Both the position numbers and the translations under genes were made by a program. From an uncultured delta proteobacterium (GTDB lineage Bacteria; Desulfobacterota; Desulfovibrionia; Desulfovibrionales; Desulfovibrionaceae), in the NCBI GenBank assembly GCA_903843965.1, contig CAIMRY010000019.1, positions 1 to 64,000 on the forward strand: a stretch of 64,000 nt of DNA, given 5' to 3'. Position 1 is the first letter of the stretch. Each line of letters begins with the position of its first letter. Of the stretch, positions 1 through 64,000 are shown in pieces. The notes under the pieces were generated by a model, which saw only the letters and a list, made by a program, of their open reading frames with translations, searched no databases and had not been told where the DNA came from.

Positions 1-119
1 CGTGCTGGAGGTGCTGCGCCAGCCCCTGGAAGACGGCCGGGTGACGATATCCCGCGCGGCCCAGGCGCTGACCTACCCGGCGGACTTCATGCTCGTGGCG
101 GCCATGAACCCCTGCCCCT
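1..119 (+). pseudogene. comM: comM (YifB-type Mg-chelatase-like ATPase), 5' portion, cut by the island
   Basis: The frame enters from outside the window and reads [20 protein letters not shown]..., ending in AAMNPCP, which is the Walker B / sensor region of ComM/YifB AAA ATPases. Codon CCC at 115-117 should be followed by TGC GGC TAT (CGY), but island sequence begins here and the frame runs out in unrelated codons to a stop at about 328. The missing C-terminal part is found at 20188-20666. ComM is a branch-migration helicase used in natural transformation. With its AAA core split it is presumably inactive. Confidence 0.9.
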
Positions 120-1664
120 ATGGTTTTGCTCTTTGCCGCCAAAGCGCAAAGCAAACCGCGTCACACAACCGTCCCGAATCCAGAACTGTGGCCGCTCCTG
201 CGATAAGAGCATTTTCTGGTCCGTCGGGCTCCAGAAAGCGAACAGGGCGAAAGACTCAGCGACTTGGGTCGCAACTGTGGCCATGCTTTCAAGCGTCACA
301 GGTGCAGACGGCTCTGCCAGTGCTTTGACTTTTGCCTCAACACGCTGTGTCTCGCCTGCCACCTCGGCCAAGGTTGTGTCGAGTTCTTCGCGCTCAAGGT
401 AGCCATCAAGATGCAGTTCCAGAGCACGTTTCCGCTTCTTTTCTAGCCGAGATAGCTTGGCCTTGAGATCTTCAACCTCTCTCCCCCGCTTCACGTCTCG
501 GCTAGCTGAGAACATCTGCCCCAACTGCTCCAGAATGTATTCTTTGCTGGCCAAGTTCTCTGATATGAAGGAGATCACAGCCTCTTCGACACGGATGCGC
601 CTAAGATAACCGGAATCGCAGACTTTCTTGCCGTTTTTCCTTATCCAGGATTGATGTAAGTTTCGGCAGTAGTAATAGTCTTTGACCGAACCGGCTTTCC
701 CCCCAGGGACTGTATACATCGGGGAGCCGCAATGATCACACCTGAGCATTCCTTTGAACAGGAAGAGGTCGCTGGCTGCGGCCCGACGTGCGGTGAAGTG
801 ATTGCTCTTATCCGCAAGTATTTCTTGGATTTCAAAGAAAACGTCTTCATCTATCAATGGCTGCTGGATGACTTTAAGTCGGATAACTTCGTTCTGGGGT
901 CGTGCAACTTTCCTGCGGTCACCCTGACGGCCATCTTCTTTCACCTTACGCTCAGGGGCCCTTTTCTGCCTGTAGTGCCGCCAACCAATGTATAGTTCAT
1001 TACGCAACAGATTTTTCAGAGTTTGAGGGCTGAAGCCAGTCCTTCTCCCAAGCTCATAAAGATTATGGATTCCCTCCACAGAGAATAGCATGAAAGCCTC
1101 TCTGACACGATCAGCTTCAGGGGAATAGAAATATTCCTCGGCTTTTCGGTCATACCCGACACCAAACGGGAGACAAAGGTGGTTCCCTGGGTGCTTACCT
1201 TGCCGACGTTTCTCTTCTTTGGCTCCAAGCATTCGCTTTTTAATCTGGGTCAGCTCATTTCCGGCGATGACGGATTGCAACCCGGACATGAGAAATCCGG
1301 CCTGTGTGGTCAGGTCTAAAACCTGATCAGGGAGGTAAATGAGGGCTCCGGCCTCTTTAATGGGCTGGAAGATACCGAAGGTCGTCCAATCGTCCGGGCG
1401 CAGCAGCCGGTCGAGGTCGGCCATAACCAGCCCGCGGGCCTGACCCGTTTGGATCATGCGGATCATTTCCTGAATTTCGGGCGCAGACAGCGTGCACGCT
1501 CCTGAAACGTCCACAAGGCGCACTTGGTGAACCACCTTGAGGTCGTGGCGTTCTATGGTCCTGCGGTTGGCCTCTTCCTGGCGAGGAATCCCAGCACGGT
1601 CACTTTCCGCCTGGTCAGCCGTAGACACACGGAGGAGCTCAACAACGGGCATTTTAGTCTGCAT
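87..1664 (-). CDS. Large serine recombinase (island integrase)
   Basis: Catalyses integration and excision by double-strand cleavage through a serine. The N-terminal resolvase domain carries the catalytic serine in LLRVSTADQ; then come a recombinase domain (about 180-290), a zinc ribbon (CDHCGSP...YYYC...C), and a coiled coil (about 410-460), the order found in large serine integrases. The ATG at 1664 is chosen because GAAGGG-like bases (AAGGG) lie just upstream and it overlaps the stop of the small gene in front; an in-frame ATG at 1697 also exists. The gene runs through attL: its last ten codons and stop (87-116) belong to comM, so the C-terminus would differ in the excised circle. Length about 525 residues is normal for the family. 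Confidence 0.93.
108..130. other. attL of the comM island
   Basis: The comM codons end in ...TGCCCCT and island sequence starts with ATGGTTTT. The CCCCT at 115-119 is shared with the right junction at 20183-20187. The first island bases (120-127) are the inverted complement of the last ones (20174-20181, AAAACCAT). This is seen directly; the exact crossover within CCCC is inferred. Confidence 0.82.
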
Positions 1665-1899
1665 AATGACCCTTGTCATCGAGCCGGAAAAGTTCACGCG
1701 CGAGGTTCATGGCAGTGGCTTCGTCACCGTCCAACAGCGCATTCTTTATGGCGGTTAACTTTAGGTTCAATTCAGACCCCGCCTTAAGGGCTATGTCAAC
1801 AATTGGCGGTAGGCATCCAGAAAAATGAGCCGCAGTTTTCTCATCAACGGCAATACCCACCCTTTCACCATTCATGGACCTTTGGGGTTCGTCAACCAT
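1654..1899 (-). CDS. Small protein co-transcribed with the serine recombinase
   Basis: This encodes 81 residues with no family I recognise. Support for it being real: a GAGAGG ribosome-binding site about 8 bases before the ATG, and a stop codon that overlaps the recombinase start, which suggests translational coupling. Residues 35-80 are predicted helical (AGSELNLKLTAIKNALLDGD, then AMNLARELF). By position it could be a recombination directionality factor or a regulator of the integrase, but the sequence alone does not show this. Confidence 0.6.
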   Translation of the reverse strand: MVDEPQRSMNGERVGIAVDEKTAAHFSGCLPPIVDIALKAGSELNLKLTAIKNALLDGDEATAMNLARELFRLDDKGHYAD

Positions 1900-2394
1900 G
1901 ATTATCGCCTCTCTCAGAACCTAGCTTTCGCACAGAGGGGCGGTTGTTGTTCCCGCAGGGATTTTCCTCTGCGGGGGCATAAACGAAGTGCGCGGGGTGG
2001 CCTTTTGAGGGTGGTGGGTATAGAAAATCGCACGGTCTTTCACGAAGATTGGCAAAAGGAACCAATCGTCCGGGAATCACTAGGCGAGAAAATGGAAATG
2101 TTTGCGGAGGTAAGCCCGTATATAAACGTACTCGGTCTTTACGAATGGATGAGGATGGGGGTATACAAAAAAACAAGATCTCCACACGGTAACTGCCAGG
2201 AAAAGCCTCTGCCAGAAATAGCCAACGAGCACGCCTACAAGGGTGACAGAGGCGAGCCCATATATAAAACTACTCGGTGTGTACGGAAGGATAAGGAAGA
2301 AGCGAGTTCTAATTTGGGGTAGGCTGAGATTCATTAAAACTAGGGGCTAAATAGCTATCCCCAGCATATCAACTATATAACAATTCATTATAAT
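1900..2394. other. Non-coding left-end region of the island
   Basis: No convincing gene. Open frames on both strands here lack ribosome-binding sites and recognisable protein features. The stretch contains an imperfect direct repeat (2107-2158 and 2249-2302) and ends in an AT-rich run (2335-2394) in front of the next gene. Confidence 0.5.
2107..2302. repeat. Imperfect direct repeat, two copies about 142 bases apart
   Basis: Copies at 2107-2158 and 2249-2302 share the pattern GAGG..AGCCC.TATATAAA..TACTCGGT.T.TACG.A.GGAT.AGGA. A weaker third match (CGGTCTTTCACGAAGAT) lies at about 2034-2050. Iterons near a possible replication gene (2395-3408) are one reading; a decayed duplication is another. 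Confidence 0.5.
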
Positions 2395-3408
2395 ATGAAA
2401 AAGCCACGAAAAATTACCCGCGAAGAAAATGAAGAATTAAGTTTGGAGCACGTGAGAATAGCCCTGAGCGGTATCGACCGCGTTTTGGCGTTCATCCACA
2501 GTGTCCGGTTACGTACTGACAATACCAGCCTCAAGCATATCTACTCCGTAATCGGCAACGGGCGGCCTATAAACAAAGAAGATAACAAGTCCCACCGTAT
2601 GCCACAGTATGAGAAAATGTCTTACCATCTTTTTGAAGGGCGTAAAATTTACTTATACTTTTCACCAATCCAAGATTTTATGCCAAAATTCATGCTCTTA
2701 ATCCCTAACCATACTCACAGAATACTACGTAAGTTGAATGACAGTATTCCAGACTTAGAAGTATCTCTAGCTGAATATGCACTTGATTTGCGCTGCAAAG
2801 ACAATAAGTCTGCATCCATGTTATTTTATGTCCTAAGAAGATATATGTATTTCCATCACCGCGCCGACACAAGCATGATAGGTGGGAAGTTTGATGGTAT
2901 TGACGTAAGCAGAAAAACAAATGCTGTCTATCACGTATGGCAAAAATCTAAATGTAGAACAACTGACATTAAAATATATGAACGTGGTAACAACAAATGC
3001 AAGAAGGGCCAAGGATGGCCATATAAATATATTGACAGAGTCAGAATAGAATTTCTAGCCAGATCAAGAACATTTACTAAAAAATTAAAGATCGCATCTC
3101 TGAGTGATTTTTTAAAAGATAATAAATTTTCAAATTTTGCTAATGATAAAATCGATTTTAGAATTTTCGTAAAGAGTAAATATTTGCCAAAGTTCTCACA
3201 AGATTATCTTGCAAAAGATCGCACGGGGAATATTGAATCTTTTCAACAAGAATATTTTCAAGCTAAAAGCTTTGGCATAAATCTCAGTCTATGCACAGCC
3301 GTCGCTACATTTATGTCACCTCTAAAGGAAATGATGACTACCGCCATTGACTATTGCGAGAGAAGATGGCGGCGAGGTTACAAAGTGCGAACTTTTCGTA
3401 AGCGTTAA
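2395..3408 (+). CDS. Hypothetical protein, possibly a Rep_trans-like replication protein
   Basis: This encodes 337 basic residues in AT-rich DNA very unlike the surrounding genome. I do not firmly recognise it. The middle section (VYHVWQKSK...TDIKIYERG, then WPYKYIDRVRIEFLAR) has the order seen in Rep_trans-type replication initiators, where a 'YDK' segment is followed by a 'R.E' segment, but the match is weak and no clear catalytic tyrosine motif is proven. The upstream iteron-like repeats fit such a role. No good ribosome-binding site is seen at the ATG. It could also be an unrelated cargo protein. Confidence 0.6.
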   Translation: MKKPRKITREENEELSLEHVRIALSGIDRVLAFIHSVRLRTDNTSLKHIYSVIGNGRPINKEDNKSHRMPQYEKMSYHLFEGRKIYLYFSPIQDFMPKFMLLIPNHTHRILRKLNDSIPDLEVSLAEYALDLRCKDNKSASMLFYVLRRYMYFHHRADTSMIGGKFDGIDVSRKTNAVYHVWQKSKCRTTDIKIYERGNNKCKKGQGWPYKYIDRVRIEFLARSRTFTKKLKIASLSDFLKDNKFSNFANDKIDFRIFVKSKYLPKFSQDYLAKDRTGNIESFQQEYFQAKSFGINLSLCTAVATFMSPLKEMMTTAIDYCERRWRRGYKVRTFRKR

Positions 3409-3447
3409 TACACGATCAATGCCCCCCCAGACCTTCCATAGTCCTTG

Positions 3448-3480
3448 CTTTTATGTTATAATATATTATCAACATAAAAG
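3448..3480. promoter_or_regulatory. 33-base dyad (operator/promoter) before the C45 hydrolase gene
   Basis: Perfect 10-base arms CTTTTATGTT (3448-3457) and AACATAAAAG (3471-3480) enclose ATAATATATTAT, itself a palindrome that contains TATAAT-like hexamers. A repressor site placed over the -10 region is the simplest reading. No T-run follows, so it is not a typical terminator. Confidence 0.6.
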
Positions 3481-3494
3481 TGAGTACTTCAACT

Positions 3495-4574
3495 ATGTAC
3501 GAAAACTATGACCTTCCGACGTTCAAGGGCGACTATTTTGCAGTTGGCTACCAACACGCTGCTTGGTGGCTGCAATACCTGCGACGGACAAGCGGCGAAT
3601 ACTACTACCCATACTTCCGACGACGACTGAACAACTGCTGGAAACCTCGCTTCGAACCCCTATTCCAGAACACCCTCTCCGCCTACCCCGAAGTCATCTC
3701 CGAAATCGCAGGAATGAGCCAAGCCCTCCTCGACTCCGGCTACAAGACCTCTCCTCTACATGTCTTTGCTAACTGCCTGGGCGAAACCGGTGACAGGGGC
3801 TGCCAGTGCACCGCCTTCGTGTCCGTTAACAGGGATGGGCCTATTCTTGCCCACAATGAGGAGGAGAGCCAAGTTGAGCCACTTTGCATATGCCGGGTCA
3901 TCATCACAGGGAAAAGCAGCCCTGCGCCATTCTTGGCAGCTTCCTACCCATTCCAGCTATTCGGGTCGGCCTTTGGCGGGGTTAACCGGCATTTTTCCTT
4001 TCAAGGGAACTCTATTGGCTACGCGAAGCATATCCGGTCTATCGAGGCTACCTGGCAATACCGGTTGCCAAAGACGGTGTTCACCAGGAAGTGGTTAGAG
4101 TGCAGGTCGGCTAAAGAAGCGCTGAGCATGTGCTCCGGCTGGCTGATGAGCCTACCCAGTCATAGCTATTTCATCACAACTGGCAGAGCGTACTCGGCGG
4201 AGATTCGCCCGCTGTCAACCTATCAGGATTGCCCGATTGACCAGCTTACGCTGAGGCAAGTCCATGGTGTCCATTGCCACACAAATCACTTTGTTAAGAA
4301 TGGACGACCTGACCCCGATTGGGCTTGGAAATTCAATGCTGATCGGCACGAAAGCAATGCTCGGCTTAAGTTCATTGCTTCCTGTACGAGCTGTGACGAT
4401 GGTGCCGATGATATTCAAGCAATAAAGTTAATATCAATGGTTGCTCAGCATCAAAAGTACAGGCACAAAACGTCAGCTTCATTTGTGGTAGCCTCATCGG
4501 GCAATGACTTTACGGCTTCAGTATCGGCGTGGTTCAATGGTTGCCGATACACGGTACCTCTTTTAGCACCGTAA
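3495..4574 (+). CDS. C45-type Ntn hydrolase (acyl-CoA:6-APA acyltransferase-like)
   Basis: The family cleaves or transfers acyl groups on amides and matures by self-cleavage before a nucleophilic cysteine. Seen here: GCQCTAFVSVN with the likely nucleophile at the second Cys (about residue 105), then a substrate-loop segment (GPILAHNEEE) and HTNHF (about residue 268), a signature of this family. The length of about 359 residues is normal. A GTG at 3480 is an alternative start but lies inside the dyad and lacks a ribosome-binding site. Its substrate is unknown; in this setting it might act on a small signalling molecule or phage product, but that is speculation. Confidence 0.75.
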   Translation: MYENYDLPTFKGDYFAVGYQHAAWWLQYLRRTSGEYYYPYFRRRLNNCWKPRFEPLFQNTLSAYPEVISEIAGMSQALLDSGYKTSPLHVFANCLGETGDRGCQCTAFVSVNRDGPILAHNEEESQVEPLCICRVIITGKSSPAPFLAASYPFQLFGSAFGGVNRHFSFQGNSIGYAKHIRSIEATWQYRLPKTVFTRKWLECRSAKEALSMCSGWLMSLPSHSYFITTGRAYSAEIRPLSTYQDCPIDQLTLRQVHGVHCHTNHFVKNGRPDPDWAWKFNADRHESNARLKFIASCTSCDDGADDIQAIKLISMVAQHQKYRHKTSASFVVASSGNDFTASVSAWFNGCRYTVPLLAP

Positions 4575-4683
4575 AGGCTTTTATAGATGCCGAAACGGAG
4601 GTTCGCTAACCCCCGGCCATGAATGGCCATCGACGACGCTTAGGGCCAACCGTCAATCGTCAAAAAACACAAGCGAACGCGTG

Positions 4684-4715
4684 AGAAGCCGCTGGGAATA
4701 ATCCCGGCGGCTTCT
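4684..4715 (+). terminator. Hairpin between the C45 gene and ardC
   Basis: A 14-base stem (4684-4697 with 4702-4715, one G-T pair) closes an ATAA loop and is followed by TGTGTTTC. This fits a terminator for the upstream gene, or a hairpin controlling readthrough to the ArdC gene whose ATG is 27 bases downstream. Confidence 0.65.
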
Positions 4716-4741
4716 TGTGTTTCAACTCCAAGGAGAAAGCC

Positions 4742-5605
4742 ATGTCCGGTCAGCTTAACATCTACGAGATGATAACCGAGCGCATCATTACCCTGCTCAA
4801 GGAAGGCACCGTGCCCTGGCGCAAGCCTTGGACGGGCGGAAGCTCGAAGACCCTCCCCATGAACTTAACGAGCAAGCGCGAGTACCGAGGCATCAACATC
4901 TTTCTACTCATGTGCATGGGCTTTTCCAGCCGCTACTGGCTGTCATTCAAGCAGGCCCAGGAAAAGGGTGGTCGCGTGCGTAAGGGAGAAAAGGGTACGC
5001 CGGTTATCTTCTGGAAGCTCTATGCGAGCGAGGACCGTCAGACGGGAGAGACCAAGGAGGTGCCACTTTTGCGCTACTACACCGTGTTCAACCTCGACCA
5101 GATCGACGGCCTGGAGGCTCCAGACGGGCCAGAGCTTGTGAATCCCCACTTCGAGCCCATCACCAAGGCTGAGGGCATCATACTGGCCATGCCCAAGCGT
5201 CCGAACATCGTTCACAATGAGCCACGAGCTTACTACCGGGCCTTAACTGACACCATCAACCTGCCCAGGCCTGAACTCTTCGAGGAGCCTGAGGAGTACT
5301 ACTCGACAGCGTTCCACGAACTCATCCACGCCACAGGGCACGAATCCCGGCTCAATCGCCGACCGTCCTCAGAGATCAGGCATTTTGGAGACCGCGAGTA
5401 TAGCCAAGAGGAGCTTGTGTCCGAGATGGGTGCAGCCTTTCTGTGCGCCGAGTCCGGCATCGCCCCGGCAGTGATCAACAACCAAGCTGCATACATTGAC
5501 GGCTGGCTCAAGATTCTCAAGGGCTCGCCCAAGGTAGTGGTTCACGCTGCCGCCCAGGCACAACGCGCTGCCGACTTCATCCTCTCTCGCAGTTTTAGCG
5601 AATAG
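4742..5605 (+). CDS. ArdC-like antirestriction protein with zincin peptidase domain
   Basis: ArdC proteins bind single-stranded DNA and protect incoming mobile DNA from host restriction. The N-terminal ArdC domain (about 5-125) shows EGTVPWRKPW, MNLTSKREYRGINIFLL and the conserved WLSFKQAQEKGGRVRKGEKG. The C-terminal half is a zinc metallopeptidase with HELIH at 192-196 and a downstream EELVSEMGAAFL giving the third ligand. The start is the ATG preceded by AAGGAG; an upstream TTG would fall in the hairpin. The full length of 287 residues suggests function. It supports the island having a plasmid- or ICE-like past. Confidence 0.92.
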   Translation: MSGQLNIYEMITERIITLLKEGTVPWRKPWTGGSSKTLPMNLTSKREYRGINIFLLMCMGFSSRYWLSFKQAQEKGGRVRKGEKGTPVIFWKLYASEDRQTGETKEVPLLRYYTVFNLDQIDGLEAPDGPELVNPHFEPITKAEGIILAMPKRPNIVHNEPRAYYRALTDTINLPRPELFEEPEEYYSTAFHELIHATGHESRLNRRPSSEIRHFGDREYSQEELVSEMGAAFLCAESGIAPAVINNQAAYIDGWLKILKGSPKVVVHAAAQAQRAADFILSRSFSE

Positions 5606-5670
5606 TGCTCAGCTCAACCGTCAGGTCAGCATCATGTTGGAAACCACCTAACTAACAGAAAGGAGTTATT

Positions 5671-6324
5671 ATGCAAAGTAAAGGAATATATTGTATAGAG
5701 ACAGACTGGGATTTCGAAAATACAAAAAACTGTTCTGTGGCAGGGATACTGAAATTCCTTAAAAGTTGCGAAGGAATACAGTACAAGCACATCAAGCTTG
5801 TTAAAGACACGGAAACGTTTATGAACCAACTGCGCTCGTATAATGACAACATTAGACAATACCAATCAAAATATCCAATTCTTTACATCGCATCGCATGG
5901 ACGTTCTGGAGCTGTTTGTGTTCGTGGCAAAAATATTTACTTGGATGAAATTGGAGATGTGCTCCGTGACGTGTTTAATCAACATGACAGAAAAGGAATA
6001 ATTGTTCTAGGTTCATGTAAAACTGCAAACATTAATATATCAACCATCACAGACTTTATTGATGACACTGGTGCTTTTGCATTTATTGGTTACAAGAACG
6101 ATGCAGATTTTTCATACTCGGTCACTACGGAATTACTTCTAATGCTTGAGCTACAAAATAATGAATTTAGCATGAATGGGTATTGCGCAATACTTCGCAA
6201 TGTACAAAATTTGCAAAGGATGTTTAACAACTCTGATGACCAAACAAGAAATGTAGGCTTATGTATCCACTTTAGAAAAAACAAGGAATGCACACCACAA
6301 AAGATAAAAACGCTCCTTGGGTAG
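5671..6324 (+). CDS. DUF6642-like caspase-fold protein
   Basis: This encodes 217 residues in AT-rich DNA, with an AAAGGAG site just ahead of the ATG. KGIYCIETDW at the N-terminus and YPILYIASHGRSGAVC followed by IIVLGSCKTAN resemble DUF6642. The His76 and Cys116 pair, each after a hydrophobic strand, is the layout of caspase/CHAT-type peptidases. I infer a cysteine peptidase fold. Such proteins often execute cell suicide in phage defence, but no partner sensor is adjacent. A truncated tyrosine recombinase begins seven bases after its stop. Confidence 0.7.
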   Translation: MQSKGIYCIETDWDFENTKNCSVAGILKFLKSCEGIQYKHIKLVKDTETFMNQLRSYNDNIRQYQSKYPILYIASHGRSGAVCVRGKNIYLDEIGDVLRDVFNQHDRKGIIVLGSCKTANINISTITDFIDDTGAFAFIGYKNDADFSYSVTTELLLMLELQNNEFSMNGYCAILRNVQNLQRMFNNSDDQTRNVGLCIHFRKNKECTPQKIKTLLG

Positions 6325-6330
6325 ATATGC

Positions 6331-6525
6331 TCACCCAATCGAATTCATGAACACGTTCCGCACTTCCTGCTCACCTATTCCAAGATACTTGAGGGTCTGC
6401 CGCTGGGTGGCGTGGCCGAAAGCCATCATCAAGGTCGATATGTCCACGCTGAAGGCCACGCGCTGGTGGTAGCCCCAAGTCTTACGCAGGGTGTGCGCCC
6501 CATAATTGCCCGTCAGGTTGATAGC
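6331..6525 (-). pseudogene. Truncated tyrosine recombinase (3' end only)
   Basis: The 195 bases closely match the 3' end of the intact gene at 13491-13685 in the same orientation, encoding the NYGAHTLRKTWGYH, FGHATQRQTLKYLGI and MNSIG segments. Homology stops abruptly at about 6525, so the first two thirds are absent. It includes the catalytic H-R-H-Y positions but not the first arginine. The following 280 bases up to 6805 contain no gene I can support. With the intact copy it brackets the helicase/ATPase module. Confidence 0.88.
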
Positions 6526-6805
6526 GTGGGAAGATCACTGCCCCTGGACAATTGCACGCTTGTTGGGCAATTTGCAAAAGTGGAATGAATCCTTGCCCGG
6601 TGCCTAATCTGGTCGTTAAGCTTGGAGGGCATTTTGTTCGTTCCCTACAGGGAGTGCTGCCTAGCGTTATAAATCTTCGCAACAGCCGAAGGCCTAGGTC
6701 AATGGGCGCGTTACTGCGTTCATCGTGTACCACGGTTATGTGGCCGCGCTGATAGGCAAGGTCGACTTGAGGCTGCTTAAGGGCAAAGTAGGAGGCGAGT
6801 TGAAA

Positions 6806-9800
6806 ATGGATGATCAGGCCCTTGTTTGCAGTGCAATTGCGAGACACTTTAGCAAAGTCACCGGTCAACTCGCTGTTTTTTTAGAAAGAGTGTTGCCGCC
6901 GTTATTTGACGACTGGTGGGACAAGGCTGTCGTGCAGACCTTGTCATTTCAACAAAAAAAAAGGTTGGATCAGCGCAACATCGCATCATTGGGGGAACTT
7001 GACCTTGCCGGACTTCTGAGAGTGCTGGATCAGAACTGGTATCAGATTTCGAACAGCCTGGGGCTTACTTCCGAAGCCCGTCATTTCGTCAAGGAGATGC
7101 AAACCGTACGTAACCGGTGGGCGCATGCGAATACAGAGGGATTCCCCGTTGAAGACATCTACCGAGATTTAGACACCCTCCAGCGTTTCTCCGTTGTTAT
7201 CGGCGCAGATGACAAGTTAATTGGAGATGTGCGGGAAACTAAAGCGGTCCTCCTTGCGCCGGAGACCCAATCACAACCTAGCGTTGGAGTTGGGACGCCG
7301 CCAGCATCGACGGGAAAGACTGCTGATGATGTTGAATTCAAACCCGGACAAATTGTCTTCATCAAATCGGCTCCATCAAACCGTGGCGCTGTGGTTGCCG
7401 CACTCCCTGGCAAGCCCGAGAACCGATTCAATGTTTTCATAGGCGGCTCGGTCCAACAATTTTATGCGTCCCAGTTGCAAGCTGAGAATACGCGCGAGGA
7501 GCAACAAGACACCTTACCTTGCGACCATTTTCATGCCTATCTATCCGCGCTACAACTCAAGTACCCGGGATTGTCCACCCTGTATTCTCTTAACGCTGCC
7601 CGTATCGACTTTATCCCGTACCAATTTCGACCGGTATTGCGTTTTATCCGATCGGACCGGCCTCGTTTGCTCATCGCGGACGGTGTTGGCGTGGGTAAGA
7701 CAATCGAGGCGGGGCTCATCCTGCGGGAACTCCAGGCCCGACGCGAGATTAATTCAGTGCTTATCATTTGCCCGCGCCCTCTAGTGACAGAGAAAAAATG
7801 GCAAAATGAGATGAAGCGCTTCGAGGAGCGTTTTACCCATCTTGATGGTGCGACCTTGAGATACTGCATCAACGAGATGGATCTAGATGGAGTTTGGCCG
7901 GAGCATCACCAGAAGGTCATCGTCCCGTACTCCCTATTCGATGAAACACTCCTGTATGGCTCGGCTCCTAAAAAGAAACAGAAGCGCAAGAAAGGTCTGC
8001 TGGATCTCGACCCGCCACCGCGTTTTGATTTGGTCATTGTCGATGAAGCACACCATGTGCGAAACCAAGACACTTTTAGCCATAAAGCCGTGAAATTCTT
8101 CTGCGATCACGCCGAAGCTGTGGTGTTTTTGACAGCTACTCCGATCCAACTCGGAAACAACGATCTCTTTGTTTTGCTGAATACGCTCCGGCCCGATCTC
8201 ATCATCGACCAGGAGAGTTTTGCGCACATGGCGGAGCCAAATCCATTTATTAACCAAGCCGTGTCCGCGATGCGCTCTCATGCTTCAGGATGGCAAAGCC
8301 TAGCGCTTGAAGCTCTCGATCTGGCGGCCATCACGCCATGGGGCCAAGCTATAATTAGAAACAATCCGGATTTCATCCGGGTACGTGCCGAACTTCTTGG
8401 TGAGAAGGTGCTTCACGAGGAGCGCGTGCGGATGATCTCAGACACGGAAGGAATGCACACCTTCGCTGGGATCATCAATAGAACTCACCGCCGAGATATT
8501 GGGAACTTCACAGTGCGTAAACCTGAAACTGTGATTGTACCTTTTACGCCCGCTCAGCAACTTATGCACGACGAACTGCTGCGAGTTCAGGCTGAAATAT
8601 TCGGCAAGATTCACAATGGAGTCAACGTAAAGTTCATGATGACGACCATCAGGCGGCAGGCTGCCAGCTGTCTCTTAGGTCTCGCGCCATTTCTTGAGGA
8701 TATTCTCAGCCGGCGTCTGGACGAGCTGTCTTGGGAAGAAGCTGATGATACCGGAGTTCCGGAAGAAGAGACCATCACCCCCATCCATGCCAAAATCCGT
8801 GATCTTCTTAAGTCTGCTCGTTCCCTGGAAGCGAATGACCCAAAACTTGAGGCTTTGCGCAACATCATCCACAACAAGCAAAAAATGCCAAACAACAAGG
8901 TGATGTTGTTTAGTTGCTTCCGCCACACGTTGCACTATCTTTTCGATCATCTCAGCCAAGACGGATTTCGCGTCGGCTTAGTGCACGGGGGAACGCCAGA
9001 CGAGGATCGAGTATTTCTGCGAACCCGTTTCGAGAAGCCGAGGGAAGAAGGTGACAGTCTTGACCTGTTGTTGTTTTCCGAAATCGGTTGCGAAGGTCTT
9101 GACTACCAGTTCTGTGACTGCATCGTTAACTACGATCTTCCGTGGAATCCTATGCGGGTTGAGCAGCGCATTGGCCGTATCGACAGAAACGGGCAAAAGA
9201 GCGAAAGTATTGCCATTATCAACTTGGTTACTCCGGGAACAGTGGATGCTGACATCTACGAGAGGTGCTTGGTCCGCATCGGTGTCTTCAATAACGCCCT
9301 AGGTGGGAGCGAGGAAATACTCGGGGAAATTACTCGCGAGATCAAAGACATCGCGGAAAACTATGAACTTAGTGAAAAGGAACGATCGAGCAAGCTCCAG
9401 CAGTTGGCCGACAATAAAATCAGGCTTATCCAGGAGCAGGAAGGCCTTGAGCGAAAGCAGTTGGAGTTGTTTGGTATTCGCCTCCCTCAAGAGCAGATGA
9501 ACCGCGAAATTGCCGATGCTACGAGTTTCTGGCTGACACCAGCTTCACTACAGAGAATGGTGAGCCTATACTTACAGCGCGTGTGCGGCAAGGACCAAGA
9601 ACATATCCTGGGTGAAAAGCCACTCAAGACACTCCGGCTGGCCCAGGAATATCGTGGCACCCTTTTAAAAGATTTTCAGCATATCCCTAGGAAAAACACT
9701 TCTGCATACCGCGAATGGGAAAACTGGCTCAAAGGCGGGAGCCAGCATTGGACTCTCACCTTCGAGTCTGATTGCGCTATGCAGCATCCCGAAGCCGCCT

Positions 9801-10405
9801 TCATCATGCCCCTCCACCCACTGGTTAAGCAGGCTGCTCGGTCTTTTGACATTAAACAACGGGTCGTTACCAACGTGGAAGTGGTTTCGAACGTGGTTCC
9901 TGCTGGACGATACGATTTTGCCATTTACCAGTGGCGGTTTTATGGCATCAGGGAGGACTTGTTGCTAAAACCTATCGCTTCGAACGTCTTGGTGACTGAG
10001 CATCTTAGTCGACTCTTAGAGAGCGCTGTGGATTGTCAAAACGCTTTACCCGTCGGAACTGACGTTTCAGTCTGGGACGGATTGGACGTTCAGCACTATG
10101 GATTGTGGAACGACGCGAGGGCCAGGCACCGGCATCAGATCCAGAAAATGGCAGAATACCGTCTAGAGAGCCTGTCCACTAGCCATCGGGCACGGCTCGC
10201 TCTTCTCGGAGACCAGCTGAGCCTTGCGACCAATGATAAAATCCAAAGAATGCGACGCTCTCAAATAGCCGCCGCAGAAGCGGACTACGCAAGACGAATC
10301 CAAGAATTAGGCATCGCTGTAGAGAGAGCGGATATCGTTGCTGGTCCGGTCGCGTATGGCGTGATTCAGGTTTCTGGGGGAGGTTCCAATGGCAACAGAC
10401 TATGA
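6806..10405 (+). CDS. SNF2-family helicase with N-terminal Swt1-like HEPN domain
   Basis: The 1199-residue protein starts at an ATG with AGGAGG nine bases upstream; a longer frame reaching 6725 lacks this. Residues 1-135 form a HEPN domain of the Swt1 type with RNRWAH (about 102-107), the R-x4-H RNase motif. The SF2 core has Walker A GVGVGKT (about 293), VDEAHH (about 412), LTATPIQLGNND, then the C-lobe with SEIGCEGLDYQ and EQRIGRIDRNGQ (about 785). A helical tail of about 350 residues follows. It overlaps the next gene by 17 bases, so the two products are probably made together. Known HEPN-helicase fusions belong to defence loci; an RNase triggered by DNA translocation is an inference. Confidence 0.9.
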   Translation: MDDQALVCSAIARHFSKVTGQLAVFLERVLPPLFDDWWDKAVVQTLSFQQKKRLDQRNIASLGELDLAGLLRVLDQNWYQISNSLGLTSEARHFVKEMQTVRNRWAHANTEGFPVEDIYRDLDTLQRFSVVIGADDKLIGDVRETKAVLLAPETQSQPSVGVGTPPASTGKTADDVEFKPGQIVFIKSAPSNRGAVVAALPGKPENRFNVFIGGSVQQFYASQLQAENTREEQQDTLPCDHFHAYLSALQLKYPGLSTLYSLNAARIDFIPYQFRPVLRFIRSDRPRLLIADGVGVGKTIEAGLILRELQARREINSVLIICPRPLVTEKKWQNEMKRFEERFTHLDGATLRYCINEMDLDGVWPEHHQKVIVPYSLFDETLLYGSAPKKKQKRKKGLLDLDPPPRFDLVIVDEAHHVRNQDTFSHKAVKFFCDHAEAVVFLTATPIQLGNNDLFVLLNTLRPDLIIDQESFAHMAEPNPFINQAVSAMRSHASGWQSLALEALDLAAITPWGQAIIRNNPDFIRVRAELLGEKVLHEERVRMISDTEGMHTFAGIINRTHRRDIGNFTVRKPETVIVPFTPAQQLMHDELLRVQAEIFGKIHNGVNVKFMMTTIRRQAASCLLGLAPFLEDILSRRLDELSWEEADDTGVPEEETITPIHAKIRDLLKSARSLEANDPKLEALRNIIHNKQKMPNNKVMLFSCFRHTLHYLFDHLSQDGFRVGLVHGGTPDEDRVFLRTRFEKPREEGDSLDLLLFSEIGCEGLDYQFCDCIVNYDLPWNPMRVEQRIGRIDRNGQKSESIAIINLVTPGTVDADIYERCLVRIGVFNNALGGSEEILGEITREIKDIAENYELSEKERSSKLQQLADNKIRLIQEQEGLERKQLELFGIRLPQEQMNREIADATSFWLTPASLQRMVSLYLQRVCGKDQEHILGEKPLKTLRLAQEYRGTLLKDFQHIPRKNTSAYREWENWLKGGSQHWTLTFESDCAMQHPEAAFIMPLHPLVKQAARSFDIKQRVVTNVEVVSNVVPAGRYDFAIYQWRFYGIREDLLLKPIASNVLVTEHLSRLLESAVDCQNALPVGTDVSVWDGLDVQHYGLWNDARARHRHQIQKMAEYRLESLSTSHRARLALLGDQLSLATNDKIQRMRRSQIAAAEADYARRIQELGIAVERADIVAGPVAYGVIQVSGGGSNGNRL

Positions 10406-13400
10406 CAAGATTAGAGAAAATAATATTCGTGAATACGGTGAGGGGACCCGACACCTGTCCTTTTTGGGCCGACTTTACACTGACCGGACTCACTTTGTTT
10501 TTGAACTTCTTCAGAATGCCGAAGATGCTGGAGCTACCAGCATTCTCTTCAGCCTTTTCGCCGACAGGTTGGAAGTAACCCATGATGGCCGTCCCTTCAA
10601 TGAACTGGATGTTAAAGGGGTGTGCGGTGTAGGCGAAGGGACAAAAAGTGAAGATTTGACTCAAATAGGGAAATTCGGGATTGGCTTCAAATCCGTGTAC
10701 GCCTATACATCAACTCCGGAAGTTCACTCCGGCGGAGAAGGTTTCAGAATAGAAAACTATGTGCGCCCATACGCAGCTCATCCGAAACCAGTAGGCAACT
10801 CTTGGACCACACTCTTTGTATTTCCGTTCAACTCTTCAGAGATCGTAGCCGAGACTGCATGCAAAGAAATTGGTATACGTCTCCGGACTCTAAGCGCCAG
10901 AGCACTGTTATTCCTCAAAAGAATAATTGAGATAGATTACACATTACCAGACTCAACGGGTGGTTTTTATCTGCGCGAGGAGATTCCCCGAGGACCAGCG
11001 AGACAAGTTCGCGTCATCGGTCATAATAATCGCAAAGACGAAGAGGAAAGATGGGTCATTTTCGAAAGTCCGGTCCCTGTTCCGGGGAAGTCGGATTCCG
11101 TGCGAGTTGAGGTTGGCTTTCGACTGGAAGCTGAAGACAAGGACAAGAAAATTCGTGAACACATTAGAAAGGTTAATGATTCGCCTCTGTTTGTTTATTT
11201 CCCGACAGAAAAGCCTACAAGGCTTGGGTTCCTCATCCAAGGACCATACAGAACAACACCATCACGTGACAACATACCGAAAGATGACGACTGGAACGAG
11301 ACTTTGGTAAGAATCACAGCTGAGCTTGTGGTTAATATTCTGCCTGAAATCAAGAAACTCGGTTTGCTTTCGGTATCTTTTCTTGAGGCGCTTCCTATCA
11401 GGACCGAGGATTTCCCAGACGATAGCATGTTCTGTCCGATCGTTGCGTCTGTTCGGAATACGTTAATGAATGAAGAGCTCCTCCCGGCTGATGATGGTTC
11501 ATTCGTCTCCGCCAGTAACGCGAAGCTGGCTCGCGGTGCAGAACTAAGGAAGTTACTGGGGCAGTCTGAACTTCGTCAGTTGTTCCAGTCCTCATCGGAA
11601 ATCAAATGGCTTTCCGCAGATATTACTCAGGATCGTGCAATTGACCTCCATCACTACTTGATCCGCGAACTTAGGGTGGACGAGGTCAGTCCTGACGGTT
11701 TCGCCAGAAGAATAACCATTGATTTTTTGGCTGGGCAACCGGACGAATGGTATGCTGATTTTTACGGTTACCTTGCTGGCCAAGAAGCGCTTTGGAGAGC
11801 ACCGCGTTGGGATAATGACACAGCTGGGATGCTTCGATCAAAGCCGATTTTACGGCTCGAGAATGGCCGTCAGGTAGCCCCATATAATCAAGGCGGAACA
11901 ACTCCAAATGCATATTTGCCACCGTCTGAAGAGACGGATTTGCCGGTTGTAAAACGCTCTATTGCTAACGATGAACGTTCTTTTACGTTCCTCACGCGGT
12001 TAGGGCTCTCGGAGCCCAACGTGTTTGATGACATAGTTGAAAGGGTTTTGCCAAAATATACCGATGGCGTGGGAGAATTGGTCCCAGACGCTGACCATGA
12101 AGACGATATACGCAAAATTGTTCGCGCAATGGGTTCTGATTCCGATGACGGGAAGAAAAAATTCATGCAGAGGGCAATGCAAACTCCATTCCTGAAGGCA
12201 ACCAATGCATCCGGCCACATGCGATTCAAAAAACCCGACGAAATATATTTCAATACTACGAAATTACGACAATATTTTTTCAACTCCAAATCAGTATGGT
12301 TTTTAAACGATGACTACTTGAAAGCGGGAGTTGACACAGATACATGGCGCTGTCTCGGTGTTTTAAGCCAGCCTCGAAAGTTGCAAACATCGGAAGGTCC
12401 GCCATCAAATGAAACTCAGTACTCTACACGCGAAGTTGTAATTGAGAATTTTGACTTAGATGGCCTTAAACAATTCTTGAAGGGAATTCCGCAGATATCT
12501 GATCCGGCAGAACAAAGAAGCAGCGCCTTCATGTTATGGTCTATCCTTCGCAACCACCTGGATCGAGACTCCATATTTTTTAAGGCAAAATACCGGTGGT
12601 TCTATTACAGCTGGCATAGCAAGTTTTTCGATTCATTGGCATTAGTGCGTCTGAAGGGTGCCAGATGGATTCCAACAAGAGAAGGTTGTTTGGCAAAACC
12701 GAGTGAAATCACTACGGCCCAACTCATGGATGAATTCTTAGGTGCGAGAGAACTAACTGAGAGCCTTGGGATAGTTGAGGGCGCGAACCAGAGTGGTGAG
12801 GAAAAACGGAAACGGGAGCTCGCAGCAGAACTAGGTTTTAGTTTAGAAGACATTGAGTTTATAGAAAATAATCGTGCTGAATTCGAGCTTTTTAAGGCTG
12901 TCTCTGTCGCTCGGAAAGAACCCCCGTCATTTCCAATCAAGTCAGTAGCAAACCCTGAGCACCGTCAAGAACGTTTCAGCGATCAATTGTCGGATGCACC
13001 TGATAAGAGTTATGAGAAACGTGAAAGAAGTGTCCGCGCAACCAGTGGTGCCATTGATCCGATTACATGGCTCAGAAACCAGTACACGAATGAATTCGAC
13101 CAAATGGTCTGCCAGATATGCAAATATGAGATGCCTTTTCGTAAACGAGATGGGAATTACTATTTTGAAAAAAAAGAAGTTTTGTCTAGGAGTTTTCTCA
13201 CGAAAGAGAATATTGCCCAGTATCTTGCACTTTGTCCTTTGTGTGCAGCGAAGTATGAAGAGTTTATCAAGAGTGACGACGTTGTGATGGCTAAGTTAAA
13301 AGAGGCGATAATCACATCAAATAGTTGTGAGGTCCAATTATTACTCGTGGACCAGCTAACTAGTATTCGCTTTGTGGAAGCGCATTACCATGATTTAAAG

Positions 13401-13424
13401 ATTATCCTTGGGGGGGTATCGTGA
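10389..13424 (+). CDS. Sacsin-type GHKL ATPase with C-terminal zinc module
   Basis: The N-terminal Hsp90/sacsin-like ATPase has FVFELLQNAEDAG (E39, N43, D46), then DGRPFNELDVKGVCGVG and IGKFGIGFKSVY, the three nucleotide-binding motifs. A long middle region of about 750 residues follows. Near the end, CQIC (908-911) and LCPLC (947-951) form a zinc-binding pair in an HNH-like layout, but where HNH enzymes have histidines this reads YYFEKKEVLSR, so nuclease activity is doubtful. A GGGGGAGG site precedes the ATG inside the helicase gene. It is the obligate-looking partner of the HEPN helicase; the pair resembles defence modules with Hsp90-like ATPases. Confidence 0.88.
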   Translation: MATDYDKIRENNIREYGEGTRHLSFLGRLYTDRTHFVFELLQNAEDAGATSILFSLFADRLEVTHDGRPFNELDVKGVCGVGEGTKSEDLTQIGKFGIGFKSVYAYTSTPEVHSGGEGFRIENYVRPYAAHPKPVGNSWTTLFVFPFNSSEIVAETACKEIGIRLRTLSARALLFLKRIIEIDYTLPDSTGGFYLREEIPRGPARQVRVIGHNNRKDEEERWVIFESPVPVPGKSDSVRVEVGFRLEAEDKDKKIREHIRKVNDSPLFVYFPTEKPTRLGFLIQGPYRTTPSRDNIPKDDDWNETLVRITAELVVNILPEIKKLGLLSVSFLEALPIRTEDFPDDSMFCPIVASVRNTLMNEELLPADDGSFVSASNAKLARGAELRKLLGQSELRQLFQSSSEIKWLSADITQDRAIDLHHYLIRELRVDEVSPDGFARRITIDFLAGQPDEWYADFYGYLAGQEALWRAPRWDNDTAGMLRSKPILRLENGRQVAPYNQGGTTPNAYLPPSEETDLPVVKRSIANDERSFTFLTRLGLSEPNVFDDIVERVLPKYTDGVGELVPDADHEDDIRKIVRAMGSDSDDGKKKFMQRAMQTPFLKATNASGHMRFKKPDEIYFNTTKLRQYFFNSKSVWFLNDDYLKAGVDTDTWRCLGVLSQPRKLQTSEGPPSNETQYSTREVVIENFDLDGLKQFLKGIPQISDPAEQRSSAFMLWSILRNHLDRDSIFFKAKYRWFYYSWHSKFFDSLALVRLKGARWIPTREGCLAKPSEITTAQLMDEFLGARELTESLGIVEGANQSGEEKRKRELAAELGFSLEDIEFIENNRAEFELFKAVSVARKEPPSFPIKSVANPEHRQERFSDQLSDAPDKSYEKRERSVRATSGAIDPITWLRNQYTNEFDQMVCQICKYEMPFRKRDGNYYFEKKEVLSRSFLTKENIAQYLALCPLCAAKYEEFIKSDDVVMAKLKEAIITSNSCEVQLLLVDQLTSIRFVEAHYHDLKIILGGVS

Positions 13425-13490
13425 CATAGCTCTTACCCCGGCACAGCCCTTCCTCCTTAAGGTTCACTTTCTCCCGCGAAGAAGCCAAAC

Positions 13491-14087
13491 CTACCCAATC
13501 GAGTTCATGAAGACGTCCCGTACTTCCTGCTCACCTATGCCGAGGTACTTGAGGGTCTGCCGCTGAGTAGCGTGGCCAAAGGCTGTCATTAGCGTCGGCA
13601 TGTCCACCTTGAATGCCACGCGCTGGTGGTAGCCCCAAGTCTTGCGCAGGGTGTGCGCCCCATAGTTACCCGTCAGGTTGATAGCCCTGCACCAAGCCTT
13701 GACCAGAGCGTTGAGGGTGATCGGGGTGATCGCCCCTGAGCCGCGTTGCGAGCGAAACAAGGGCTCATCGTCCGTGGCGCCGGGGCGGCTGGCCAGGTAG
13801 CCCTGAATGGCGTCAATGCAGTCCTTGTTCATGACAACCGGGCGGACCTTGCCGGTTTTCTTCTCCCTCAGGGTAAAGGAACCACCCGTCTTGAGGTCAC
13901 GCACATGGCCCACGGTGATCCTGGTCAGGTCGCTGGCGCGTAGGTTGGTGTTGATGCCAACCACAAATAGCGCCAAATCGCGCTGGCTGGCCGCTAGGAG
14001 CTTCTTGAGGGCTCGGACGTCCCTTATGGCCCGGATCGGGTCAACTGCGATGATAGAGCCTTTTAGGGGGTGATTTGGGTTGGGCAT
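13491..14087 (-). CDS. Small tyrosine recombinase
   Basis: This 198-residue protein is the catalytic domain alone, without the usual N-terminal core-binding domain. R50 (LRASDL), K80, H145 and R148 (HTLRKTW), H172 (GHAT) and Y181 (TLKYLGI) give a complete active site. AAGGAG lies before the ATG. The promoter region holds a dyad that overlaps the ribosome-binding site (14099-14139), suggesting repression. A partial copy lies at 6331-6525. It may rearrange cassettes within the island rather than integrate the whole element, since the island ends belong to the serine recombinase. Confidence 0.88.
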   Translation of the reverse strand: MPNPNHPLKGSIIAVDPIRAIRDVRALKKLLAASQRDLALFVVGINTNLRASDLTRITVGHVRDLKTGGSFTLREKKTGKVRPVVMNKDCIDAIQGYLASRPGATDDEPLFRSQRGSGAITPITLNALVKAWCRAINLTGNYGAHTLRKTWGYHQRVAFKVDMPTLMTAFGHATQRQTLKYLGIGEQEVRDVFMNSIG

Positions 14088-14098
14088 GGCAACTCTCC

Positions 14099-14139
14099 TT
14101 TGCTAACTTGTATACATATTATACACGAAAGTTAGCAAA
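14099..14139. promoter_or_regulatory. Operator-like dyad at the tyrosine recombinase promoter
   Basis: Perfect 11-base arms TTTGCTAACTT (14099-14109) and AAGTTAGCAAA (14129-14139) flank GTATACATATTATAC, an inner palindrome with -10-like bases. The left arm touches the recombinase ribosome-binding site. The half-site AAAGTTA(G/A)C recurs in the dyad at 14217-14250. Confidence 0.65.
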
Positions 14140-14216
14140 ATGTCTAGTTATCCCTGGGCTTTACGTGTTGCAAAAGACCGGAACACGTTGCTATAACTGG
14201 CATTGGCGACCGACAA

Positions 14217-14250
14217 AACTCGTTAACTTTTGCATGAAAGTTAACGAGTT
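14217..14250. promoter_or_regulatory. 34-base dyad upstream of the DUF6915-like gene
   Basis: Perfect 14-base arms AACTCGTTAACTTT (14217-14230) and AAAGTTAACGAGTT (14237-14250) enclose TGCATG. It shares its half-site with 14099-14139 and lies between divergent genes, so a common repressor for both directions is likely. A smaller dyad (CGTGTT 14164-14169 / AACACG 14182-14187) sits between the two. Confidence 0.65.
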
Positions 14251-14278
14251 CTTTCTCGTGTAATGACGGAGGCTTACT

Positions 14279-14569
14279 TTGCCAACCTTTGAAGAGCACT
14301 GCCGCGAGTCAGAAGAACTGTTCGGAGCGCCATACTGCGAGCTACACCTCTGGCTGGATGCCTTCGCTAGACGGGCTGGCTACGGAATGAGGCACAGGAG
14401 GGTGCGGCATCACCTTAAGGGCATCCAGGAGGCAGTGGAGCTGTTTGGTACGGACGTTGAGGCTCCGGCAAGGCAGCACATCGTGTCGGACCTTCGGCAT
14501 GAAGGCTGGACCGAGAGTGACCCATTCCCGGTGGATGAAGCGGACTATATTCGAATTGGATTGTTTTAG
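14279..14569 (+). CDS. DUF6915-like small protein
   Basis: This encodes 96 residues. The TTG start is supported by GGAGG at 14268-14272. EEHCRESEELFG, the RHRRVRHHLKGIQEAVELFG segment, then ARQHIVSDLRHEGW and the end YIRIGLF match what I recall of DUF6915; function is unknown. Five histidines in the RHRRVRHH...RQHIV part could bind metal. The gene is divergent from the tyrosine recombinase and probably shares control with it. Confidence 0.75.
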   Translation: MPTFEEHCRESEELFGAPYCELHLWLDAFARRAGYGMRHRRVRHHLKGIQEAVELFGTDVEAPARQHIVSDLRHEGWTESDPFPVDEADYIRIGLF

Positions 14570-14644
14570 AAGCTGCGTGAGCAAGCCCATGACCGAGATG
14601 GCACTTGGCCAGAAAAATTTTCGAGAAGGATACAGGAGTTAAAC

Positions 14645-15115
14645 ATGAAAGGAAGCATGTGCAGGGTCAACGTGAAAGCCCTAGTCATCGGCGTAAACCC
14701 TGCCTGGGACGAAAGGACAAAGATGCTTATTATCAGTGGGATAACGACTGACTCAGACCGCATGCCGCATTATGTGTGGGCTTCATGGACGTTGCCTATT
14801 AGCGATTTCCATACGCTCAGTGTCCTCCCATTCGCCCGAGTCGGTAACTTCCTGGAGTTGACTTCCGCCAGTTGCAGCTTCGATCAGACCGATAACCCTG
14901 AAGTTGTGAACGTTAGGTTAGACGAGCCGGAGTTCTCCGAGGTCGATCCAATGACACTGGACAAACGAGATTTGGAATCGCTTCGCAATTTTCTGGATGA
15001 GCATGTCGCGGAGAATGAGGTAGGCGATTGCCTGCGAGACAACGATGACATGAGCCGTCAGGAATTGCTTCTGAAACTCGCATTGATAAGGGAGAAAAGA
15101 GATTGCGGACGCTAA
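14645..15115 (+). CDS. Hypothetical protein
   Basis: This encodes 156 residues starting at an ATG preceded by AGGAG. I recognise no family. The N-terminal half has alternating strands (VKALVIGVNPAWDERTKMLIISG); the C-terminal half is acidic and helical. It follows the DUF6915-like gene by 75 bases, probably in one transcript. The 250 bases after it (15116-15368) contain no gene and presumably the methyltransferase promoter. Confidence 0.6.
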   Translation: MKGSMCRVNVKALVIGVNPAWDERTKMLIISGITTDSDRMPHYVWASWTLPISDFHTLSVLPFARVGNFLELTSASCSFDQTDNPEVVNVRLDEPEFSEVDPMTLDKRDLESLRNFLDEHVAENEVGDCLRDNDDMSRQELLLKLALIREKRDCGR

Positions 15116-15368
15116 ATGTTTTACGGCGAAAATGCTAAGATCTTTGGCGTTTACAGGCAGGCATGATTCGTTAGAGATCAAGAGCTTGACCGGAAGAGAC
15201 TTTACCGCCAACATTGGGCCATAGGAATTAACGGAGGCCCAGCACAACCCGTCGCGCAGGGAACATCCCCAATTCCAGATCCCCGCACCGATATGTGAGC
15301 AGAATGTGGCCTTTGAATATTCAAGTGTTTCAGCTAAGCGGGAACACCGCTAGGGAATAAAAAGTATT

Positions 15369-16487
15369 ATGAGCGAACCGAAAAAATTTATATCATTGTT
15401 CTCGGGCTGCGGTGGCTTAGACCTCGGGTTAATGCATGCTGGATTTGTTCCCCTCGCGTCATTTGAGTTAGATAAGCATGCAAGGTCTACCCACCAGCGC
15501 ATGGTAAAAACGCTTGGGCATAACAATTGCCTGCACTTTGAGGATGTATATGCCGTTGATACGGACGAACTGCGTAAAGAATTAGACTTACAAAAAGGCC
15601 AGCTTGACCTCCTTTGCGGAGGTCCACCGTGTCAGCCGTTCTCTCTAATAGGAAAGAGGCAATCAGTTCTAGATCATCGCGGCATGCTCATATATCGCAT
15701 GATGGAATTCGTGCAAACATTTATGCCAAAAGCTGTACTGATTGAACAGGTGAAGGGGATTCTAAGTTCACCTGGGATAGATGGCGTGAAAGGCAGTATA
15801 CTAAAGGACATACAGCGGTTATTTGTTGAGATGGGATATGCATTTTCCAAAAAAGTAATCCGTGCAGCAGACTATGGCGTCCCACAACTGCGCGACAGGC
15901 TATTTATGGTTGCAGTACGAGGGAATGAAGAATTTATCTTCCCGACACAAACAAATGTTTCTTACAAGGAAAGAATATTAGGATGTATATCTGACTACAA
16001 AAGTTATGTCACAGTCAAAGATGCACTTACAGGGCTCGGAAGCCCTGTCGCAAAGGGTGATCCTGAAATAATTCCAAATCATCTTGATATTACTCCAGAT
16101 GGCGATAGAATTAGGATCAATGGCGTACCTGAGGGGGATTATCTCGCAAGGCAGTTGCACCTTCCAAAGTCGCAACGTAAAAATTTAGACCCCAAAAAAG
16201 ACACAACAAAGTTCAGGCGATTAGCCTGGGATCAACCTTCGCTCACTATACGATGTGGAGAGTGTTTTTATCATCCAAGTGAGGATAGATACCTCACGCC
16301 AAGAGAATGCCTCCGGCTCCATAGCTATCCCGACAGCTTTGTGCTTGAAGGGCCTATACGGGGCAGATCGGGGCAAGTTAAAGACTTGGACCAACATCGA
16401 CAAGTCGCAAACTCGGTACCCCCGCTTTTAGCGGAAGCCCTTGGGAGACAGCTGGTGATGTTTCTTGACGAACATAAAAACCGTTAG
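15369..16487 (+). CDS. DNA (cytosine-5) methyltransferase
   Basis: Transfers a methyl group to C5 of cytosine in the site cut by the neighbouring endonuclease. Motif I is SLFSGCGGLDLGL, motif IV GGPPCQPFS with catalytic Cys88, motif VIII QLRDRLF, motif IX RECLRLHSYPD and motif X QVANSVPP. Motif VI reads EQV instead of the usual ENV, an uncommon substitution next to the catalytic glutamate. The target-recognition region (about 200-290) is fairly short. The gene meets the endonuclease gene tail to tail, their stop codons overlapping. At 372 residues it is complete. Confidence 0.93.
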   Translation: MSEPKKFISLFSGCGGLDLGLMHAGFVPLASFELDKHARSTHQRMVKTLGHNNCLHFEDVYAVDTDELRKELDLQKGQLDLLCGGPPCQPFSLIGKRQSVLDHRGMLIYRMMEFVQTFMPKAVLIEQVKGILSSPGIDGVKGSILKDIQRLFVEMGYAFSKKVIRAADYGVPQLRDRLFMVAVRGNEEFIFPTQTNVSYKERILGCISDYKSYVTVKDALTGLGSPVAKGDPEIIPNHLDITPDGDRIRINGVPEGDYLARQLHLPKSQRKNLDPKKDTTKFRRLAWDQPSLTIRCGECFYHPSEDRYLTPRECLRLHSYPDSFVLEGPIRGRSGQVKDLDQHRQVANSVPPLLAEALGRQLVMFLDEHKNR

Positions 16488-17593
16488 AGTAAGATTGTCC
16501 CCGATACTTTCCTTCTCATCATGCATTTTACCAAGGCGGCTTTATCTGGAAAGCGAGCTGGCAACAAGATGTCGGTAACTTCTCCGCTACCTGTGGGGTT
16601 AACTCCAGCATCCCAAGAGTATACTCTGTCTAGGACAATACGATTTTCGTCCGCTATCGCCTGATTTGCATATCGCATAGAGGCAATATTGATTTTTGGC
16701 TTACCTGGCGTCGACTTCATGTTTTCCGGGACAACACCGGTGGCCTGAAAAATCTCCCTCATTAACGCATCTTGCAATACCCAGATAGTCTTCCCTCCCC
16801 ATGCCTCGGCGAGACAACTTTTAGCGAAAAGCTGAGTGGCCATCCGGCCCCAAACTTGCCGCCTGTTGATTCCGGGCGAAGGGCAGGGCCGCCCCATAAT
16901 CGCATTGATGAATGCGGAAGAGATGTTCGTCCCACGTTCTGTATCTGATCCACTCGTACTCGCAGTCATAACCTCGACAATAATAAAATTATCAAGGATA
17001 GGGACATTTACTATGACATGACTCCGGGCGGCTTGACGCTGCCCTCTTCCACGGAGCCCCAACCCCTGGGACAAATCATCGATACTAAGGCCATAGCGCT
17101 GAGCCACGTCACCGACAGTCATGTCGGCCACTGGGGCTATAACATAATCAAAGTGATAGTTCAGAATATTCTCATCTCCATCACTAGACCCATTCTCCCT
17201 CAAATACACCTCAGCCCATACCCCCAACCTCACATTGCGCGGGAGGCCAGCTGCAACGAGAATTTCAACTTCATGCGATTGGAATTCACGGTTTGCGTCA
17301 CGGCCTGGGGAGCCCGCGAATAACCGTCTCGGACAAACAATCCACCGGCTGGCAAGCTGATTAGAAATGTCATAAGTGATTGAGCAGACCGAAGGGACGA
17401 TTCGGGCATGGCCGGGAACAAATACGCCGCCAATTTCTGGATGATTTGCCACCTTGATGGCAGTCTGGTGCCGATTGCCTCCACCGTCGCAAATAGCGCC
17501 AGACATTGGGCAAATGGGGGTGATTGGCGCTCGGAGGGCAGTCGGATTTTCGAGGTCACACAGAGAACAATAAAGCTCAGAAATGTAGGCCAT
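16484..17593 (-). CDS. NotI-like type II restriction endonuclease
   Basis: This encodes 369 residues. Four cysteines (28 in ICPMSGAIC, 35, 70 in PSVC, 87 in WIVCPRR) follow the order of the metal-binding cysteine site of NotI, including a WxVCP-type end. Further on, HFDYVIA (Asp149) and FIIVEVMTA (Glu207) correspond to the D...E-x-Q catalytic core of NotI-type PD-(D/E)xK enzymes, with Met209 in place of the last residue by eye alignment. NotI relatives cut GC-rich palindromes. The convergent C5 methyltransferase supports an R-M pair. An AAGGA site lies before the ATG. Confidence 0.78.
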   Translation of the reverse strand: MAYISELYCSLCDLENPTALRAPITPICPMSGAICDGGGNRHQTAIKVANHPEIGGVFVPGHARIVPSVCSITYDISNQLASRWIVCPRRLFAGSPGRDANREFQSHEVEILVAAGLPRNVRLGVWAEVYLRENGSSDGDENILNYHFDYVIAPVADMTVGDVAQRYGLSIDDLSQGLGLRGRGQRQAARSHVIVNVPILDNFIIVEVMTASTSGSDTERGTNISSAFINAIMGRPCPSPGINRRQVWGRMATQLFAKSCLAEAWGGKTIWVLQDALMREIFQATGVVPENMKSTPGKPKINIASMRYANQAIADENRIVLDRVYSWDAGVNPTGSGEVTDILLPARFPDKAALVKCMMRRKVSGTILL

Positions 17594-17880
17594 ATCGCAT
17601 CCTTTTTTGGGACTACATCTCTTTCTGTCATGCTTGTCAATATCGCAAAGGCATCCTAAGAAAAGCAGTCAGGGATAATGGCTGAAGCCCGCTTGGGATG
17701 ATTAATGGCTCTTCTTTCTGCCGCAACAGGAGTGAGGTTAAGACCTGGGAGCAACCTCAGGTCAACTTACCGAGGAGCGTTCTTCTTTCAGAAAATTACT
17801 GAGCAGTGATTGCAGACTTTCTTTTTGAGCGAGATCACACTCCCACACCACTACGTGTTGAGGACACAAAGGACGAAACT

Positions 17881-19947
17881 ATGCCGATAACCGCTACTCA
17901 AAAACATCAAGCACAACAACGCCAGTGGGCGGCTGCTAGAGATGGTGCACCGCAAGTGCGAATCGTGGCCGGCCCAGGCACTGGGAAGTCGCACACGATT
18001 GAGAAGCGTGTAGCGGAGCTTCTGACAGCTGGAGCAACACCTGAAAACGTATATGTCATCTCGTTTACGCGAGCCACATGTGCAGAACTAAGAGATCGAA
18101 TCAGCACATTCTGTAGCACTCTCCCGTGCGCAGCCGCAGCAACGCAAGTTCGAGTCTCAACCATGCATTCCCTTGCACTTCGAATTCTGCGGCTTGCCAA
18201 CCTCCTCGCCTCATATCCAAGCACACCAATCATGCTTGATAGTTGGGAGCAGGCTAACATTTATGACCGGGAATGTGCAGGGAGCATGGGGTGCACCCCG
18301 TCACGTGCCGCCCAAATTAGGCTTGCTCATGACGCACAGTGGCAAACGTTGAACCCACAATTTATAAACCAGGCGCAGATAACTCCAACAGAAGTTCAAG
18401 CGTTTAACGCATTTCATGCTGCTCGGACTAACCTGTATTGCTGTGTCCTTCCAGGTGAAGTGATCTATAAATGTGTTGAAGCACTTCGTCTTGGAGCGTT
18501 ACAGCCTCAACAACTCCCTCAGATTGACCACCTGATTGTTGATGAATTTCAGGACCTGAACGCCTGCGATCAAGAGTTTGTGCGTATATTGTCTTCAAAC
18601 AGTACTGTTTTGTTTGTTGCCGGAGATGACGATCAAAGCATCTATTCGTTTCGCCATGCCGATCCAAATGGCATCATTCAGTTTCAGACTGCCTATCCGA
18701 GATCTGCCACACATGTGCTGACCGACTGCTTCCGATGCACACCCGCAATTCTTGGCCCTGCTAACCAGCTGATCAGCTACAACCAGAGCCGAATTCCAAA
18801 GAGTCTAACGTCACTCTATGGCTCTGCCACTCCGCCAGTTCAGGGGCAAATGCTGGTTTGGTCTTTTCAGTCCGCGCAAACAGAGGCTCGAGCGGTAGCA
18901 GAATCGTGTCGCCAATTAATCAACGCTGGGATGGCGGGACGAGAGGATGAAATCCTTATTCTCATCTCCAACAGACGGGTTCAACTCGATACTCTGGCAC
19001 AAGAGCTGGGGAACCTTGGCCTCCCCTATGATCCTCCTCGAGGTTCGACACTTACAGACGACTATACAGCCATCCGAGCAGTTTACGCCTTTCTTCGTAT
19101 AGCAAGAGACAACTCTACGAGCGAGGAAGACTATCCTGCACATCGAGATTTGCTCGAAGTACTTTCTGGGGTTGGGAGTACGACGGCAAAAGGCGTAGCG
19201 GATGCCTGCATTTCTAACAACCAGAATTTCCGTCAACTCTTCTACCTGACGACATGTCCAGCTTGGCTTCTAGGGCGGTGCCCTTCGGCCGTGCAGCGCG
19301 TCATGGCGATAGCTCAAGTGATGGCGACGTGGAGCATGAGTGACACTCTGGCAACTCGCGGCAATGACATCACGACTCTGCTCTCGTCACAAGTGTTTAC
19401 ATCCGGGAAGAACGCTGCAAGCAACTTGTCGATCTGGAACACTCTGCTTGGCTCGCTCCCTCCTCCAATGATGCTTGAAGAACTCCTGCTTTTCCTTGCA
19501 GCTGATAGTGAGTCTGACCAACAAACCATTCTTGATCTTGTTAGCCAGCGCGTTGGGGCCGCGCAGCCTCAATCCCAGTTACCCGTCCAGAAGAAAATCA
19601 GGATACTCACTATGCACGGCGCCAAAGGGTTAAGTGGAAAAATCGTGTTTATCCCAGGGGCCGAGCAAGGCCTGATGCCCAGCTTTAGGGCCTTACAGGC
19701 TACAGGGCTGCTTATTGAGCAGAGGCGTCTATTTTACGTATCGCTTACTCGGGCCATGGCCTGCTGTATCGCTTCTCACGCGGCTCAGCATTCGGGGGCT
19801 CAGGCGATGGCTTTGGTCCAAAATTCTGTAGCGCGCCTAACGCGTTCCCAATTTCTTAACGAAATGGGTGTCCCAAGCATTACAAGGACATCCGGACTGA
19901 ACCAAGCAGAAGCAGCATCAATAGTTTCAGAGATCAACAATCTGTGA
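17881..19947 (+). CDS. UvrD/PcrA-family SF1 helicase
   Basis: An ATP-dependent 3'-5' DNA helicase by family. Walker A is GPGTGKSHTIEKR, motif II LIVDEFQDL, motif III GDDDQSIYSFRHAD, motif V TMHGAKGLSGKIVFIPG and motif VI RRLFYVSLTRA. The ATG at 17881 (688 residues, AAAGGAC ahead) puts Walker A about 30 residues in, as usual; a GTG at 17806 would add 25 residues without a ribosome-binding site. It is the last gene of the island. It may be stand-alone or work with the R-M pair; solitary UvrD-like helicases also appear in two-gene systems such as Gabija, but no GajA-like partner is here. No gene lies between it and attR. Confidence 0.9.
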   Translation: MPITATQKHQAQQRQWAAARDGAPQVRIVAGPGTGKSHTIEKRVAELLTAGATPENVYVISFTRATCAELRDRISTFCSTLPCAAAATQVRVSTMHSLALRILRLANLLASYPSTPIMLDSWEQANIYDRECAGSMGCTPSRAAQIRLAHDAQWQTLNPQFINQAQITPTEVQAFNAFHAARTNLYCCVLPGEVIYKCVEALRLGALQPQQLPQIDHLIVDEFQDLNACDQEFVRILSSNSTVLFVAGDDDQSIYSFRHADPNGIIQFQTAYPRSATHVLTDCFRCTPAILGPANQLISYNQSRIPKSLTSLYGSATPPVQGQMLVWSFQSAQTEARAVAESCRQLINAGMAGREDEILILISNRRVQLDTLAQELGNLGLPYDPPRGSTLTDDYTAIRAVYAFLRIARDNSTSEEDYPAHRDLLEVLSGVGSTTAKGVADACISNNQNFRQLFYLTTCPAWLLGRCPSAVQRVMAIAQVMATWSMSDTLATRGNDITTLLSSQVFTSGKNAASNLSIWNTLLGSLPPPMMLEELLLFLAADSESDQQTILDLVSQRVGAAQPQSQLPVQKKIRILTMHGAKGLSGKIVFIPGAEQGLMPSFRALQATGLLIEQRRLFYVSLTRAMACCIASHAAQHSGAQAMALVQNSVARLTRSQFLNEMGVPSITRTSGLNQAEAASIVSEINNL

Positions 19948-20173
19948 TGTGACTGCTTCCTAAATCTAGTCCAGCATACGGAGAGCAGGACAACCCGGAT
20001 CTTGCACTACAAATGTCGTCCGAAGGTCATTACCTTGTAGTGTGAAATATGATTTAACCAATCATTTCAGCACAAACACGATACTTTTCTTGAATCGCAT
20101 TCAAGAGGATGTCTGGCAGGCTGAACTTGCCGATTCCATGTGGACATTTAACGCCAAGCTCGCAACAAAATAT

Positions 20174-20200
20174 AAAACCATACCCCTGCGGCTATTTGAC
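20174..20200. other. attR of the comM island
   Basis: Island bases end with AAAACCATA, then CCCCT (20183-20187), then comM codons resume (GCGGCTATTTG). CCCCT is common with attL. Joined with the left end it gives arms AAAACCATA and TATGGTTTT around CCCC. Confidence 0.82.
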
Positions 20201-20666
20201 CGACGACCGCCACGTCTGCACCTGCCAGCCTGCGGCCATCCTGCGCTACCGCTCGCGCATCTCCGGCCCGCTCATGGACCGCATCGACCTGCAGGTGGAG
20301 GTGCCTGCCGTGCCCTACGAGGACCTGAAAGCCCCGCGCGGCACGCGCGACTCGGCCACCATGCGCGCAGGCATCGTCAAGGTCCGCGCCATCCAGGCCG
20401 AACGCTACAAGGACGCCAGCATCCGGCTCAACGCCGACCTCCAGGGCGCGCTCTTGGAACGCTGGTGTGCCGTGGGCGAGGCCGAGCACCAGTTCCTGGA
20501 GCAGGCCGTGCGCCGCCTGGGCCTCTCGGCCCGGGCGTACACGCGCGTGCTGCGCATCGCCCGCACCATCGCCGACATGGAGGATGCGGAAACCATCGAG
20601 ATCCCGCACCTGGCCGAGGCCATCAACTTCCGCACCATGGACCGGGTGAACCAGCCGGGGGTGTGA
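20188..20666 (+). pseudogene. comM: comM, 3' portion
   Basis: The frame reads CGYLTDDRHVCTC, then RYRSRISGPLMDRIDLQVEV and the C-terminal Mg-chelatase helical domain to NRxxQPGV and TGA. It continues exactly where the 5' part breaks off at 119. CxxC-type cysteines and the arginine-finger region are intact. A start codon could be borrowed from the island (20109), but without the ATPase core the product would not be functional ComM. Confidence 0.9.
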
Positions 20667-20837
20667 GAGGACACTCTTTGCGGGGAAAGCGGTGCATATG
20701 CAGCGGGATGTGGACGCGCTATGGGCCGGGCATGCCGGGTTCGAGGGCGACTTCGCCGAGGTCAAGGGTCAGGACAACGCCAAGCGCGCCATCGAGATCG
20801 CCGCCGCAGGCGGGCACAACCTGCTCAACATGGCACC
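20667..20837 (+). pseudogene. comM: Displaced internal comM fragment
   Basis: Immediately after the comM stop a frame reads TLFAGKAVHMQRDVDALWAG and EVKGQDNAKRAIEIAAAGGHNLLNM, which is the ComM segment just before its Walker A motif. It then breaks into unrelated DNA. This segment belongs about 400 residues upstream in an intact gene, so it is a duplicated or rearranged piece. Confidence 0.8.
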
Positions 20838-20869
20838 TCATAACCCCGTACATGGGAAGGGGACTAATC

Positions 20870-21553
20870 ATGCAACTGCATGCAAAGCCTAGATACGAAT
20901 TGTCGTCCGAGGTCTTGAAGTCGCGTCGCAATTTGATAATATTCTCTTTCGTGCTGCTTTCTCTTTATATTTTGGCCCCAGAGCTCATTGAATTTAAAAT
21001 TGCATTTATTGAAGCAAAAATCTCACAAATATATGGCATCAAATTACTGCTGTTCGGTGCAGTACTGGTCGAATCTTTTACTTTTTACAGTAGATGGTAT
21101 GTCTGTTTTATCGATTACCATATCGACAACGTCTACTCGAAAAACCTTCTGATAATGGATAGAGCTGATAACCTATGTGCAGATGCAGTGTCTTGCAATA
21201 AAAAAGAATGCAAAGATGAAATACTTCAAATCAAATTGGACGTACGTGAATCTCATAACACAATCATTGAACTTGCTGGATTTAATTTCTCCTTCGGTGC
21301 AAAAGTAGAATTGCTTGCTCCAACATTTCTTGTTTCAGCTGTTGCTGTGTACTCTTTGTATGATTACCATGGCGCTACTCTGTCAAAATATATATCGCGC
21401 TCGGATTGCCTTCTCTCTGTACTTGTCTTTGTCACTGCCTTGATGGGATATGTAATTCTTCGTCACCGCTGCCTGTCTATACTGGTATACGCTGCAAAGC
21501 TATTAACTCGCTTGTTGCGCTTGAACAAGACCGGCACTGGACGTAATCTGTGA
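20870..21553 (+). CDS. Hypothetical four-helix membrane protein, foreign cargo
   Basis: This encodes 227 residues in AT-rich DNA bounded by comM pieces. GGAAGGGG precedes the ATG. Two hydrophobic segments (about 20-40 and 52-70) are followed by a soluble loop with cysteines (CADAVSCNKKECKDEI) and two more segments near the C-terminus (about 155-180, 185-205). I do not recognise the family. An open frame continuing upstream through comM sequence is accidental. Its size and placement suit a small insert such as an effector or a superinfection-exclusion-type gene, but nothing proves that. Confidence 0.65.
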   Translation: MQLHAKPRYELSSEVLKSRRNLIIFSFVLLSLYILAPELIEFKIAFIEAKISQIYGIKLLLFGAVLVESFTFYSRWYVCFIDYHIDNVYSKNLLIMDRADNLCADAVSCNKKECKDEILQIKLDVRESHNTIIELAGFNFSFGAKVELLAPTFLVSAVAVYSLYDYHGATLSKYISRSDCLLSVLVFVTALMGYVILRHRCLSILVYAAKLLTRLLRLNKTGTGRNL

Positions 21554-21745
21554 TGGTAAGGCCATCAACTTCCGCACCATGGACCGGGTGAACCAGCCGG
21601 GGGTGTGAACCCAATCCCCACCGTAAAAGGGGAATTGCCCTGCGCGGGAACTTCTGCTACCCAGAAAAGGCACCCGGCAGGACAGCGCAGTCGGCTGTTT
21701 TCCTGCCCAAGCGCGCCCCAGGCCGCTCTGCAATCAGGAGGGACC

Positions 21746-22405
21746 GTGACCCTGCTTAGCGTGTATGATTTCGCCGCCGGACCGCTCTTCGCCATTGCAC
21801 TCAGCGTGTTTCTGCTGGGCTCGGCGTATCGCGTGCTGCGCTTCATCCTGCTGGCCAAAAAGGCCGACCCCGCCGCCCTCAAGGGCTTCCGCCCGGCCTG
21901 GGCGCTCAAAAGCATCCTGCACTGGCTCATCCCGGCCAACATCACCGCGCGGGCCAACCCGCTCATGACCGTGGCCGGGTTCGCCTTCCACCTGGCGTTT
22001 TTCGCCGTGGCGCTCCTGCTCTCGGCCCACGTGGTGCTCTGGGACCTGGCCTGGAACGTGTCCTGGCCCACCCTGCCCGACGCGGCGGCGGACTGGCTGA
22101 CGTACCTGTTCCTGGCCTCGGCGGCGTTCTTCATCTGGCGGCGGCTGGCGCTCGCCCACGTGCGCGCCCTGACCACGCCCTCGGACTGGCTGGTGCTGGC
22201 CCTCACTCTTGCGCCCATGCTCACCGGGCTCATCGCCAACCGCCAGTGGGGCGACTACGACCTGTTCATCACCGCGCACGTGCTCTCCGCAAACCTGCTG
22301 CTGATCGCCGCGCCCTGCACCAAGCTCTCCCACGTCGTCTTGTTCTTCGTCTCGCGCGCCGTCACCGGCAGCGACTTCGGCAAGCGCAGCGTGGGCGCCT
22401 GGTAA
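21746..22405 (+). CDS. NarI/DsrM-like cytochrome b membrane subunit (TmcC-like)
   Basis: Carries electrons between the membrane quinone pool and a cytoplasmic or periplasmic partner. Five hydrophobic helices span 219 residues, with histidines placed in helices for b-type hemes (HWLIP, FHLAFF, AHVVLWD, AHVL, LSHVV). The GTG start has AGGAGG five bases upstream; a longer upstream frame covers only comM debris. It is 17 bases ahead of an HdrD-like Fe-S protein, as in the DsrMK, TmcCB and Ohc modules of sulfate reducers. No multiheme cytochrome c gene lies nearby, so which of these complexes it belongs to is uncertain. Confidence 0.82.
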   Translation: MTLLSVYDFAAGPLFAIALSVFLLGSAYRVLRFILLAKKADPAALKGFRPAWALKSILHWLIPANITARANPLMTVAGFAFHLAFFAVALLLSAHVVLWDLAWNVSWPTLPDAAADWLTYLFLASAAFFIWRRLALAHVRALTTPSDWLVLALTLAPMLTGLIANRQWGDYDLFITAHVLSANLLLIAAPCTKLSHVVLFFVSRAVTGSDFGKRSVGAW

Positions 22406-22422
22406 GAGTTCTAGGAGACCCG

Positions 22423-23658
22423 ATGGACCTCGACATCCTCAAACAAGCCCTGGCCTCCCGGAGCGGTGCGCGCCTCAAAATGTGGATGGAGATCTGCGCG
22501 CGCTGCGGCCTGTGCGCCCAGGGGTGCCACTTCTACCAGTCCGACCCCCGGCCCGAGCACGTGCCCGCCTATCGGCTGAAGCCCCTGGCCGAGCTGATGC
22601 GCCGCAAGGGCAATGTCGACGAAGCCTTCATGCAGGAGCTGGTGGACACGGTCTACGGCACCTGCACCATGTGCCAGCGCTGCACCATGTTCTGCCCGCA
22701 CGGCATCTCCATCGCCTTTTTGGTGCGCGCCACCCGCGCCCTGGCCGTTTCCCAGGGCATGACCCCGCAGGGCCTGGCCTCGGGCCTGGCCAATGCCCTG
22801 GAGTTCGGCAACAACCTCGGCATCAGCGAAGAGGACTACCGCGAAACAGTGGAATGGCAATTGGAGGAGCTCCAGGCCGAGATGCCCGACGCACGAGCGC
22901 CCATGGATAAACACGGCGCGGAGGTGCTGGTCACCTTCCACCCGCGCGACATCAAGTTCTACCCCCAGAACCTGTACAACTACCTGAAGCTGTACAACGC
23001 CGCCGGGCTTAACTTCACGCTCACCAGCTCCAAGGGCTGGGACTCCACGAACATCGGCCTGTTCGCGGGCGACGACCCGGCAGCCGCAGAGCTGGCCGGG
23101 CGGGTGGTGGCCGCAGGCGAAAACCTGGGGGTCCGAACGATCCTCTCCGCCGAGTGAGGGCACTCCATCCGCGCCCTCAAGTTTGAGGGACCGAACTGGC
23201 TGAAACGAGACTTCCCCTTCGAGGTGGTTGCGCCCATGAAGATGTGGGCCGACCTGTTCCGCGCAGGCCGCCTCAAGCTCAAGCGCCATTTCCACAAGGA
23301 GCCGGCCACGTTCCAGGACTCCTGCAACTTCATCCGCAACGCCGGGCACTTCGATGACTCGCGCCTGCTCTTGCACCACGTTGCAGCGGACTTCCGCGAG
23401 ATGCACCCGAACGGCAACCACACGTACTGCTGCGGCTCCGGCGGCGGGCACGGGCTCATGGCCGAGTACAAGCAGAAGCGTCTGGCCACGGCCAAGGCCA
23501 AGGCCGAGGCCATCCGCGCCACAGGCGCAGAGGTTGCAGTCGTCGCCTGCCACAACTGCGAGGACGGCATCCGCGACGGGGTCAAGGCCTTTGATGTGCC
23601 CGTGCAGGTGCACCTGTTCAGCGAGTATCTGGCCGAGGCCGTGGATTTGGGCGAATAG
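22423..23658 (+). CDS. HdrD/TmcB-like Fe-S protein, probable selenoprotein (in-frame UGA)
   Basis: Two ferredoxin motifs (CARCGLCAQGCHF and CTMCQRCTMFCPHG) precede the catalytic CCG region. The frame hits TGA at 23155-23157, after ILSAE, then continues without a break (GHSIRALKFEGPNW) through DSC, YCCGSGGG and ACHNC to 23658. Homologues of this type have ECGH here, so the UGA sits on the conserved cysteine, residue 245 of 411. A SECIS-like hairpin follows at the proper distance. I read it as selenocysteine rather than a nonsense mutation because 167 downstream codons remain intact. AGGAG lies before the ATG. It pairs with the cytochrome b gene just upstream. Confidence 0.8.
23155..23189 (+). 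promoter_or_regulatory. Candidate bacterial SECIS element
   Basis: After the UGA (23155-23157), stem CCCTC (23174-23178) / GAGGG (23185-23189) carries loop AAGTTT, with a G-U step 24-25 nt downstream of the UGA. This geometry fits SelB-binding hairpins such as that of E. coli fdhF. It rests on folding by eye. Confidence 0.6.
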
Positions 23659-23741
23659 CCTCCGGCGGCCAAAGGACCTGAGGCCCGATAGAATCCCCAG
23701 CAGGACGCTGTTACACCACGTGATCCACCATAGGAGGGTAC

Positions 23742-24296
23742 GTGCGCAATACTGTACTGTACTTGTTGTCAAAGTTAATGAGCGCTCCTGGCATAGTCCT
23801 GCTGATCATACTTGCCCTTGCGACATACTATTACAATATCACTCCAGTTTTCAACATGTTGGACAAACGCATCGAAATTAAACTGCTTTCCTTTCTCCTC
23901 TGGATGGCCATATTCTTACCATTCACTCCGGCTGTGATACTGATGTTTTTGCTCCCGAAATGCGAGTACCCGGTTGCCGCTTTGTGCCTTGTGACGATGG
24001 GAATACAGCACGGCGCCTTGACGGATGAAGCACACCGGCTAGGATTTTCCCAGGCCGTCAAGCTCATGAAAAAACGCTGCGGGTACGGCTACCTCGATCT
24101 GTGCAACGGCAATGCTGTCGGACGCAGAACCCACGGAATGATGTCCGGGGATCAAGCTGACACCTACTCCTACGTGCTGACCAGGGTCGGCTCGCTTTCA
24201 TTCACTTTCCAAGTGTTCTACGGCAGCATGTATGGGGATGGACAGGTGCTCCTCACTGCGGCAAAGGTTGATGAGCATCTGCGGAGCGACAGATAG
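23742..24296 (+). CDS. Hypothetical membrane-anchored protein
   Basis: This encodes 184 residues from a GTG with AGGAGGG just upstream. Two hydrophobic segments (about 15-35 and 48-72) are followed by a soluble C-terminal half. I recognise no family. It lies 83 bases after the Fe-S protein gene and before a strong terminator, so it may be in the same transcript, but its codon use is a little less GC-rich than its neighbours. Confidence 0.6.
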   Translation: MRNTVLYLLSKLMSAPGIVLLIILALATYYYNITPVFNMLDKRIEIKLLSFLLWMAIFLPFTPAVILMFLLPKCEYPVAALCLVTMGIQHGALTDEAHRLGFSQAVKLMKKRCGYGYLDLCNGNAVGRRTHGMMSGDQADTYSYVLTRVGSLSFTFQVFYGSMYGDGQVLLTAAKVDEHLRSDR

Positions 24297-24340
24297 CCGC
24301 CCTGGCGGGCTGGCTAGTCTGGCCGCATGTGCTGCCCAAA

Positions 24341-24385
24341 GCCGAAAGGGCTGCTTCAGGTTCCTCCTGAAGCAGCCCTTTCGGC
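24341..24385. terminator. Strong intrinsic terminator
   Basis: A perfect 20-base stem (24341-24360 with 24366-24385) closes a TTCCT loop. It separates the rightward genes from the convergent chemoreceptor gene and could stop transcription both ways. Confidence 0.85.
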
Positions 24386-24394
24386 GTAAATGGG

Positions 24395-24429
24395 GGTTCG
24401 GGGGCCGCTGCCCCCGACCGCCGGAGGCA
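24395..24429. repeat. GC-rich intergenic hairpin element
   Basis: CGGGGGC (24399-24405) pairs with GCCCCCG (24410-24416), followed by ACCGCCGGAGGC. GCCTCCGGCGGCC-type strings recur in this window between genes (23660, 36884), as in intergenic hairpin elements I recall from Desulfovibrio genomes. It may help end the chemoreceptor transcript. Confidence 0.45.
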
Positions 24430-24436
24430 TCCCGTT

Positions 24437-26164
24437 CTACCGTATGCCCTTCCCGTTCAGGAACGCGCTGTATTTCTTGTCCGTGCCCTGGATGTGGGTG
24501 ACGAGCCAGTCCTTCAAAAAGCGCATGATCTCCATGGTCACCTTGGCCTTGCCGCTTTTTAAGCCCGCCTCGAAGTCCAGCACCTGCTGCACCAGCTTGC
24601 GGTGGTAGTCCTTGTGCTGGGCCGTTTCCGGGTAGCCGTAGCGGTCGAAGTACTCCTCCTCCTGGCCGAAGTGCTTCACCGTGTATTCCTTGAGCCGCTC
24701 GACAACGCCCACGAGCACGCTGTCGGACTTGTGCGCGCGCATGGCCGCGTGCAGCTCGTTGATGAGCCCCAGGAGCACCTTGTGCTGCTCGTCGATGAGC
24801 CGGATGCCCACGGACAGGTCGTCGCTCCAGGTCATGAGCTTGTCCGTGGCCACGCTGGCCAGGTTGCCGCTGGCCAGGCCCTGGATGATGGAGTCCAGCT
24901 CCTCGGTCAGGCTGGAGATCTCCACCACCACGCGGGTGGAGCGCTCCACGCTGTCTTTTGTCTGGTGGGCCAACTTGTTGACCTCGGCCACGGAGCGGTT
25001 GATCTCCTCGGATGTGGCCGACTGCTCCTCGCTGGCCGTGGCGATGGAAGCCACCTCCATGGCGGTCTCCTGCACGATGCTGACGATCTCCTCCATATAC
25101 CGACCGGACTCCTCGGCCACGCGGGCGCTCTCCACGATGTCGCCTGCGGCGGCGTCCACGGCGACAACGTTTTCCCGGGCGCGCTCCTGGATGCTGCGCA
25201 CGGAGTCGCCCACCTGCTTGGTGGCGGTCATGGTCTTTTCGGCGAGCTTGCGGACTTCGTCGGCCACGACGGCGAAACCGCGTCCGGCGTCGCCTGCGCG
25301 TGCCGCCTCGATGGCGGCGTTGAGCGCCAGCAGGTTGGTCTGGTCGGCGATGTCGGAGATGACGCCCAGGACCTGCCCGATGCCCTCGGCCTGGTTGCCC
25401 AGGGTGGTCATGGTCTCCTTAAGGGCCAGGATGCGGTTCTTGACGCGCTCGATGGAGCCCACGGCCTCGCGCACGCCCTTGGCCCCGGTCTGGGCGTTGG
25501 TCTTGGCGCGCTCGGCGCCCTGCGCCGCGTCGCCGGTGTTGCGGGCGATGTCCAAGATGGCCTCGCTCATCTGACCCATGGCCGTTGTGGTTGCGGCCAC
25601 GCGCTCGGTCTGCACCTGAACGTCGCTGCCCACCTGCTCCATGTTGGAATTCAGCTCGCGCACGGCTCCGAAGATGCGCTCGGCAGAGGTCTTGGCCTTG
25701 CCCGAGGCGGCGCGCATGTTGTCCAGCAGGTCCTGTAGGCCGGTCTCCTTTTCGCGGCTCTCGGCCAGGGCGCTCATGGTGGCGGCTGCCTCACGCCCGG
25801 CCTGGGCCTCTTTCTCCCGGGCCAGGTCCGCAGCCTTGCCGAGGCTCACCACCAGGCTGCACAGGGCCTCGCGCAGGTCGGCGAACTCAGCCGGCATGGC
25901 CTGGGCCGGGCAGGCTGCGCTCACGCCTGCGGCGATTTCACGGGCATAGCCGCGCAAGGCGTACAGCGGAGCCACCAGCTGGGCGTGCACGGTCCAGAGC
26001 AGGGCCGCCGCGCCCAGCATGGCCAGGGCGAACAGGCCCGCGCGCAGGCCCAGGGACTGGTCCGGCCAGAAGCCGGTGAAGAACAGAGCGCAGGCCGCGC
26101 CCACAAGAACGAAACCGGAGGCGGCGAGCCGGGTCTTGATGCTGGCCGTGGTCTGCTGGGGCAT
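24437..26164 (-). CDS. Methyl-accepting chemotaxis protein with C-terminal bacteriohemerythrin (DcrH-like)
   Basis: Senses oxygen or redox through a di-iron hemerythrin tail and signals to CheA. Two N-terminal hydrophobic segments with almost no periplasmic loop (about 18-60), a HAMP-like stretch, and the signalling tip ([20 protein letters not shown], then [18 protein letters not shown]) lead to a hemerythrin domain at about 445-575 with [32 protein letters not shown] and HIQGTDKKY. The start ATG has AAGGAG ahead. DcrH of Desulfovibrio has the same tail but a larger periplasmic region. Strictly membrane and cytoplasmic sensing is thus likely here. Confidence 0.93.
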
Positions 26165-26372
26165 TGGGACTCCTTGCCGGGTGCTGTTAACACAACACAT
26201 TGCCGGACCGCTTGAACTTATATGCGGCCAATTTCCGCATTATATAACTATACCCCATCGGCTTTTGAGATACAACGCTTTAGGCTGCCTACTCCCAGGC
26301 TAGCGCGTTGAACGGGACGAGAGAAAGTGTCCTCGTTGACGCAGGCGAGTATCATGCCGTACACTCAAGGCC

Positions 26373-27833
26373 ATGAGTGAAACTCCCCACGCCACTGATG
26401 CCCAGGCATTGAAGGAGAAGAACAGCGCCGCGCTGTCCTCTGTTCTGGCCGCGCTGCTGCTCACGGGCTTGAAGCTGGCGGCCGGCCTGTACACCGGCAG
26501 CCTGGGCATTTTGTCCGAGGCCGCGCACAGCGGCCTGGACCTGGTGGCTGCGGGGGTCACGCTGTTCGCCGTGCGCCTCTCCGCCGTCCCGGCGGACGCC
26601 AAGCACCCGTACGGCCACGGCAAGGTCGAGAACCTCTCGGCCCTGGCCGAAACAGCGCTTCTGCTGCTCACCTGCGTCTGGATCATCTACGAGGCCGTGG
26701 ACCGGCTGTTCTTCCACCCGCGCCAGGTCGAGGCCTCGCTCTGGGCTGCGGGCGTCATCGTGGTGTCCATCGTGGTGGACTTCTCGCGCTCGCGCATGCT
26801 CATGACCGCCGCGAAAAAGCACAACAGCCAGGCCCTGGAGGCCGACGCCCTGCACTTCTCCACCGACATCTGGTCATCGCTGGTGGTGCTGGCGGGCCTG
26901 GGCGCGCTGGCCCTGGCCGACCTGGCCGCCCCCGGCTCCGCGCTGCGGCCCTGGCTGCTGCGGGCCGACTCCCTGGCCGCATTGGCGGTGAGCGGCATCG
27001 TGGTCTGGATCAGCTGGCGGCTGGGCTCCCAGGCCGTGGACGTGCTGCTCGACTCCGGCCTGCACGAGGCCACCGGCCAGATCGAGCGGGCCATGCTGGC
27101 CCTGCCCGGCGTGACCGGCGTGCGCCGCGTGCGCGTGCGCCAAAGCGGCCCGGCCAGCTTTGTGGACATGCGCCTCTTGGTCCAGCCCGGCCTGGACGCG
27201 GACGAGGCCCACCATGTGGCGCAGCAGGCGCGGGAGGCTGTGCGCGCCCTGTTGCACGACGCGGACGTGGTGGTGGAGGTGAAGCCGCAGGAGGAAGGGG
27301 CCAGCGGACTGTTGGAGCGCGTGCGCGCCGTGGCCGGGCTCTCGGGCCTAAGCACCCACGACATCCAGGTGCGCCAGCAGGACGAGGGCCTGTCGCTGGA
27401 CCTGCACGCCGAGGTTCCGGGCAGCCTGTCCCTGGCCCAGGCGCACGAGCGCGTCACGGACATGGAAAAGGCCCTGCGCCGCGAACTGGGGCCGGTGCTC
27501 AGCGTGGTCACGCACATCGAGCCCGAGGGCGCGCACCCCGCGCCCATGCCCGAACACGGCGAGGCAGCCCAGGCCCTGCGCCGGGCCATTGCCGAGATCG
27601 TGGAGGAGACCGACGGGGTGTGCGACATGCACAACCTCATCCTGCACCGGTCGGGCGCGCGCTTCGGGGCCTCGTTCCACTGCCGCATGCACCCGCACAC
27701 GCCCATCACCCGCGCGCACGACCTGACCGTGGCCCTGGAGGCCACCCTGCGCGCGCGCCTGCCGGAGCTGGTCCGCGTGACCATCCACCTGGAGCCGGAG
27801 ATTCCGGAAGCCGAGCTGTCGCCGGTGGTGTGA
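26373..27833 (+). CDS. Cation diffusion facilitator transporter with three repeated C-terminal domains
   Basis: Exports divalent metal ions (zinc, iron or similar) by proton antiport. The membrane part (about 15-215) has metal-site motifs HSGLD and HFSTD, in the FieF-like pattern, and the HPYGHGKVE loop. Beyond it are three ferredoxin-like repeats of about 75-85 residues (about 225-310, 311-390 and 395-480), each ending in a strand like VVVEVKP, VVTHIEP or VTIHLEPE. Most family members have one, so 486 residues is long. The 170 bases upstream (26201-26372) hold a small ATGCGG/CCGCAT dyad and AT-rich bases, probably promoters for this gene and the chemoreceptor. Confidence 0.9.
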   Translation: MSETPHATDAQALKEKNSAALSSVLAALLLTGLKLAAGLYTGSLGILSEAAHSGLDLVAAGVTLFAVRLSAVPADAKHPYGHGKVENLSALAETALLLLTCVWIIYEAVDRLFFHPRQVEASLWAAGVIVVSIVVDFSRSRMLMTAAKKHNSQALEADALHFSTDIWSSLVVLAGLGALALADLAAPGSALRPWLLRADSLAALAVSGIVVWISWRLGSQAVDVLLDSGLHEATGQIERAMLALPGVTGVRRVRVRQSGPASFVDMRLLVQPGLDADEAHHVAQQAREAVRALLHDADVVVEVKPQEEGASGLLERVRAVAGLSGLSTHDIQVRQQDEGLSLDLHAEVPGSLSLAQAHERVTDMEKALRRELGPVLSVVTHIEPEGAHPAPMPEHGEAAQALRRAIAEIVEETDGVCDMHNLILHRSGARFGASFHCRMHPHTPITRAHDLTVALEATLRARLPELVRVTIHLEPEIPEAELSPVV

Positions 27834-27853
27834 TTCCCCGCCCGCTGCCGGGA

Positions 27854-28924
27854 CTACCGCCCCAGCCTGCGCTGCAACAGCACGAAGTCCGCCAGGGTCA
27901 ACAGGACCATGGCCTTCAAGACCGGCACGATGCGCGGGATGGCGCAGATGTCGTGGCGTCCGCCGATGGACAGGCGCACGGCCTCGCCCCGACAATTCAC
28001 GGTCTGCTGCTCCTTGCCGATGGACGGGATGGGCTTGACAAACACCCGCGCGATGATCTCCTGGCCGCTGGCCATGCCGCCCAGGATGCCCCCGGCGTTG
28101 TTGGACAAAAAGCCCTTTGGGGTCATAGCGTCGTTGTTCCCGCTGCCCAGGCTGCGCGCGGCCCCGCAGCCCGCCCCGATCTCCACGGCCTTGACCGCGC
28201 CCACGCCCATCAGGGCATAGGCCAGGCGCGCGTCCAGCTTGTCGAACACCGGCTCGCCCAGGCCCGCGGGCACGCCCAGCGCGCTTATCTCCACCACGCC
28301 GCCCAGGGTGTCGCCCTCGGCCTTGACTGCGCGCACGCGGTCCTCCCAGGCGGCAACCACGTTTTCATCGGCGCTGAAAAAGGGCCGGGACAGCTCCGGG
28401 TGGTCCGCCCCGCCATAGTCGCGCAGCGTCGCCGGAATGCCGCCCAGCTCCACGCAGGCCGCAGCCACGTGGATGCCCTGGGCGCGCAGCAGCTCCTGGG
28501 CGATGGCCCCGCCGACCACGCGCGAGACAGTCTCCCGCCCGGACGAGCGCCCGCCGCCCCGGTAGTCGCGCCGGCCAAACTTGGCGTCAAAGGTCAGGTC
28601 CGCGTGGCCGGGCCGGTACACGTCCTTGATCTTGGAGTAGTCGCGTGAGCGCTGGTCCTGGTTCTCGATGACAAAGCCGATGGGCGTGCCCGTGGTCACG
28701 CCCTCGAACACGCCGGAGAGCAGGCGCACGGCGTCGTCCTCCTGGCGGGCCGTGGCCGCTGGTCCGCCCTGGCCGGGCTTGCGGCGGTCCAGCTCGGTCT
28801 GGATCACGGCCTCGCTGATGGGGATTCCGGGAGGGCAGCCGTCCACCACGCCGCCCACTGCCGGGCCGTGGGATTCGCCGAAGGTGGTCAGCTGGAACAG
28901 GGTGCCGAAGGTGTTGCCGCTCAT
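27854..28924 (-). CDS. aroC: Chorismate synthase
   Basis: Converts EPSP to chorismate using reduced FMN, the last shared step in aromatic amino acid synthesis. The protein is 356 residues, with the N-terminal GNTFGTLFQLTTFGESHGPA, the central PGHADLTFDAKFGRRDYRGGGRSSGRE and the RGEAVRLSIGGRHD end, all family signatures. It is the last gene of the minus-strand cluster, 41 bases after the HPr-kinase-like gene, and is close to a shikimate kinase seven genes upstream. Confidence 0.96.
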   Translation of the reverse strand: MSGNTFGTLFQLTTFGESHGPAVGGVVDGCPPGIPISEAVIQTELDRRKPGQGGPAATARQEDDAVRLLSGVFEGVTTGTPIGFVIENQDQRSRDYSKIKDVYRPGHADLTFDAKFGRRDYRGGGRSSGRETVSRVVGGAIAQELLRAQGIHVAAACVELGGIPATLRDYGGADHPELSRPFFSADENVVAAWEDRVRAVKAEGDTLGGVVEISALGVPAGLGEPVFDKLDARLAYALMGVGAVKAVEIGAGCGAARSLGSGNNDAMTPKGFLSNNAGGILGGMASGQEIIARVFVKPIPSIGKEQQTVNCRGEAVRLSIGGRHDICAIPRIVPVLKAMVLLTLADFVLLQRRLGR

Positions 28925-28965
28925 CTGGTACCGTCCTTGTGGCCTAGTAAATGGTCAATGGCGCT

Positions 28966-30150
28966 TCAGCCGCCCATAAATTCCTCGCAGGCACATGCTC
29001 CGGCCTCAAAATCCGACCCGCCGGAGAGTTCCAGCACGGCAACGCCGTCCAGCGCCTCCAGGCACTGCCCGTCCGTGAGCCGCGCCCGGGGGCCCATGGC
29101 CCAAGGCAGAAAGAATACCCCCGGCTGCTTGCGCAGGGCCTCCAGCAGGTCCAGACGCTGGCGCAGCCGCACCTGCCGGGCGTGCAGCGGCCCGCCGCCG
29201 TGCTCCCAGTTGAGCACCACCACCCCGGCCAGGGGCGCGGCCAGCCGGAACCTGCCCGGCCCGAAGCAGGCGTCGATCTGGGCGTCGTACTTGTGCTCCA
29301 CCGCGCGCAGGGCTTCGGGCGCGAGGCTTGCGTAGGCGCTGCGGGCGGCGGCAGGCAGGGCGCAGGACAGGAGCGCGCCCAGCTCCGGGTTGCCCAGCGC
29401 GGTGCCGGGGTTCAGGCGCGGGTGCTTGGGGATGCCGTGCAGCACCGGCCCGTTTCCAGCATCTGCGGGCTCAACCAGCACCCGGTCGTTGCTCACGAAG
29501 TTCAGCCCGCGCGCCACCAGGTGCAGAGCCAGGGTGGACTTGCCCATGCCCGCGAACCCGCACAGGGCCAGCGCCCTGCCGCCCGGACCGGGCCGCGCCA
29601 CCCCGGCGGCGTGGCCGAGCATCCAGCCCTGGGCCACGCGGCGCTCCATGTAGCGTGCGCAGAGAAAGTTCACCAGCTGGTTGCGGTTGGCCGCGCACGG
29701 GCCGACAGCAATATTTTGGACAATATTCGTCGCGGTATTCGTGACGCCGAGGCCGCCCGCCCCGAACACGAACAGCATGCCCGTGGCCTGCTTGCGCACC
29801 ACCCGGCCCCCGCCGCCCGGCTCGTGGCTGTGGCCGGGCAGATCGGCAAAGCGCTCCTTGTCCGGCCGCTTGCCCGGCTCGTGGGGCTTCACCCGCAGCT
29901 CCACGGGCGGGGCCTGCTCCGGCGCGTCCAGCAGCAGCACATCCAGGTCCGCCGCAGGCTGCGTGGGAGCGCCTGCTGCGGCGTCATCCTCCACAGAGCC
30001 CGCGAAGTAGCCGCGCAGGTCGTCCACCACGGCGGCAGAATTGCTGCGCACAGCCACCCGCAGCTCCTCCAGCCGCAGCGACAGGCCATGCTTCGCCGGG
30101 AAGCGTTCGGCATAGCCCTGGGCCACGTCCGCGAAACAGGGGATGCTCAC
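28966..30150 (-). CDS. HprK-related kinase B (GAK-type cluster)
   Basis: This encodes 394 residues. A P-loop GFAGMGKST at about 210 and FVSNDRVLV downstream resemble the HPr kinase fold. Ahead of it is a variable region with QNIAVGPCAANRNQLVNFL, YMERRVAQGW and a Pro/Gly-rich segment. The GTG start overlaps the stop of the ATP-grasp gene by four bases (GTGA), showing coupling. HprK-related kinase B was defined by TIGRFAMs only through its constant company with an ATP-grasp enzyme. Its substrate is unknown and no HPr gene is nearby. Confidence 0.82.
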   Translation of the reverse strand: MSIPCFADVAQGYAERFPAKHGLSLRLEELRVAVRSNSAAVVDDLRGYFAGSVEDDAAAGAPTQPAADLDVLLLDAPEQAPPVELRVKPHEPGKRPDKERFADLPGHSHEPGGGGRVVRKQATGMLFVFGAGGLGVTNTATNIVQNIAVGPCAANRNQLVNFLCARYMERRVAQGWMLGHAAGVARPGPGGRALALCGFAGMGKSTLALHLVARGLNFVSNDRVLVEPADAGNGPVLHGIPKHPRLNPGTALGNPELGALLSCALPAAARSAYASLAPEALRAVEHKYDAQIDACFGPGRFRLAAPLAGVVVLNWEHGGGPLHARQVRLRQRLDLLEALRKQPGVFFLPWAMGPRARLTDGQCLEALDGVAVLELSGGSDFEAGACACEEFMGG

Positions 30151-31160
30151 GCCCCCGGCTCCGGGGAAGGCTCCGGGCAGGACTCCGGTCTCGCCTGGCC
30201 TGCCTGTCTTGCCTGGCCCTGCTGCTTCAGGCGGTCCAGCACATGGGCCGTGAACAGCGCGGCCACGTCGATGCAGCGCGCCTGCTTGAGCCCCTTGAAT
30301 CCGCCAAAGGCCGAGACCTCGAAGACGTACGGGCCGCTGTCCGTCAGGGCCACGTCCACGCAGGTGAAGTCCAGGCCGAAGGGGGCCTGGGCCCGGTGCG
30401 CCAGCTCCTGGATCTCCTTGGGCGGGTCAAAGGGGGCGTAGCGGCCGCCGCTGGCGGTGCTGGTGCTCCAGCCCGCGCCCGTCCCATCCGGCCCACCCAG
30501 CCCATAAGGGGGAGCGCTCACGTCCTTTTTCCGGGCATAGGTGCCCAGATACTCCCCGCCCAGGAAGCACACGCCCAGGTCCTGGCCGCGCAGGTTGAGC
30601 GCCTGCTGGATGTACAGAACCTTATTGGCCGCGTGGAAGCGCGCCAGCTCCGTTGCCACAGCCTCCCGGCCAATCTCCGCCGCGTCCAGCAGGACCATGC
30701 CGCGCGCCTTGGACGTGAACAGGGGCTTCAAGATCGCCCGGCCATAGCCCAGCACCGCGTCCAGGGCGCAGTCCAGGTCCTCGGTCACTGTCGTCGGCGG
30801 CAGGGGCAGCCCGGCCAGGCTCAGGGTCACGGAGCAGGCCAGGCGGTCCACCAGCCGCAGTATCCGCGTGGGGTCGGAAAAGCAGGGCACCCCGCGCCCG
30901 GCCACAAAGCGCAGCAGCTCCAGCCGGTCGAGCATGTCCGGCGAGTACTGGGGCGCGGCCTTCTTGATGAGCACGGCGTCCAGCGCGCAGAGGTCCACCG
31001 GGTCGTGCCCTGGACCCCAACAGAACACGCTGCCTGCGGCCATGTCCAGCCGGGCCGAGCCCAGGTCCAGCAGCAGGCGCTGACCCGTGGCCTGGGCCAC
31101 GGCATCGGCCAGCGCTTCCGAGGACCAGCCGCCGGGTATGCCCACAACCGCGATGCGCAT
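30147..31160 (-). CDS. ATP-grasp enzyme (GAK-type cluster)
   Basis: This encodes 337 residues with the fold of RimK-like ligases: an N-terminal Rossmann-like part (MRIAVVGIPGGWSS), VPCFSDPTRILRLVDR, then ILKPLFTSKARGMVLL for ATP binding and DFTCVDVALTDSGPYVFEVSAFGGFKGL for magnesium. Such enzymes join a carboxylate to an amine, often on a peptide or protein. A GGGGGG site precedes the ATG. It is coupled to the kinase gene. The C-terminal tail is a low-complexity Q/A/P/E stretch. Confidence 0.85.
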   Translation of the reverse strand: MRIAVVGIPGGWSSEALADAVAQATGQRLLLDLGSARLDMAAGSVFCWGPGHDPVDLCALDAVLIKKAAPQYSPDMLDRLELLRFVAGRGVPCFSDPTRILRLVDRLACSVTLSLAGLPLPPTTVTEDLDCALDAVLGYGRAILKPLFTSKARGMVLLDAAEIGREAVATELARFHAANKVLYIQQALNLRGQDLGVCFLGGEYLGTYARKKDVSAPPYGLGGPDGTGAGWSTSTASGGRYAPFDPPKEIQELAHRAQAPFGLDFTCVDVALTDSGPYVFEVSAFGGFKGLKQARCIDVAALFTAHVLDRLKQQGQARQAGQARPESCPEPSPEPGA

Positions 31161-31171
31161 GCCAGGCCCCC

Positions 31172-32833
31172 CTAGGTGAACAGCACGGGCCTGGGCAGAC
31201 GGTAGTCCTCCCAGGGCGCGCCCGCTTGGTCGTGCCGGGCCCGGTGCTCGGCCAGCCCCTCCATGAGGTAGTGGGCGCGCAGGGACATCTCCCGGGCGAA
31301 GTCGTAGTTCAGCTCAAAGCGCGTGGACGTGAACAGGGACCGCGTGAGCCCCAGCGCCAGCCGCGCCTGCCAGGCGCCGTCGCCGATGTCGTCGGCGAAG
31401 TCATGGGCGTGGGCGAAGAACGAGCCGATCATCTGGTTGATGCGCCCGCGCAGGGCGGGCTCGAAAATGGGCATGCGGAAGAAGGACACCAGAAACACGC
31501 TCACATCCTCCACCCAGTCGCCCCGGCGGGAGCGGTGCAGGTCCACGTAGTGCACGCGCGGGGCCGCGTGGTCGTAGACGATGTTGTTGGCGTTGAAGTC
31601 CCCGTGCAGCAGCACGGTCATGGGCGCGGCCAACCCCGGCTCGATCTCCCGGCAGGTGGCGATGAGGTCTTCCGTCGCCTGCACCTGCACCTGGCCCAGG
31701 CTGCGCTTTTTGCGGAAGAAGTCCGGGTGCACGTGGCGCACGGCGGCCAGACGCCGCTCCAACTGGCCTATGGAGGCTGCGGGCGCTGGCCCGCGCTCCA
31801 GGGTGGCGCGCCAGATGTCGCCCACGGTCTGCTCGAAGACGAAGATGGCGTCGTCCAGCATGTCCTTGTCCGCCGTGAGCACCACCTCGTTCCAGGTGCA
31901 GCCGGGCAGGAACTCCACGAGCATGGAGGCGCTGTCCCCTTCCTCGTGGTAGCTGAAGATGCGCGGGCCTGTGCCCGGCGAGATGCGCGCCCAGATCTCG
32001 ATGTTCTCACGCTCGCGGCGCATCTTCTTCAGGTTGCCCTCCTTGAAGATGCCGCTCTGGGCCGGGTCCGGCGCGGCGTCGCGCGGGGTCACCCGACCGA
32101 TGCGGCAGCCCGAGCGCGTGCCCCAGATGGAGCGGAAGTCGATGTCGCCCACGTCGCCCTCGAACCCGCTCTGCGACAGGTTCTGCTGCAAGGCCTGGAA
32201 CTGCTCGATCTTGATCTTTTCGCCGATGACCGAGAACAAGAGCGCCTCGCCGATGTTGAGGAGCGAGTCGCCGATGCGCTCCAGGTAGCGGAAGATGAAG
32301 ATGGCCGTGATGTTGTTCTCCACCTCGCGCCCGCGCCGCAGGTCGGTCATGAAGTGGTCGAAGGCGTCCTTGTAGAGCCGATCCAGCTCGAACTCCGCGC
32401 GGCAGATGCCGAGCGCCCCGGCCACCTCGGCCCGGGAGCGCACCTCCAGGATGCGCGAGAGGCTCTCCTCGATGATGTCGAACAGCGGTCCGGGGTCGCG
32501 CCGGGCCAGCAGGTTCCTGTCGCTTAAGTAGCGCATCTGCCCGGCGATGTTCACGCAGTAGTCGGCGATGCGCTCCAGGTTGCCGGAGATGATCTGCAGG
32601 CCGCGGATGCGGTCGATGTCGCGCTTGGACAGCCCGCGCTCAGTGTGGATCTTGGAGATGCACTTCTCCTCCACAATGTTCTTCAGGTTGTCGATGTAGT
32701 CGTCGCGCGAGACCACCTTGTCGTAGCCCTCGTGGCTGGGCGCGGACAAAAAGGCGCGGGTCTCGCTGACCTGGCTGGTCACCTCCAGCACCAGGAAGCG
32801 GAAATTCTCCTCAAGTCCCTCCAGGGCGAGCAT
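31172..32833 (-). CDS. PhoU-domain protein fused to an aminoglycoside-phosphotransferase-like kinase
   Basis: The first 230 residues contain two PhoU helical repeats (SGNLERIADYCVNIAGQM and RYLERIGDSLLNIGEAL), normally metal-binding regulators of phosphate uptake. Residues about 270-550 are an APH-type kinase with LLHGDFNANNIVY (catalytic) and HYVDLHRSRRGDWVEDVSVF (magnesium). The fusion suggests a phosphate- or metal-sensing kinase. Twelve bases separate it from the ATP-grasp gene and seven from the amphi-Trp gene. No pst genes are in the window. Confidence 0.85.
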   Translation of the reverse strand: MLALEGLEENFRFLVLEVTSQVSETRAFLSAPSHEGYDKVVSRDDYIDNLKNIVEEKCISKIHTERGLSKRDIDRIRGLQIISGNLERIADYCVNIAGQMRYLSDRNLLARRDPGPLFDIIEESLSRILEVRSRAEVAGALGICRAEFELDRLYKDAFDHFMTDLRRGREVENNITAIFIFRYLERIGDSLLNIGEALLFSVIGEKIKIEQFQALQQNLSQSGFEGDVGDIDFRSIWGTRSGCRIGRVTPRDAAPDPAQSGIFKEGNLKKMRRERENIEIWARISPGTGPRIFSYHEEGDSASMLVEFLPGCTWNEVVLTADKDMLDDAIFVFEQTVGDIWRATLERGPAPAASIGQLERRLAAVRHVHPDFFRKKRSLGQVQVQATEDLIATCREIEPGLAAPMTVLLHGDFNANNIVYDHAAPRVHYVDLHRSRRGDWVEDVSVFLVSFFRMPIFEPALRGRINQMIGSFFAHAHDFADDIGDGAWQARLALGLTRSLFTSTRFELNYDFAREMSLRAHYLMEGLAEHRARHDQAGAPWEDYRLPRPVLFT

Positions 32834-32840
32834 GGCGGCC

Positions 32841-33113
32841 TTACGCCTTGATGCTCAGGGTCTCGGCGGGCTGGGGAGCCTCGTCGTCCTGGCACCTCCA
32901 GGTGATGGCCAGGGACAGACGCCCCTCGCCGCCCCGGCGGCGGGCCTTGACCGTGAAATTAAGCAGCCCGGCTGGCTCCAGCACAAACTCCTCGGCCCCG
33001 GTGGTCACCACCAGCCGCCCCTTGTCCAGGCCCTCCATGACGGCCTCCAGGTACTTGCGGATGCTGGCTGCGTCCTGCACGGATTCAAAGACAAACCTCT
33101 GGTCGTGGCCCAT
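32841..33113 (-). CDS. Amphi-Trp domain small protein
   Basis: This encodes 90 residues starting at ATGGGCCAC, with GGGGGGAT ahead. The pattern FVFESVQDAASIRKYLEAVMEGLDKGRL, then LEPAGLLNFTVKARRRGGEGRLSLAITW, is the amphi-Trp domain: an alternating amphipathic strand ending in a conserved tryptophan. It is typical of this gene neighbourhood; its role is unknown, possibly the carrier or substrate protein of the cluster. Confidence 0.8.
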   Translation of the reverse strand: MGHDQRFVFESVQDAASIRKYLEAVMEGLDKGRLVVTTGAEEFVLEPAGLLNFTVKARRRGGEGRLSLAITWRCQDDEAPQPAETLSIKA

Positions 33114-33135
33114 GATCCCCCCGATAGAAAACGCG

Positions 33136-34296
33136 CTAGCCGTCAAGCCGCGCGGTGTACTCTTCGATGACGCGCACGCGGTCCATGTCGGCCACGATGA
33201 GCTTCTTGCCGATGGCCAAGTCGTCCCAGGCGGGCTGCAGGCCGATCTCGCGCCGGAGCTTGCCCGCGTCGCCGTTGCCCGTGGGCAGGGTCTTTTCGCC
33301 CATGTGCGTGTCGTCGCCCATGAACACCAGCATGCGCCGCGCGCCCGCGCCCCGGCGGCGGTTCTTCTCGTGCAGCACGTTGATGAGGAACTCAGTGTAG
33401 CGCTGGGACTGCGGGTTCCAGACCTCGTAGCCGTCCACGTCGTATTCGGCCAGCAGGATGGGCCAGAACTGCTCCGGGTGCGGGATGACCACTCCGCCGC
33501 CCAGGCCCCGGGCCTCCTCGATGAATTCCGTGGTGCGGTAAAAATAGGTCAGCGGGAACTGGGCCTTCACGATCTGCTTCACGGCCTTGAGAAAGACCTG
33601 GGCGCGGTTCACCTGGCGGTCGCCCAACTCGGGCCGGTAGCCGTCGACAAAGTTGCGCACCAGCTTGTTCTTGAAGGCGTCCTGGGGCAGGCTGTCGCGC
33701 TTGTTCTCCACCAGGGCCGCGAGCTTGATGCAGAGGATGCGCGCCAGCCCCACCAGATCCTCGTCCGAGCCTGTTTCCCTGGCTGCAGCGGCAAGCACCG
33801 CGTCGTCCTCGCCGGTGACGGCCGTGAGGTAGTCGAAAAGCTGGGAGGAGCGGTAGCTCAGGGTGTGGGCGAGCATGCTCCGCAGCACCGTTGCGTCTTT
33901 CAGCCTCTCGGTGCGGAAGTGCAGCAGCATCTGCACCTTCTGGTTGAACCCGCGCGAGTAGCAGTCCACCTCGACCCCGGTGTACGGCCCGTACTCCATG
34001 AGCTCGTTGTGCTGGGTGGGCACGATGAGCTGCGTGCGCATGTGCGGGTAGCTGGCCTCGATGCGCTTGCGGATGAGCTCCATGGGCACGAATTCCGGGT
34101 GCCAGTGCACGGCCAGCACGGCCTGCTGGGTCGGCTGGACCACGGCGGGCCGGACGATGCGCTCCACCGCCGCCGCGTCCAGCTCGGTGGAGGTGATGGC
34201 CGCGAACAGCCGCTCGTCAGCCTCGGTGATCTCCGGCGTCAGACCGTGGTCTGCGGCGGGGCTGCCGCAGTCCCCGCTGGCGTCAAGTAGGTGCAT
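33136..34296 (-). CDS. Conserved hypothetical protein of the kinase/ATP-grasp cluster
   Basis: This encodes 386 residues. I do not recognise a fold with confidence. Notable motifs: AVHWHPEFVPMELIRKRIEA, IVPTQHNELMEYGPYTGVEV and EQFWPILLAEYDVDGYEVWN. The HWHPE, THN and late acidic motifs have the look of a metal site in a PHP/TIM-barrel hydrolase. Position in the operon, 22 bases before the amphi-Trp gene, makes it part of the same system. The GAK context is said to include a CofD-like protein; I see no CofD signature here. Confidence 0.65.
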   Translation of the reverse strand: MHLLDASGDCGSPAADHGLTPEITEADERLFAAITSTELDAAAVERIVRPAVVQPTQQAVLAVHWHPEFVPMELIRKRIEASYPHMRTQLIVPTQHNELMEYGPYTGVEVDCYSRGFNQKVQMLLHFRTERLKDATVLRSMLAHTLSYRSSQLFDYLTAVTGEDDAVLAAAARETGSDEDLVGLARILCIKLAALVENKRDSLPQDAFKNKLVRNFVDGYRPELGDRQVNRAQVFLKAVKQIVKAQFPLTYFYRTTEFIEEARGLGGGVVIPHPEQFWPILLAEYDVDGYEVWNPQSQRYTEFLINVLHEKNRRRGAGARRMLVFMGDDTHMGEKTLPTGNGDAGKLRREIGLQPAWDDLAIGKKLIVADMDRVRVIEEYTARLDG

Positions 34297-34333
34297 GTGT
34301 CCGTGCTCCTGTTAGCGTCCTGCTCGCGTCCTG

Positions 34334-34966
34334 TTACCGGAACTGGGCGTGGCAGGCTGATTTGCGGCGGGCCAGGCGCTCCAGCACACCGGCCAGGGCC
34401 GCCGAATCACGCGCGGCGCAGGCCCGGCGCAGCGCCTGGCAGTCTTCCAGAAAGGCCGTTCCGGCCTGGTTCATCTCGGCCAGGGCCGCGCCGCTCACCG
34501 GCTGCTCGCCCTGGGCCATGAGCTCGGCCAGGCTGAGAAAGCTCTCCAGGATCTCGGCCTCGGGCAGGCGGGCGTCTTCGGCGCACTTTTGCAGGGCCTT
34601 GAAATCCCGGTGCATGGCCTTCTTGAGCTGACGGTATTTCTCGCGCGCTGCTGCGGCCTTGTCCTTGTCCTTCGCGGGCGCCCGCCTGCCCATGTGATCG
34701 CCCGCGTGGTCGCCCGCGTGGTCGCCCGTATGCGCCGCCAGGGGGCCCTCGCCGACGCCCTTGGCCTTGAGCTTCACGGTCAGGCCCGCGCTCGTGCGCT
34801 CGGCCACGAGCACCAGCTTGCGCAGATCGTTCGCAGAGCCACCGGCTGCGGGCAGGCCCTGGAAATGGCCTGCGGCAGAGCCGGACTCCAGCGCAGCGGC
34901 CAGCTCCCGCAAGAACTGCGGCAGGCCGCCTGCGGCCAGCTCAACTCCGGTCTTCCACGCTCCCAT
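34334..34966 (-). CDS. XXXCH-type protein, first gene of the cluster
   Basis: The 210-residue protein starts at an ATG with AGGAG seven bases ahead; an upstream GTG at 34996 is possible. The N-terminal part (LPQFLRELAAALESG...LTVKLKAKG) resembles half of an amphi-Trp domain. The middle has a histidine repeat (GDHAGDHAGDHMG), and the protein ends in LARRKSACHAQFR, the CH ending expected for 'GAK system XXXCH' proteins. The His and Cys-His parts suggest metal binding; this is an inference. Confidence 0.7.
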   Translation of the reverse strand: MGAWKTGVELAAGGLPQFLRELAAALESGSAAGHFQGLPAAGGSANDLRKLVLVAERTSAGLTVKLKAKGVGEGPLAAHTGDHAGDHAGDHMGRRAPAKDKDKAAAAREKYRQLKKAMHRDFKALQKCAEDARLPEAEILESFLSLAELMAQGEQPVSGAALAEMNQAGTAFLEDCQALRRACAARDSAALAGVLERLARRKSACHAQFR

Positions 34967-35121
34967 GCTCGACTCCTGCCCGACTCCTGCTGCCACCGCC
35001 TGCGACGCCCTGGCAATGACATTGCGCCGACATTACGCCGCCGCTGCACCCTTCCGAACAGAACACATGCTACTGGATTCGCGCGGGGCTGGCAACGCCG
35101 CCCGCCGCACCGTAGCGCGCC

Positions 35122-35691
35122 CTACTGCCGACCTTCCGCACGCCCCTTCATACGCCCATCCAGGCGGCCCTCCAGGCGCGCAATCTCTGCCAGGGCCTGC
35201 TCCACCAGGGCCTCCAGGGGCTGGTCCGCGCGCAGCACCACCCGCGCACAGGCCAGGTACAGCGCCTCGCGCTCGTCCAGCACCTGGCGCACCTCGGCCA
35301 CCATGTCCGCGCCGGTGAGCGAGGGCCGCTGGGCGTGCCCCGGCGCACGCTCCAGCCGCGCGGCCAGCACCTCGGCCGGGGCCTTGAGGTAGAGCGCGCG
35401 GCCCCGCGCCAAAAGCTCGCGGTTCTCGTCCCGCAGCACAATGCCGCCGCCGCAGGACACCACCTGGCCGGTGAACACCGCCACCTCGGAAAAGGCCAGA
35501 ATCTCCTCCTCGCGGAAGGCCTCCCAGCCGCCAGCGGCCACGATTTCGGCCACGGTCCTGCCCGTGCGCAGCCGGATGCGCTGGTCCGTGTCCGCAAAGG
35601 GCCGCTTGAGCCGCGCCGCGAGCTTGCGGCCCAGGGTGGTCTTGCCGCTGCCCCTCGCGCCGATGAGATAGATGTTCGCCTCGCCCGACAT
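35122..35691 (-). CDS. aroK: Shikimate kinase
   Basis: Phosphorylates shikimate at the 3-hydroxyl with ATP. NIYLIGARGSGKTTLGRKLA is the Walker A, FADTDQRIRLRTG holds the shikimate-binding aspartates, FREEEILAFSEVA and VVSCGGGIV follow as in AroK/AroL. The protein is 189 residues with a charged C-terminal extension of about 15 residues. AGGAAAGG precedes the ATG. It is transcribed in the same direction as the cluster ending in aroC but is separated by 155 bases. Confidence 0.93.
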   Translation of the reverse strand: MSGEANIYLIGARGSGKTTLGRKLAARLKRPFADTDQRIRLRTGRTVAEIVAAGGWEAFREEEILAFSEVAVFTGQVVSCGGGIVLRDENRELLARGRALYLKAPAEVLAARLERAPGHAQRPSLTGADMVAEVRQVLDEREALYLACARVVLRADQPLEALVEQALAEIARLEGRLDGRMKGRAEGRQ

Positions 35692-35865
35692 GCCTTTCCT
35701 CCTGGCTGATTCGCTGGCGCGACCCTACGGCAATTCCCGCCGGGATTCAAACGCAAGCGGGGCCGCCGCCGGGGCCACAGGCCGTGCTTGCATCCGCAGC
35801 GGTTCCTGCCTACAGTCATCGCCCGCGACGCACGCGCGCCCACTTTGACAACACAAGGACCGCCA

Positions 35866-36879
35866 ATGAAAACCGCCATCTTCGGCTTTTCCGGCTCGGG
35901 AAAGACCGACATGTTCGCCGCCCTTGCGGGCGAAAAGGCCGCGACCGCCGGAAACCGCGCCATGGTCAAGGTGCCGGAGCCGCGTCTGGAACCGCTGGTC
36001 AAGCTGTTCAACCCCAAAAAGGTCACCCTGAGCGAGATTGAGTACCTCGACGTGCCCGGCGGCGGCGGCAAGGGCGTTGGCCTCGGCGAAAAGGTGCTGA
36101 ACGACATCCGCCCGTACGACTGCCTGCTCTGCGTGCTCGACGCCTATTCCGGCCTGGCCGACCCCAAACAGCAGTATGGCGCGGTGGAGGCCGACCTCCT
36201 GGTCGGCGACCTGGCGGTCATCGAAAAGCGCCAGGAGCGCATGCAGAGCGACAAGAAGAAGAACAAGGACCTGGTGGACACCAAGGAGGAGGAATGCCTG
36301 GCCAAGGCCCGCGCCCTGCTGGACGACGAGAAGCCCCTGCGCGTGGACCCGGCCCTGTGCAACGAGCCCTGCATGCGCGGCTACCGCTTCCTCACGGCCA
36401 AGCCCATCCTCTACACCTGGAACATCGCCGAAAAGGACATGGGCGCATACGCCCTGCCAGCGGACGGCCTGAGCCAGATGCACATGGCCGTGAGCGCCCG
36501 GCTGGAGCGCGAGCTGGCCGCCATCGAGGACCCTGAGGACCGGGCCATGTTTCTGTCCGACCTGGGCTTGACCGAGAGCGCGCTGTCCATGGTCATCTCC
36601 CGCACCTACAAGCTCCTCGGCCTCATGAGCTTCCTCACCGCCGGGCCACCGGAGGTGCGCTCCTGGCCGGTGCGCGTGGGCGCAACCGCGCCCGAGGCCG
36701 CAGGCGTCATCCACACGGACTTCCAGAAGGGCTTCATCCGCGCCGAGGTCATCGGCTACGCCGACTTCCTCAAGTCCGGCGACTTCAAGAAAGCCAAGGA
36801 GCTGGGTCTTGCCAGACTTGAAGGTAAAGATTATCATGTGCAGGACGGTGACATCATCGAGTTCCGTTTCAACGTCTAG
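35866..36879 (+). CDS. YchF/Obg-like GTPase with C-terminal TGS domain
   Basis: This encodes 337 residues. The P-loop is FGFSGSGKTDMF and switch II is EYLDVPGGGGKG. A helical insert follows (about 105-150, highly charged). The C-terminal 85 residues (SFLTAGPPEVRSWPVRVGAT, TDFQKGFIRAEVIGYADF, VQDGDIIEFRFNV) form the TGS domain typical of YchF. It is divergent enough from housekeeping YchF, with a serine-rich P-loop and a 'TAKP' segment in the specificity position, to be a lineage paralogue. It probably acts on ribosomes or stress; this is not shown. Confidence 0.8.
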   Translation: MKTAIFGFSGSGKTDMFAALAGEKAATAGNRAMVKVPEPRLEPLVKLFNPKKVTLSEIEYLDVPGGGGKGVGLGEKVLNDIRPYDCLLCVLDAYSGLADPKQQYGAVEADLLVGDLAVIEKRQERMQSDKKKNKDLVDTKEEECLAKARALLDDEKPLRVDPALCNEPCMRGYRFLTAKPILYTWNIAEKDMGAYALPADGLSQMHMAVSARLERELAAIEDPEDRAMFLSDLGLTESALSMVISRTYKLLGLMSFLTAGPPEVRSWPVRVGATAPEAAGVIHTDFQKGFIRAEVIGYADFLKSGDFKKAKELGLARLEGKDYHVQDGDIIEFRFNV

Positions 36880-36948
36880 ACGCCTCCGGCCGCGCCGCCC
36901 CGGAGTTGTCGAACCGCCAACAGGCGCAAGACCTCCAGAGGCCCGGCC

Positions 36949-37248
36949 ATGCCCCAGCCCGCTCCACATCAGACCGCCACGCGACAGGCCCATGCTGAAC
37001 AGGCCCCTACCGAACAGGCCCCTGCCGATCAGGCCGCCCAGCTCCACGAGGTGCTCGTGGACCGCTCGGAATGCAACGCCTGCTCCGGCTGTTGCGACAT
37101 CTGCCCGGACATCTTCGAGTGGGACGAGGACATGGGACGGCCCAGCCTGAAGCGCCAGTTCGCCACCCACGACGAGGTGCGCGAGGCCATCAGCCTGTGC
37201 CCGCGCCGCTGCATCACCGCCGAGGGCTGGGAAGAGGAATTTTATTAG
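36949..37248 (+). CDS. 4Fe-4S ferredoxin
   Basis: This encodes 99 residues. CNACSGCCDICPDIFEWDED and LCPRRCI give the single-cluster Desulfovibrio ferredoxin pattern (CxxCxxC...C) with an extra CxC-like pair that could allow cluster conversion. The first 35 residues are a Gln/Ala/Thr-rich extension with near repeats (AEQAPTEQAPADQAA). An internal start is not obvious, so the extension may be real. It is a low-potential electron carrier for enzymes such as the truncated complex I in this window. Confidence 0.88.
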   Translation: MPQPAPHQTATRQAHAEQAPTEQAPADQAAQLHEVLVDRSECNACSGCCDICPDIFEWDEDMGRPSLKRQFATHDEVREAISLCPRRCITAEGWEEEFY

Positions 37249-37469
37249 CGCCGCATCTGGGGAAATGATTACCCTCCTGCCTTGCTCACGCATCCCGAGG
37301 TTCTTGGCCGTGTTCTTTTCAAGCGGGCGCACCGGCTCGAAATGGCTATCAGAACTGGCCTGACGTTTTTTGGCGGTTGCCACGGGCCGCGCCCCCAGAC
37401 GGCTCCAGAGGAGGCGGGCAGGCGCTCACGCCTTGACCTGGGGAGCGCACCGGCATACGCGCTCAGACC

Positions 37470-38678
37470 ATGAGCCCGCAACGCACGCCCCTGTTCACCT
37501 TCCGCTTCAGCGCGTTGTGCCTGCTGATGCTGCTGGCCTACTGCAACATCTCCATCTTCTACAGCCTGTACACCTACCTGGAGGGCCTGGGCATCGCCCA
37601 GCAGTGGTGCGGGCCCATCATCAGCTCCTCGTCCCTGGCCACCATCTTCAGCTTCCTGTTCGTCACCCCCCGGCTGACCGAGCGCACGGCCCCCAAAGCC
37701 GTGTTCGCGGGCATCGTCCTGCTCATCGCCTGCGGCCTGGCCTACCTGCTCCTGCGCGACACCCTTGGCCTGCTGCTGCTGCGCCTGGTCAACGGCGCGG
37801 GCATCGCCCTGCTCACCGCCGCAGCCATGACACTGCTGGTGGGCGAGATTCCGCCCGAGCGCAGCGGCCAGGCCTTCGGCTTCTATTCCGTGGCCATGCT
37901 CCTGCCCTATTCCATCGTGCCCGCCGTGTTCGACCACCTGGGCGGCCTTTTGCCCAACGCGGCATACGGCTACGCCCTGATGTCCCTGGCCCTGGCGCCA
38001 GCCGCCCTGGTCAACCTGGCCCTGCTGCGCCACCGCAAGGCGCAGGACGCCGCCAGACACCGCCGCGCCGAGGCCAGCCCAGCCAGAGGCGTGGGCTTCG
38101 CGGCCATGCTGGAGAGCGTGCGCACGCCGTCCATTGGCCTGCTGCTTCTGCTCAACTCGGTCTATTATCTCAATTTTTCCGCGCTGTTCTTTTTGTCCAA
38201 AAGCCTCTTCGCCGACCGGGGCCTGGGCGGCGTGGGCCTGTTCTTCAGCATCCAGACCGGCCTGATGCTGGCCACCCGGCTGGCCGCCACGCGCCTGTTC
38301 GACGAGGTCAGCAAGCCGCTGCTCATCCTGTGGTGCTACGCCTTGACGGCCCTGGGCTTCGCCATGCTCTGGACCACCCACGGCCAGGCCATGGTCGTGG
38401 CCACGGCGCTGGTGCTCGGCCTGGGCATGGGCGTGGGCCCGCCCTCGCTCAATGCGCTGATGTTCAGCCTCTCCGGCCCGCAGATGAAGGCCGTGAACTC
38501 CAACCTCATGGTCATGGCCTTGCAGGGCGGCAGCTTCCTGGGACCCATCCTGGGCGGCATGGCCGTGGGGCTGCTCGGCTATCCCGGCTTTCTGGCCGTG
38601 GGCCTGGCGGCCAACTGCGGGGGCATGTGGCTGAGCCTGCTGTTCCAGCGCCGGGGCTGGACCGGGCAGGCCGCCTAG
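37470..38678 (+). CDS. MFS permease
   Basis: This encodes 402 residues with twelve predicted membrane helices in two groups of six, split by a short basic loop at about residue 190 (RHRKAQDAARHRRAEASP). RLTERTAPKAVF is a loose form of the MFS loop 2-3 motif. The substrate cannot be told; an exporter is most likely from overall composition. No good ribosome-binding site is visible at the ATG, and the 220 bases before it contain nothing I can name. Confidence 0.85.
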   Translation: MSPQRTPLFTFRFSALCLLMLLAYCNISIFYSLYTYLEGLGIAQQWCGPIISSSSLATIFSFLFVTPRLTERTAPKAVFAGIVLLIACGLAYLLLRDTLGLLLLRLVNGAGIALLTAAAMTLLVGEIPPERSGQAFGFYSVAMLLPYSIVPAVFDHLGGLLPNAAYGYALMSLALAPAALVNLALLRHRKAQDAARHRRAEASPARGVGFAAMLESVRTPSIGLLLLLNSVYYLNFSALFFLSKSLFADRGLGGVGLFFSIQTGLMLATRLAATRLFDEVSKPLLILWCYALTALGFAMLWTTHGQAMVVATALVLGLGMGVGPPSLNALMFSLSGPQMKAVNSNLMVMALQGGSFLGPILGGMAVGLLGYPGFLAVGLAANCGGMWLSLLFQRRGWTGQAA

Positions 38679-39068
38679 GGTCTGTCTCTAAATGCGTCGT
38701 TTGCCTCCTGAACGCCGAAAGAACGTGAGCGCGGGCCGATTTTTCCCAGTCCACGCGGCAGGAGCGCACTGCCTGGCCCCAAGCCAAACCTGCCGCCCGC
38801 CAACGGGCACAATCCATCGTTTGGATACCGACCCTGGTTCCGCGCCCTTGATGCGGATTGCATCCATACCGGCACATGAATCCCGCGCCTGGCCCCTGAG
38901 CAAGGGCGCGCGTTGCTGGCTGCCGGATGGACTCAGGATCATCGCGCGGGCGAAGGCGCTGGCCTGGCGTTCCTGCCCGGCGGCGCGCTGCGCGAAGTGT
39001 CGGGACGAAAACTCAACTGGCGCGGCCACCTGCCGCGAGGCCGCACCGCGAACAGCCCCGCGGGCGGG
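38679..39068. other. Intergenic region without a supported gene
   Basis: About 390 bases between convergent genes. Open frames exist on both strands but none has a ribosome-binding site or recognisable protein sequence, and codon bias does not match. It may hold decayed DNA; no clear repeat ends are seen. Confidence 0.5.
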
Positions 39069-41003
39069 CTACAGGCAGCCGGTGACGATCTGCTTGTTCC
39101 GCGCGTCCCACGAGAACACGCAGCGGCAGAGCGGCCGCTCCACGTACAGGGCGCGCCCGCCCATCTTGATGGCCACGCCCTGGTAGGCCGTGCCCCGGAC
39201 CACGATGCGCGCCGAGGCCACGCGCTCCAGGTGCTCCTGGGCCAGCTCGGCCAGGGTGCGCTGGATCTCTTTCAGCCGGTCCTCCAGGCTGCCGCGCCGG
39301 GCCAGCAGGTCCTCGGCCTCGGCGCGCAGCTCCGCGCCAAGCCTGGACAGGGCCACGGCCCCGTCGCCCTCGCCCACCAGGAACAGGCCGCGCTGCCGGA
39401 GTTCCTTGAGCGTGCGCAGTTCTTTGACGAGATCCGCAATCTCCGGGGTCTCGTGGTTTAGGGCCAGGGTCGTGACCATGCCGCGCTCGCTCCCGGCGTC
39501 AAAGATCTCCACGCCCTTGGCGCTGACCACGGTGCCGCCCATGATGCGGCCCTTGGCGTCGGTGACGCGCAGAAACCCACCGCAGCTCACGCGGGAGCCC
39601 TTGCTGCTCTTGCTGCCGACCATGGACAGGGCCACGGTGACATCGCCGCCCGCCTCGATCATGGCGTTGTGGGTGAAGGCCGCGCTGACGCCGCCCCCGG
39701 CCTGCACAAAGGCCGTCTCGTCGCCGGACATGAAGATCCCGCCGCGCACCATGACGTCGCCCCCGGCAATGATCCGGGCGCTCTCCACCATGCCCTGCAC
39801 AAGGATCTGCCCAGGCGCCTGGACCGTGAAGCCCGTGCGCACCGTGCCGCCCACACGCACCGAGCCCTGGGTCAGCTCGATGTTCCCGGTGCCGTAGTCC
39901 ACATCGCCAGGGATGTTCAACAACTCCGAGATGTTGAGGCTGTTGTTCGCGGTCAGCAGCACGCCCGCGATCCTGGCCCGGAACAGCTCGCCGTTGTCCA
40001 GGGTCTCCACGTTCCCGCCCACGGACAGGCGCAGGGGCGCACCAACGCGCGCCGGAACCACTGCGCCGGTCACGTCCCGGCCAGGCGAGCCCTTGGTCGG
40101 TTTGTGCAGCCGGGCGATGTCCTGGCCCTGCTCCGCCACGTGGAACAGCCCCCGGCGGTGGTAGTCCAGCCGCGCGTTGTCGTCCTGCGGGCGCTCGTCC
40201 GCCTTCTCCGCGCACAAGAGCTCCAGGCGGCCGTTCTGTCCGTTGACCGGGGCCTGGCCCTGGGCCACCAGCACGTCCTGCACCGGTTTCCGGGTCGCCA
40301 GGGCCTGGGCCAGCCCGGCGGCGATGGCCTCTGTCTGGAGGCCGAAGCGCACCCCCTGGCCGTCGAGCAGCCGCACCAGGCCCTCAGCCGTGCTCAGCGC
40401 GCCCTGGGCGTCCTTTGGATAGAACGTGGCCGTGGCCTGCATCCTGTCCCCGGAGAGGCGCACCTGGGGCAGAATTTCGATGTGCTGCTCGGTGACGCGC
40501 ACCAGCCCAGGAACCTGGGCAATGAGCACCCCGCCGCTTCCCAGGTGGATGCCCCCGGCCACGGCTATGTGGCGCGGGCTGCGCTGGTCGGCCGGGGGCA
40601 CGGGGTTCCCTGCGATGTCGCGGCCCGGCTGCGCGGGCACGGCCGGGTGCAGCCTGCCCAGCTCCTGGCCGGGCGGCACCGGAAGCTCCGGCGCGCAGGT
40701 CAGCTCGATCCAGGCGTCCTGGGCCAGTTGCGGCCGTACGCCGCGCGCGAGCACGATGCGGCTGACATCCAGGCCTGCGAACAGCTGCCGCACCACCTCC
40801 GCCGCGTTCTGCTCGTCCATGCGCGCGGTGATGCCCGCCGCAGCCAGGGCCGAGCGCAGCAGCTCCACGCTTAAGGGGCGGCCCGCGCCCGTGGCCGGGG
40901 CATAGCGGCTCACGTTGACCAGCATGTGGTCCGGCGAGACGCCGAAGCGCAGTGCGGCGTCCGCGTCTGGCCCGGCGCTGCCGCCGCCGTTGCCCGTGCT
41001 CAT
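39069..41003 (-). CDS. FapA/DUF342 polymer-forming protein
   Basis: This encodes 644 residues. The N-terminal region contains a DUF342-type duplication; the middle (about 330-510) is a right-handed beta-helix of short repeats (IRAR-, GNIELTQGSVRVGGTVRTGF, QILVQGMVESARIIAGGDVM, VRGGIFMSGDETAFVQAGGG); then comes a helical coiled-coil part (about 545-600) and a strand-rich end. Proteins of this kind are named flagellar assembly protein A, though no flagellar genes are near. GGAGG precedes the ATG, which overlaps the stop of the HsdR-N-like gene (ATGA). Confidence 0.85.
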   Translation of the reverse strand: MSTGNGGGSAGPDADAALRFGVSPDHMLVNVSRYAPATGAGRPLSVELLRSALAAAGITARMDEQNAAEVVRQLFAGLDVSRIVLARGVRPQLAQDAWIELTCAPELPVPPGQELGRLHPAVPAQPGRDIAGNPVPPADQRSPRHIAVAGGIHLGSGGVLIAQVPGLVRVTEQHIEILPQVRLSGDRMQATATFYPKDAQGALSTAEGLVRLLDGQGVRFGLQTEAIAAGLAQALATRKPVQDVLVAQGQAPVNGQNGRLELLCAEKADERPQDDNARLDYHRRGLFHVAEQGQDIARLHKPTKGSPGRDVTGAVVPARVGAPLRLSVGGNVETLDNGELFRARIAGVLLTANNSLNISELLNIPGDVDYGTGNIELTQGSVRVGGTVRTGFTVQAPGQILVQGMVESARIIAGGDVMVRGGIFMSGDETAFVQAGGGVSAAFTHNAMIEAGGDVTVALSMVGSKSSKGSRVSCGGFLRVTDAKGRIMGGTVVSAKGVEIFDAGSERGMVTTLALNHETPEIADLVKELRTLKELRQRGLFLVGEGDGAVALSRLGAELRAEAEDLLARRGSLEDRLKEIQRTLAELAQEHLERVASARIVVRGTAYQGVAIKMGGRALYVERPLCRCVFSWDARNKQIVTGCL

Positions 41004-41620
41004 GTGCCTCCGCTCTTGGGCGGGATGCGGCAGGACTCGCTGCAGCAGGTGCCGTACAGAAAGCCGTTGTAGGCGTGCAGGATGCGCTCCTCCTTGCGGC
41101 GGCGCTCGTCCGACAGGGGCGCGCGGCCGGTGGCTGCGTCGCTGGCCTTTACCCGGACGCGCAGCTCGTCCCAGGTGGGGATGGCGCGCACGCCGGTGGC
41201 CCCGCCAGGGGTGTGCGCCAACGGGTCGCCAGTGGCCGTGTCGAGCACGCTGGCGCCGATGGAGTCCGTGGCGATGGCCACGGGCACCGGCCCGCCCGGA
41301 AACAGCCGGGCGCAGCTCACGGTCTCGCGCTCGAAGCTGCCGGTATCACCGGCGCAGAAGACCACCAGCATCAGCGGGCGGCCGGCCTCACCCGACGCCT
41401 CAGACACCTCGTAGGCCACCAGGTCGATGTGCCGCCCAGTTTCCTGCCCGTCGATCAGGAAGATGAGCGGCACCTTGGCCTTGAGGCTCGTTTTGGGAAA
41501 ACCCTTGTCCTCCACCAGGAATTTCGCCAGGGCCTGCCGGAACTCCTCGTAGGTGGTCTCCTCGATCCGCTCACCGCTCAGGTAATCCGTGAGCATTCCG
41601 CCCAGGCTGACTTCGTGCAT
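41000..41620 (-). CDS. HsdR-N-like nuclease-fold protein
   Basis: This encodes 206 residues. YEEFRQALAKFLVEDKGFPK, then GRHIDLVAYEVSE and RPLMLVVFCAGD, resemble the N-terminal PD-(D/E)xK domain of type I restriction subunits (HSDR_N), with the aspartate in place but a cysteine where the family's E-x-K is expected, so activity is doubtful. The C-terminus has a cysteine group (GTCCSESC). The ATG has GGGAGG ahead. It overlaps fapA and is likely a housekeeping gene in this lineage rather than restriction. Confidence 0.75.
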   Translation of the reverse strand: MHEVSLGGMLTDYLSGERIEETTYEEFRQALAKFLVEDKGFPKTSLKAKVPLIFLIDGQETGRHIDLVAYEVSEASGEAGRPLMLVVFCAGDTGSFERETVSCARLFPGGPVPVAIATDSIGASVLDTATGDPLAHTPGGATGVRAIPTWDELRVRVKASDAATGRAPLSDERRRKEERILHAYNGFLYGTCCSESCRIPPKSGGT

Positions 41621-41685
41621 GGAGCCTCCCTTGGCTTGATCAGTTAGACAATATAAACTATCACGCATATCAGGAAATACACGTT

Positions 41686-41981
41686 ATGCTTATTCTCACC
41701 TGCCCTCATTGCGGTGCAGCGGCGAAAGTGGGCTGCACGGCCTGCCGCAGGTGCCACGTTGAAATCGTCTACGGCGCAGCCTTGCCGGGATTCTCTGGCC
41801 AGCCCTGACCGGCGGCGTGCTGGCCGCCTTGGCCTATTTTCAGGCCGCAACCTACTTCTCCACGCCTTCCCTTGTTGAATACATACTGCATGTGTTCTTC
41901 GTCGTCACTGCCTTCCTGGTCTGTCTTTCGTACGCCATGCACCGCAACACGATCCGCTTCGCCAAGCGCCGCAAAAAGTAA
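41686..41981 (+). pseudogene. Zinc-ribbon membrane protein with a frameshift
   Basis: From ATG at 41686 the frame reads LTCPHCGAAAKVGCTACRRCHVEIVYG, a CxxC...CxxCxxC zinc ribbon, and stops at about 41808. Moving to the -1 frame near 41775 gives RSLAGILWPALTGGVLAALA and a second hydrophobic segment (YILHVFFVVTAFLVCLSYAM) ending in basic residues and TAA at 41981. The two halves together make a normal small zinc-ribbon membrane protein, so a frameshift (mutation, sequencing error or programmed) is likely. Confidence 0.65.
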
Positions 41982-42002
41982 GGGCCCGCAAAGCAGGCCC
42001 TT
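41980..42002. terminator. Hairpin at the end of the nuo operon and of the zinc-ribbon gene
   Basis: AAGGGCC (41980-41986) pairs with GGCCCTT (41996-42002) around a nine-base loop. It overlaps the TAA of the rightward gene and lies 30 bases past nuoN, so it may serve both strands. Confidence 0.65.
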
Positions 42003-42032
42003 GTTGATGAAGCGGGGTGGAGCCGACTGGAC

Positions 42033-43478
42033 TTAGGGCAGAAGCTGCTTGCCCGCCATGATGGCGAAGTCGAACACGTGGCCGGGCACCAGGCCGAGCA
42101 CCAGGACCACCGCCGCCAGGATGCTGGCTCCGGCGACGCTGAAGGCGCTGTTGTCGGGCGTGGGCACGTTTTCGCCCGCCTCGTGGGTGTAGGCGTGGCG
42201 CACCAGGCCCAGGTAGTAGTAGATGGCGATTGCGCTGTTCAGCACCAGGGTGATGACCAGCCAGTTGTAGCCGTGGTCCCAGGCCGAGGTGATGAGGAAG
42301 AACTTGCCCATGAAGCCGATGGTCGGCGGCAGGCCCACCAGGGCGAAGGCGCCCACGCCCAGGGCAAAGGCCAAAGCCGGGGCGCGCTTGTACAGGCCGT
42401 TCAAGTCGTCGAGCTGGAGGTTGCGGCCGTCGGACGCGACGCGGCTTATGACCCAGAAGCAGAGCAGGTTCATGACCAGGTAGGCCAGGGCGTAGAACAC
42501 TGCGGCAGACAGGCCCATGGCCGTGCCCGAGACCAGGCCGACCATGATGTAGCCCGCGTGGGCCACGGAGGAGAAGCCGAGCAGGCGCTTCAGGTCCTTT
42601 TGGGCCAGGGCGCAGAGGTTGCCGTAGGTCATGGAGCAGGCGCCCAGGATGGCCAGCAGCGTGGTGATCTCCAGCCCGGGCTTGAGCAGCACGGCCAGGC
42701 GCACCAGGACAACCACAGCGCCCAGCTTGGGCAGTGTGGCCACGAAGCCTGCGGTCTCGTTGCTCGCGCCCTGATAGACATCCGGACACCAGAAGTGGAA
42801 GGGGAACAGCGCCAGCTTGTAGAACATGCCGCCGAGGAACAGCGACAGGCCGACCACGGCCATGGGCGCGCCGTCAAAGGTCCAGGTGCGCAGGGCCAGC
42901 TGGGAGATGTAGCTGGTGTGCTGGCTGGCCAGGATGTAGGAGAAGCCATACAGCGCCAGGGCCGTGGCCACGGCGCCGAAGAGGATGTACTTGATGCCCG
43001 CCTCGGCCGCGCCCTTATCGCCCACGCCGTTGGTCGTGCGCAGGGGGATGACCGCGTACAAGCTGTAGGAGGAGATCTCCAGGGCCAGGTAGATGGTGAT
43101 GAGCTCCACAGCCGAGGACAGGATCATCAGGCCCCAGGCCGAGAGGGCAAGGAACATGAAGTAGTCCGGGCGCTTGCGCTCCTCAAGGGAGGGCTGGCGC
43201 GAGGCGTTGAGCACGGTCACGTAGAAGCCGCTGGCAATGGCCAGCTTCATGAACTGCGAGAGCGCGTCAAGCTTGTAGGCGCCGCCGAAGATGAGCCCTT
43301 CGGCCCCCCAGGACACGATGGCCACGAAGATGCCGAAGCCGGCAAAGAACGGAAGCCAGCGCTCCGCAGGGGGGGTGTCCGAACCGTCGCCCAGGCTCTG
43401 GAAAAACAGGGCGATGATCAGCAACAGTTGATATAATTCCGGGACAATCTGGATGGGATTGAACTCCACGGCCGCCAC
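42033..43478 (-). CDS. nuoN: NADH-quinone oxidoreductase subunit N
   Basis: One of the antiporter-like proton-pumping subunits of complex I. The 481 residues have about 14 hydrophobic helices, with ELITIYLALEISSYSLYAV (helix 5 glutamate), KLALFPFHFWCPDVYQGASN and GLPPTIGFMGKFFL as family signatures. It is the last gene of the operon, three bases after nuoM. Confidence 0.95.
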   Translation of the reverse strand: MAAVEFNPIQIVPELYQLLLIIALFFQSLGDGSDTPPAERWLPFFAGFGIFVAIVSWGAEGLIFGGAYKLDALSQFMKLAIASGFYVTVLNASRQPSLEERKRPDYFMFLALSAWGLMILSSAVELITIYLALEISSYSLYAVIPLRTTNGVGDKGAAEAGIKYILFGAVATALALYGFSYILASQHTSYISQLALRTWTFDGAPMAVVGLSLFLGGMFYKLALFPFHFWCPDVYQGASNETAGFVATLPKLGAVVVLVRLAVLLKPGLEITTLLAILGACSMTYGNLCALAQKDLKRLLGFSSVAHAGYIMVGLVSGTAMGLSAAVFYALAYLVMNLLCFWVISRVASDGRNLQLDDLNGLYKRAPALAFALGVGAFALVGLPPTIGFMGKFFLITSAWDHGYNWLVITLVLNSAIAIYYYLGLVRHAYTHEAGENVPTPDNSAFSVAGASILAAVVLVLGLVPGHVFDFAIMAGKQLLP

Positions 43479-43481
43479 TCC

Positions 43482-45023
43482 CTAATTGTTGACCGGTTCG
43501 GCAGGGACAACGACGGCGGCCACCGCAGCGGGTACGGGCGCTGCCGCCACAACCTTCTGCTCCACCGTGTTGCGCTGCTTGAAATCACTCACGAGCTTTT
43601 CAACGGAAGGATCAATGACCTTGAAGAAGAGTCCCGGAGCCAGGCCGATGTAGAACACGAAGCATGCCGGAATGAGCAGATACGCCCACTCGCGGGTATT
43701 CAGGTCGGGCCAGGTCTTGGCGCAGCTCGGCTGGCCCCAGGCCATCTTGAGCGAGACGCGGAACATGTACGCCGCGCCAAGCAGCGCGCCCGGCACCAGG
43801 CAGGCGCCGATGTACGGGCTCTTCTGGAAGGCGCCCACAAAGACCAGGATCTCGCCCACGAAGCCGTTGGTGCCGGGGAAGCCCAGGCTGGCCAGGGCAT
43901 ACAGGCCCCAGAAGCCCATGAAGGCCGGCAGGTACTTGCCCAGACCCAGGTTGTCCTTGATCTGGCGGCTGTGGCTGCGTTCATACACCGCGCCGATCAT
44001 CATGAACAGCGCGCCGGTGATGATGCCGTGGTTGAGCATCTGGAACAGCGCGCCCTCAACCCCGCGCAGGTTGAACAGGAAGATGCCCAGCGTCACAAAG
44101 CCCATGTGGCCCACCGACGAGTAGGCGACCAGCTTCTTGATGTCCTCCTGGCCAAGGGCGATGGCCCCGCCGTACAGGATGCTGGCGATGGAGATGGCGA
44201 TCATCATGGGCGCGAAGTACTCGCTGGCCTGGGGCGTCAGCGGCAGGCAGAAGCGCAGGAAGCCGTACGTGCCCATCTTGAGCAGCACTGCGGCCAGGAT
44301 GACCGAGCCCGCGCTGGGCGCCTGGACGTGGGCTGCCGGAAGCCAGGTGTGGAACGGGAACATGGGCACCTTGATGGCGAAGGCCAGCGCCATGGCCAAA
44401 AACGCCCAGAACTGGAACTGGAAGGTGAAGGGGAAGAGCATCAGCTCCGGGATGGAGAAGGTGCCGGCGGTGATGCGGAAGGCCACGATGGCGGCCAGAA
44501 GCAGGGTGCTGCCCGCCAGGGTGAACAGGAAAAACTTGAGGGATGCATACCGGCGCTGGTCGCCGCCCCAGACCGCAATGAGCAGGTACATGGGGATGAG
44601 CATGGCCTCCCAGAAGACGTAGAAGAGCACGAGGTCCAGCGCCGCAAACACGCCCACGCAGGCCGCAGTCATGAACAGCAGGCAGAAGTGGAACTCTTTC
44701 ACGCGCTTGGAGATATACGTCCAGGAGCACATGACGCACAGCGGCAATATGGCCAGGGTCAGCATGACCATGAGGTAGCTGATGCCGTCCAGCGCGAGGT
44801 GGTATTCCAGCCCCCACTGCGGCACCCAGTGCGCGCGCTCCACGAACTGCCAGTCGGCGCTGTGGTTGAAGGTGAGGAGCGGGATGGCCAAAATCAGCTC
44901 CAGGATGGACGCACCCATGGTGTAGGCGCGGGTAACCTGCGGGCTTTTGATGAAGAAAAGCCCCGCTGCGGCCAGAAGCGGAAAGACGATCAGTGTCGTT
45001 AAAACTGGGTATCCGAATTCCAA
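43482..45023 (-). CDS. nuoM: NADH-quinone oxidoreductase subunit M
   Basis: An antiporter-like subunit of 513 residues. LVLFYVFWEAMLIPMYLLI carries the helix-5 glutamate, and FAIKVPMFPFHTWLPAAHVQ plus SAGSVILAAVLLKMGTYGF are the family core. FGFPGTNGFVGEILV-like bases follow. The C-terminus has a V/A/P-rich tail of about 30 residues not usual in NuoM. It lies 27 bases after the NuoL gene. Confidence 0.95.
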   Translation of the reverse strand: MEFGYPVLTTLIVFPLLAAAGLFFIKSPQVTRAYTMGASILELILAIPLLTFNHSADWQFVERAHWVPQWGLEYHLALDGISYLMVMLTLAILPLCVMCSWTYISKRVKEFHFCLLFMTAACVGVFAALDLVLFYVFWEAMLIPMYLLIAVWGGDQRRYASLKFFLFTLAGSTLLLAAIVAFRITAGTFSIPELMLFPFTFQFQFWAFLAMALAFAIKVPMFPFHTWLPAAHVQAPSAGSVILAAVLLKMGTYGFLRFCLPLTPQASEYFAPMMIAISIASILYGGAIALGQEDIKKLVAYSSVGHMGFVTLGIFLFNLRGVEGALFQMLNHGIITGALFMMIGAVYERSHSRQIKDNLGLGKYLPAFMGFWGLYALASLGFPGTNGFVGEILVFVGAFQKSPYIGACLVPGALLGAAYMFRVSLKMAWGQPSCAKTWPDLNTREWAYLLIPACFVFYIGLAPGLFFKVIDPSVEKLVSDFKQRNTVEQKVVAAAPVPAAVAAVVVPAEPVNN

Positions 45024-45050
45024 GGCTCGCTCTCCGTCTCGTTGCGAGGT

Positions 45051-46835
45051 TTAGGCGAAATACCAGACCGCCGCGAACACGCACAGGGCCAAAGTGGCCG
45101 CCAGGCCCAGGTAGTCCTGGAGTCTGCCGGACTGCACCTTGGCGCTGAGCACGCCCACGTTCTGGACCGTGTACGCCGAGCCGTCCACCACGGTGTCGAT
45201 TCCCTTGGTGTCGAACCAGACCGTACCCCGCGCCAGGGTTATGAGCCCGCCAAGACCAGCGACCCGGTAGGCCTCGGTCCAGCGGTCGTCAATCCAGGCC
45301 AGGGGCTTGCTGACCAGGGCCAAAACGCCCCGGCCGATGAGCCGGTAGAAGAAGTCGAAGTCCAGGTTGGTCTTGGAGTGTGGGGTGATGATGTCCCGCA
45401 CGATGTAGAAGGCCAGCCCGGAGAATCCGAGAAGCAAGAGCGCCTGCAAGACATGCCAGGTGGTCCAGGGATTGTAGACCTCTTCCATGGCGAACGGCAG
45501 GTAGCGGTAGAGCATGTCCGGATACAGGCCCTGGGCGATGCACAATGTGGCGCCCATGGCCATGCCCACATACATGTTCACCGGAATGGGCTTGAGCTCC
45601 ATGACATCGTTGGCCGGCTTGGCCCAGAAGGCGAAGTACGGCAGCTTGATGCCCACAGAGAGGAAGGTGCCGACCGCCGCGATCTCCATGCCGATGGCCA
45701 GCCAGGTGCGGTGCGCCTCGGCTGCGCCGGCGATGGTCATGGTTTTCGAGATGAAGCCGTTGAACAACGGCATGCCCGAGATGCTGAGCGCCGCCACCAT
45801 GTACATGACCATGACCCAGGGCATGCGGTGCACCAGCCCGCCCAGCTTGTCCAGCTTGGTGGTGCCGGCGGCGTAGAGGATGCAGCCCGTGCCCATGAAC
45901 AACAGGCCCTTGTACAGGATGTGGGCATAGGCGTGGGCCACCGCGCCGTTCATGGTCATGGCCGTGCCGATGCCGATGCCCGCCACCATGTAGCCCACCT
46001 GGGACACGATGTGGTAGGACAGGATGCGCCGGGCGTTGTTCTCGATGCACGCGTACAGCACGCCGTACACCGCCATCACGGTTCCGGCGATGGCCAGGGC
46101 CTCGACCCCGTGGAAGCCGCGCAACAGAACATAGACCGCCGTCTTGGTGGTGAAGGCGCACATGAACACCGAGCCGGTGACCGTGCCCTCGGGGTAGGCG
46201 TCGGGCAGCCAGGCGTGCATGGGCACCACTGCAGCGTTGACGCAGAACCCGAGCAGGATCATCCAGTCGTAGGTCATCATCTGCGCGGGCGCCACTGCGT
46301 CGAAGGCGAAGTTGCCCACGGCCTTGTAGCGCAGAAGCAGGCCGATCAACAGGAACAGGCCGCCGATGGTGTGGTACATGAAGTAGCGGAAGCCCGCCTT
46401 GGTCGAGATCGGGTTCCTGGCCAGCCAGATCAGGAAGGTGGAGCCGATGCTCATGAACTCCCAGAAGATGAACAGGGTCAGGAAATCCGCCGCGAAGGTG
46501 CAGCCAAAGGCCCCGCCCACATACACGCAGGCCATGATGTGCTGGAGCTTGTCCTCCACGTGCATGGCGTAGACCATGCCGATGAGGCTCATGATGGCGA
46601 AGACCTGCGCGAAGATCAGCGAGAGCTTGTCCACCCGGCCGAACTGCAGGGTCTGGCCAAGATACTGCAGCTCGCCATAGTGGCCCGGGGCCACGGTCAT
46701 CACGCTCCAGACGGCGATGATCGGCGGAATGACCAGAAGCCATTTCCAGCCCTTGCCGCTCAAAAACGGCAAGACCAGCGCCAGGGCGAAGAAGCCCACG
46801 CTCGGGTGGACGAACACGTTAGCTGTTGCGCTCAT
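45051..46835 (-). CDS. nuoL: NADH-quinone oxidoreductase subunit L
   Basis: The 594-residue antiporter-like subunit. DFLTLFIFWEFMSIGSTFLI has the key glutamate; MHAWLPDAYPEGTVTGSVFM and GTGCILYAAGTTKLDKLGGL are conserved. The C-terminus extends past the 14 helices through a segment like the lateral helix HL (about 480-560) to a last hydrophobic anchor. The start at 46835 is chosen over one five codons earlier because GGAG lies nine bases ahead; either overlaps the preceding gene. Confidence 0.93.
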   Translation of the reverse strand: MSATANVFVHPSVGFFALALVLPFLSGKGWKWLLVIPPIIAVWSVMTVAPGHYGELQYLGQTLQFGRVDKLSLIFAQVFAIMSLIGMVYAMHVEDKLQHIMACVYVGGAFGCTFAADFLTLFIFWEFMSIGSTFLIWLARNPISTKAGFRYFMYHTIGGLFLLIGLLLRYKAVGNFAFDAVAPAQMMTYDWMILLGFCVNAAVVPMHAWLPDAYPEGTVTGSVFMCAFTTKTAVYVLLRGFHGVEALAIAGTVMAVYGVLYACIENNARRILSYHIVSQVGYMVAGIGIGTAMTMNGAVAHAYAHILYKGLLFMGTGCILYAAGTTKLDKLGGLVHRMPWVMVMYMVAALSISGMPLFNGFISKTMTIAGAAEAHRTWLAIGMEIAAVGTFLSVGIKLPYFAFWAKPANDVMELKPIPVNMYVGMAMGATLCIAQGLYPDMLYRYLPFAMEEVYNPWTTWHVLQALLLLGFSGLAFYIVRDIITPHSKTNLDFDFFYRLIGRGVLALVSKPLAWIDDRWTEAYRVAGLGGLITLARGTVWFDTKGIDTVVDGSAYTVQNVGVLSAKVQSGRLQDYLGLAATLALCVFAAVWYFA

Positions 46836-47079
46836 AATAGTCATCTCCACGGCTGATCATGGGCTGAACGATCTTTTTCATGATAATGACCATGGCCAGT
46901 CCGACAAACAGGCCGAACACGGCCCAGAACCCGGCATAGGCATCGTAGACGAACTCCGCCTCGTGCGGGCGCACGAACACGTTGGCCCCGACCAGCCCCG
47001 CCAGGCCCAGGAAGAACAGGACGCCGATGACGCCCCGCCTGGCCCGCAGTTCCGAAAGCAACATCCCGAACAAGCTCAT
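46819..47079 (-). CDS. Small membrane protein inside the nuo operon
   Basis: This encodes 86 residues with two helices (about 15-35 and 45-70), charged ends and a GGGGG site before ATGAGC. It lies between the MrpD-like subunit and NuoL with overlaps or short gaps on both sides. I do not recognise it as a standard Nuo subunit; by position it is likely an accessory subunit tied to the MrpD-like protein. Confidence 0.7.
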   Translation of the reverse strand: MSLFGMLLSELRARRGVIGVLFFLGLAGLVGANVFVRPHEAEFVYDAYAGFWAVFGLFVGLAMVIIMKKIVQPMISRGDDYYERNS

Positions 47080-47089
47080 AACCGGCCCC

Positions 47090-48583
47090 CTAGAACTTGC
47101 CAAAGATTCGGACAAAATCCATGAACAGGGCGGGATACAGGCCCAGGATCACGGAGATCAGTCCAGTGGTGCACAGCGGGATCACCATGGTCAGCGGCGC
47201 TTCCTTGTAGTGGTGGAAGTGCGGATCAGGCAGGGGCTCCTTGAAGAAGGCCCTGTAGATCACCGGCAAAAAGTAGCCCGCATTGAGTGCAGTGGAGAGC
47301 ATGAAGGCCAGGAAGATGACGATCTGCCCGGCCTGAAGCGCGCCGTTGACGATGTACCATTTGCTGACAAAGCCGCAGACCGGCGGCATGCCGATCATGG
47401 ACAGCGAGGCGATGGCGAAGGCCCCGAAGGTCCAGGGCATCTTGCGGCCCAGGCCGTCCATCTTGCTGATCTGTTTCAGGTGCGTGGCCACGTAGATGGC
47501 CCCGGCCGCGAAGAACAGCGTGATCTTGGAGAAGGCGTGGTGCGCGATGTGGGCCATGCCGCCCTGCACCGCCATGGGCGTCAGAAGCGCCACGCCGCAG
47601 ACGATGTACGAGAGCTGGGCCACGGTGGAGTAGGCCAGCCGGGCCTTCAGGTCGTCCTTGGTCAGGGCGATGAAGCTGGCCACCGTGAGCGTGAAGGCCG
47701 CCACATACGCCGTGGGGATGCCCAGGTTCAGCTGGTTCATCACCTCCACGCCGAAGCCGGAGAGCATGATGCGGCAGACGCAGAACACGCCCGCCTTGAC
47801 CACGGCCACCGCATGCAGCAAGGCCGAGACAGGCGTGGGCGCGACCATGGCCGAGGGCAGCCAGTTGTGGAAGGGCATGAGCGCGGCCTTGCCGATGCCC
47901 GCGATGTACAGCACGTAGGTGATGGTCACGGCCAGGGGGTGCTCGGCGACCACCTCGGGCGGGAACATGCCCTTGACCACGTCGCCCAGGTGGAAGTCCA
48001 GCGTGCCGAGCAACACGTAGGTCATGACCATGGCGGGCAGAAGGAACAGCTTGCTGGTGCCCATGAGGTAGACGATGTACTTGCGCGCGCCGCTGAAGCT
48101 CGTCTCGTCCTGGTGGTGGGCCACCAGCGGGTACGTGAACACGGTGATGACTTCGTAGAAGAGATACAGCGTGAACACGTTGGAGGACAGGGCCACGCCC
48201 TCGGCCCCGAAGATGGCCACGGCGAAGCAGACGTAGTAGCGCGTCTGGGCGTGTTCGTTCAGGCTGCGCATGTAGCCGATGTTGTAGCTGGTGGCGAACA
48301 TCCACAAAAAGCTCGCGACCAGGCCGAAGATGAGCGACAGCCCGTCGGCGCAGAAGGTCACCGTGATGCCGGGCAGGATGGTGAACAGGGTGTACTGCCA
48401 GATGTTGCCGGCCAGCACCTGCGGCGCCAGCGACAGCACGGAGAGGAAGGTGAGCCCGCCAGCCACGAAGGAGACGCCCTCGCGCTTGTTCTGATCATTC
48501 CGGTAGAGCCAGATGAACAGCGGCGCCACCAGGGTGATCGCGATGGGCAGGAGCACGCGTGCGCTTTCAATGATCCCGGTCAT
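47090..48583 (-). CDS. MrpD/NuoL-like extra antiporter subunit
   Basis: This encodes 497 residues. VFTLYLFYEVITVFTYPLVA has the helix-5 glutamate, GKAALMPFHNWLPSAMVAPT and SALLHAVAVVKAGVFCVCRI are the proton-antiporter core of MrpD and complex I. It differs from the three classical subunits encoded downstream, so this complex should have four antiporter-like subunits. It follows nuoK by four bases. It may add a pumping site or sodium specificity; this is inferred. Confidence 0.88.
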   Translation of the reverse strand: MTGIIESARVLLPIAITLVAPLFIWLYRNDQNKREGVSFVAGGLTFLSVLSLAPQVLAGNIWQYTLFTILPGITVTFCADGLSLIFGLVASFLWMFATSYNIGYMRSLNEHAQTRYYVCFAVAIFGAEGVALSSNVFTLYLFYEVITVFTYPLVAHHQDETSFSGARKYIVYLMGTSKLFLLPAMVMTYVLLGTLDFHLGDVVKGMFPPEVVAEHPLAVTITYVLYIAGIGKAALMPFHNWLPSAMVAPTPVSALLHAVAVVKAGVFCVCRIMLSGFGVEVMNQLNLGIPTAYVAAFTLTVASFIALTKDDLKARLAYSTVAQLSYIVCGVALLTPMAVQGGMAHIAHHAFSKITLFFAAGAIYVATHLKQISKMDGLGRKMPWTFGAFAIASLSMIGMPPVCGFVSKWYIVNGALQAGQIVIFLAFMLSTALNAGYFLPVIYRAFFKEPLPDPHFHHYKEAPLTMVIPLCTTGLISVILGLYPALFMDFVRIFGKF

Positions 48584-48587
48584 GGCG

Positions 48588-48896
48588 CTATCCCTTCAGA
48601 GTCGAAACGACGCTGGTTTTGGTGGTGCCGAAACGTCTGGCGATGACCACGATGATGGCCAGGACCAGGGTCGCCTCCGCCGCGGCAAGACCCATGACGA
48701 ACAAGGTGCCCAGCTGCCCCAACATGGCGTTGGCCGGGGTGAGCTGGCTGGCCGCCACGATGGACAGGCCCGCGCCGTTGAGCATGAGCTCCACGCTGAT
48801 GAGCATACCCACCAGGCTTCTGCGCTGGGAGATTCCAAAAAGCCCCGCCATGAGCAGGATCAGGGCCACCAGTTGATAGAGCGTAAGCGGGCTCAT
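48588..48896 (-). CDS. nuoK: NADH-quinone oxidoreductase subunit K
   Basis: This encodes 102 residues with three helices, carrying the conserved glutamates in SVELMLNGAGL and AAEATLVLAIIV. The start overlaps the end of nuoJ by four bases, as is usual in this operon type. Confidence 0.95.
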   Translation of the reverse strand: MSPLTLYQLVALILLMAGLFGISQRRSLVGMLISVELMLNGAGLSIVAASQLTPANAMLGQLGTLFVMGLAAAEATLVLAIIVVIARRFGTTKTSVVSTLKG

Positions 48897-49402
48897 TTGC
48901 CGTTCCTCCTCTCCCAGGCCAGGAGCACAGCCCCGGCCATGGACACCAAAAGCACCACCGAGATCAGCTCAAAGGCCAGGCCGTACGGGCCGAGCAGGCC
49001 CAGACCCAGCTTTTCGATCGACACCTCGACCGGCACGCCCGTGGTGGCGAGCGGCCGGGTCAACACCAGCCAGCCCAGGATTCCGCCCACGGACAGGACC
49101 GCCGTCAGGGCGAGCAAGTTCTGGCGCAGTGGCGCGCTCTCGGCCTCCTCGCCGCCGCTGTCGGCGCGGGTGAGCATGATGGCGAAGAAGATGAGCACGC
49201 AGACCGCGCCCACGTAGATCAGGATCTGCATCAAGGCCAGGAACTGGGCATTGAGCAGCATATACATGCCCGAGACCCCGAGCAGCGTGGCGATGAGCCC
49301 CACCATGGCCCGGACCAGGCTCTTGGCGCCCACGGCCAGGATGCTGCCGCACAGGATGATGAGCGCGTACGCGCCAAAGACGATTTTTGCCATGTCTTCC
49401 AT
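48893..49402 (-). CDS. nuoJ: NADH-quinone oxidoreductase subunit J
   Basis: This encodes 169 residues with five helices. MYMLLNAQFLALMQILIYVG AVCVL is the family core near the E-channel. The ATG at 49402 has GAGG six bases ahead and directly follows the nuoI stop; a longer frame upstream lies inside nuoI. Confidence 0.94.
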   Translation of the reverse strand: MEDMAKIVFGAYALIILCGSILAVGAKSLVRAMVGLIATLLGVSGMYMLLNAQFLALMQILIYVGAVCVLIFFAIMLTRADSGGEEAESAPLRQNLLALTAVLSVGGILGWLVLTRPLATTGVPVEVSIEKLGLGLLGPYGLAFELISVVLLVSMAGAVLLAWERRNGK

Positions 49403-49403
49403 G

Positions 49404-49973
49404 CTAGGCCTCGCTCTGCCCGGCCTCGGGGGCGACGGATGCGTCCACGCCCTCAAGTCCGGCCTGGTTCTTCAAAACCTGCACCAGGTCGAAGTGGAAA
49501 TCATCGCGGCTGTAGCCCGCCAGGTAGGTGCTGCCGGTGAACGCCAGCGCGCCCACCGGGCAGTTCTCCATGCAGGTGCCGCACAGGCTGCACAGGGTGT
49601 AATCGTACAAGAACTTTTCCGGGTCCTTGGGGGTCTTGTCCTTGGGCTTTTCGCCCTTGGCCTTGGCCTCGGCCATGGCCTGCTCCTCTTCGGGAGTGGG
49701 CTTGGGGGGTTTACGCTTGACCACGGTCAGGCAATTGGACGGGCAGGCCAGGGCGCACATGCCGCAGGAGATGCACTTGGGCTTGCCCGGCGACTTGGCG
49801 CTGACGAGCTCCAGGTGCCCCTTGTAGGTGGCGATGTTGGACACCGCTTTCCAGGGGTAGCGAACCGTCACCTGGGGCTCCAGGAAGTAGGTCTTGGTCA
49901 CCCGCAGGCCGACCATCAGGCTCCACAGGTCGGACATGGTATTCAGGGCTTGTTTTATCATACCTTCCACCAC
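49404..49973 (-). CDS. nuoI: NADH-quinone oxidoreductase subunit I
   Basis: Carries two 4Fe-4S clusters (N6a/N6b) in the arm of complex I. CISCGMCALACPSNC and CSLCGTCMENCPVG are the two motifs, separated by a charged Lys/Pro/Glu insert of about 30 residues. The 189-residue frame starts at GTG 49973, five bases past the nuoH stop; an ATG at 49961 is possible. With NuoEFG missing, NuoI is the likely docking point for ferredoxin or another donor. Confidence 0.93.
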   Translation of the reverse strand: MVEGMIKQALNTMSDLWSLMVGLRVTKTYFLEPQVTVRYPWKAVSNIATYKGHLELVSAKSPGKPKCISCGMCALACPSNCLTVVKRKPPKPTPEEEQAMAEAKAKGEKPKDKTPKDPEKFLYDYTLCSLCGTCMENCPVGALAFTGSTYLAGYSRDDFHFDLVQVLKNQAGLEGVDASVAPEAGQSEA

Positions 49974-49977
49974 CGTC

Positions 49978-50958
49978 TTAGGCGAACTGGGCCAGCTTCA
50001 CGAAGAAGGCCGTCAGCAGCAGGTTGGCCACGGCCAGGGGCAAGAGCCACTTCCAGTTGATCACCAAAAGCTGGTCGAAGCGCACGCGGGGATACGTCCA
50101 GCGGGCGAAGACCATGAGCAGCATGAGAGCCGAAACCTTGAGCACGAACCACACCGGTCCGGGCAGCACCGGCCCGTGCCAGCCGCCCAAAAACAGCGCC
50201 GTAGCCACGGAGCAGACCACGACCATGTTGGCGTATTCCGCCAGGAAGAAGAGGCCGAAGCCCATGCCCGAGTATTCCGTGTGGAACCCGGCGGTGAGTT
50301 CGCTTTCGGCCTCGGGCAGGTCAAAGGGGGCGCGGTTGGTCTCGCCCAGGGCGCTGACGATGTAGATCAAGAAGGCCAGGGGCTGGGTCATGATGTTCCA
50401 GTTCCAAGGCCACGTGCCCTGCAACTTAACCACCTGGGCCAGATCCAGGCTGCCGGACACGAAGGCCACGGCCAGCACGGACAAGAGCAGCGGAATCTCG
50501 TAGGCCACGGCCTGGGCCACGCCGCGCGCAGCGCCCAAGAGGCCGTACTTGTTGTTGGAGGCCCAGCCCGCCAGCAGCACCGAGAGCACAGCCAGGCCGG
50601 AGAAGGCCAGGATCAAGAGCAGGCCGAGGTTGACGTCCAGGGTCTGGATGCCGTCGCCCACGGGCAGGGGCAGGAACAGCAGCAGCACCGGCAAGAACGA
50701 GAGCACCGGGGCCAGCCAGAACAGGATCGGGTCCGCGCCGTTGGGCATGAACAGCTGCTTGCCCACGAGCTTGAGGGCGTCGCACAAGGGCTGGAGCACG
50801 CCGCTGGGGCCGACCTCAAAGGGGCCGGGCCGGCGCTGGATGTGGCCCGCGACCTTGCGTTCCACCCAGACCATGACCAGGCCGATGAGGCCCACGCTGA
50901 CGGCCACGGCCACCAGCCCGATGATGATGCGTAACAACTCTGCAGGTATGGCGTTCAT
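49978..50958 (-). CDS. nuoH: NADH-quinone oxidoreductase subunit H
   Basis: The membrane subunit that forms the quinone pocket. The 326 residues have eight helices with WVERKVAGHIQRRPGPFEVG, FPLPEAESELTAGFHTEYSG-type loop (DLPEAESELTAGFHTEY) and FARWTYPRVRFDQLL. The ATG lies eight bases beyond the nuoD stop. Confidence 0.96.
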   Translation of the reverse strand: MNAIPAELLRIIIGLVAVAVSVGLIGLVMVWVERKVAGHIQRRPGPFEVGPSGVLQPLCDALKLVGKQLFMPNGADPILFWLAPVLSFLPVLLLFLPLPVGDGIQTLDVNLGLLLILAFSGLAVLSVLLAGWASNNKYGLLGAARGVAQAVAYEIPLLLSVLAVAFVSGSLDLAQVVKLQGTWPWNWNIMTQPLAFLIYIVSALGETNRAPFDLPEAESELTAGFHTEYSGMGFGLFFLAEYANMVVVCSVATALFLGGWHGPVLPGPVWFVLKVSALMLLMVFARWTYPRVRFDQLLVINWKWLLPLAVANLLLTAFFVKLAQFA

Positions 50959-50966
50959 TGCTTCTC

Positions 50967-52133
50967 CTACCTGTCGATTTCCGGGATGATCAGGTCAAGG
51001 CTGCCCAGGATGGCCACTGCGTCGGCCAGGATGGTGCCCTTGGAAACCTCGGCGAAGAGGCTCAAGTTGCAGAAACCCGGCGCGCGGAGCTTGGTGCGGT
51101 AGATGTTCTTGCCGCCGTCGCTGACCACATATGCGCCGATCTTGCCGCGTGCGCCCTCCACCGCGAAGTAGGCCTCGCCCTTGGGCACCTTCCACGAAGG
51201 CTTGGGCGCGCCCTTCACCAGCACTTCGCCCTCGGGCATCAGGTCCAGCGCCTGCTCGATGATGCGCAGGCTCTGCTCCATCTCAATCATGCGCACGTCG
51301 TAGCGACCGCGCGCGTCCTTGAGCTCCGAGGTCGGGACCACGAAGTCCAGCTTGGGGTACATCGAATAGGGCGTGGCGCGGCGCACATCATAGTTGATGC
51401 CCGAGCCCCTGGCCACCGGGCCGGTCGCTCCGAAGCGACGACAGGCGTCCGGCTCGATGACGCCGATGCCCTCAATGCGCTTTCTTAAGATGATGTTGTC
51501 CGAGACAAGGTCCTTGTACATGGGCAGGCGCGAGCGGAACCAGGGGATGAAGGCGCGGATGAGCCGGATGCAGTCCGCGTTCAGGTCCTGGGCCACGCCG
51601 CCGATGCGGAAGTAGCTGTAGGTGAGCCGCGAGCCTGTGGGGATCTGCAGGATGTCCAGGACTTTTTCGCGGTCGTCAAAGGCGTACATGATGGGCGTGA
51701 AGGCCCCGAGGTCCAGCAGGTACGCTCCCCACCACAGGAGGTGGGATGCGATGCGGTTGAGCTCGCAGGTGATGACGCGCACATACTCGGCGCGCTCCGG
51801 CACCTCGATGTCGGCCAACTTCTCCACCGCGCCCACAAAGGCCCAGTTCCAGCCCAGCGCGTGGCCGTAGTCGACCCGGCCCATGTTCGGGATGAACTGG
51901 GCGGCCGTCTTCACCTCGGCCATCTTCTCGTGCATGCGGTGCAGGTAGCCCAGGATCGGCTCCGCGCGCATGACGTACTCGCCGTCAAGCTCCACGACCA
52001 CGCGCAAGACGCCGTGGGTGGAGGGATGCTGCGGCCCCAGGTTCAGGATGAGGTTGCCGTCTTTGGCCGTCTTGGCGAAATTCTGGGTGTAGAAATCGCC
52101 CGCCAGGTGGTCGTTGTTTTGAGAGGTTGTCAT
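50967..52133 (-). CDS. nuoD: NADH-quinone oxidoreductase subunit D
   Basis: The 388-residue hydrogenase-like subunit at the quinone site. LNLGPQHPSTHGVLRVVVEL, YLHRMHEKMAE, RYDVRMIEMEQSL and DLIIPEIDR at the end are complete. The start at 52133 precedes MTTSQNND; a longer upstream frame overlaps nuoC and is not used. NuoC and NuoD are separate, not fused. Confidence 0.95.
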   Translation of the reverse strand: MTTSQNNDHLAGDFYTQNFAKTAKDGNLILNLGPQHPSTHGVLRVVVELDGEYVMRAEPILGYLHRMHEKMAEVKTAAQFIPNMGRVDYGHALGWNWAFVGAVEKLADIEVPERAEYVRVITCELNRIASHLLWWGAYLLDLGAFTPIMYAFDDREKVLDILQIPTGSRLTYSYFRIGGVAQDLNADCIRLIRAFIPWFRSRLPMYKDLVSDNIILRKRIEGIGVIEPDACRRFGATGPVARGSGINYDVRRATPYSMYPKLDFVVPTSELKDARGRYDVRMIEMEQSLRIIEQALDLMPEGEVLVKGAPKPSWKVPKGEAYFAVEGARGKIGAYVVSDGGKNIYRTKLRAPGFCNLSLFAEVSKGTILADAVAILGSLDLIIPEIDR

Positions 52134-52153
52134 AGGCGTGCCGCTGTCCTGGT

Positions 52154-52702
52154 TTATGCCGTGGCCGGCTGGTCGCCGCTGGACTCTTTGACCTCGGTTG
52201 GCGCCTCGGGCGTCATGAGGGTGAAGGCCGGGCTCACGAAGATGACCTCGCCCGCCTCCAGCATGTCCTTGGCCTTGGCCCGGGCCTTTTCCTCCTTGCG
52301 CAGGGGGAAGCAGTCGGCCATTTCGGGATCGATCAACAGGGGAATGAAGTTCGGGTTGCCCGTGAAGAGCACCCCGTGGAAGTCCCTGGTCTCGCGCTCG
52401 TGCCACTCCGCGCCGTCAAAAACAGAGGCGATGGAGGGCAGCGTGGGCGCGTCGTGGGGCACCAGCACCCGCAGGGTCAGGCGGCCGGGGGCCTCGAAGT
52501 GGTCGAAGTGGTAGACCACCACATAGCCCTCGACACAGTCCACGGCGCAGATGTCCTCAAGGAAGTACTTGTCCTGGAGCAGCCTCTCGGCCGCGCGCAC
52601 CAGGGAGCCGGGCGGCAAAAAAGCCTGGAAGACCTGCCCAGTCTTGGCGGCGTCGCATTTGGCCAGGTACAGGGCGCCCAGTCCGTTGAAGAGTGCCTCC
52701 AT
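52154..52702 (-). CDS. nuoC: NADH-quinone oxidoreductase subunit C
   Basis: This encodes 182 residues. The core has HFDHFEAPGRLTLRVLVPHD, then SVFDGAEWHERETRDFHGVL with the family's E-R-E-x-x-D-x-x-G pattern, and IPLLIDPEMADCFPLRKEE. The first 40 and last 35 residues are variable. Its ATG is adjacent to the nuoB stop. Confidence 0.94.
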   Translation of the reverse strand: MEALFNGLGALYLAKCDAAKTGQVFQAFLPPGSLVRAAERLLQDKYFLEDICAVDCVEGYVVVYHFDHFEAPGRLTLRVLVPHDAPTLPSIASVFDGAEWHERETRDFHGVLFTGNPNFIPLLIDPEMADCFPLRKEEKARAKAKDMLEAGEVIFVSPAFTLMTPEAPTEVKESSGDQPATA

Positions 52703-53248
52703 CTACTTGCCCTCCTCGAAAGGCCCATTGACCGGGGGATTGGGCCAGAAACGCTTGCCGCTGATCTTTTCCTGCAGCTTGAACAGGCCCTCAAGCAGCC
52801 CCTCTGGCCGGGGCGGGCAGCCGGGCACGAACACGTCCACAGGGATCAGGTTGTCCACGCCCTCGATGATGCCGTACTGGCCCTTGAACTTGAAGGGGCC
52901 GCCGGAGATGGCGCAGTTGCCCATGGCGATGACCCAGCGCGGGGCGGGCATCTGCTCGTAGAGGCGGATGACCGCAGGCGCCATCTTCTTGGTCACCGTG
53001 CCGGCCACGATCATGATGTCGCTTTGGCGCGGCGAGGGACGGAAGACCTCAGCCCCGAAACGGGCGATGTCCCACCGGGCCATGCCCACGGCCATCATTT
53101 CAATGGCGCAGCAGGCCAGACCAAAGGTCATGGGCCACAGGGACATGGAGCGGCAGAGATCGACGATCTGCTTGGCCGGCCCGATGTTCAGGATCGGGTC
53201 GGCGGTGATGACGTCGGGCTTCTGCGCTAGGAGACTTTGCGCGGCCAT
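52703..53248 (-). CDS. nuoB: NADH-quinone oxidoreductase subunit B
   Basis: Holds the N2 cluster next to the quinone pocket. The 181 residues have [11 protein letters not shown], the acidic and arginine segment [29 protein letters not shown] and [10 protein letters not shown], giving the four cluster cysteines. The start overlaps nuoA by 22 bases; a longer upstream frame is only the nuoA overlap. Confidence 0.95.
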
Positions 53249-53604
53249 GTGAACACCCCTTTCGCCCAGAAGTAGAGAATGGCAAGAGCAAGCACAAACA
53301 GGAAGATGAACATCTCCAGGAAGGGCAGCCAGCCCTCGGTTGCGCGATACACCGTAGCCACCGGGAACAGGTACAGCACGTCCACGTCGAACGCCAAAAA
53401 CAGCAGGGCGTACACGTAGTAGTTTATGCCGAACCGGGTCCAGGAGCCCCCGTAGGGGCGCATGCCGCATTCGTACGGCATGCCCATGTCGCCGCCGCGC
53501 GCCCGGGGCGCCACGAGGTACGACAGGATGAGCGGGCCGCCCGCGAACAGCAGGCCCCCGATCAGGAATAGGATGATGGCCAAATGCAGCCAGCTAAAGA
53601 CCAT
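53227..53604 (-). CDS. nuoA: NADH-quinone oxidoreductase subunit A
   Basis: First gene of the operon. The 125 residues have three helices and [20 protein letters not shown] with the conserved loop, then [24 protein letters not shown] precedes the ATG. A much longer frame extends upstream to 54030, but it lacks support and crosses the promoter region. Confidence 0.95.
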
Positions 53605-53923
53605 AGCCCTCCCCCTTCGACAAATTCGTCCCGAAAAACCGGGCCTTGGACCAAAATTTAAAAATGTTGCCCTCTTTTGCCCGGACTTGCCAAAGACGTC
53701 AACCCCTGTTCCGAATTTTCGATCCTTTGTCACACCGGAAACCCGTGTGGAAGCTACTGCAACTACAGAAGATAGCGAAGTAATTTTTTTCACGAATTGG
53801 GCGTGAGCGCGCACCCCCAGCCACGGGTTTCCGTCTCGGTTCCCCCTGCCGCGGCCTTGTGCTGGGGCCTTATTTTGCTTACATCCCAGGACTGTTGAGA
53901 CACCCCTAGCCGCAGGAGAGTTC
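53605..53923. other. Intergenic region between nuoA and the UDP-sugar gene
   Basis: About 320 bases between divergent genes, less GC-rich than its surroundings, and presumably holding both promoters. No gene or strong dyad is seen, only a short CCGGAAACCCGTGTGG-type inverted piece. Confidence 0.5.
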
Positions 53924-54871
53924 ATGGCCCAGACTAAGCGCATCCTCGTCACCGGCGGATCCGGCTTTTTGGGCTCGCATTTGTGCGCGCGCCTGCTCGA
54001 CGCCGGGCACGACGTGCTCTGCGTGGACAACTACTTCACCGGCAGCAAGGAGAACATCCGCACCCTGCTGCCCCACCCGCGCTTCGAGATCCTGCGCCAC
54101 GACGTGACCTTTCCGCTCTACGTGGAGGTGGACGAGATTTACAACCTGGCCTGCCCGGCCTCGCCCATCCACTACCAGCACGACCCCGTGCAGACCACCA
54201 AGACAAGCGTGCACGGCGCCATCAACATGCTCGGCCTGGCCAAGCGCATCAAGGCCAAGATCATGCAGGCCAGCACCAGCGAGGTCTACGGCGACCCCAG
54301 CGTGCATCCGCAGGTCGAGAGCTACTGGGGCAACGTCAACCCCATCGGCCCGCGCGCCTGCTACGACGAGGGCAAGCGCTGCGCCGAGACGCTGTTCTTC
54401 GACTACCACCGCCAGCACAAGCTGCGCATCAAGGTGGCGCGCATATTCAACACCTACGGCCCGAACATGGCCATCAACGACGGCCGCGTGGTCAGCAATT
54501 TCATCGTCCAGGCCTTGAAGGGCGAGGACATCACCGTGTACGGCAAGGGCAACCAGACCCGCTCCTTCTGCTACGTGGACGACCTGGTGGAGGGCTTCAT
54601 CCGGCTCATGGCCACCCCGGACGAGTTCACCGGCCCCATGAACCTGGGCAACCCCGTTGAGTTCACCATTCTGCAGCTGGCCGAAACGGTCATCCGCATG
54701 ACCGGGTCAACGTCGCGCATCATCCACAACCCCCTGCCCCAGGACGACCCCACCCAGCGCCAGCCGGACATCAGCCTGGCCCGGCGGGTCATGGGCTGGG
54801 AGCCCACGGTCAAGCTGGAGCAGGGCCTGGTCAAGACCATCGCCTTCTTCCGCCAGGAACTGGGACTCTAG
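53924..54871 (+). CDS. UDP-glucuronate decarboxylase (UDP-xylose synthase family)
   Basis: A short-chain dehydrogenase-type enzyme making UDP-xylose from UDP-glucuronate. The 315 residues show [13 protein letters not shown] for [23 protein letters not shown], the [14 protein letters not shown] strand, the YDEGKR active-site tyrosine and lysine, and [15 protein letters not shown] precedes the ATG. It is followed by an asparagine synthetase gene 17 bases on, suggesting a shared role in envelope polysaccharide. Confidence 0.93.
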
Positions 54872-54888
54872 GCGCGGGCAGGCCAGGC

Positions 54889-56781
54889 ATGTGCGGCATC
54901 TGCGGACACGTGCGCCTGGGCGCGGGCTCCGGACCAGGCCCGGCCCCCGACGGGCTTGCGCCCCTGCTGGCGCTTTTGGGCCACCGCGGCCCGGACCAGA
55001 CCAGCAGCTGGCTTGATTCCGGCGGGAACGTGGCCCTGGGGCACACGCGCCTGTCCATCTTGGACCTGGACCCGCGCGCTGGCCAGCCCATGCACGACCC
55101 GCACACCGGCAACGTCATCGTCTTCAACGGCGAGATCTACAACTTCCGCGCGCTTCGCGCGGTTCTTAAAGAGCAAGGCGAGGTCTTCCGCACCACGGGC
55201 GACACCGAGGTGCTGCTGGCGCTGTACCGCCAGCACGGCCAGGGCTGCCTGCCCATGCTGCGCGGCATGTTCGCCTTCGCCCTGTGGGACGCGGGCCGAC
55301 GCGAGCTGTTCATCGCGCGGGACCGCATGGGCAAGAAGCCGCTCGTCTACTTCGACGGGCCGGGCGGGCTCGTCTTCGCCTCGGAGATCCGCGCCCTGCG
55401 CGCGCACCCGCTCTGCCCGGCAGGCGGCGGGGTCGACGGGCTGGACCCCGTGGCGCTGGACCTGTACCTGAGCCTGGGCTACGTGCCCGCGCCCCGGACC
55501 ATCCTGTCCGGCGTGGCCAAGCTGCCGCCCGCTTCTTGCGCCGTGTACGACGCCTCGGGCCTGCGCATCCGGCGCTGGTGGGACGCGGACTACCGCGAGA
55601 AGATCGACGTGACCGAGGCCGAGGCGCTCAACCTGGCCTGGGTGGCCCTGCGCGAGAGCGTGCGCCTGCGCCTGGAGTCCGACGTGCCGCTGGGCCTGCT
55701 GCTTTCCGGCGGGGTGGATTCGAGCCTGGTGGCGGCCGTGCTGGCCGACCTCTGCCCTGGCCAGGCCCGGGCCTTCAGCATCGGCTTTGACGAGAAGAAG
55801 TACAACGAGCTGCCCCACGCCCAGGCCGTGGCCAAACACCTGGGCCTCAACCTGACCCACGAGATCATGCCCGCCGCCACCCTGGAGTCCCTGCCCGAGG
55901 TGGCCCTGCGCTACGGCGAGCCCTATGCCGACGACTCGGCCCTGCCCTCGCTGTTCCTCTCGCGCATGGCCAGAAAGCACATCACCGTGGCCCTGGGCGG
56001 CGACGGCGGCGACGAACTGGCCCTGGGCTACCCCGCGTACCGCCACGCCAAGGTGGCCTCGGCCATCCACGCCCTGCTGCCGCTGGCCCGCCCGGCGGAC
56101 GCGAACCTGCGCAGGCTGGCCCAGGCCCGCAGCCACGCCGCCCGCGCCCGGCGGGAGTTTTTGTCCGCCAATGTCTGGCCCGAGGCCAGGCCGCTCTTGC
56201 GCACTGCGGCCCGGAACTGGCCGCTCAAGGCCCTGCTGTACACCCCGGAGGCCAAGGAGCGCCTGGCCGGGTGCTACGCCGACTGGTTTTTGCCCTGGCT
56301 CTCCCGGTCCTTCGCGCACGCGGCCAACCCCGTGGAGCGCATGCTCTACATCGACAACGCCACCTGCCTGCCCGACGACCTGCTGGTCAAGATGGACATC
56401 GCCAGCATGGCCGTGGGCCTGGAGGTGCGCTCGCCCCTGCTCGACCACACCCTCGTCGAGCTCTTCGCCGCCTTCCCCGTGGACCTCAAGGTGCGCGGCG
56501 GGGAGACCAAATACCTGCTGAAGAAGATGGCCGAGCGCGTGCTGCCAAAAGACATCCTGTACCGCCGCAAGCAGGGCTTCGACCTGCCCATCCGCGAGTG
56601 GATGGCCGGCCCCATGCAGGGCTTTGTCATGGACGCGCTCTGCTCCGCCCACCCGGCCCTGTCCGCGCACATCGACATGGACGCGGCCAAGAACATCGCC
56701 CGCGAGCACGCAGGCGGCGCAAACCACAAGAACATGCTCTGGCGGCTCTTGATGCTGGCGCTGTGGAGCCGACAGGCCTAG
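54889..56781 (+). CDS. asnB: Asparagine synthase (glutamine-hydrolysing)
   Basis: The 630 residues include an N-terminal glutamine amidotransferase with Cys2 as nucleophile (MCGICGHVRLG), RLSILDLDPRAGQPM and FNGEIYN. The C-terminal synthetase has LLSGGVDSSLVAA for ATP and LGGDGGDELALGYPAY. In surface-polysaccharide loci this type may amidate uronic acids rather than make free asparagine; the adjacent UDP-glucuronate enzyme favours that possibility. Its stop overlaps the end of the convergent C_GCAxxG_C_C gene. Confidence 0.93.
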   Translation: MCGICGHVRLGAGSGPGPAPDGLAPLLALLGHRGPDQTSSWLDSGGNVALGHTRLSILDLDPRAGQPMHDPHTGNVIVFNGEIYNFRALRAVLKEQGEVFRTTGDTEVLLALYRQHGQGCLPMLRGMFAFALWDAGRRELFIARDRMGKKPLVYFDGPGGLVFASEIRALRAHPLCPAGGGVDGLDPVALDLYLSLGYVPAPRTILSGVAKLPPASCAVYDASGLRIRRWWDADYREKIDVTEAEALNLAWVALRESVRLRLESDVPLGLLLSGGVDSSLVAAVLADLCPGQARAFSIGFDEKKYNELPHAQAVAKHLGLNLTHEIMPAATLESLPEVALRYGEPYADDSALPSLFLSRMARKHITVALGGDGGDELALGYPAYRHAKVASAIHALLPLARPADANLRRLAQARSHAARARREFLSANVWPEARPLLRTAARNWPLKALLYTPEAKERLAGCYADWFLPWLSRSFAHAANPVERMLYIDNATCLPDDLLVKMDIASMAVGLEVRSPLLDHTLVELFAAFPVDLKVRGGETKYLLKKMAERVLPKDILYRRKQGFDLPIREWMAGPMQGFVMDALCSAHPALSAHIDMDAAKNIAREHAGGANHKNMLWRLLMLALWSRQA

Positions 56782-57218
56782 CCGTTTGGCTCGTCCCGGC
56801 AGGGCTGGTCCTGCTCCTCAAGGAGCGTGCAGAGCAGAGCAGCCGCATCCGCTGTGTGGCGGATGCACTTGTCCCAGCGATCCTGCGGGCCCAAGGCCTC
56901 AAGAATGTCCTTGCAGCGGGTTGCGCCGACGAGGCCGTGAAAACGTAAACGGAATTCTCCAGCCAGGTCGGCCACGTAGGAATAGTCCTCGCCGGGCTTG
57001 TCGCGCCCCAGCAACCCCCCCAGGGCCAGAATCCCTCCGGACAACGCGCCGCACATTTCCTCCTTACTGCGCCCCACGCCCCCGGCCAGGGCCGTGGCAA
57101 GCCGCATGTTCCGCCCCTCCTGCGCCACGCTCCTCGCCGCGAGAACGGCGCAGAACACGGACTCCGAACAGTTCATTCCACTCAGCATATGCGCTTTCGC
57201 CAGTTCCCATGCGTTCAT
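56778..57218 (-). CDS. C_GCAxxG_C_C family protein
   Basis: The 146 residues contain the spaced cysteines that name the family: SGMNCSESVFCAV, MCGALSGGILALGG, TRCKDIL and DKCIRHTADAAALLC. It is thought to be a redox-active or metal-binding protein of anaerobes; its role is unproven. Divergent transcription from a LysR-type regulator 153 bases away suggests that regulator controls it. Confidence 0.88.
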   Translation of the reverse strand: MNAWELAKAHMLSGMNCSESVFCAVLAARSVAQEGRNMRLATALAGGVGRSKEEMCGALSGGILALGGLLGRDKPGEDYSYVADLAGEFRLRFHGLVGATRCKDILEALGPQDRWDKCIRHTADAAALLCTLLEEQDQPCRDEPNG

Positions 57219-57371
57219 GTCTCACTCACTGCGTTATGTCCAAACACCGGACTTGGGCGTTTTCCCTTTTGACCTCTTCGCAACATCAGGATTAATGATT
57301 ACGCCTGTGGTAAAATCGTGTCCAACGATAGAGTTGGATGGGGTGCATCGCTCTAACCGATGGAGAGCCGC

Positions 57372-58265
57372 ATGGAACTACGAGACATGAAAACCTTTGT
57401 GGAGGTGGCGCGGCTGCTGAATTTCCAGCGGGCTGGCCTGGCGCTCAACGCCGCACAGTCTACGGTATCCGCGCGCATAGCCTCGCTGGAGGCAGAACTG
57501 GGAGTGCGGCTGTTCGAACGCACCGGGCATCGGGTGGCCTTGACAGACGTTGGCGCGGGCCTGCTCAACTACGTGCGCAAAATCATCGCCCTGGAAAACG
57601 AGGCCCTGACCTGGGCGGCGGGAGAATCCAAAACGCTCGGAACCTTGAACATACGCACACCGGAATACCTCTGCGCCCACCGCATGGGGGGAGTCATCCG
57701 CCGGTTCCGCCAACGCTTTCCCCAGGTGTCCCTGGACTTCACCGCCAGCACCTACGAATCCCTCGCCAAGGATCTGCGCCAAGGGATCTCGGACCTGGCC
57801 TTCCTGCTTGCAGAATCCATTCAGTCGGCGGATCTGGTGGCGGAATCCCTGGGCGTGGAACGGCTGGTCCTCGTCGCAGGTCCGGAGCACCGGCTGGCGG
57901 CTTTTCCACGGGTTACGCCAGAGGACCTGCGTGGCGAAACCCTCGTACTGTCCAAGGAGGACTGCGCCTACCGCAGGATTCTGGAGAACATCATGGACAC
58001 AAGCGGCATATCCACGGGCAGCAGCGTGGAATTTTCCAGCTCTGCCGCGCTGTGCGGCTGTGTGGCCAATGGAGTTGGGGTAAGCCTGCTGCCGGAGAGG
58101 GCCGTGCGGGAGCAGCTTGCAGCGGGGCGCATCGTGGCCCTGGCCTGGTCCGAGGGGGAGCTGGAGACCGCGGTGCAGATGGTCCGGCACAGGGACAAAT
58201 GGCTCTCCCCGCCGTTGGTGGCGTTCATGGACATGGCGCGCCAGGAGTTGCTGGGACAGGCTTGA
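57372..58265 (+). CDS. LysR-family transcriptional regulator
   Basis: The 297 residues start at an ATG with GGAGAG ahead; four codons upstream is another ATG. The winged helix-turn-helix (residues 1-60) reads MKTFVEVARLLNFQRAGLAL NAAQSTVSARIASLE, and the rest is a two-lobed effector domain. The intergenic space to the divergent C_GCAxxG_C_C gene includes a T-N11-A-like ATTAATGATTA, a likely binding site. Confidence 0.92.
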   Translation: MELRDMKTFVEVARLLNFQRAGLALNAAQSTVSARIASLEAELGVRLFERTGHRVALTDVGAGLLNYVRKIIALENEALTWAAGESKTLGTLNIRTPEYLCAHRMGGVIRRFRQRFPQVSLDFTASTYESLAKDLRQGISDLAFLLAESIQSADLVAESLGVERLVLVAGPEHRLAAFPRVTPEDLRGETLVLSKEDCAYRRILENIMDTSGISTGSSVEFSSSAALCGCVANGVGVSLLPERAVREQLAAGRIVALAWSEGELETAVQMVRHRDKWLSPPLVAFMDMARQELLGQA

Positions 58266-58281
58266 GCCGACCGCCAGCGCA

Positions 58282-58311
58282 CACAAAGGCCGGGTTGCCC
58301 CGGCCTTGTGC
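58282..58311. terminator. Terminator between LysR gene and chemoreceptor
   Basis: AAGGCCGGG pairs with CCCGGCCTT around TTGC, with CACA/TGTG extending the stem past one bulged base. It separates two convergent genes. Confidence 0.7.
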
Positions 58312-58336
58312 GTTCACTTCAAGCAACCACAAGTCT

Positions 58337-60154
58337 CTATTCCGAGCCCTCGCGCTTCAAATCCGCCACCAGGGCGCGCAGGTTCTCGGCCTGTTCGGCC
58401 AGCTCGTGGATGGCGATGTTTGTCTGCTGCATGCTGTCCGCGGTCTCGGTGGCGATGGCGTTGATCTGGTCCACGGCCTCGTTGATCTCCTCGCTGGCGG
58501 CGGACTGCTCCTCGGCTGCGGTGGCGATGCTTGACACCTGCATGGCCGTGCTCTCGCTCATGCGCACGATCTCGTCCAAAACCTGGCCGGACTGGCGCAC
58601 CAGGTCGGTCGACTCGGCAATGGCCCGGCCCGCTTCCTCCATGCCGTGGATGTTCTGGCTGGCCACGGTCTGGATGCCCTTGATGGTCTCGCCCACCTCC
58701 TTGGTGGCGGTCATGGTCTTTTCGGCCAGCTTGCGCACCTCGTCGGCCACCACGGCGAACCCGCGCCCGGCGTCGCCCGCTCTGGCGGCCTCGATGGCGG
58801 CATTGAGCGCCAGCAGGTTGGTCTGGTCGGCGATGTCGTTGATGACGTTCATGACCTGGCTGATGTCCTGGGCGCGCTTGCCCAGGGCGTCCATGTTCTC
58901 CTTCAGGTGCTTGGACAAGGTGAGCAGTTCGTCCATGGAGGTGATGGAGCGGTTGACCACCTGGTTGCCTGTGCTGGCGCGGTTCTTGGCCGTGTCGGCC
59001 CCTTCCGCCGCCTGGGAGGCGTTCTTGGCCACCTCCAGCACCGTGGCGTTCATCTCCTCCATGGCCGTGGCCGTTTCGGTGATGCGGCCCTTCTGGACCT
59101 CGGTGGCGCGGCCGATGTTCTCGGCCTGGCCGGCGATCTCCTCCGACGCCGAGGACAGGCGCTCGACCACGCTCTCCAGACGCCCGGCCGCTGCCAGCAG
59201 GCCCTCGGACCGGGCGCGGATGGCCTGGGCCTTGGCCTCGTTGGCCTCGATGGTGGCCAGCTCCGCCGCGTGGGCCTTGTCCTCGGCCTCGGCCGTCTTG
59301 GCCTTGATCTGCTCCATGTTGGTGCGCAGGGTGTCGACCATGGTGTTCAGCGCGCGCTCCAGGTTCGAGGTCTCGTCCTTTCCGGCCACGGCCAGGGCCA
59401 CGCCCAGGTCGCCTCCGGCCACGTCCTGGGCCGCCTTGGTGGCGGCGTTCAACGGCAGCACGATGCTGCGGAAGATAGCCACGGACAGCGGCAGCACTCC
59501 CAGCAAAAGCAGCGCCAGGATGATCCCGGCGATGGTCAGGCTGGCGCTTCGGACCATGTCGGAGATGGCCGTGCCGATCCGGGCCTTTTCCTCGTCAATG
59601 TTGTCGAGGTACACGCCTGTTCCGATCCAGAAATCAGTGCCCGGAATCATCCTGGCGTAGCTGAGCTTCGGGGTCAGGCCCTTGCCCGGCTTGTCGAAGA
59701 TGTAGGTGATGAAGCCGCCGCCCTTGTGGGCCGCCTCGTCCAGGGCCTTGATCATGAACAGGCCGTTGGCGTCCTTCATGTCGCCCAGGTCCTTGCCCTG
59801 GTTCTCCGGCTTGACCGGGAAGGACACGTTCACCGTGCCCTCGTACACAAACATGTAGCCGGACTCGTCCGACTCGAAGCGGATGGGGGCCGTAATCCTG
59901 CGTATGGTGTCGATGATGACGGCCTTGTCCCTGGGCTGGCTCTTGACGTCCTCGGCGATCTCCACCGCCAGGGCGCTCACCAGCACATGCAGCTTATCCT
60001 TCTGGCCCTCCAGCATGACCTGCTGCGTCTGGGTGATGGCGTACTTTCTGAGCTCCTGCAGCTGGTAGTAGAACCCGCCACCCACAAGGGACGCGAAGGC
60101 AATGGCGATGCAGATGAGCAGGATGATGCGCGCGCGGATGGTCAAATTTCTCAT
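58337..60154 (-). CDS. Methyl-accepting chemotaxis protein with a Cache sensor
   Basis: The 605 residues have two membrane helices (about 8-30 and 190-212) around a periplasmic sCache_2-type domain ([40 protein letters not shown]-like end), then HAMP and a signalling domain with [19 protein letters not shown] and [18 protein letters not shown]. It has no CheR-tethering pentapeptide. The ATG at 60154 has GAGG ahead; a 26-codon longer frame lacks support. Cache domains of this class bind small organic acids. Confidence 0.92.
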
Positions 60155-60409
60155 GGCATACCTCGGGCTCCAGCGGTTGGCGCATGCGCGGGGATCACAG
60201 GCGCTGGTGTGAGTGCCTACACGTATTTTCACATTAGCATGCTCTTGCGAAATGTAAAGCGGAAGCTATCCGCTATTTTTACTCCCTATAGCTGGCGCGT
60301 GAAAAAACGGGGAAGGATGCCGAGCAGTGCCTGAGCCTGCGGCGCGAGTGGAGAAAGCGGGTGCGGGAGGGCCGAGAGCGAGCGGCGCCGGGCCCTGAGA
60401 GGGTGGGGA

Positions 60410-60783
60410 TCAGTCCTTGTGGTCGATGTCGGCGCAGAGGATGCAGGTCCGGCCGTCCTGGTCCGTGCAGCGGGCCGGGATGGTGATGCAGCGGTTGCCG
60501 GAGGCGAGCGAGATGTACGGCTGGGTGGTGAACGTGGGCAGGCCTGCGGCGACCGGCCTGGGCAAAGGCGCAAAAGCAGACTGCGGCGCGGCAGCCCGGC
60601 TGACAGAGCGGTGGCGGCGGGGGGCAGGCCTTGTGTCAGTCCTTGTGTCAGTCCTTGTGGTCGATGTCCGCGCAGAGGATGCAGGTCCGGCCGTCCTGGT
60701 CCGTGCAACGGGCCGAGAGGGTGATGCAGCGATTGCCGGAGGCGAGCGAGATGTACGGCTGGGTGGTGAACTTGGGCAGGCCC
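60410..60783. repeat. Duplicated 3' end of the EAL gene
   Basis: Bases 60410-60545 and 60648-60783 match at nearly every position, spaced by 238. Both encode the last 45 codons and stop of the EAL protein (FTTQPYISLASGNRCIT...CILCADIDHKD). A short GTCCTTGTGTCA repeat sits at the junction (60631-60660). Confidence 0.9.
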
Positions 60784-61874
60784 GCGCGCAGCGGCAGGAA
60801 GTATTCCTTGAGCGAGTGGTCCGCGCCCACGCGGGCGGGCTCGTAGATGAAGCGCTTGCGTTTGCGCAGCTTGACCGGGTTGCACACCGTGTCGCTGATC
60901 TGCACGCCGCGCGCGTTGAGCACGTACAGGCACTCGATGTTGTCGCACTCGTCGATGAAGCCCGTGAGCAGCCTGTCCAGACCGACCGTGCCCACATTGG
61001 CTATGCGCTCGCACAGGCCCAGCACCAGGGCGTCGTGGCTGGCGTAGAGCTCCTTCTGCGCGGCGAAGCGCTCGGTGGCGCTCTCCTTGAACTTGGCCGC
61101 CAGGTAGTCGATGCGCTCGCTCACCACTTCGGCCTTGGCCATGCGCATGGCCGGGCGGCCGAAGTAGAAGCCCTGGAACACGTCCACGCCGATCTCCAGC
61201 AAACGCAGGATGTCCTCCTGGCGCTCCACGCCCTCGGCCAAAGCCAGGGAGCCCAGGCGCGAGGCCATCTGCACGAAGCTCTTGACCACCTCCAGGCGGG
61301 TCATGTGCCCGGCCACCCCGGAAACCAGGGAGCGGTCCAGCTTCAGCACATCGGGCCGCAAAAGCGGGATGCGGTCCAGGTTGGAGTGCCCGGCGCCCAT
61401 GTCGTCCAGGGCGATGAGAAAGCCGTTCTTGCGGTAGGTGCTGACGAACTCCTCCAGGGCCTTGGAGTCCTTGGCCCGTGACTCCACGATCTCGATGAGC
61501 ACATTGTTGGGGCTGATGCCGAGCGACTTGACTTGGTGGATGAGCGTGCCCGAGCCCACCACGTCGGCGTCGATGGCGTAGCCGTCGACGTTGATGGACA
61601 CGATGAGGCCCCTGTTCTGGGCGTGGATGGGGGCAAAGGCCTCCAGGGCCTTTTTGCGGCACATGCGGTCCAGTTCGAGCAGCCGGTCCGCCTCGCCCGC
61701 CATGCGGAACATCTCCATGGGCGGAATGTCCTCGCCGGGGGCCGTGCAGCGCGCCAGCGCCTCCACCCCGAGCAGGGCCTTGCGCTTGATGGACACCAGG
61801 GGCTGGAACGCGGTGGATATCCACTCGTTCTCCAGGATCTCCCCGATGGTGATGGCTTCGGCGGTTTCGAACAT
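60648..61874 (-). CDS. EAL-domain cyclic-di-GMP phosphodiesterase or binding protein
   Basis: The 408 residues have an EAL domain (1-250) with GVEALARC, IEIVESR, ALDDMGAG, LKLDR and AEGVERQED, close to catalytic consensus. The C-terminal 130 residues form a Cache-like or PAS-like domain (ECLYVLNARGVQISDTVCNP, then YISLASGNRCITLSARC), like that following EAL in YkuI. The C-terminus ends with cysteines (CILCADIDHKD). The gene's 3' end is repeated just downstream. The AT-rich bases 61937-62060 upstream probably hold its promoter. Confidence 0.88.
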   Translation of the reverse strand: MFETAEAITIGEILENEWISTAFQPLVSIKRKALLGVEALARCTAPGEDIPPMEMFRMAGEADRLLELDRMCRKKALEAFAPIHAQNRGLIVSINVDGYAIDADVVGSGTLIHQVKSLGISPNNVLIEIVESRAKDSKALEEFVSTYRKNGFLIALDDMGAGHSNLDRIPLLRPDVLKLDRSLVSGVAGHMTRLEVVKSFVQMASRLGSLALAEGVERQEDILRLLEIGVDVFQGFYFGRPAMRMAKAEVVSERIDYLAAKFKESATERFAAQKELYASHDALVLGLCERIANVGTVGLDRLLTGFIDECDNIECLYVLNARGVQISDTVCNPVKLRKRKRFIYEPARVGADHSLKEYFLPLRAGLPKFTTQPYISLASGNRCITLSARCTDQDGRTCILCADIDHKD

Positions 61875-62084
61875 GGTTCCCCTGGGAGGTGGTCTGGGCT
61901 GTAGCCCTGCTGAAAGATTTCAAGAAGCAAGACTTGGGCCACATATTTAATATATTGTTTTAACAAAACAATTTAACGATCGGCAACAAATTGTTATACA
62001 TTTCTCTACAGGAATGTACACCCCTTGCACAAGAATGCACAAAATTGAAAATCCGACAACGTGCACGGATTCCCAAAAAAACCG

Positions 62085-62113
62085 TTGACAGACGCCACGG
62101 GCGCGGGTAGATG
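62085..62113 (+). promoter_or_regulatory. Candidate sigma-70 promoter of the aromatic operon
   Basis: TTGACA (62085-62090) matches the -35 consensus; after 17 bases TAGATG (62108-62113) is a weak -10. Transcription would then begin within a few bases of the leader-peptide ATG at 62122, implying almost no 5' untranslated region. An AT-rich stretch farther upstream may hold another promoter. Confidence 0.5.
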
Positions 62114-62121
62114 CTCACGTC

Positions 62122-62211
62122 ATGAACCTCTTCGCCGCCAACAATACCTCCTTTTGCCAGTATTGGTATTATTGGTTTAGCTGCGCTTGCGGCCGGGGAG
62201 AGGTTTGTTGA
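62122..62211 (+). CDS. Aromatic leader peptide of the attenuator
   Basis: The 29 codons read MNLFAANNTSFCQYWYYWFS and end GRGEVC-stop. Tyr, Trp, Tyr, Tyr, Trp, Phe codons run together at 62161-62178. Scarcity of any aromatic amino acid would stall the ribosome there. No strong ribosome-binding site is present; GGGTAG lies 11 bases ahead, and a four-codon frame (MLTS) ends in ATGA at this ATG. Its place before aromatic-pathway genes and the following terminator make this a regulatory peptide. Confidence 0.85.
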   Translation: MNLFAANNTSFCQYWYYWFSCACGRGEVC

Positions 62212-62280
62212 CGACCAGACGTTAACCAAAGCCTCTTCAGGAAGGGCCGCAGGCGAAAGCCGGCGGCCCTTCTTTAGTTT
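62189..62280 (+). terminator. Transcription attenuator with alternative hairpins
   Basis: Terminator: GAAGGGCCGC (62241-62250) pairs exactly with GCGGCCCTTC (62263-62272), the apex is GGC-GAAA-GCC, and TTTAGTTT follows. A competing pairing joins GCGGCC (62189-62194) and GAGAGG with CCTCTTC and GGCCGC (62232-62250), which would block the terminator. A third stem, GAGG.TTTG.TTGACG with CGTTAA.CAAA.CCTC (about 62199-62236), would form ahead of it. A ribosome stalled at the aromatic codons or halted at the stop would favour different folds. Confidence 0.82.
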
Positions 62281-62346
62281 CAACCGCCGGAAGACAGCCT
62301 GAAAGCCGCCCAACGAGGCGCAACAGCGACCACGCAGGAGGACGCC

Positions 62347-63150
62347 ATGCATCTTGGAAAAGCCATCCGGCTCGAACGCATCTTCAACCGCAACACCAAA
62401 CGCACCATCATCGTGCCCATGGACCACGGCACCACCGTCGGCCCCATCCCGGGCATCGTGGACATGCGCGAGGCCGTGGGCGCGGTGGTCGAGGGCGGGG
62501 CCAACGCCGTCTTGATGCACAAGGGCCTGGTCCGCTGCGGCCACCGCACCCAGGGCAAAGACATCGGGCTTATCGTCCACCTCTCCGCCAGCACCACCCT
62601 CTCCCCCTTCCCCAACGCCAAGACCCTCGTGGGAACTGTTGAAGACGCCATCCGACTCGGCGCGGACGCGGTGAGCGTGCACGTGAACCTGGGCGACGAG
62701 AGCGAGGCCAAGATGCTCACCGACTTCGGCCAGGTGACGAGCATCGCCCAGAGCTGGGGCATCCCTGTGCTGGCCATGGTCTACGCGCGCGGGCCCAAGG
62801 TCAAAAGCGAGTTCGACGCCGAGATCGTGGCCCACTGCGCCCGCGTGGGCGTGGAGCTGGGCGCGGACGTGGTCAAGGTGCCCTACACCGGCGACATCGA
62901 CTCCTTCGGCCACGTGGTCGACTCCTGCTGCGTGCCCGTGGTCATCGCCGGCGGGCCCAAGCTCGACAGCACCAAGGCCTTTTTGCAGATGGTGCACGAC
63001 TCCATCGCCGCCGGGGGCTCGGGCCTGTCGGTTGGGCGCAACATCTTCCAGCACAAGAACCCGGCCCTGCTCTGCCAGGCCCTGTCCAAGGTCGTGCACG
63101 AGGACGAGAACGTCGACGTGGTCATGGAAATGCTCAAAGGCAAGGAATAG
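62347..63150 (+). CDS. 2-amino-3,7-dideoxy-D-threo-hept-6-ulosonate (ADTH) synthase
   Basis: A class I (DhnA-type) aldolase making the first intermediate of the archaeal-type route to 3-dehydroquinate. The 267 residues have [49 protein letters not shown]-like ([11 protein letters not shown]) and [14 protein letters not shown] with the Schiff-base lysine, then IAGGPK. AGGAGG precedes the ATG. It forms an operon with the next gene behind the attenuator, replacing AroF/G/H and AroB. Proteins of this kind are known in Desulfovibrio. Confidence 0.92.
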
Positions 63151-63161
63151 GCGCTTTGATC

Positions 63162-64000
63162 ATGAAACAGATCATCTTCAAGGCCATTCCCTTCCAGAAA
63201 AAGCTGGTCACCCTGGCCCTGGAGTCCGGGGTGGACGCCATCCTGACGGAAAGCGCCAGGGCCGACGACGTGCGCGCGCTGGGCCGCGTCACCGTGCTGA
63301 CCGAGGCCGAGCTGCCCACGCTGCCCCTTGACTCCAAGGCCGACGAGGAGGCCGCCACGGCCAAACTTCTGGCCGGGCAGCAGGTTTCCCTGGCCAAGGG
63401 CTGGGAGATCATCCCGGTGGAGAACATCCTGGCCCAGGCCACGGGCCTGGGGCTGGAGTGCGAGTCCCTTGACCGGGCCGTGCTGGCCGCAGGCATCCTG
63501 GAGCGCGGGGCGGACATGATCGTGGTTTTGCCCGAGGCTGCGGGCGACCTGAAAGCCATCGTGGCCGAGCTCAAGCTCTCCCAGGGCACGGTCGACCTCT
63601 CCCGCGCCGTGGTCACGGCCATTGAGCCTGCTGGCCTGGGCCACCGCGTCTGCGTGGACACCATCTCCATGCTGCGGCGCGGCCAGGGCATGCTGGTGGG
63701 CAACTCCAGCGCCTTCACCTTCCTGGTCCACGCCGAAACGGAATCCAACCCCTATGTGGCGGCGCGGCCCTTCCGCGTCAATGCCGGGGCCGTGCACGCC
63801 TACGCGGTGCTGCCCGGAGACAAGACCTGCTACCTGGAGGAGCTCTCCGCCGGGCGCGAGGTGCTCATCGTCGGGGCCGACGGCAAGACCAGCCTGGCCA
63901 CTGTGGGCCGGGTCAAGGTCGAGGTGCGGCCCATGCTCAAGATCACCGCCGTTGTCACTGCGCCTGATGGGTGCAGGGTCTCCGGCCAGGTGTTTCTGCA
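63162..64000 (+). CDS. 3-dehydroquinate synthase II (partial, runs off the window)
   Basis: Performs the NAD-dependent oxidative deamination and cyclisation of ADTH to 3-dehydroquinate. The visible 279 residues include MKQIIFKAIPFQKKLVTLAL, EIIPVENILAQ, GADMIVVLPEAAGDLKAIVA, then HRVCVDTISMLRRGQGMLVG NSSAF and ESNPYVAARPFRVNAGAVHA, characteristic of the archaeal AroB' family. It starts 11 bases after the aldolase gene. The C-terminal 45 or so residues lie outside. Confidence 0.93.
   Translation, partial: MKQIIFKAIPFQKKLVTLALESGVDAILTESARADDVRALGRVTVLTEAELPTLPLDSKADEEAATAKLLAGQQVSLAKGWEIIPVENILAQATGLGLECESLDRAVLAAGILERGADMIVVLPEAAGDLKAIVAELKLSQGTVDLSRAVVTAIEPAGLGHRVCVDTISMLRRGQGMLVGNSSAFTFLVHAETESNPYVAARPFRVNAGAVHAYAVLPGDKTCYLEELSAGREVLIVGADGKTSLATVGRVKVEVRPMLKITAVVTAPDGCRVSGQVFL

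Follow-up and report, generated by a model that had tools for sequence, protein, structure and literature searches.

A ribosome-mediated transcription attenuator that would respond to the charged tRNAs of Tyr, Trp, and Phe very probably controls a twelve-gene aromatic supraoperon in an uncultured member of the Desulfovibrionaceae (assembly GCA_903843965.1), whose first genes lie at the end of the analyzed window (64,000 nucleotides, positions 1 to 64,000 of contig CAIMRY010000019.1). The mechanism is classical attenuation, and its elements are arranged as follows:

62085..62090, + strand: -35 box TTGACA, exact consensus
62108..62113, + strand: probable -10 box TAGATG, 17-nt spacer, 8 nt 5' of the leader ATG, weak (3/6 against TATAAT)
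62122..62211, + strand: leader peptide ORF, ATG 62122 to TGA 62211, 29 codons
62152..62154, + strand: upstream Phe codon F11, from the codon list of the genus
62161..62178, + strand: regulatory codon run Tyr-Trp-Tyr-Tyr-Trp-Phe (TAT TGG TAT TAT TGG TTT)
62184..62194, + strand: antiterminator 5' strand CGCTTGCGGCC, within leader codons 21-25, 11 bp with 62245-62255, covariation in relatives
62197..62238, + strand: inner hairpin with the leader stop codon, stacking inside the antiterminator in the computed fold
62239..62274, + strand: intrinsic terminator hairpin, 12 bp, an A.G mismatch, 3 bp, and a GAAA loop, running into TTCTTTAGTT at 62270-62279
62245..62255, + strand: antiterminator 3' strand GGCCGCAGGCG, overlapping the terminator 5' arm
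62336..62341, + strand: Shine-Dalgarno AGGAGG of the first structural gene, from the sequence
62347..63150, + strand: ADTH synthase (aroA'), supraoperon gene 1 (TIGR01949, 395.6 bits, cut-off 299.45)
63162..64000, + strand: 3-dehydroquinate synthase II (DHQ synthase II, aroB'), cut by the window end

The original prediction had placed ADTH synthase and DHQ synthase II behind a 29-codon leader containing YWYYWF, and both the ORF (62122-62211, with the run at 62161-62178) and the enzymes are confirmed. ADTH synthase begins 135 nt past the leader stop and scores above its TIGR01949 cut-off, and the part of DHQ synthase II in the window has NF002628 as its best match (443.5 bits, short of the cut-off of 508, as the window end truncates the protein). 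Beyond the window, NCBIfam and tblastn matches give the gene order ADTH synthase, DHQ synthase II, pheA, aroA, tyrA, trpE, trpG, trpD, trpC, trpF, trpB, trpA, with intergenic gaps of at most about 30 nt save that between tyrA and trpE, which measures about 113 nt if trpE starts at ATG. The twelve genes encode enzymes for Phe, Tyr, and Trp, which matches a leader with all three codons. Control of the pathway entry, as had been proposed, holds in that ADTH synthase comes first, but the target is wider and comprises a complete aro-phe-tyr-trp supraoperon. A trp-specific leader in the tyrA-trpE gap was rejected, inspection by eye giving an inverted repeat and no aromatic leader; this repeat in the only sizeable gap (L003:6539-6592) carries no U-tract by eye and is possibly a processing or internal control site. 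An ordinary DAHP synthase entry was likewise rejected, and the pathway apparently has no entry other than the ADTH route, since the sole DAHP_synth_1 match in the genome is KDO-8-phosphate synthase and class II DAHP synthase gave no match in the genome. TrpR also gave no match in the genome. Ahead of the leader, two copies of a 148-bp repeat (60410-60557 and 60648-60795), 93% identical and 238 bp apart, take in the 3' end of an EAL-domain gene on the minus strand (60648-61874) and the sequence just beyond it; the end of this gene seems to be duplicated.

The leader ORF (MNLFAANNTSFCQYWYYWFSCACGRGEVC) stands out from chance. Dinucleotide shuffling of the region upstream of ADTH synthase in the window gave at least six aromatic residues within seven codons of a started ORF only once in 5000 attempts, and the same criterion picked out 86 of 127 real ADTH synthase upstream regions vs a single one of 2540 dinucleotide shuffles and none of 127 antisense strands. 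A locus search kept the best 80 of 468 loci; 136 upstream regions were reduced to 129 distinct ones, two of which (L073 and L086) had no candidate, leaving the 127. Fourteen leaders from the genus all encode the run YWYYWF, with Tyr codons switching silently between TAT and TAC, and their lengths of 29, 31, or 32 codons reflect upstream changes that stay in frame; this conservation of the frame points to translation of the leader. Codon preference in the leaders is the reverse of that in the genes behind them: 98 order-level loci contain TTT 301, TAT 187, TTC 100, and TAC 81 times in the leaders, vs TTT 91, TAT 86, TTC 364, and TAC 234 times in the corresponding ADTH synthase genes. The preference for TTT and TAT may serve either to slow decoding or to leave the run without structure.

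The promoter lies at a nearly fixed distance from the leader. A histogram over 94 distinct order-level leaders places a -35 box of at least 5/6 at a start 35-40 nt 5' of the leader ATG in 85 of them, and within a preset range of 29-38 nt the box was found in 81/94 leaders vs 72/1880 shuffles at the order level. A Shine-Dalgarno-like motif precedes 12 of 106 leader ATGs vs 95 of 107 ADTH synthase starts, counts that take in loci outside the order. From the fixed spacing together with the missing Shine-Dalgarno motif, the leader AUG is predicted to coincide with the 5' end of the RNA or to follow it by a few bases at most; the leader ORF of the window is probably at or near the transcript 5' end, and the pattern suggests that the leader RNA is leaderless in Desulfovibrionales. 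A longer 5' untranslated region is apparent at a few loci (L098, L103, L160, and L174), and outside the order Shine-Dalgarno-like motifs look common before the leaders when judged by eye.

Competing hairpins and an intrinsic terminator had been predicted behind the leader, and they are borne out by the hairpin at 62239-62274 and by an antiterminator that is backed by covariation within the order. The fold of 62085-62346 is more stable than all of 200 shuffles (200/200, z -3.22). The U-tract in the window is imperfect. A generic terminator used genome-wide was ruled out, as the exact core pattern occurs a single time in the genome. Leader codons past the aromatic run, for example those for Ala-Cys-Gly (GCC TGC GGC), are complementary to the terminator 5' arm (GGCCGCAGGC). 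This complementarity exceeds that of 200 leader-segment shuffles (p<=0.05) at 100 of 107 loci, with a median of 11 bp, the 107 being those of the 127 upstream regions with an aromatic score of at least 4 and a terminator of at least 8 bp, plus L025 (aromatic score 3), which was admitted by hand. At the middle position, the leader and terminator bases covary as U-A (43), C-G (27), U-G (13), and A-U (2), and all 85 scorable elements pair, vs a mean of 67.4 and at most 77 paired of 85 in 10000 shuffles, a contrast that, like the other shuffle comparisons here, overstates significance, as related sequences are not independent; the score used fixed motifs without a choice of register, and 19 of 104 elements were unscorable. 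By eye, the terminator base at the covarying site is usually mismatched to the opposite G within the terminator, and the base is therefore apparently kept for the antiterminator. The Cys, Arg, and Ser residues of the leader after the run appear, from the sequence comparisons, to be dictated by RNA pairing.

Arrest peptides need particular residues, and the run varies freely among the leaders (YWYYWF, FYFWYWF, YFFWYFYF, FFFFFFF, YYYYG), while the residues behind it are accounted for by RNA pairing; both points speak against a nascent-peptide arrest, in which the peptide and a free amino acid, rather than empty A-site codons, would stall the ribosome. The precedent for such an arrest is TnaC, a leader peptide described as stalling in the presence of free Trp (PMC8429421), and for the leader described here this reading is very unlikely.

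The spacing of the elements agrees with control by a translating ribosome. Median distances over 100 loci are 6 nt from the last aromatic codon to the antiterminator strand, 14 nt from this strand to the stop, and 27 nt from the stop to the terminator arm, a geometry that would suit a ribosome stalled at the run as well as one that has reached the stop codon, under the footprint that we assume. With an energy model applied to the window sequence, RNA transcribed to 62258 takes the antiterminator fold, at -43.7 kcal/mol when free and -43.9 kcal/mol with a stalled ribosome masked, whereas masking 62190-62222, as by a ribosome at the stop, abolishes the antiterminator and lets the terminator form. 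In the same model, the complete RNA favors the terminator (-51.4 vs -46.0 kcal/mol for the antiterminator), and when transcription has proceeded to 62275, this hairpin is more stable even with the stalled ribosome masked. Since full-length RNA favors the terminator, the antiterminator must win by forming first, and the choice between the two folds would probably be kinetic. The preference of the full-length RNA would also suit a constitutive early terminator, or a small RNA, next to a chance ORF and free of amino-acid control; run, frame, and antiterminator are, however, jointly conserved and the pairing covaries, which makes this explanation extremely unlikely. No strong 1:2 protector hairpin of the kind present in E. 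coli trp was found, the unmasked RNA 62120-62258 folding as the antiterminator in the energy model for this one sequence. Because ribosome-free RNA to 62258 takes that fold, an untranslated leader might read through, unlike that of E. coli trp.

The aromatic supraoperon of B. subtilis is under TRAP, which offers a precedent for an RNA-binding protein, or for a riboswitch overlapping the ORF (TRAP-like or T-box), as the regulator. This is barely credible for the element in the window, where no T-box, riboswitch, or other known RNA family matched Rfam at the gathering threshold and where the leader codons and the terminator explain the conserved blocks. Permissive Rfam settings gave three sub-threshold sRNA matches at the terminator; at gathering scores, the sole match in 12 related loci was a cobalamin riboswitch in L057, far from the leader end.

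In the mechanism inferred here, from transcription start and stalling to the direction of the response, the kinetic choice, and the efficacy of each amino acid, transcription would start at most a few nucleotides from the leader AUG and a ribosome would load on the leaderless RNA. When any one of the charged tRNAs for Tyr, Trp, and Phe is scarce, the ribosome would stall within the Tyr-Trp-Tyr-Tyr-Trp-Phe run or immediately ahead of it, so that 62184-62194 stays exposed and can pair with 62245-62255 once the latter is transcribed; the long antiterminator would then occupy the terminator 5' arm and the polymerase would read on. When all three are plentiful, the ribosome would reach the stop at 62209 and cover about 62190-62222, and the terminator at 62239-62274 would form. 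Of the hallmarks of a leader-peptide attenuator, an ORF with an aromatic run, a terminator between it and the first gene, and a mutually exclusive antiterminator in the right place were found, the antiterminator mainly within the order.

The codons and the comparative pattern suggest that all three amino acids act as signals, although a real attenuator in which only one or two of them matter (Tyr, for example) and the other aromatic codons add little has an appreciable, if minor, probability. Many leaders contain a single Trp codon, and the geometry would make W18 and F19 poor stall sites in the window; a ribosome at the last Trp or Phe codons would, with the footprint assumed here, cover part of the antiterminator strand, and the six codons may therefore not be equal. 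F11 would be well placed for a stall on Phe, which may act mainly through this codon. A partial input of this kind also has a parallel in the C. glutamicum aroR leader, in which, in the accessible text, Tyr is without effect (PMC11802643). Against it stand the persistence of the three codon types in 29 of 30 genomes and 27 genera, while their order and number vary, and the lack of Trp codons in 22 stand-alone leaders (described below); the two observations together suggest that each codon type is selected.

Comparison with other Desulfovibrionales, set out as a test in the original prediction, gave aromatic codons and a terminator that are conserved across the order, so that the refuting condition named there, a lack of such conservation, did not hold. 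The 30 genomes were hand-picked from the 194 of 199 with an ADTH synthase match and cover 27 of 41 genera in six families, the 41 being the genera with a match among 43; ADTH synthase copies at >=66% identity were used (53 of 70 matches), and the 17 at 34-46% identity were left out as they were taken for other aldolases. In 29 of the 30 genomes, the leader of the copy with DHQ synthase II behind it contains codons for Phe, Tyr, and Trp. The exception is G130 (L182), whose leader is free of Trp codons and where 8 kb yielded just ADTH synthase, DHQ synthase II, and pheA. A single Trp codon persists in G024 (L189), though 8 kb there gave no trpE; nor did trpE turn up in the stretches examined in G049, where the contig ends, and G134. 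Four operon copies had no element call, namely the second tandem genes L163, L165, and L183, plus L170, which has a leader and a hairpin with a poor U-tract. Tandem ADTH synthase genes, two behind one leader, occur at the supraoperon head in G181 (L160/L163), G104 (L164/L183), and G088 (L165/L174).

In many genomes, further ADTH synthase genes occur without DHQ synthase II behind them, and the leaders of these stand-alone paralogs differ in their codons. Trp codons are found in 70 of 71 operon leaders vs 0 of 22 distinct stand-alone leaders with a terminator (Fisher 1.9e-20, a value inflated by the relatedness of the sequences). This comparison was made on 124 distinct elements, with ten from outside the order set aside (L077, L081, L083, L084, L087, L090, L091, L095, L100, and L104) and L067 retained, as its operon and its place in the tree fit the order despite the label Desulfobacterales. 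L056 and L094, both with Trp codons, were also set aside, as their contigs end after ADTH synthase; counted as stand-alone, they would bring the tally to 2 of 26 with Trp (undeduplicated). Among the stand-alone leaders, some runs are rich in Phe (FFFFFFF, FFFFFSF), others in Tyr (YYYYG), and others again are mixed (L166, L171, and L175), with Tyr present in some Phe-rich runs and Phe in some Tyr-rich ones. In a quick protein tree of 112 ADTH synthase copies, the Tyr-rich leaders belong to one clade (SH-aLRT 95), and the Phe-rich leaders require five changes, gains or losses, at least three of which are forced by strongly supported branches. In some stand-alone paralogs of the entry enzyme, the input appears, from these codons, to have been re-coded largely toward a single amino acid. 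No element was called at fifteen stand-alone copies; L187 has a leader and a hairpin with a poor U-tract, and no leader was found in the other 14, including the second copy of the source genome. This second ADTH synthase (L002 / L004, G000:C29:53124) is 81% identical to the first. Within the genus of the window, four species carry a Phe-rich leader before the second copy, and in six, the source genome included, none was found.

Similar leaders occur elsewhere in Desulfobacterota. Forty ADTH synthase loci outside the order were picked from among 72 matches listed, and 27 combine a called terminator with an aromatic leader (five or more aromatics in seven codons), some of these terminators being poor (L222) and the leader being distant at L227, while 13/40 are without a leader. 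The antiterminator segments differ from those in the order, and 13 of the 27 pass the complementarity test. By eye, 17 of the 27 leaders carry Trp codons within or beside the run and 19 carry one at any position, and trp genes were found downstream at 1 of the 40 loci (stretches of 1.8-11 kb); Trp codons therefore do not require trp genes nearby, and the sensing of common-pathway products may be the older role.

In E. coli, the trpL and pheL leaders sense one amino acid each and have a Shine-Dalgarno-led leader and a 1:2 hairpin, and single leaders ahead of ilvGMEDA and thr respond to two or three amino acids that have a pathway in common, these inputs being branched-chain amino acids or Thr and Ile rather than aromatic ones. 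The leader peptide with an antiterminator/terminator switch is shared with trpL and pheL, both of which are named in the accessible text of PMC11802643. In C. glutamicum, the aroR leader before aroF (DAHP synthase) contains Phe-Tyr-Phe and responds to Phe limitation, with Tyr supply being without effect; it likewise works by ribosome-mediated attenuation and controls the enzyme that opens the pathway, but as far as the accessible texts describe it, its motif contains no Trp and the enzyme is an ordinary DAHP synthase (PMC11802643; PMC4046766). Leaderless attenuator peptides, with the start codon at the 5' end of the RNA, are described in the available portions of reports on S. meliloti trpL and Streptomyces leaders, which belong to other phyla and sense mostly single amino acids (PMC7298713; PMC8079986).

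The element had been thought undescribed, and this holds in part. A putative attenuator before the D. vulgaris supraoperon, taken from Merino's database, appears in Table 7 of a 2005 paper that calls for experimental work and gives the order as aroA'>aroB'>aroQ-pheA>aroF>tyrA>[trp operon] (PMC1173090); the gene order is as in the window, and from this description it is probably the same element in a relative. In the accessible text, however, the account names no leader peptide (the word "leader" is absent from the main text) or amino-acid input, and no codons, conservation, or paralog leaders (PMC1173090). A search of the open literature, with subscription papers outside its scope, found no leader with three aromatic codon types, no account of this element, and no described Desulfovibrio leader-peptide attenuator; the available text of PMC545781, on delta-proteobacteria, does not contain "leader," "aromatic," or "trp," and that of PMC2965389 does not contain "Desulfo" or "aromatic." As far as this search reaches, the three-way codon input ahead of a complete aromatic supraoperon, the breadth of the family, the probable leaderless start, and the re-coded isoenzyme leaders are new.

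On balance, the evidence favors a family of attenuators in Desulfobacterota, probably leaderless in Desulfovibrionales, that would control the supraoperon as an OR sensor with three inputs (Phe, Tyr, and Trp) and would be re-coded in stand-alone paralogs, giving Phe- or Tyr-controlled isoenzymes without a repressor protein. If this is true, the family would be an RNA counterpart of the AroG/AroF/AroH scheme of E. coli. The operon leaders with Phe, Tyr, and Trp codons and the Phe-rich, Tyr-rich, or mixed leaders of the stand-alone isoenzymes form a natural codon-swap series, which makes the attenuator input directly testable by codon exchange, and dozens of short ORFs before ADTH synthase genes are pointed to as regulatory. 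For bacteria that use ADTH synthase and DHQ synthase II, the element suggests how one short RNA might balance three end products.
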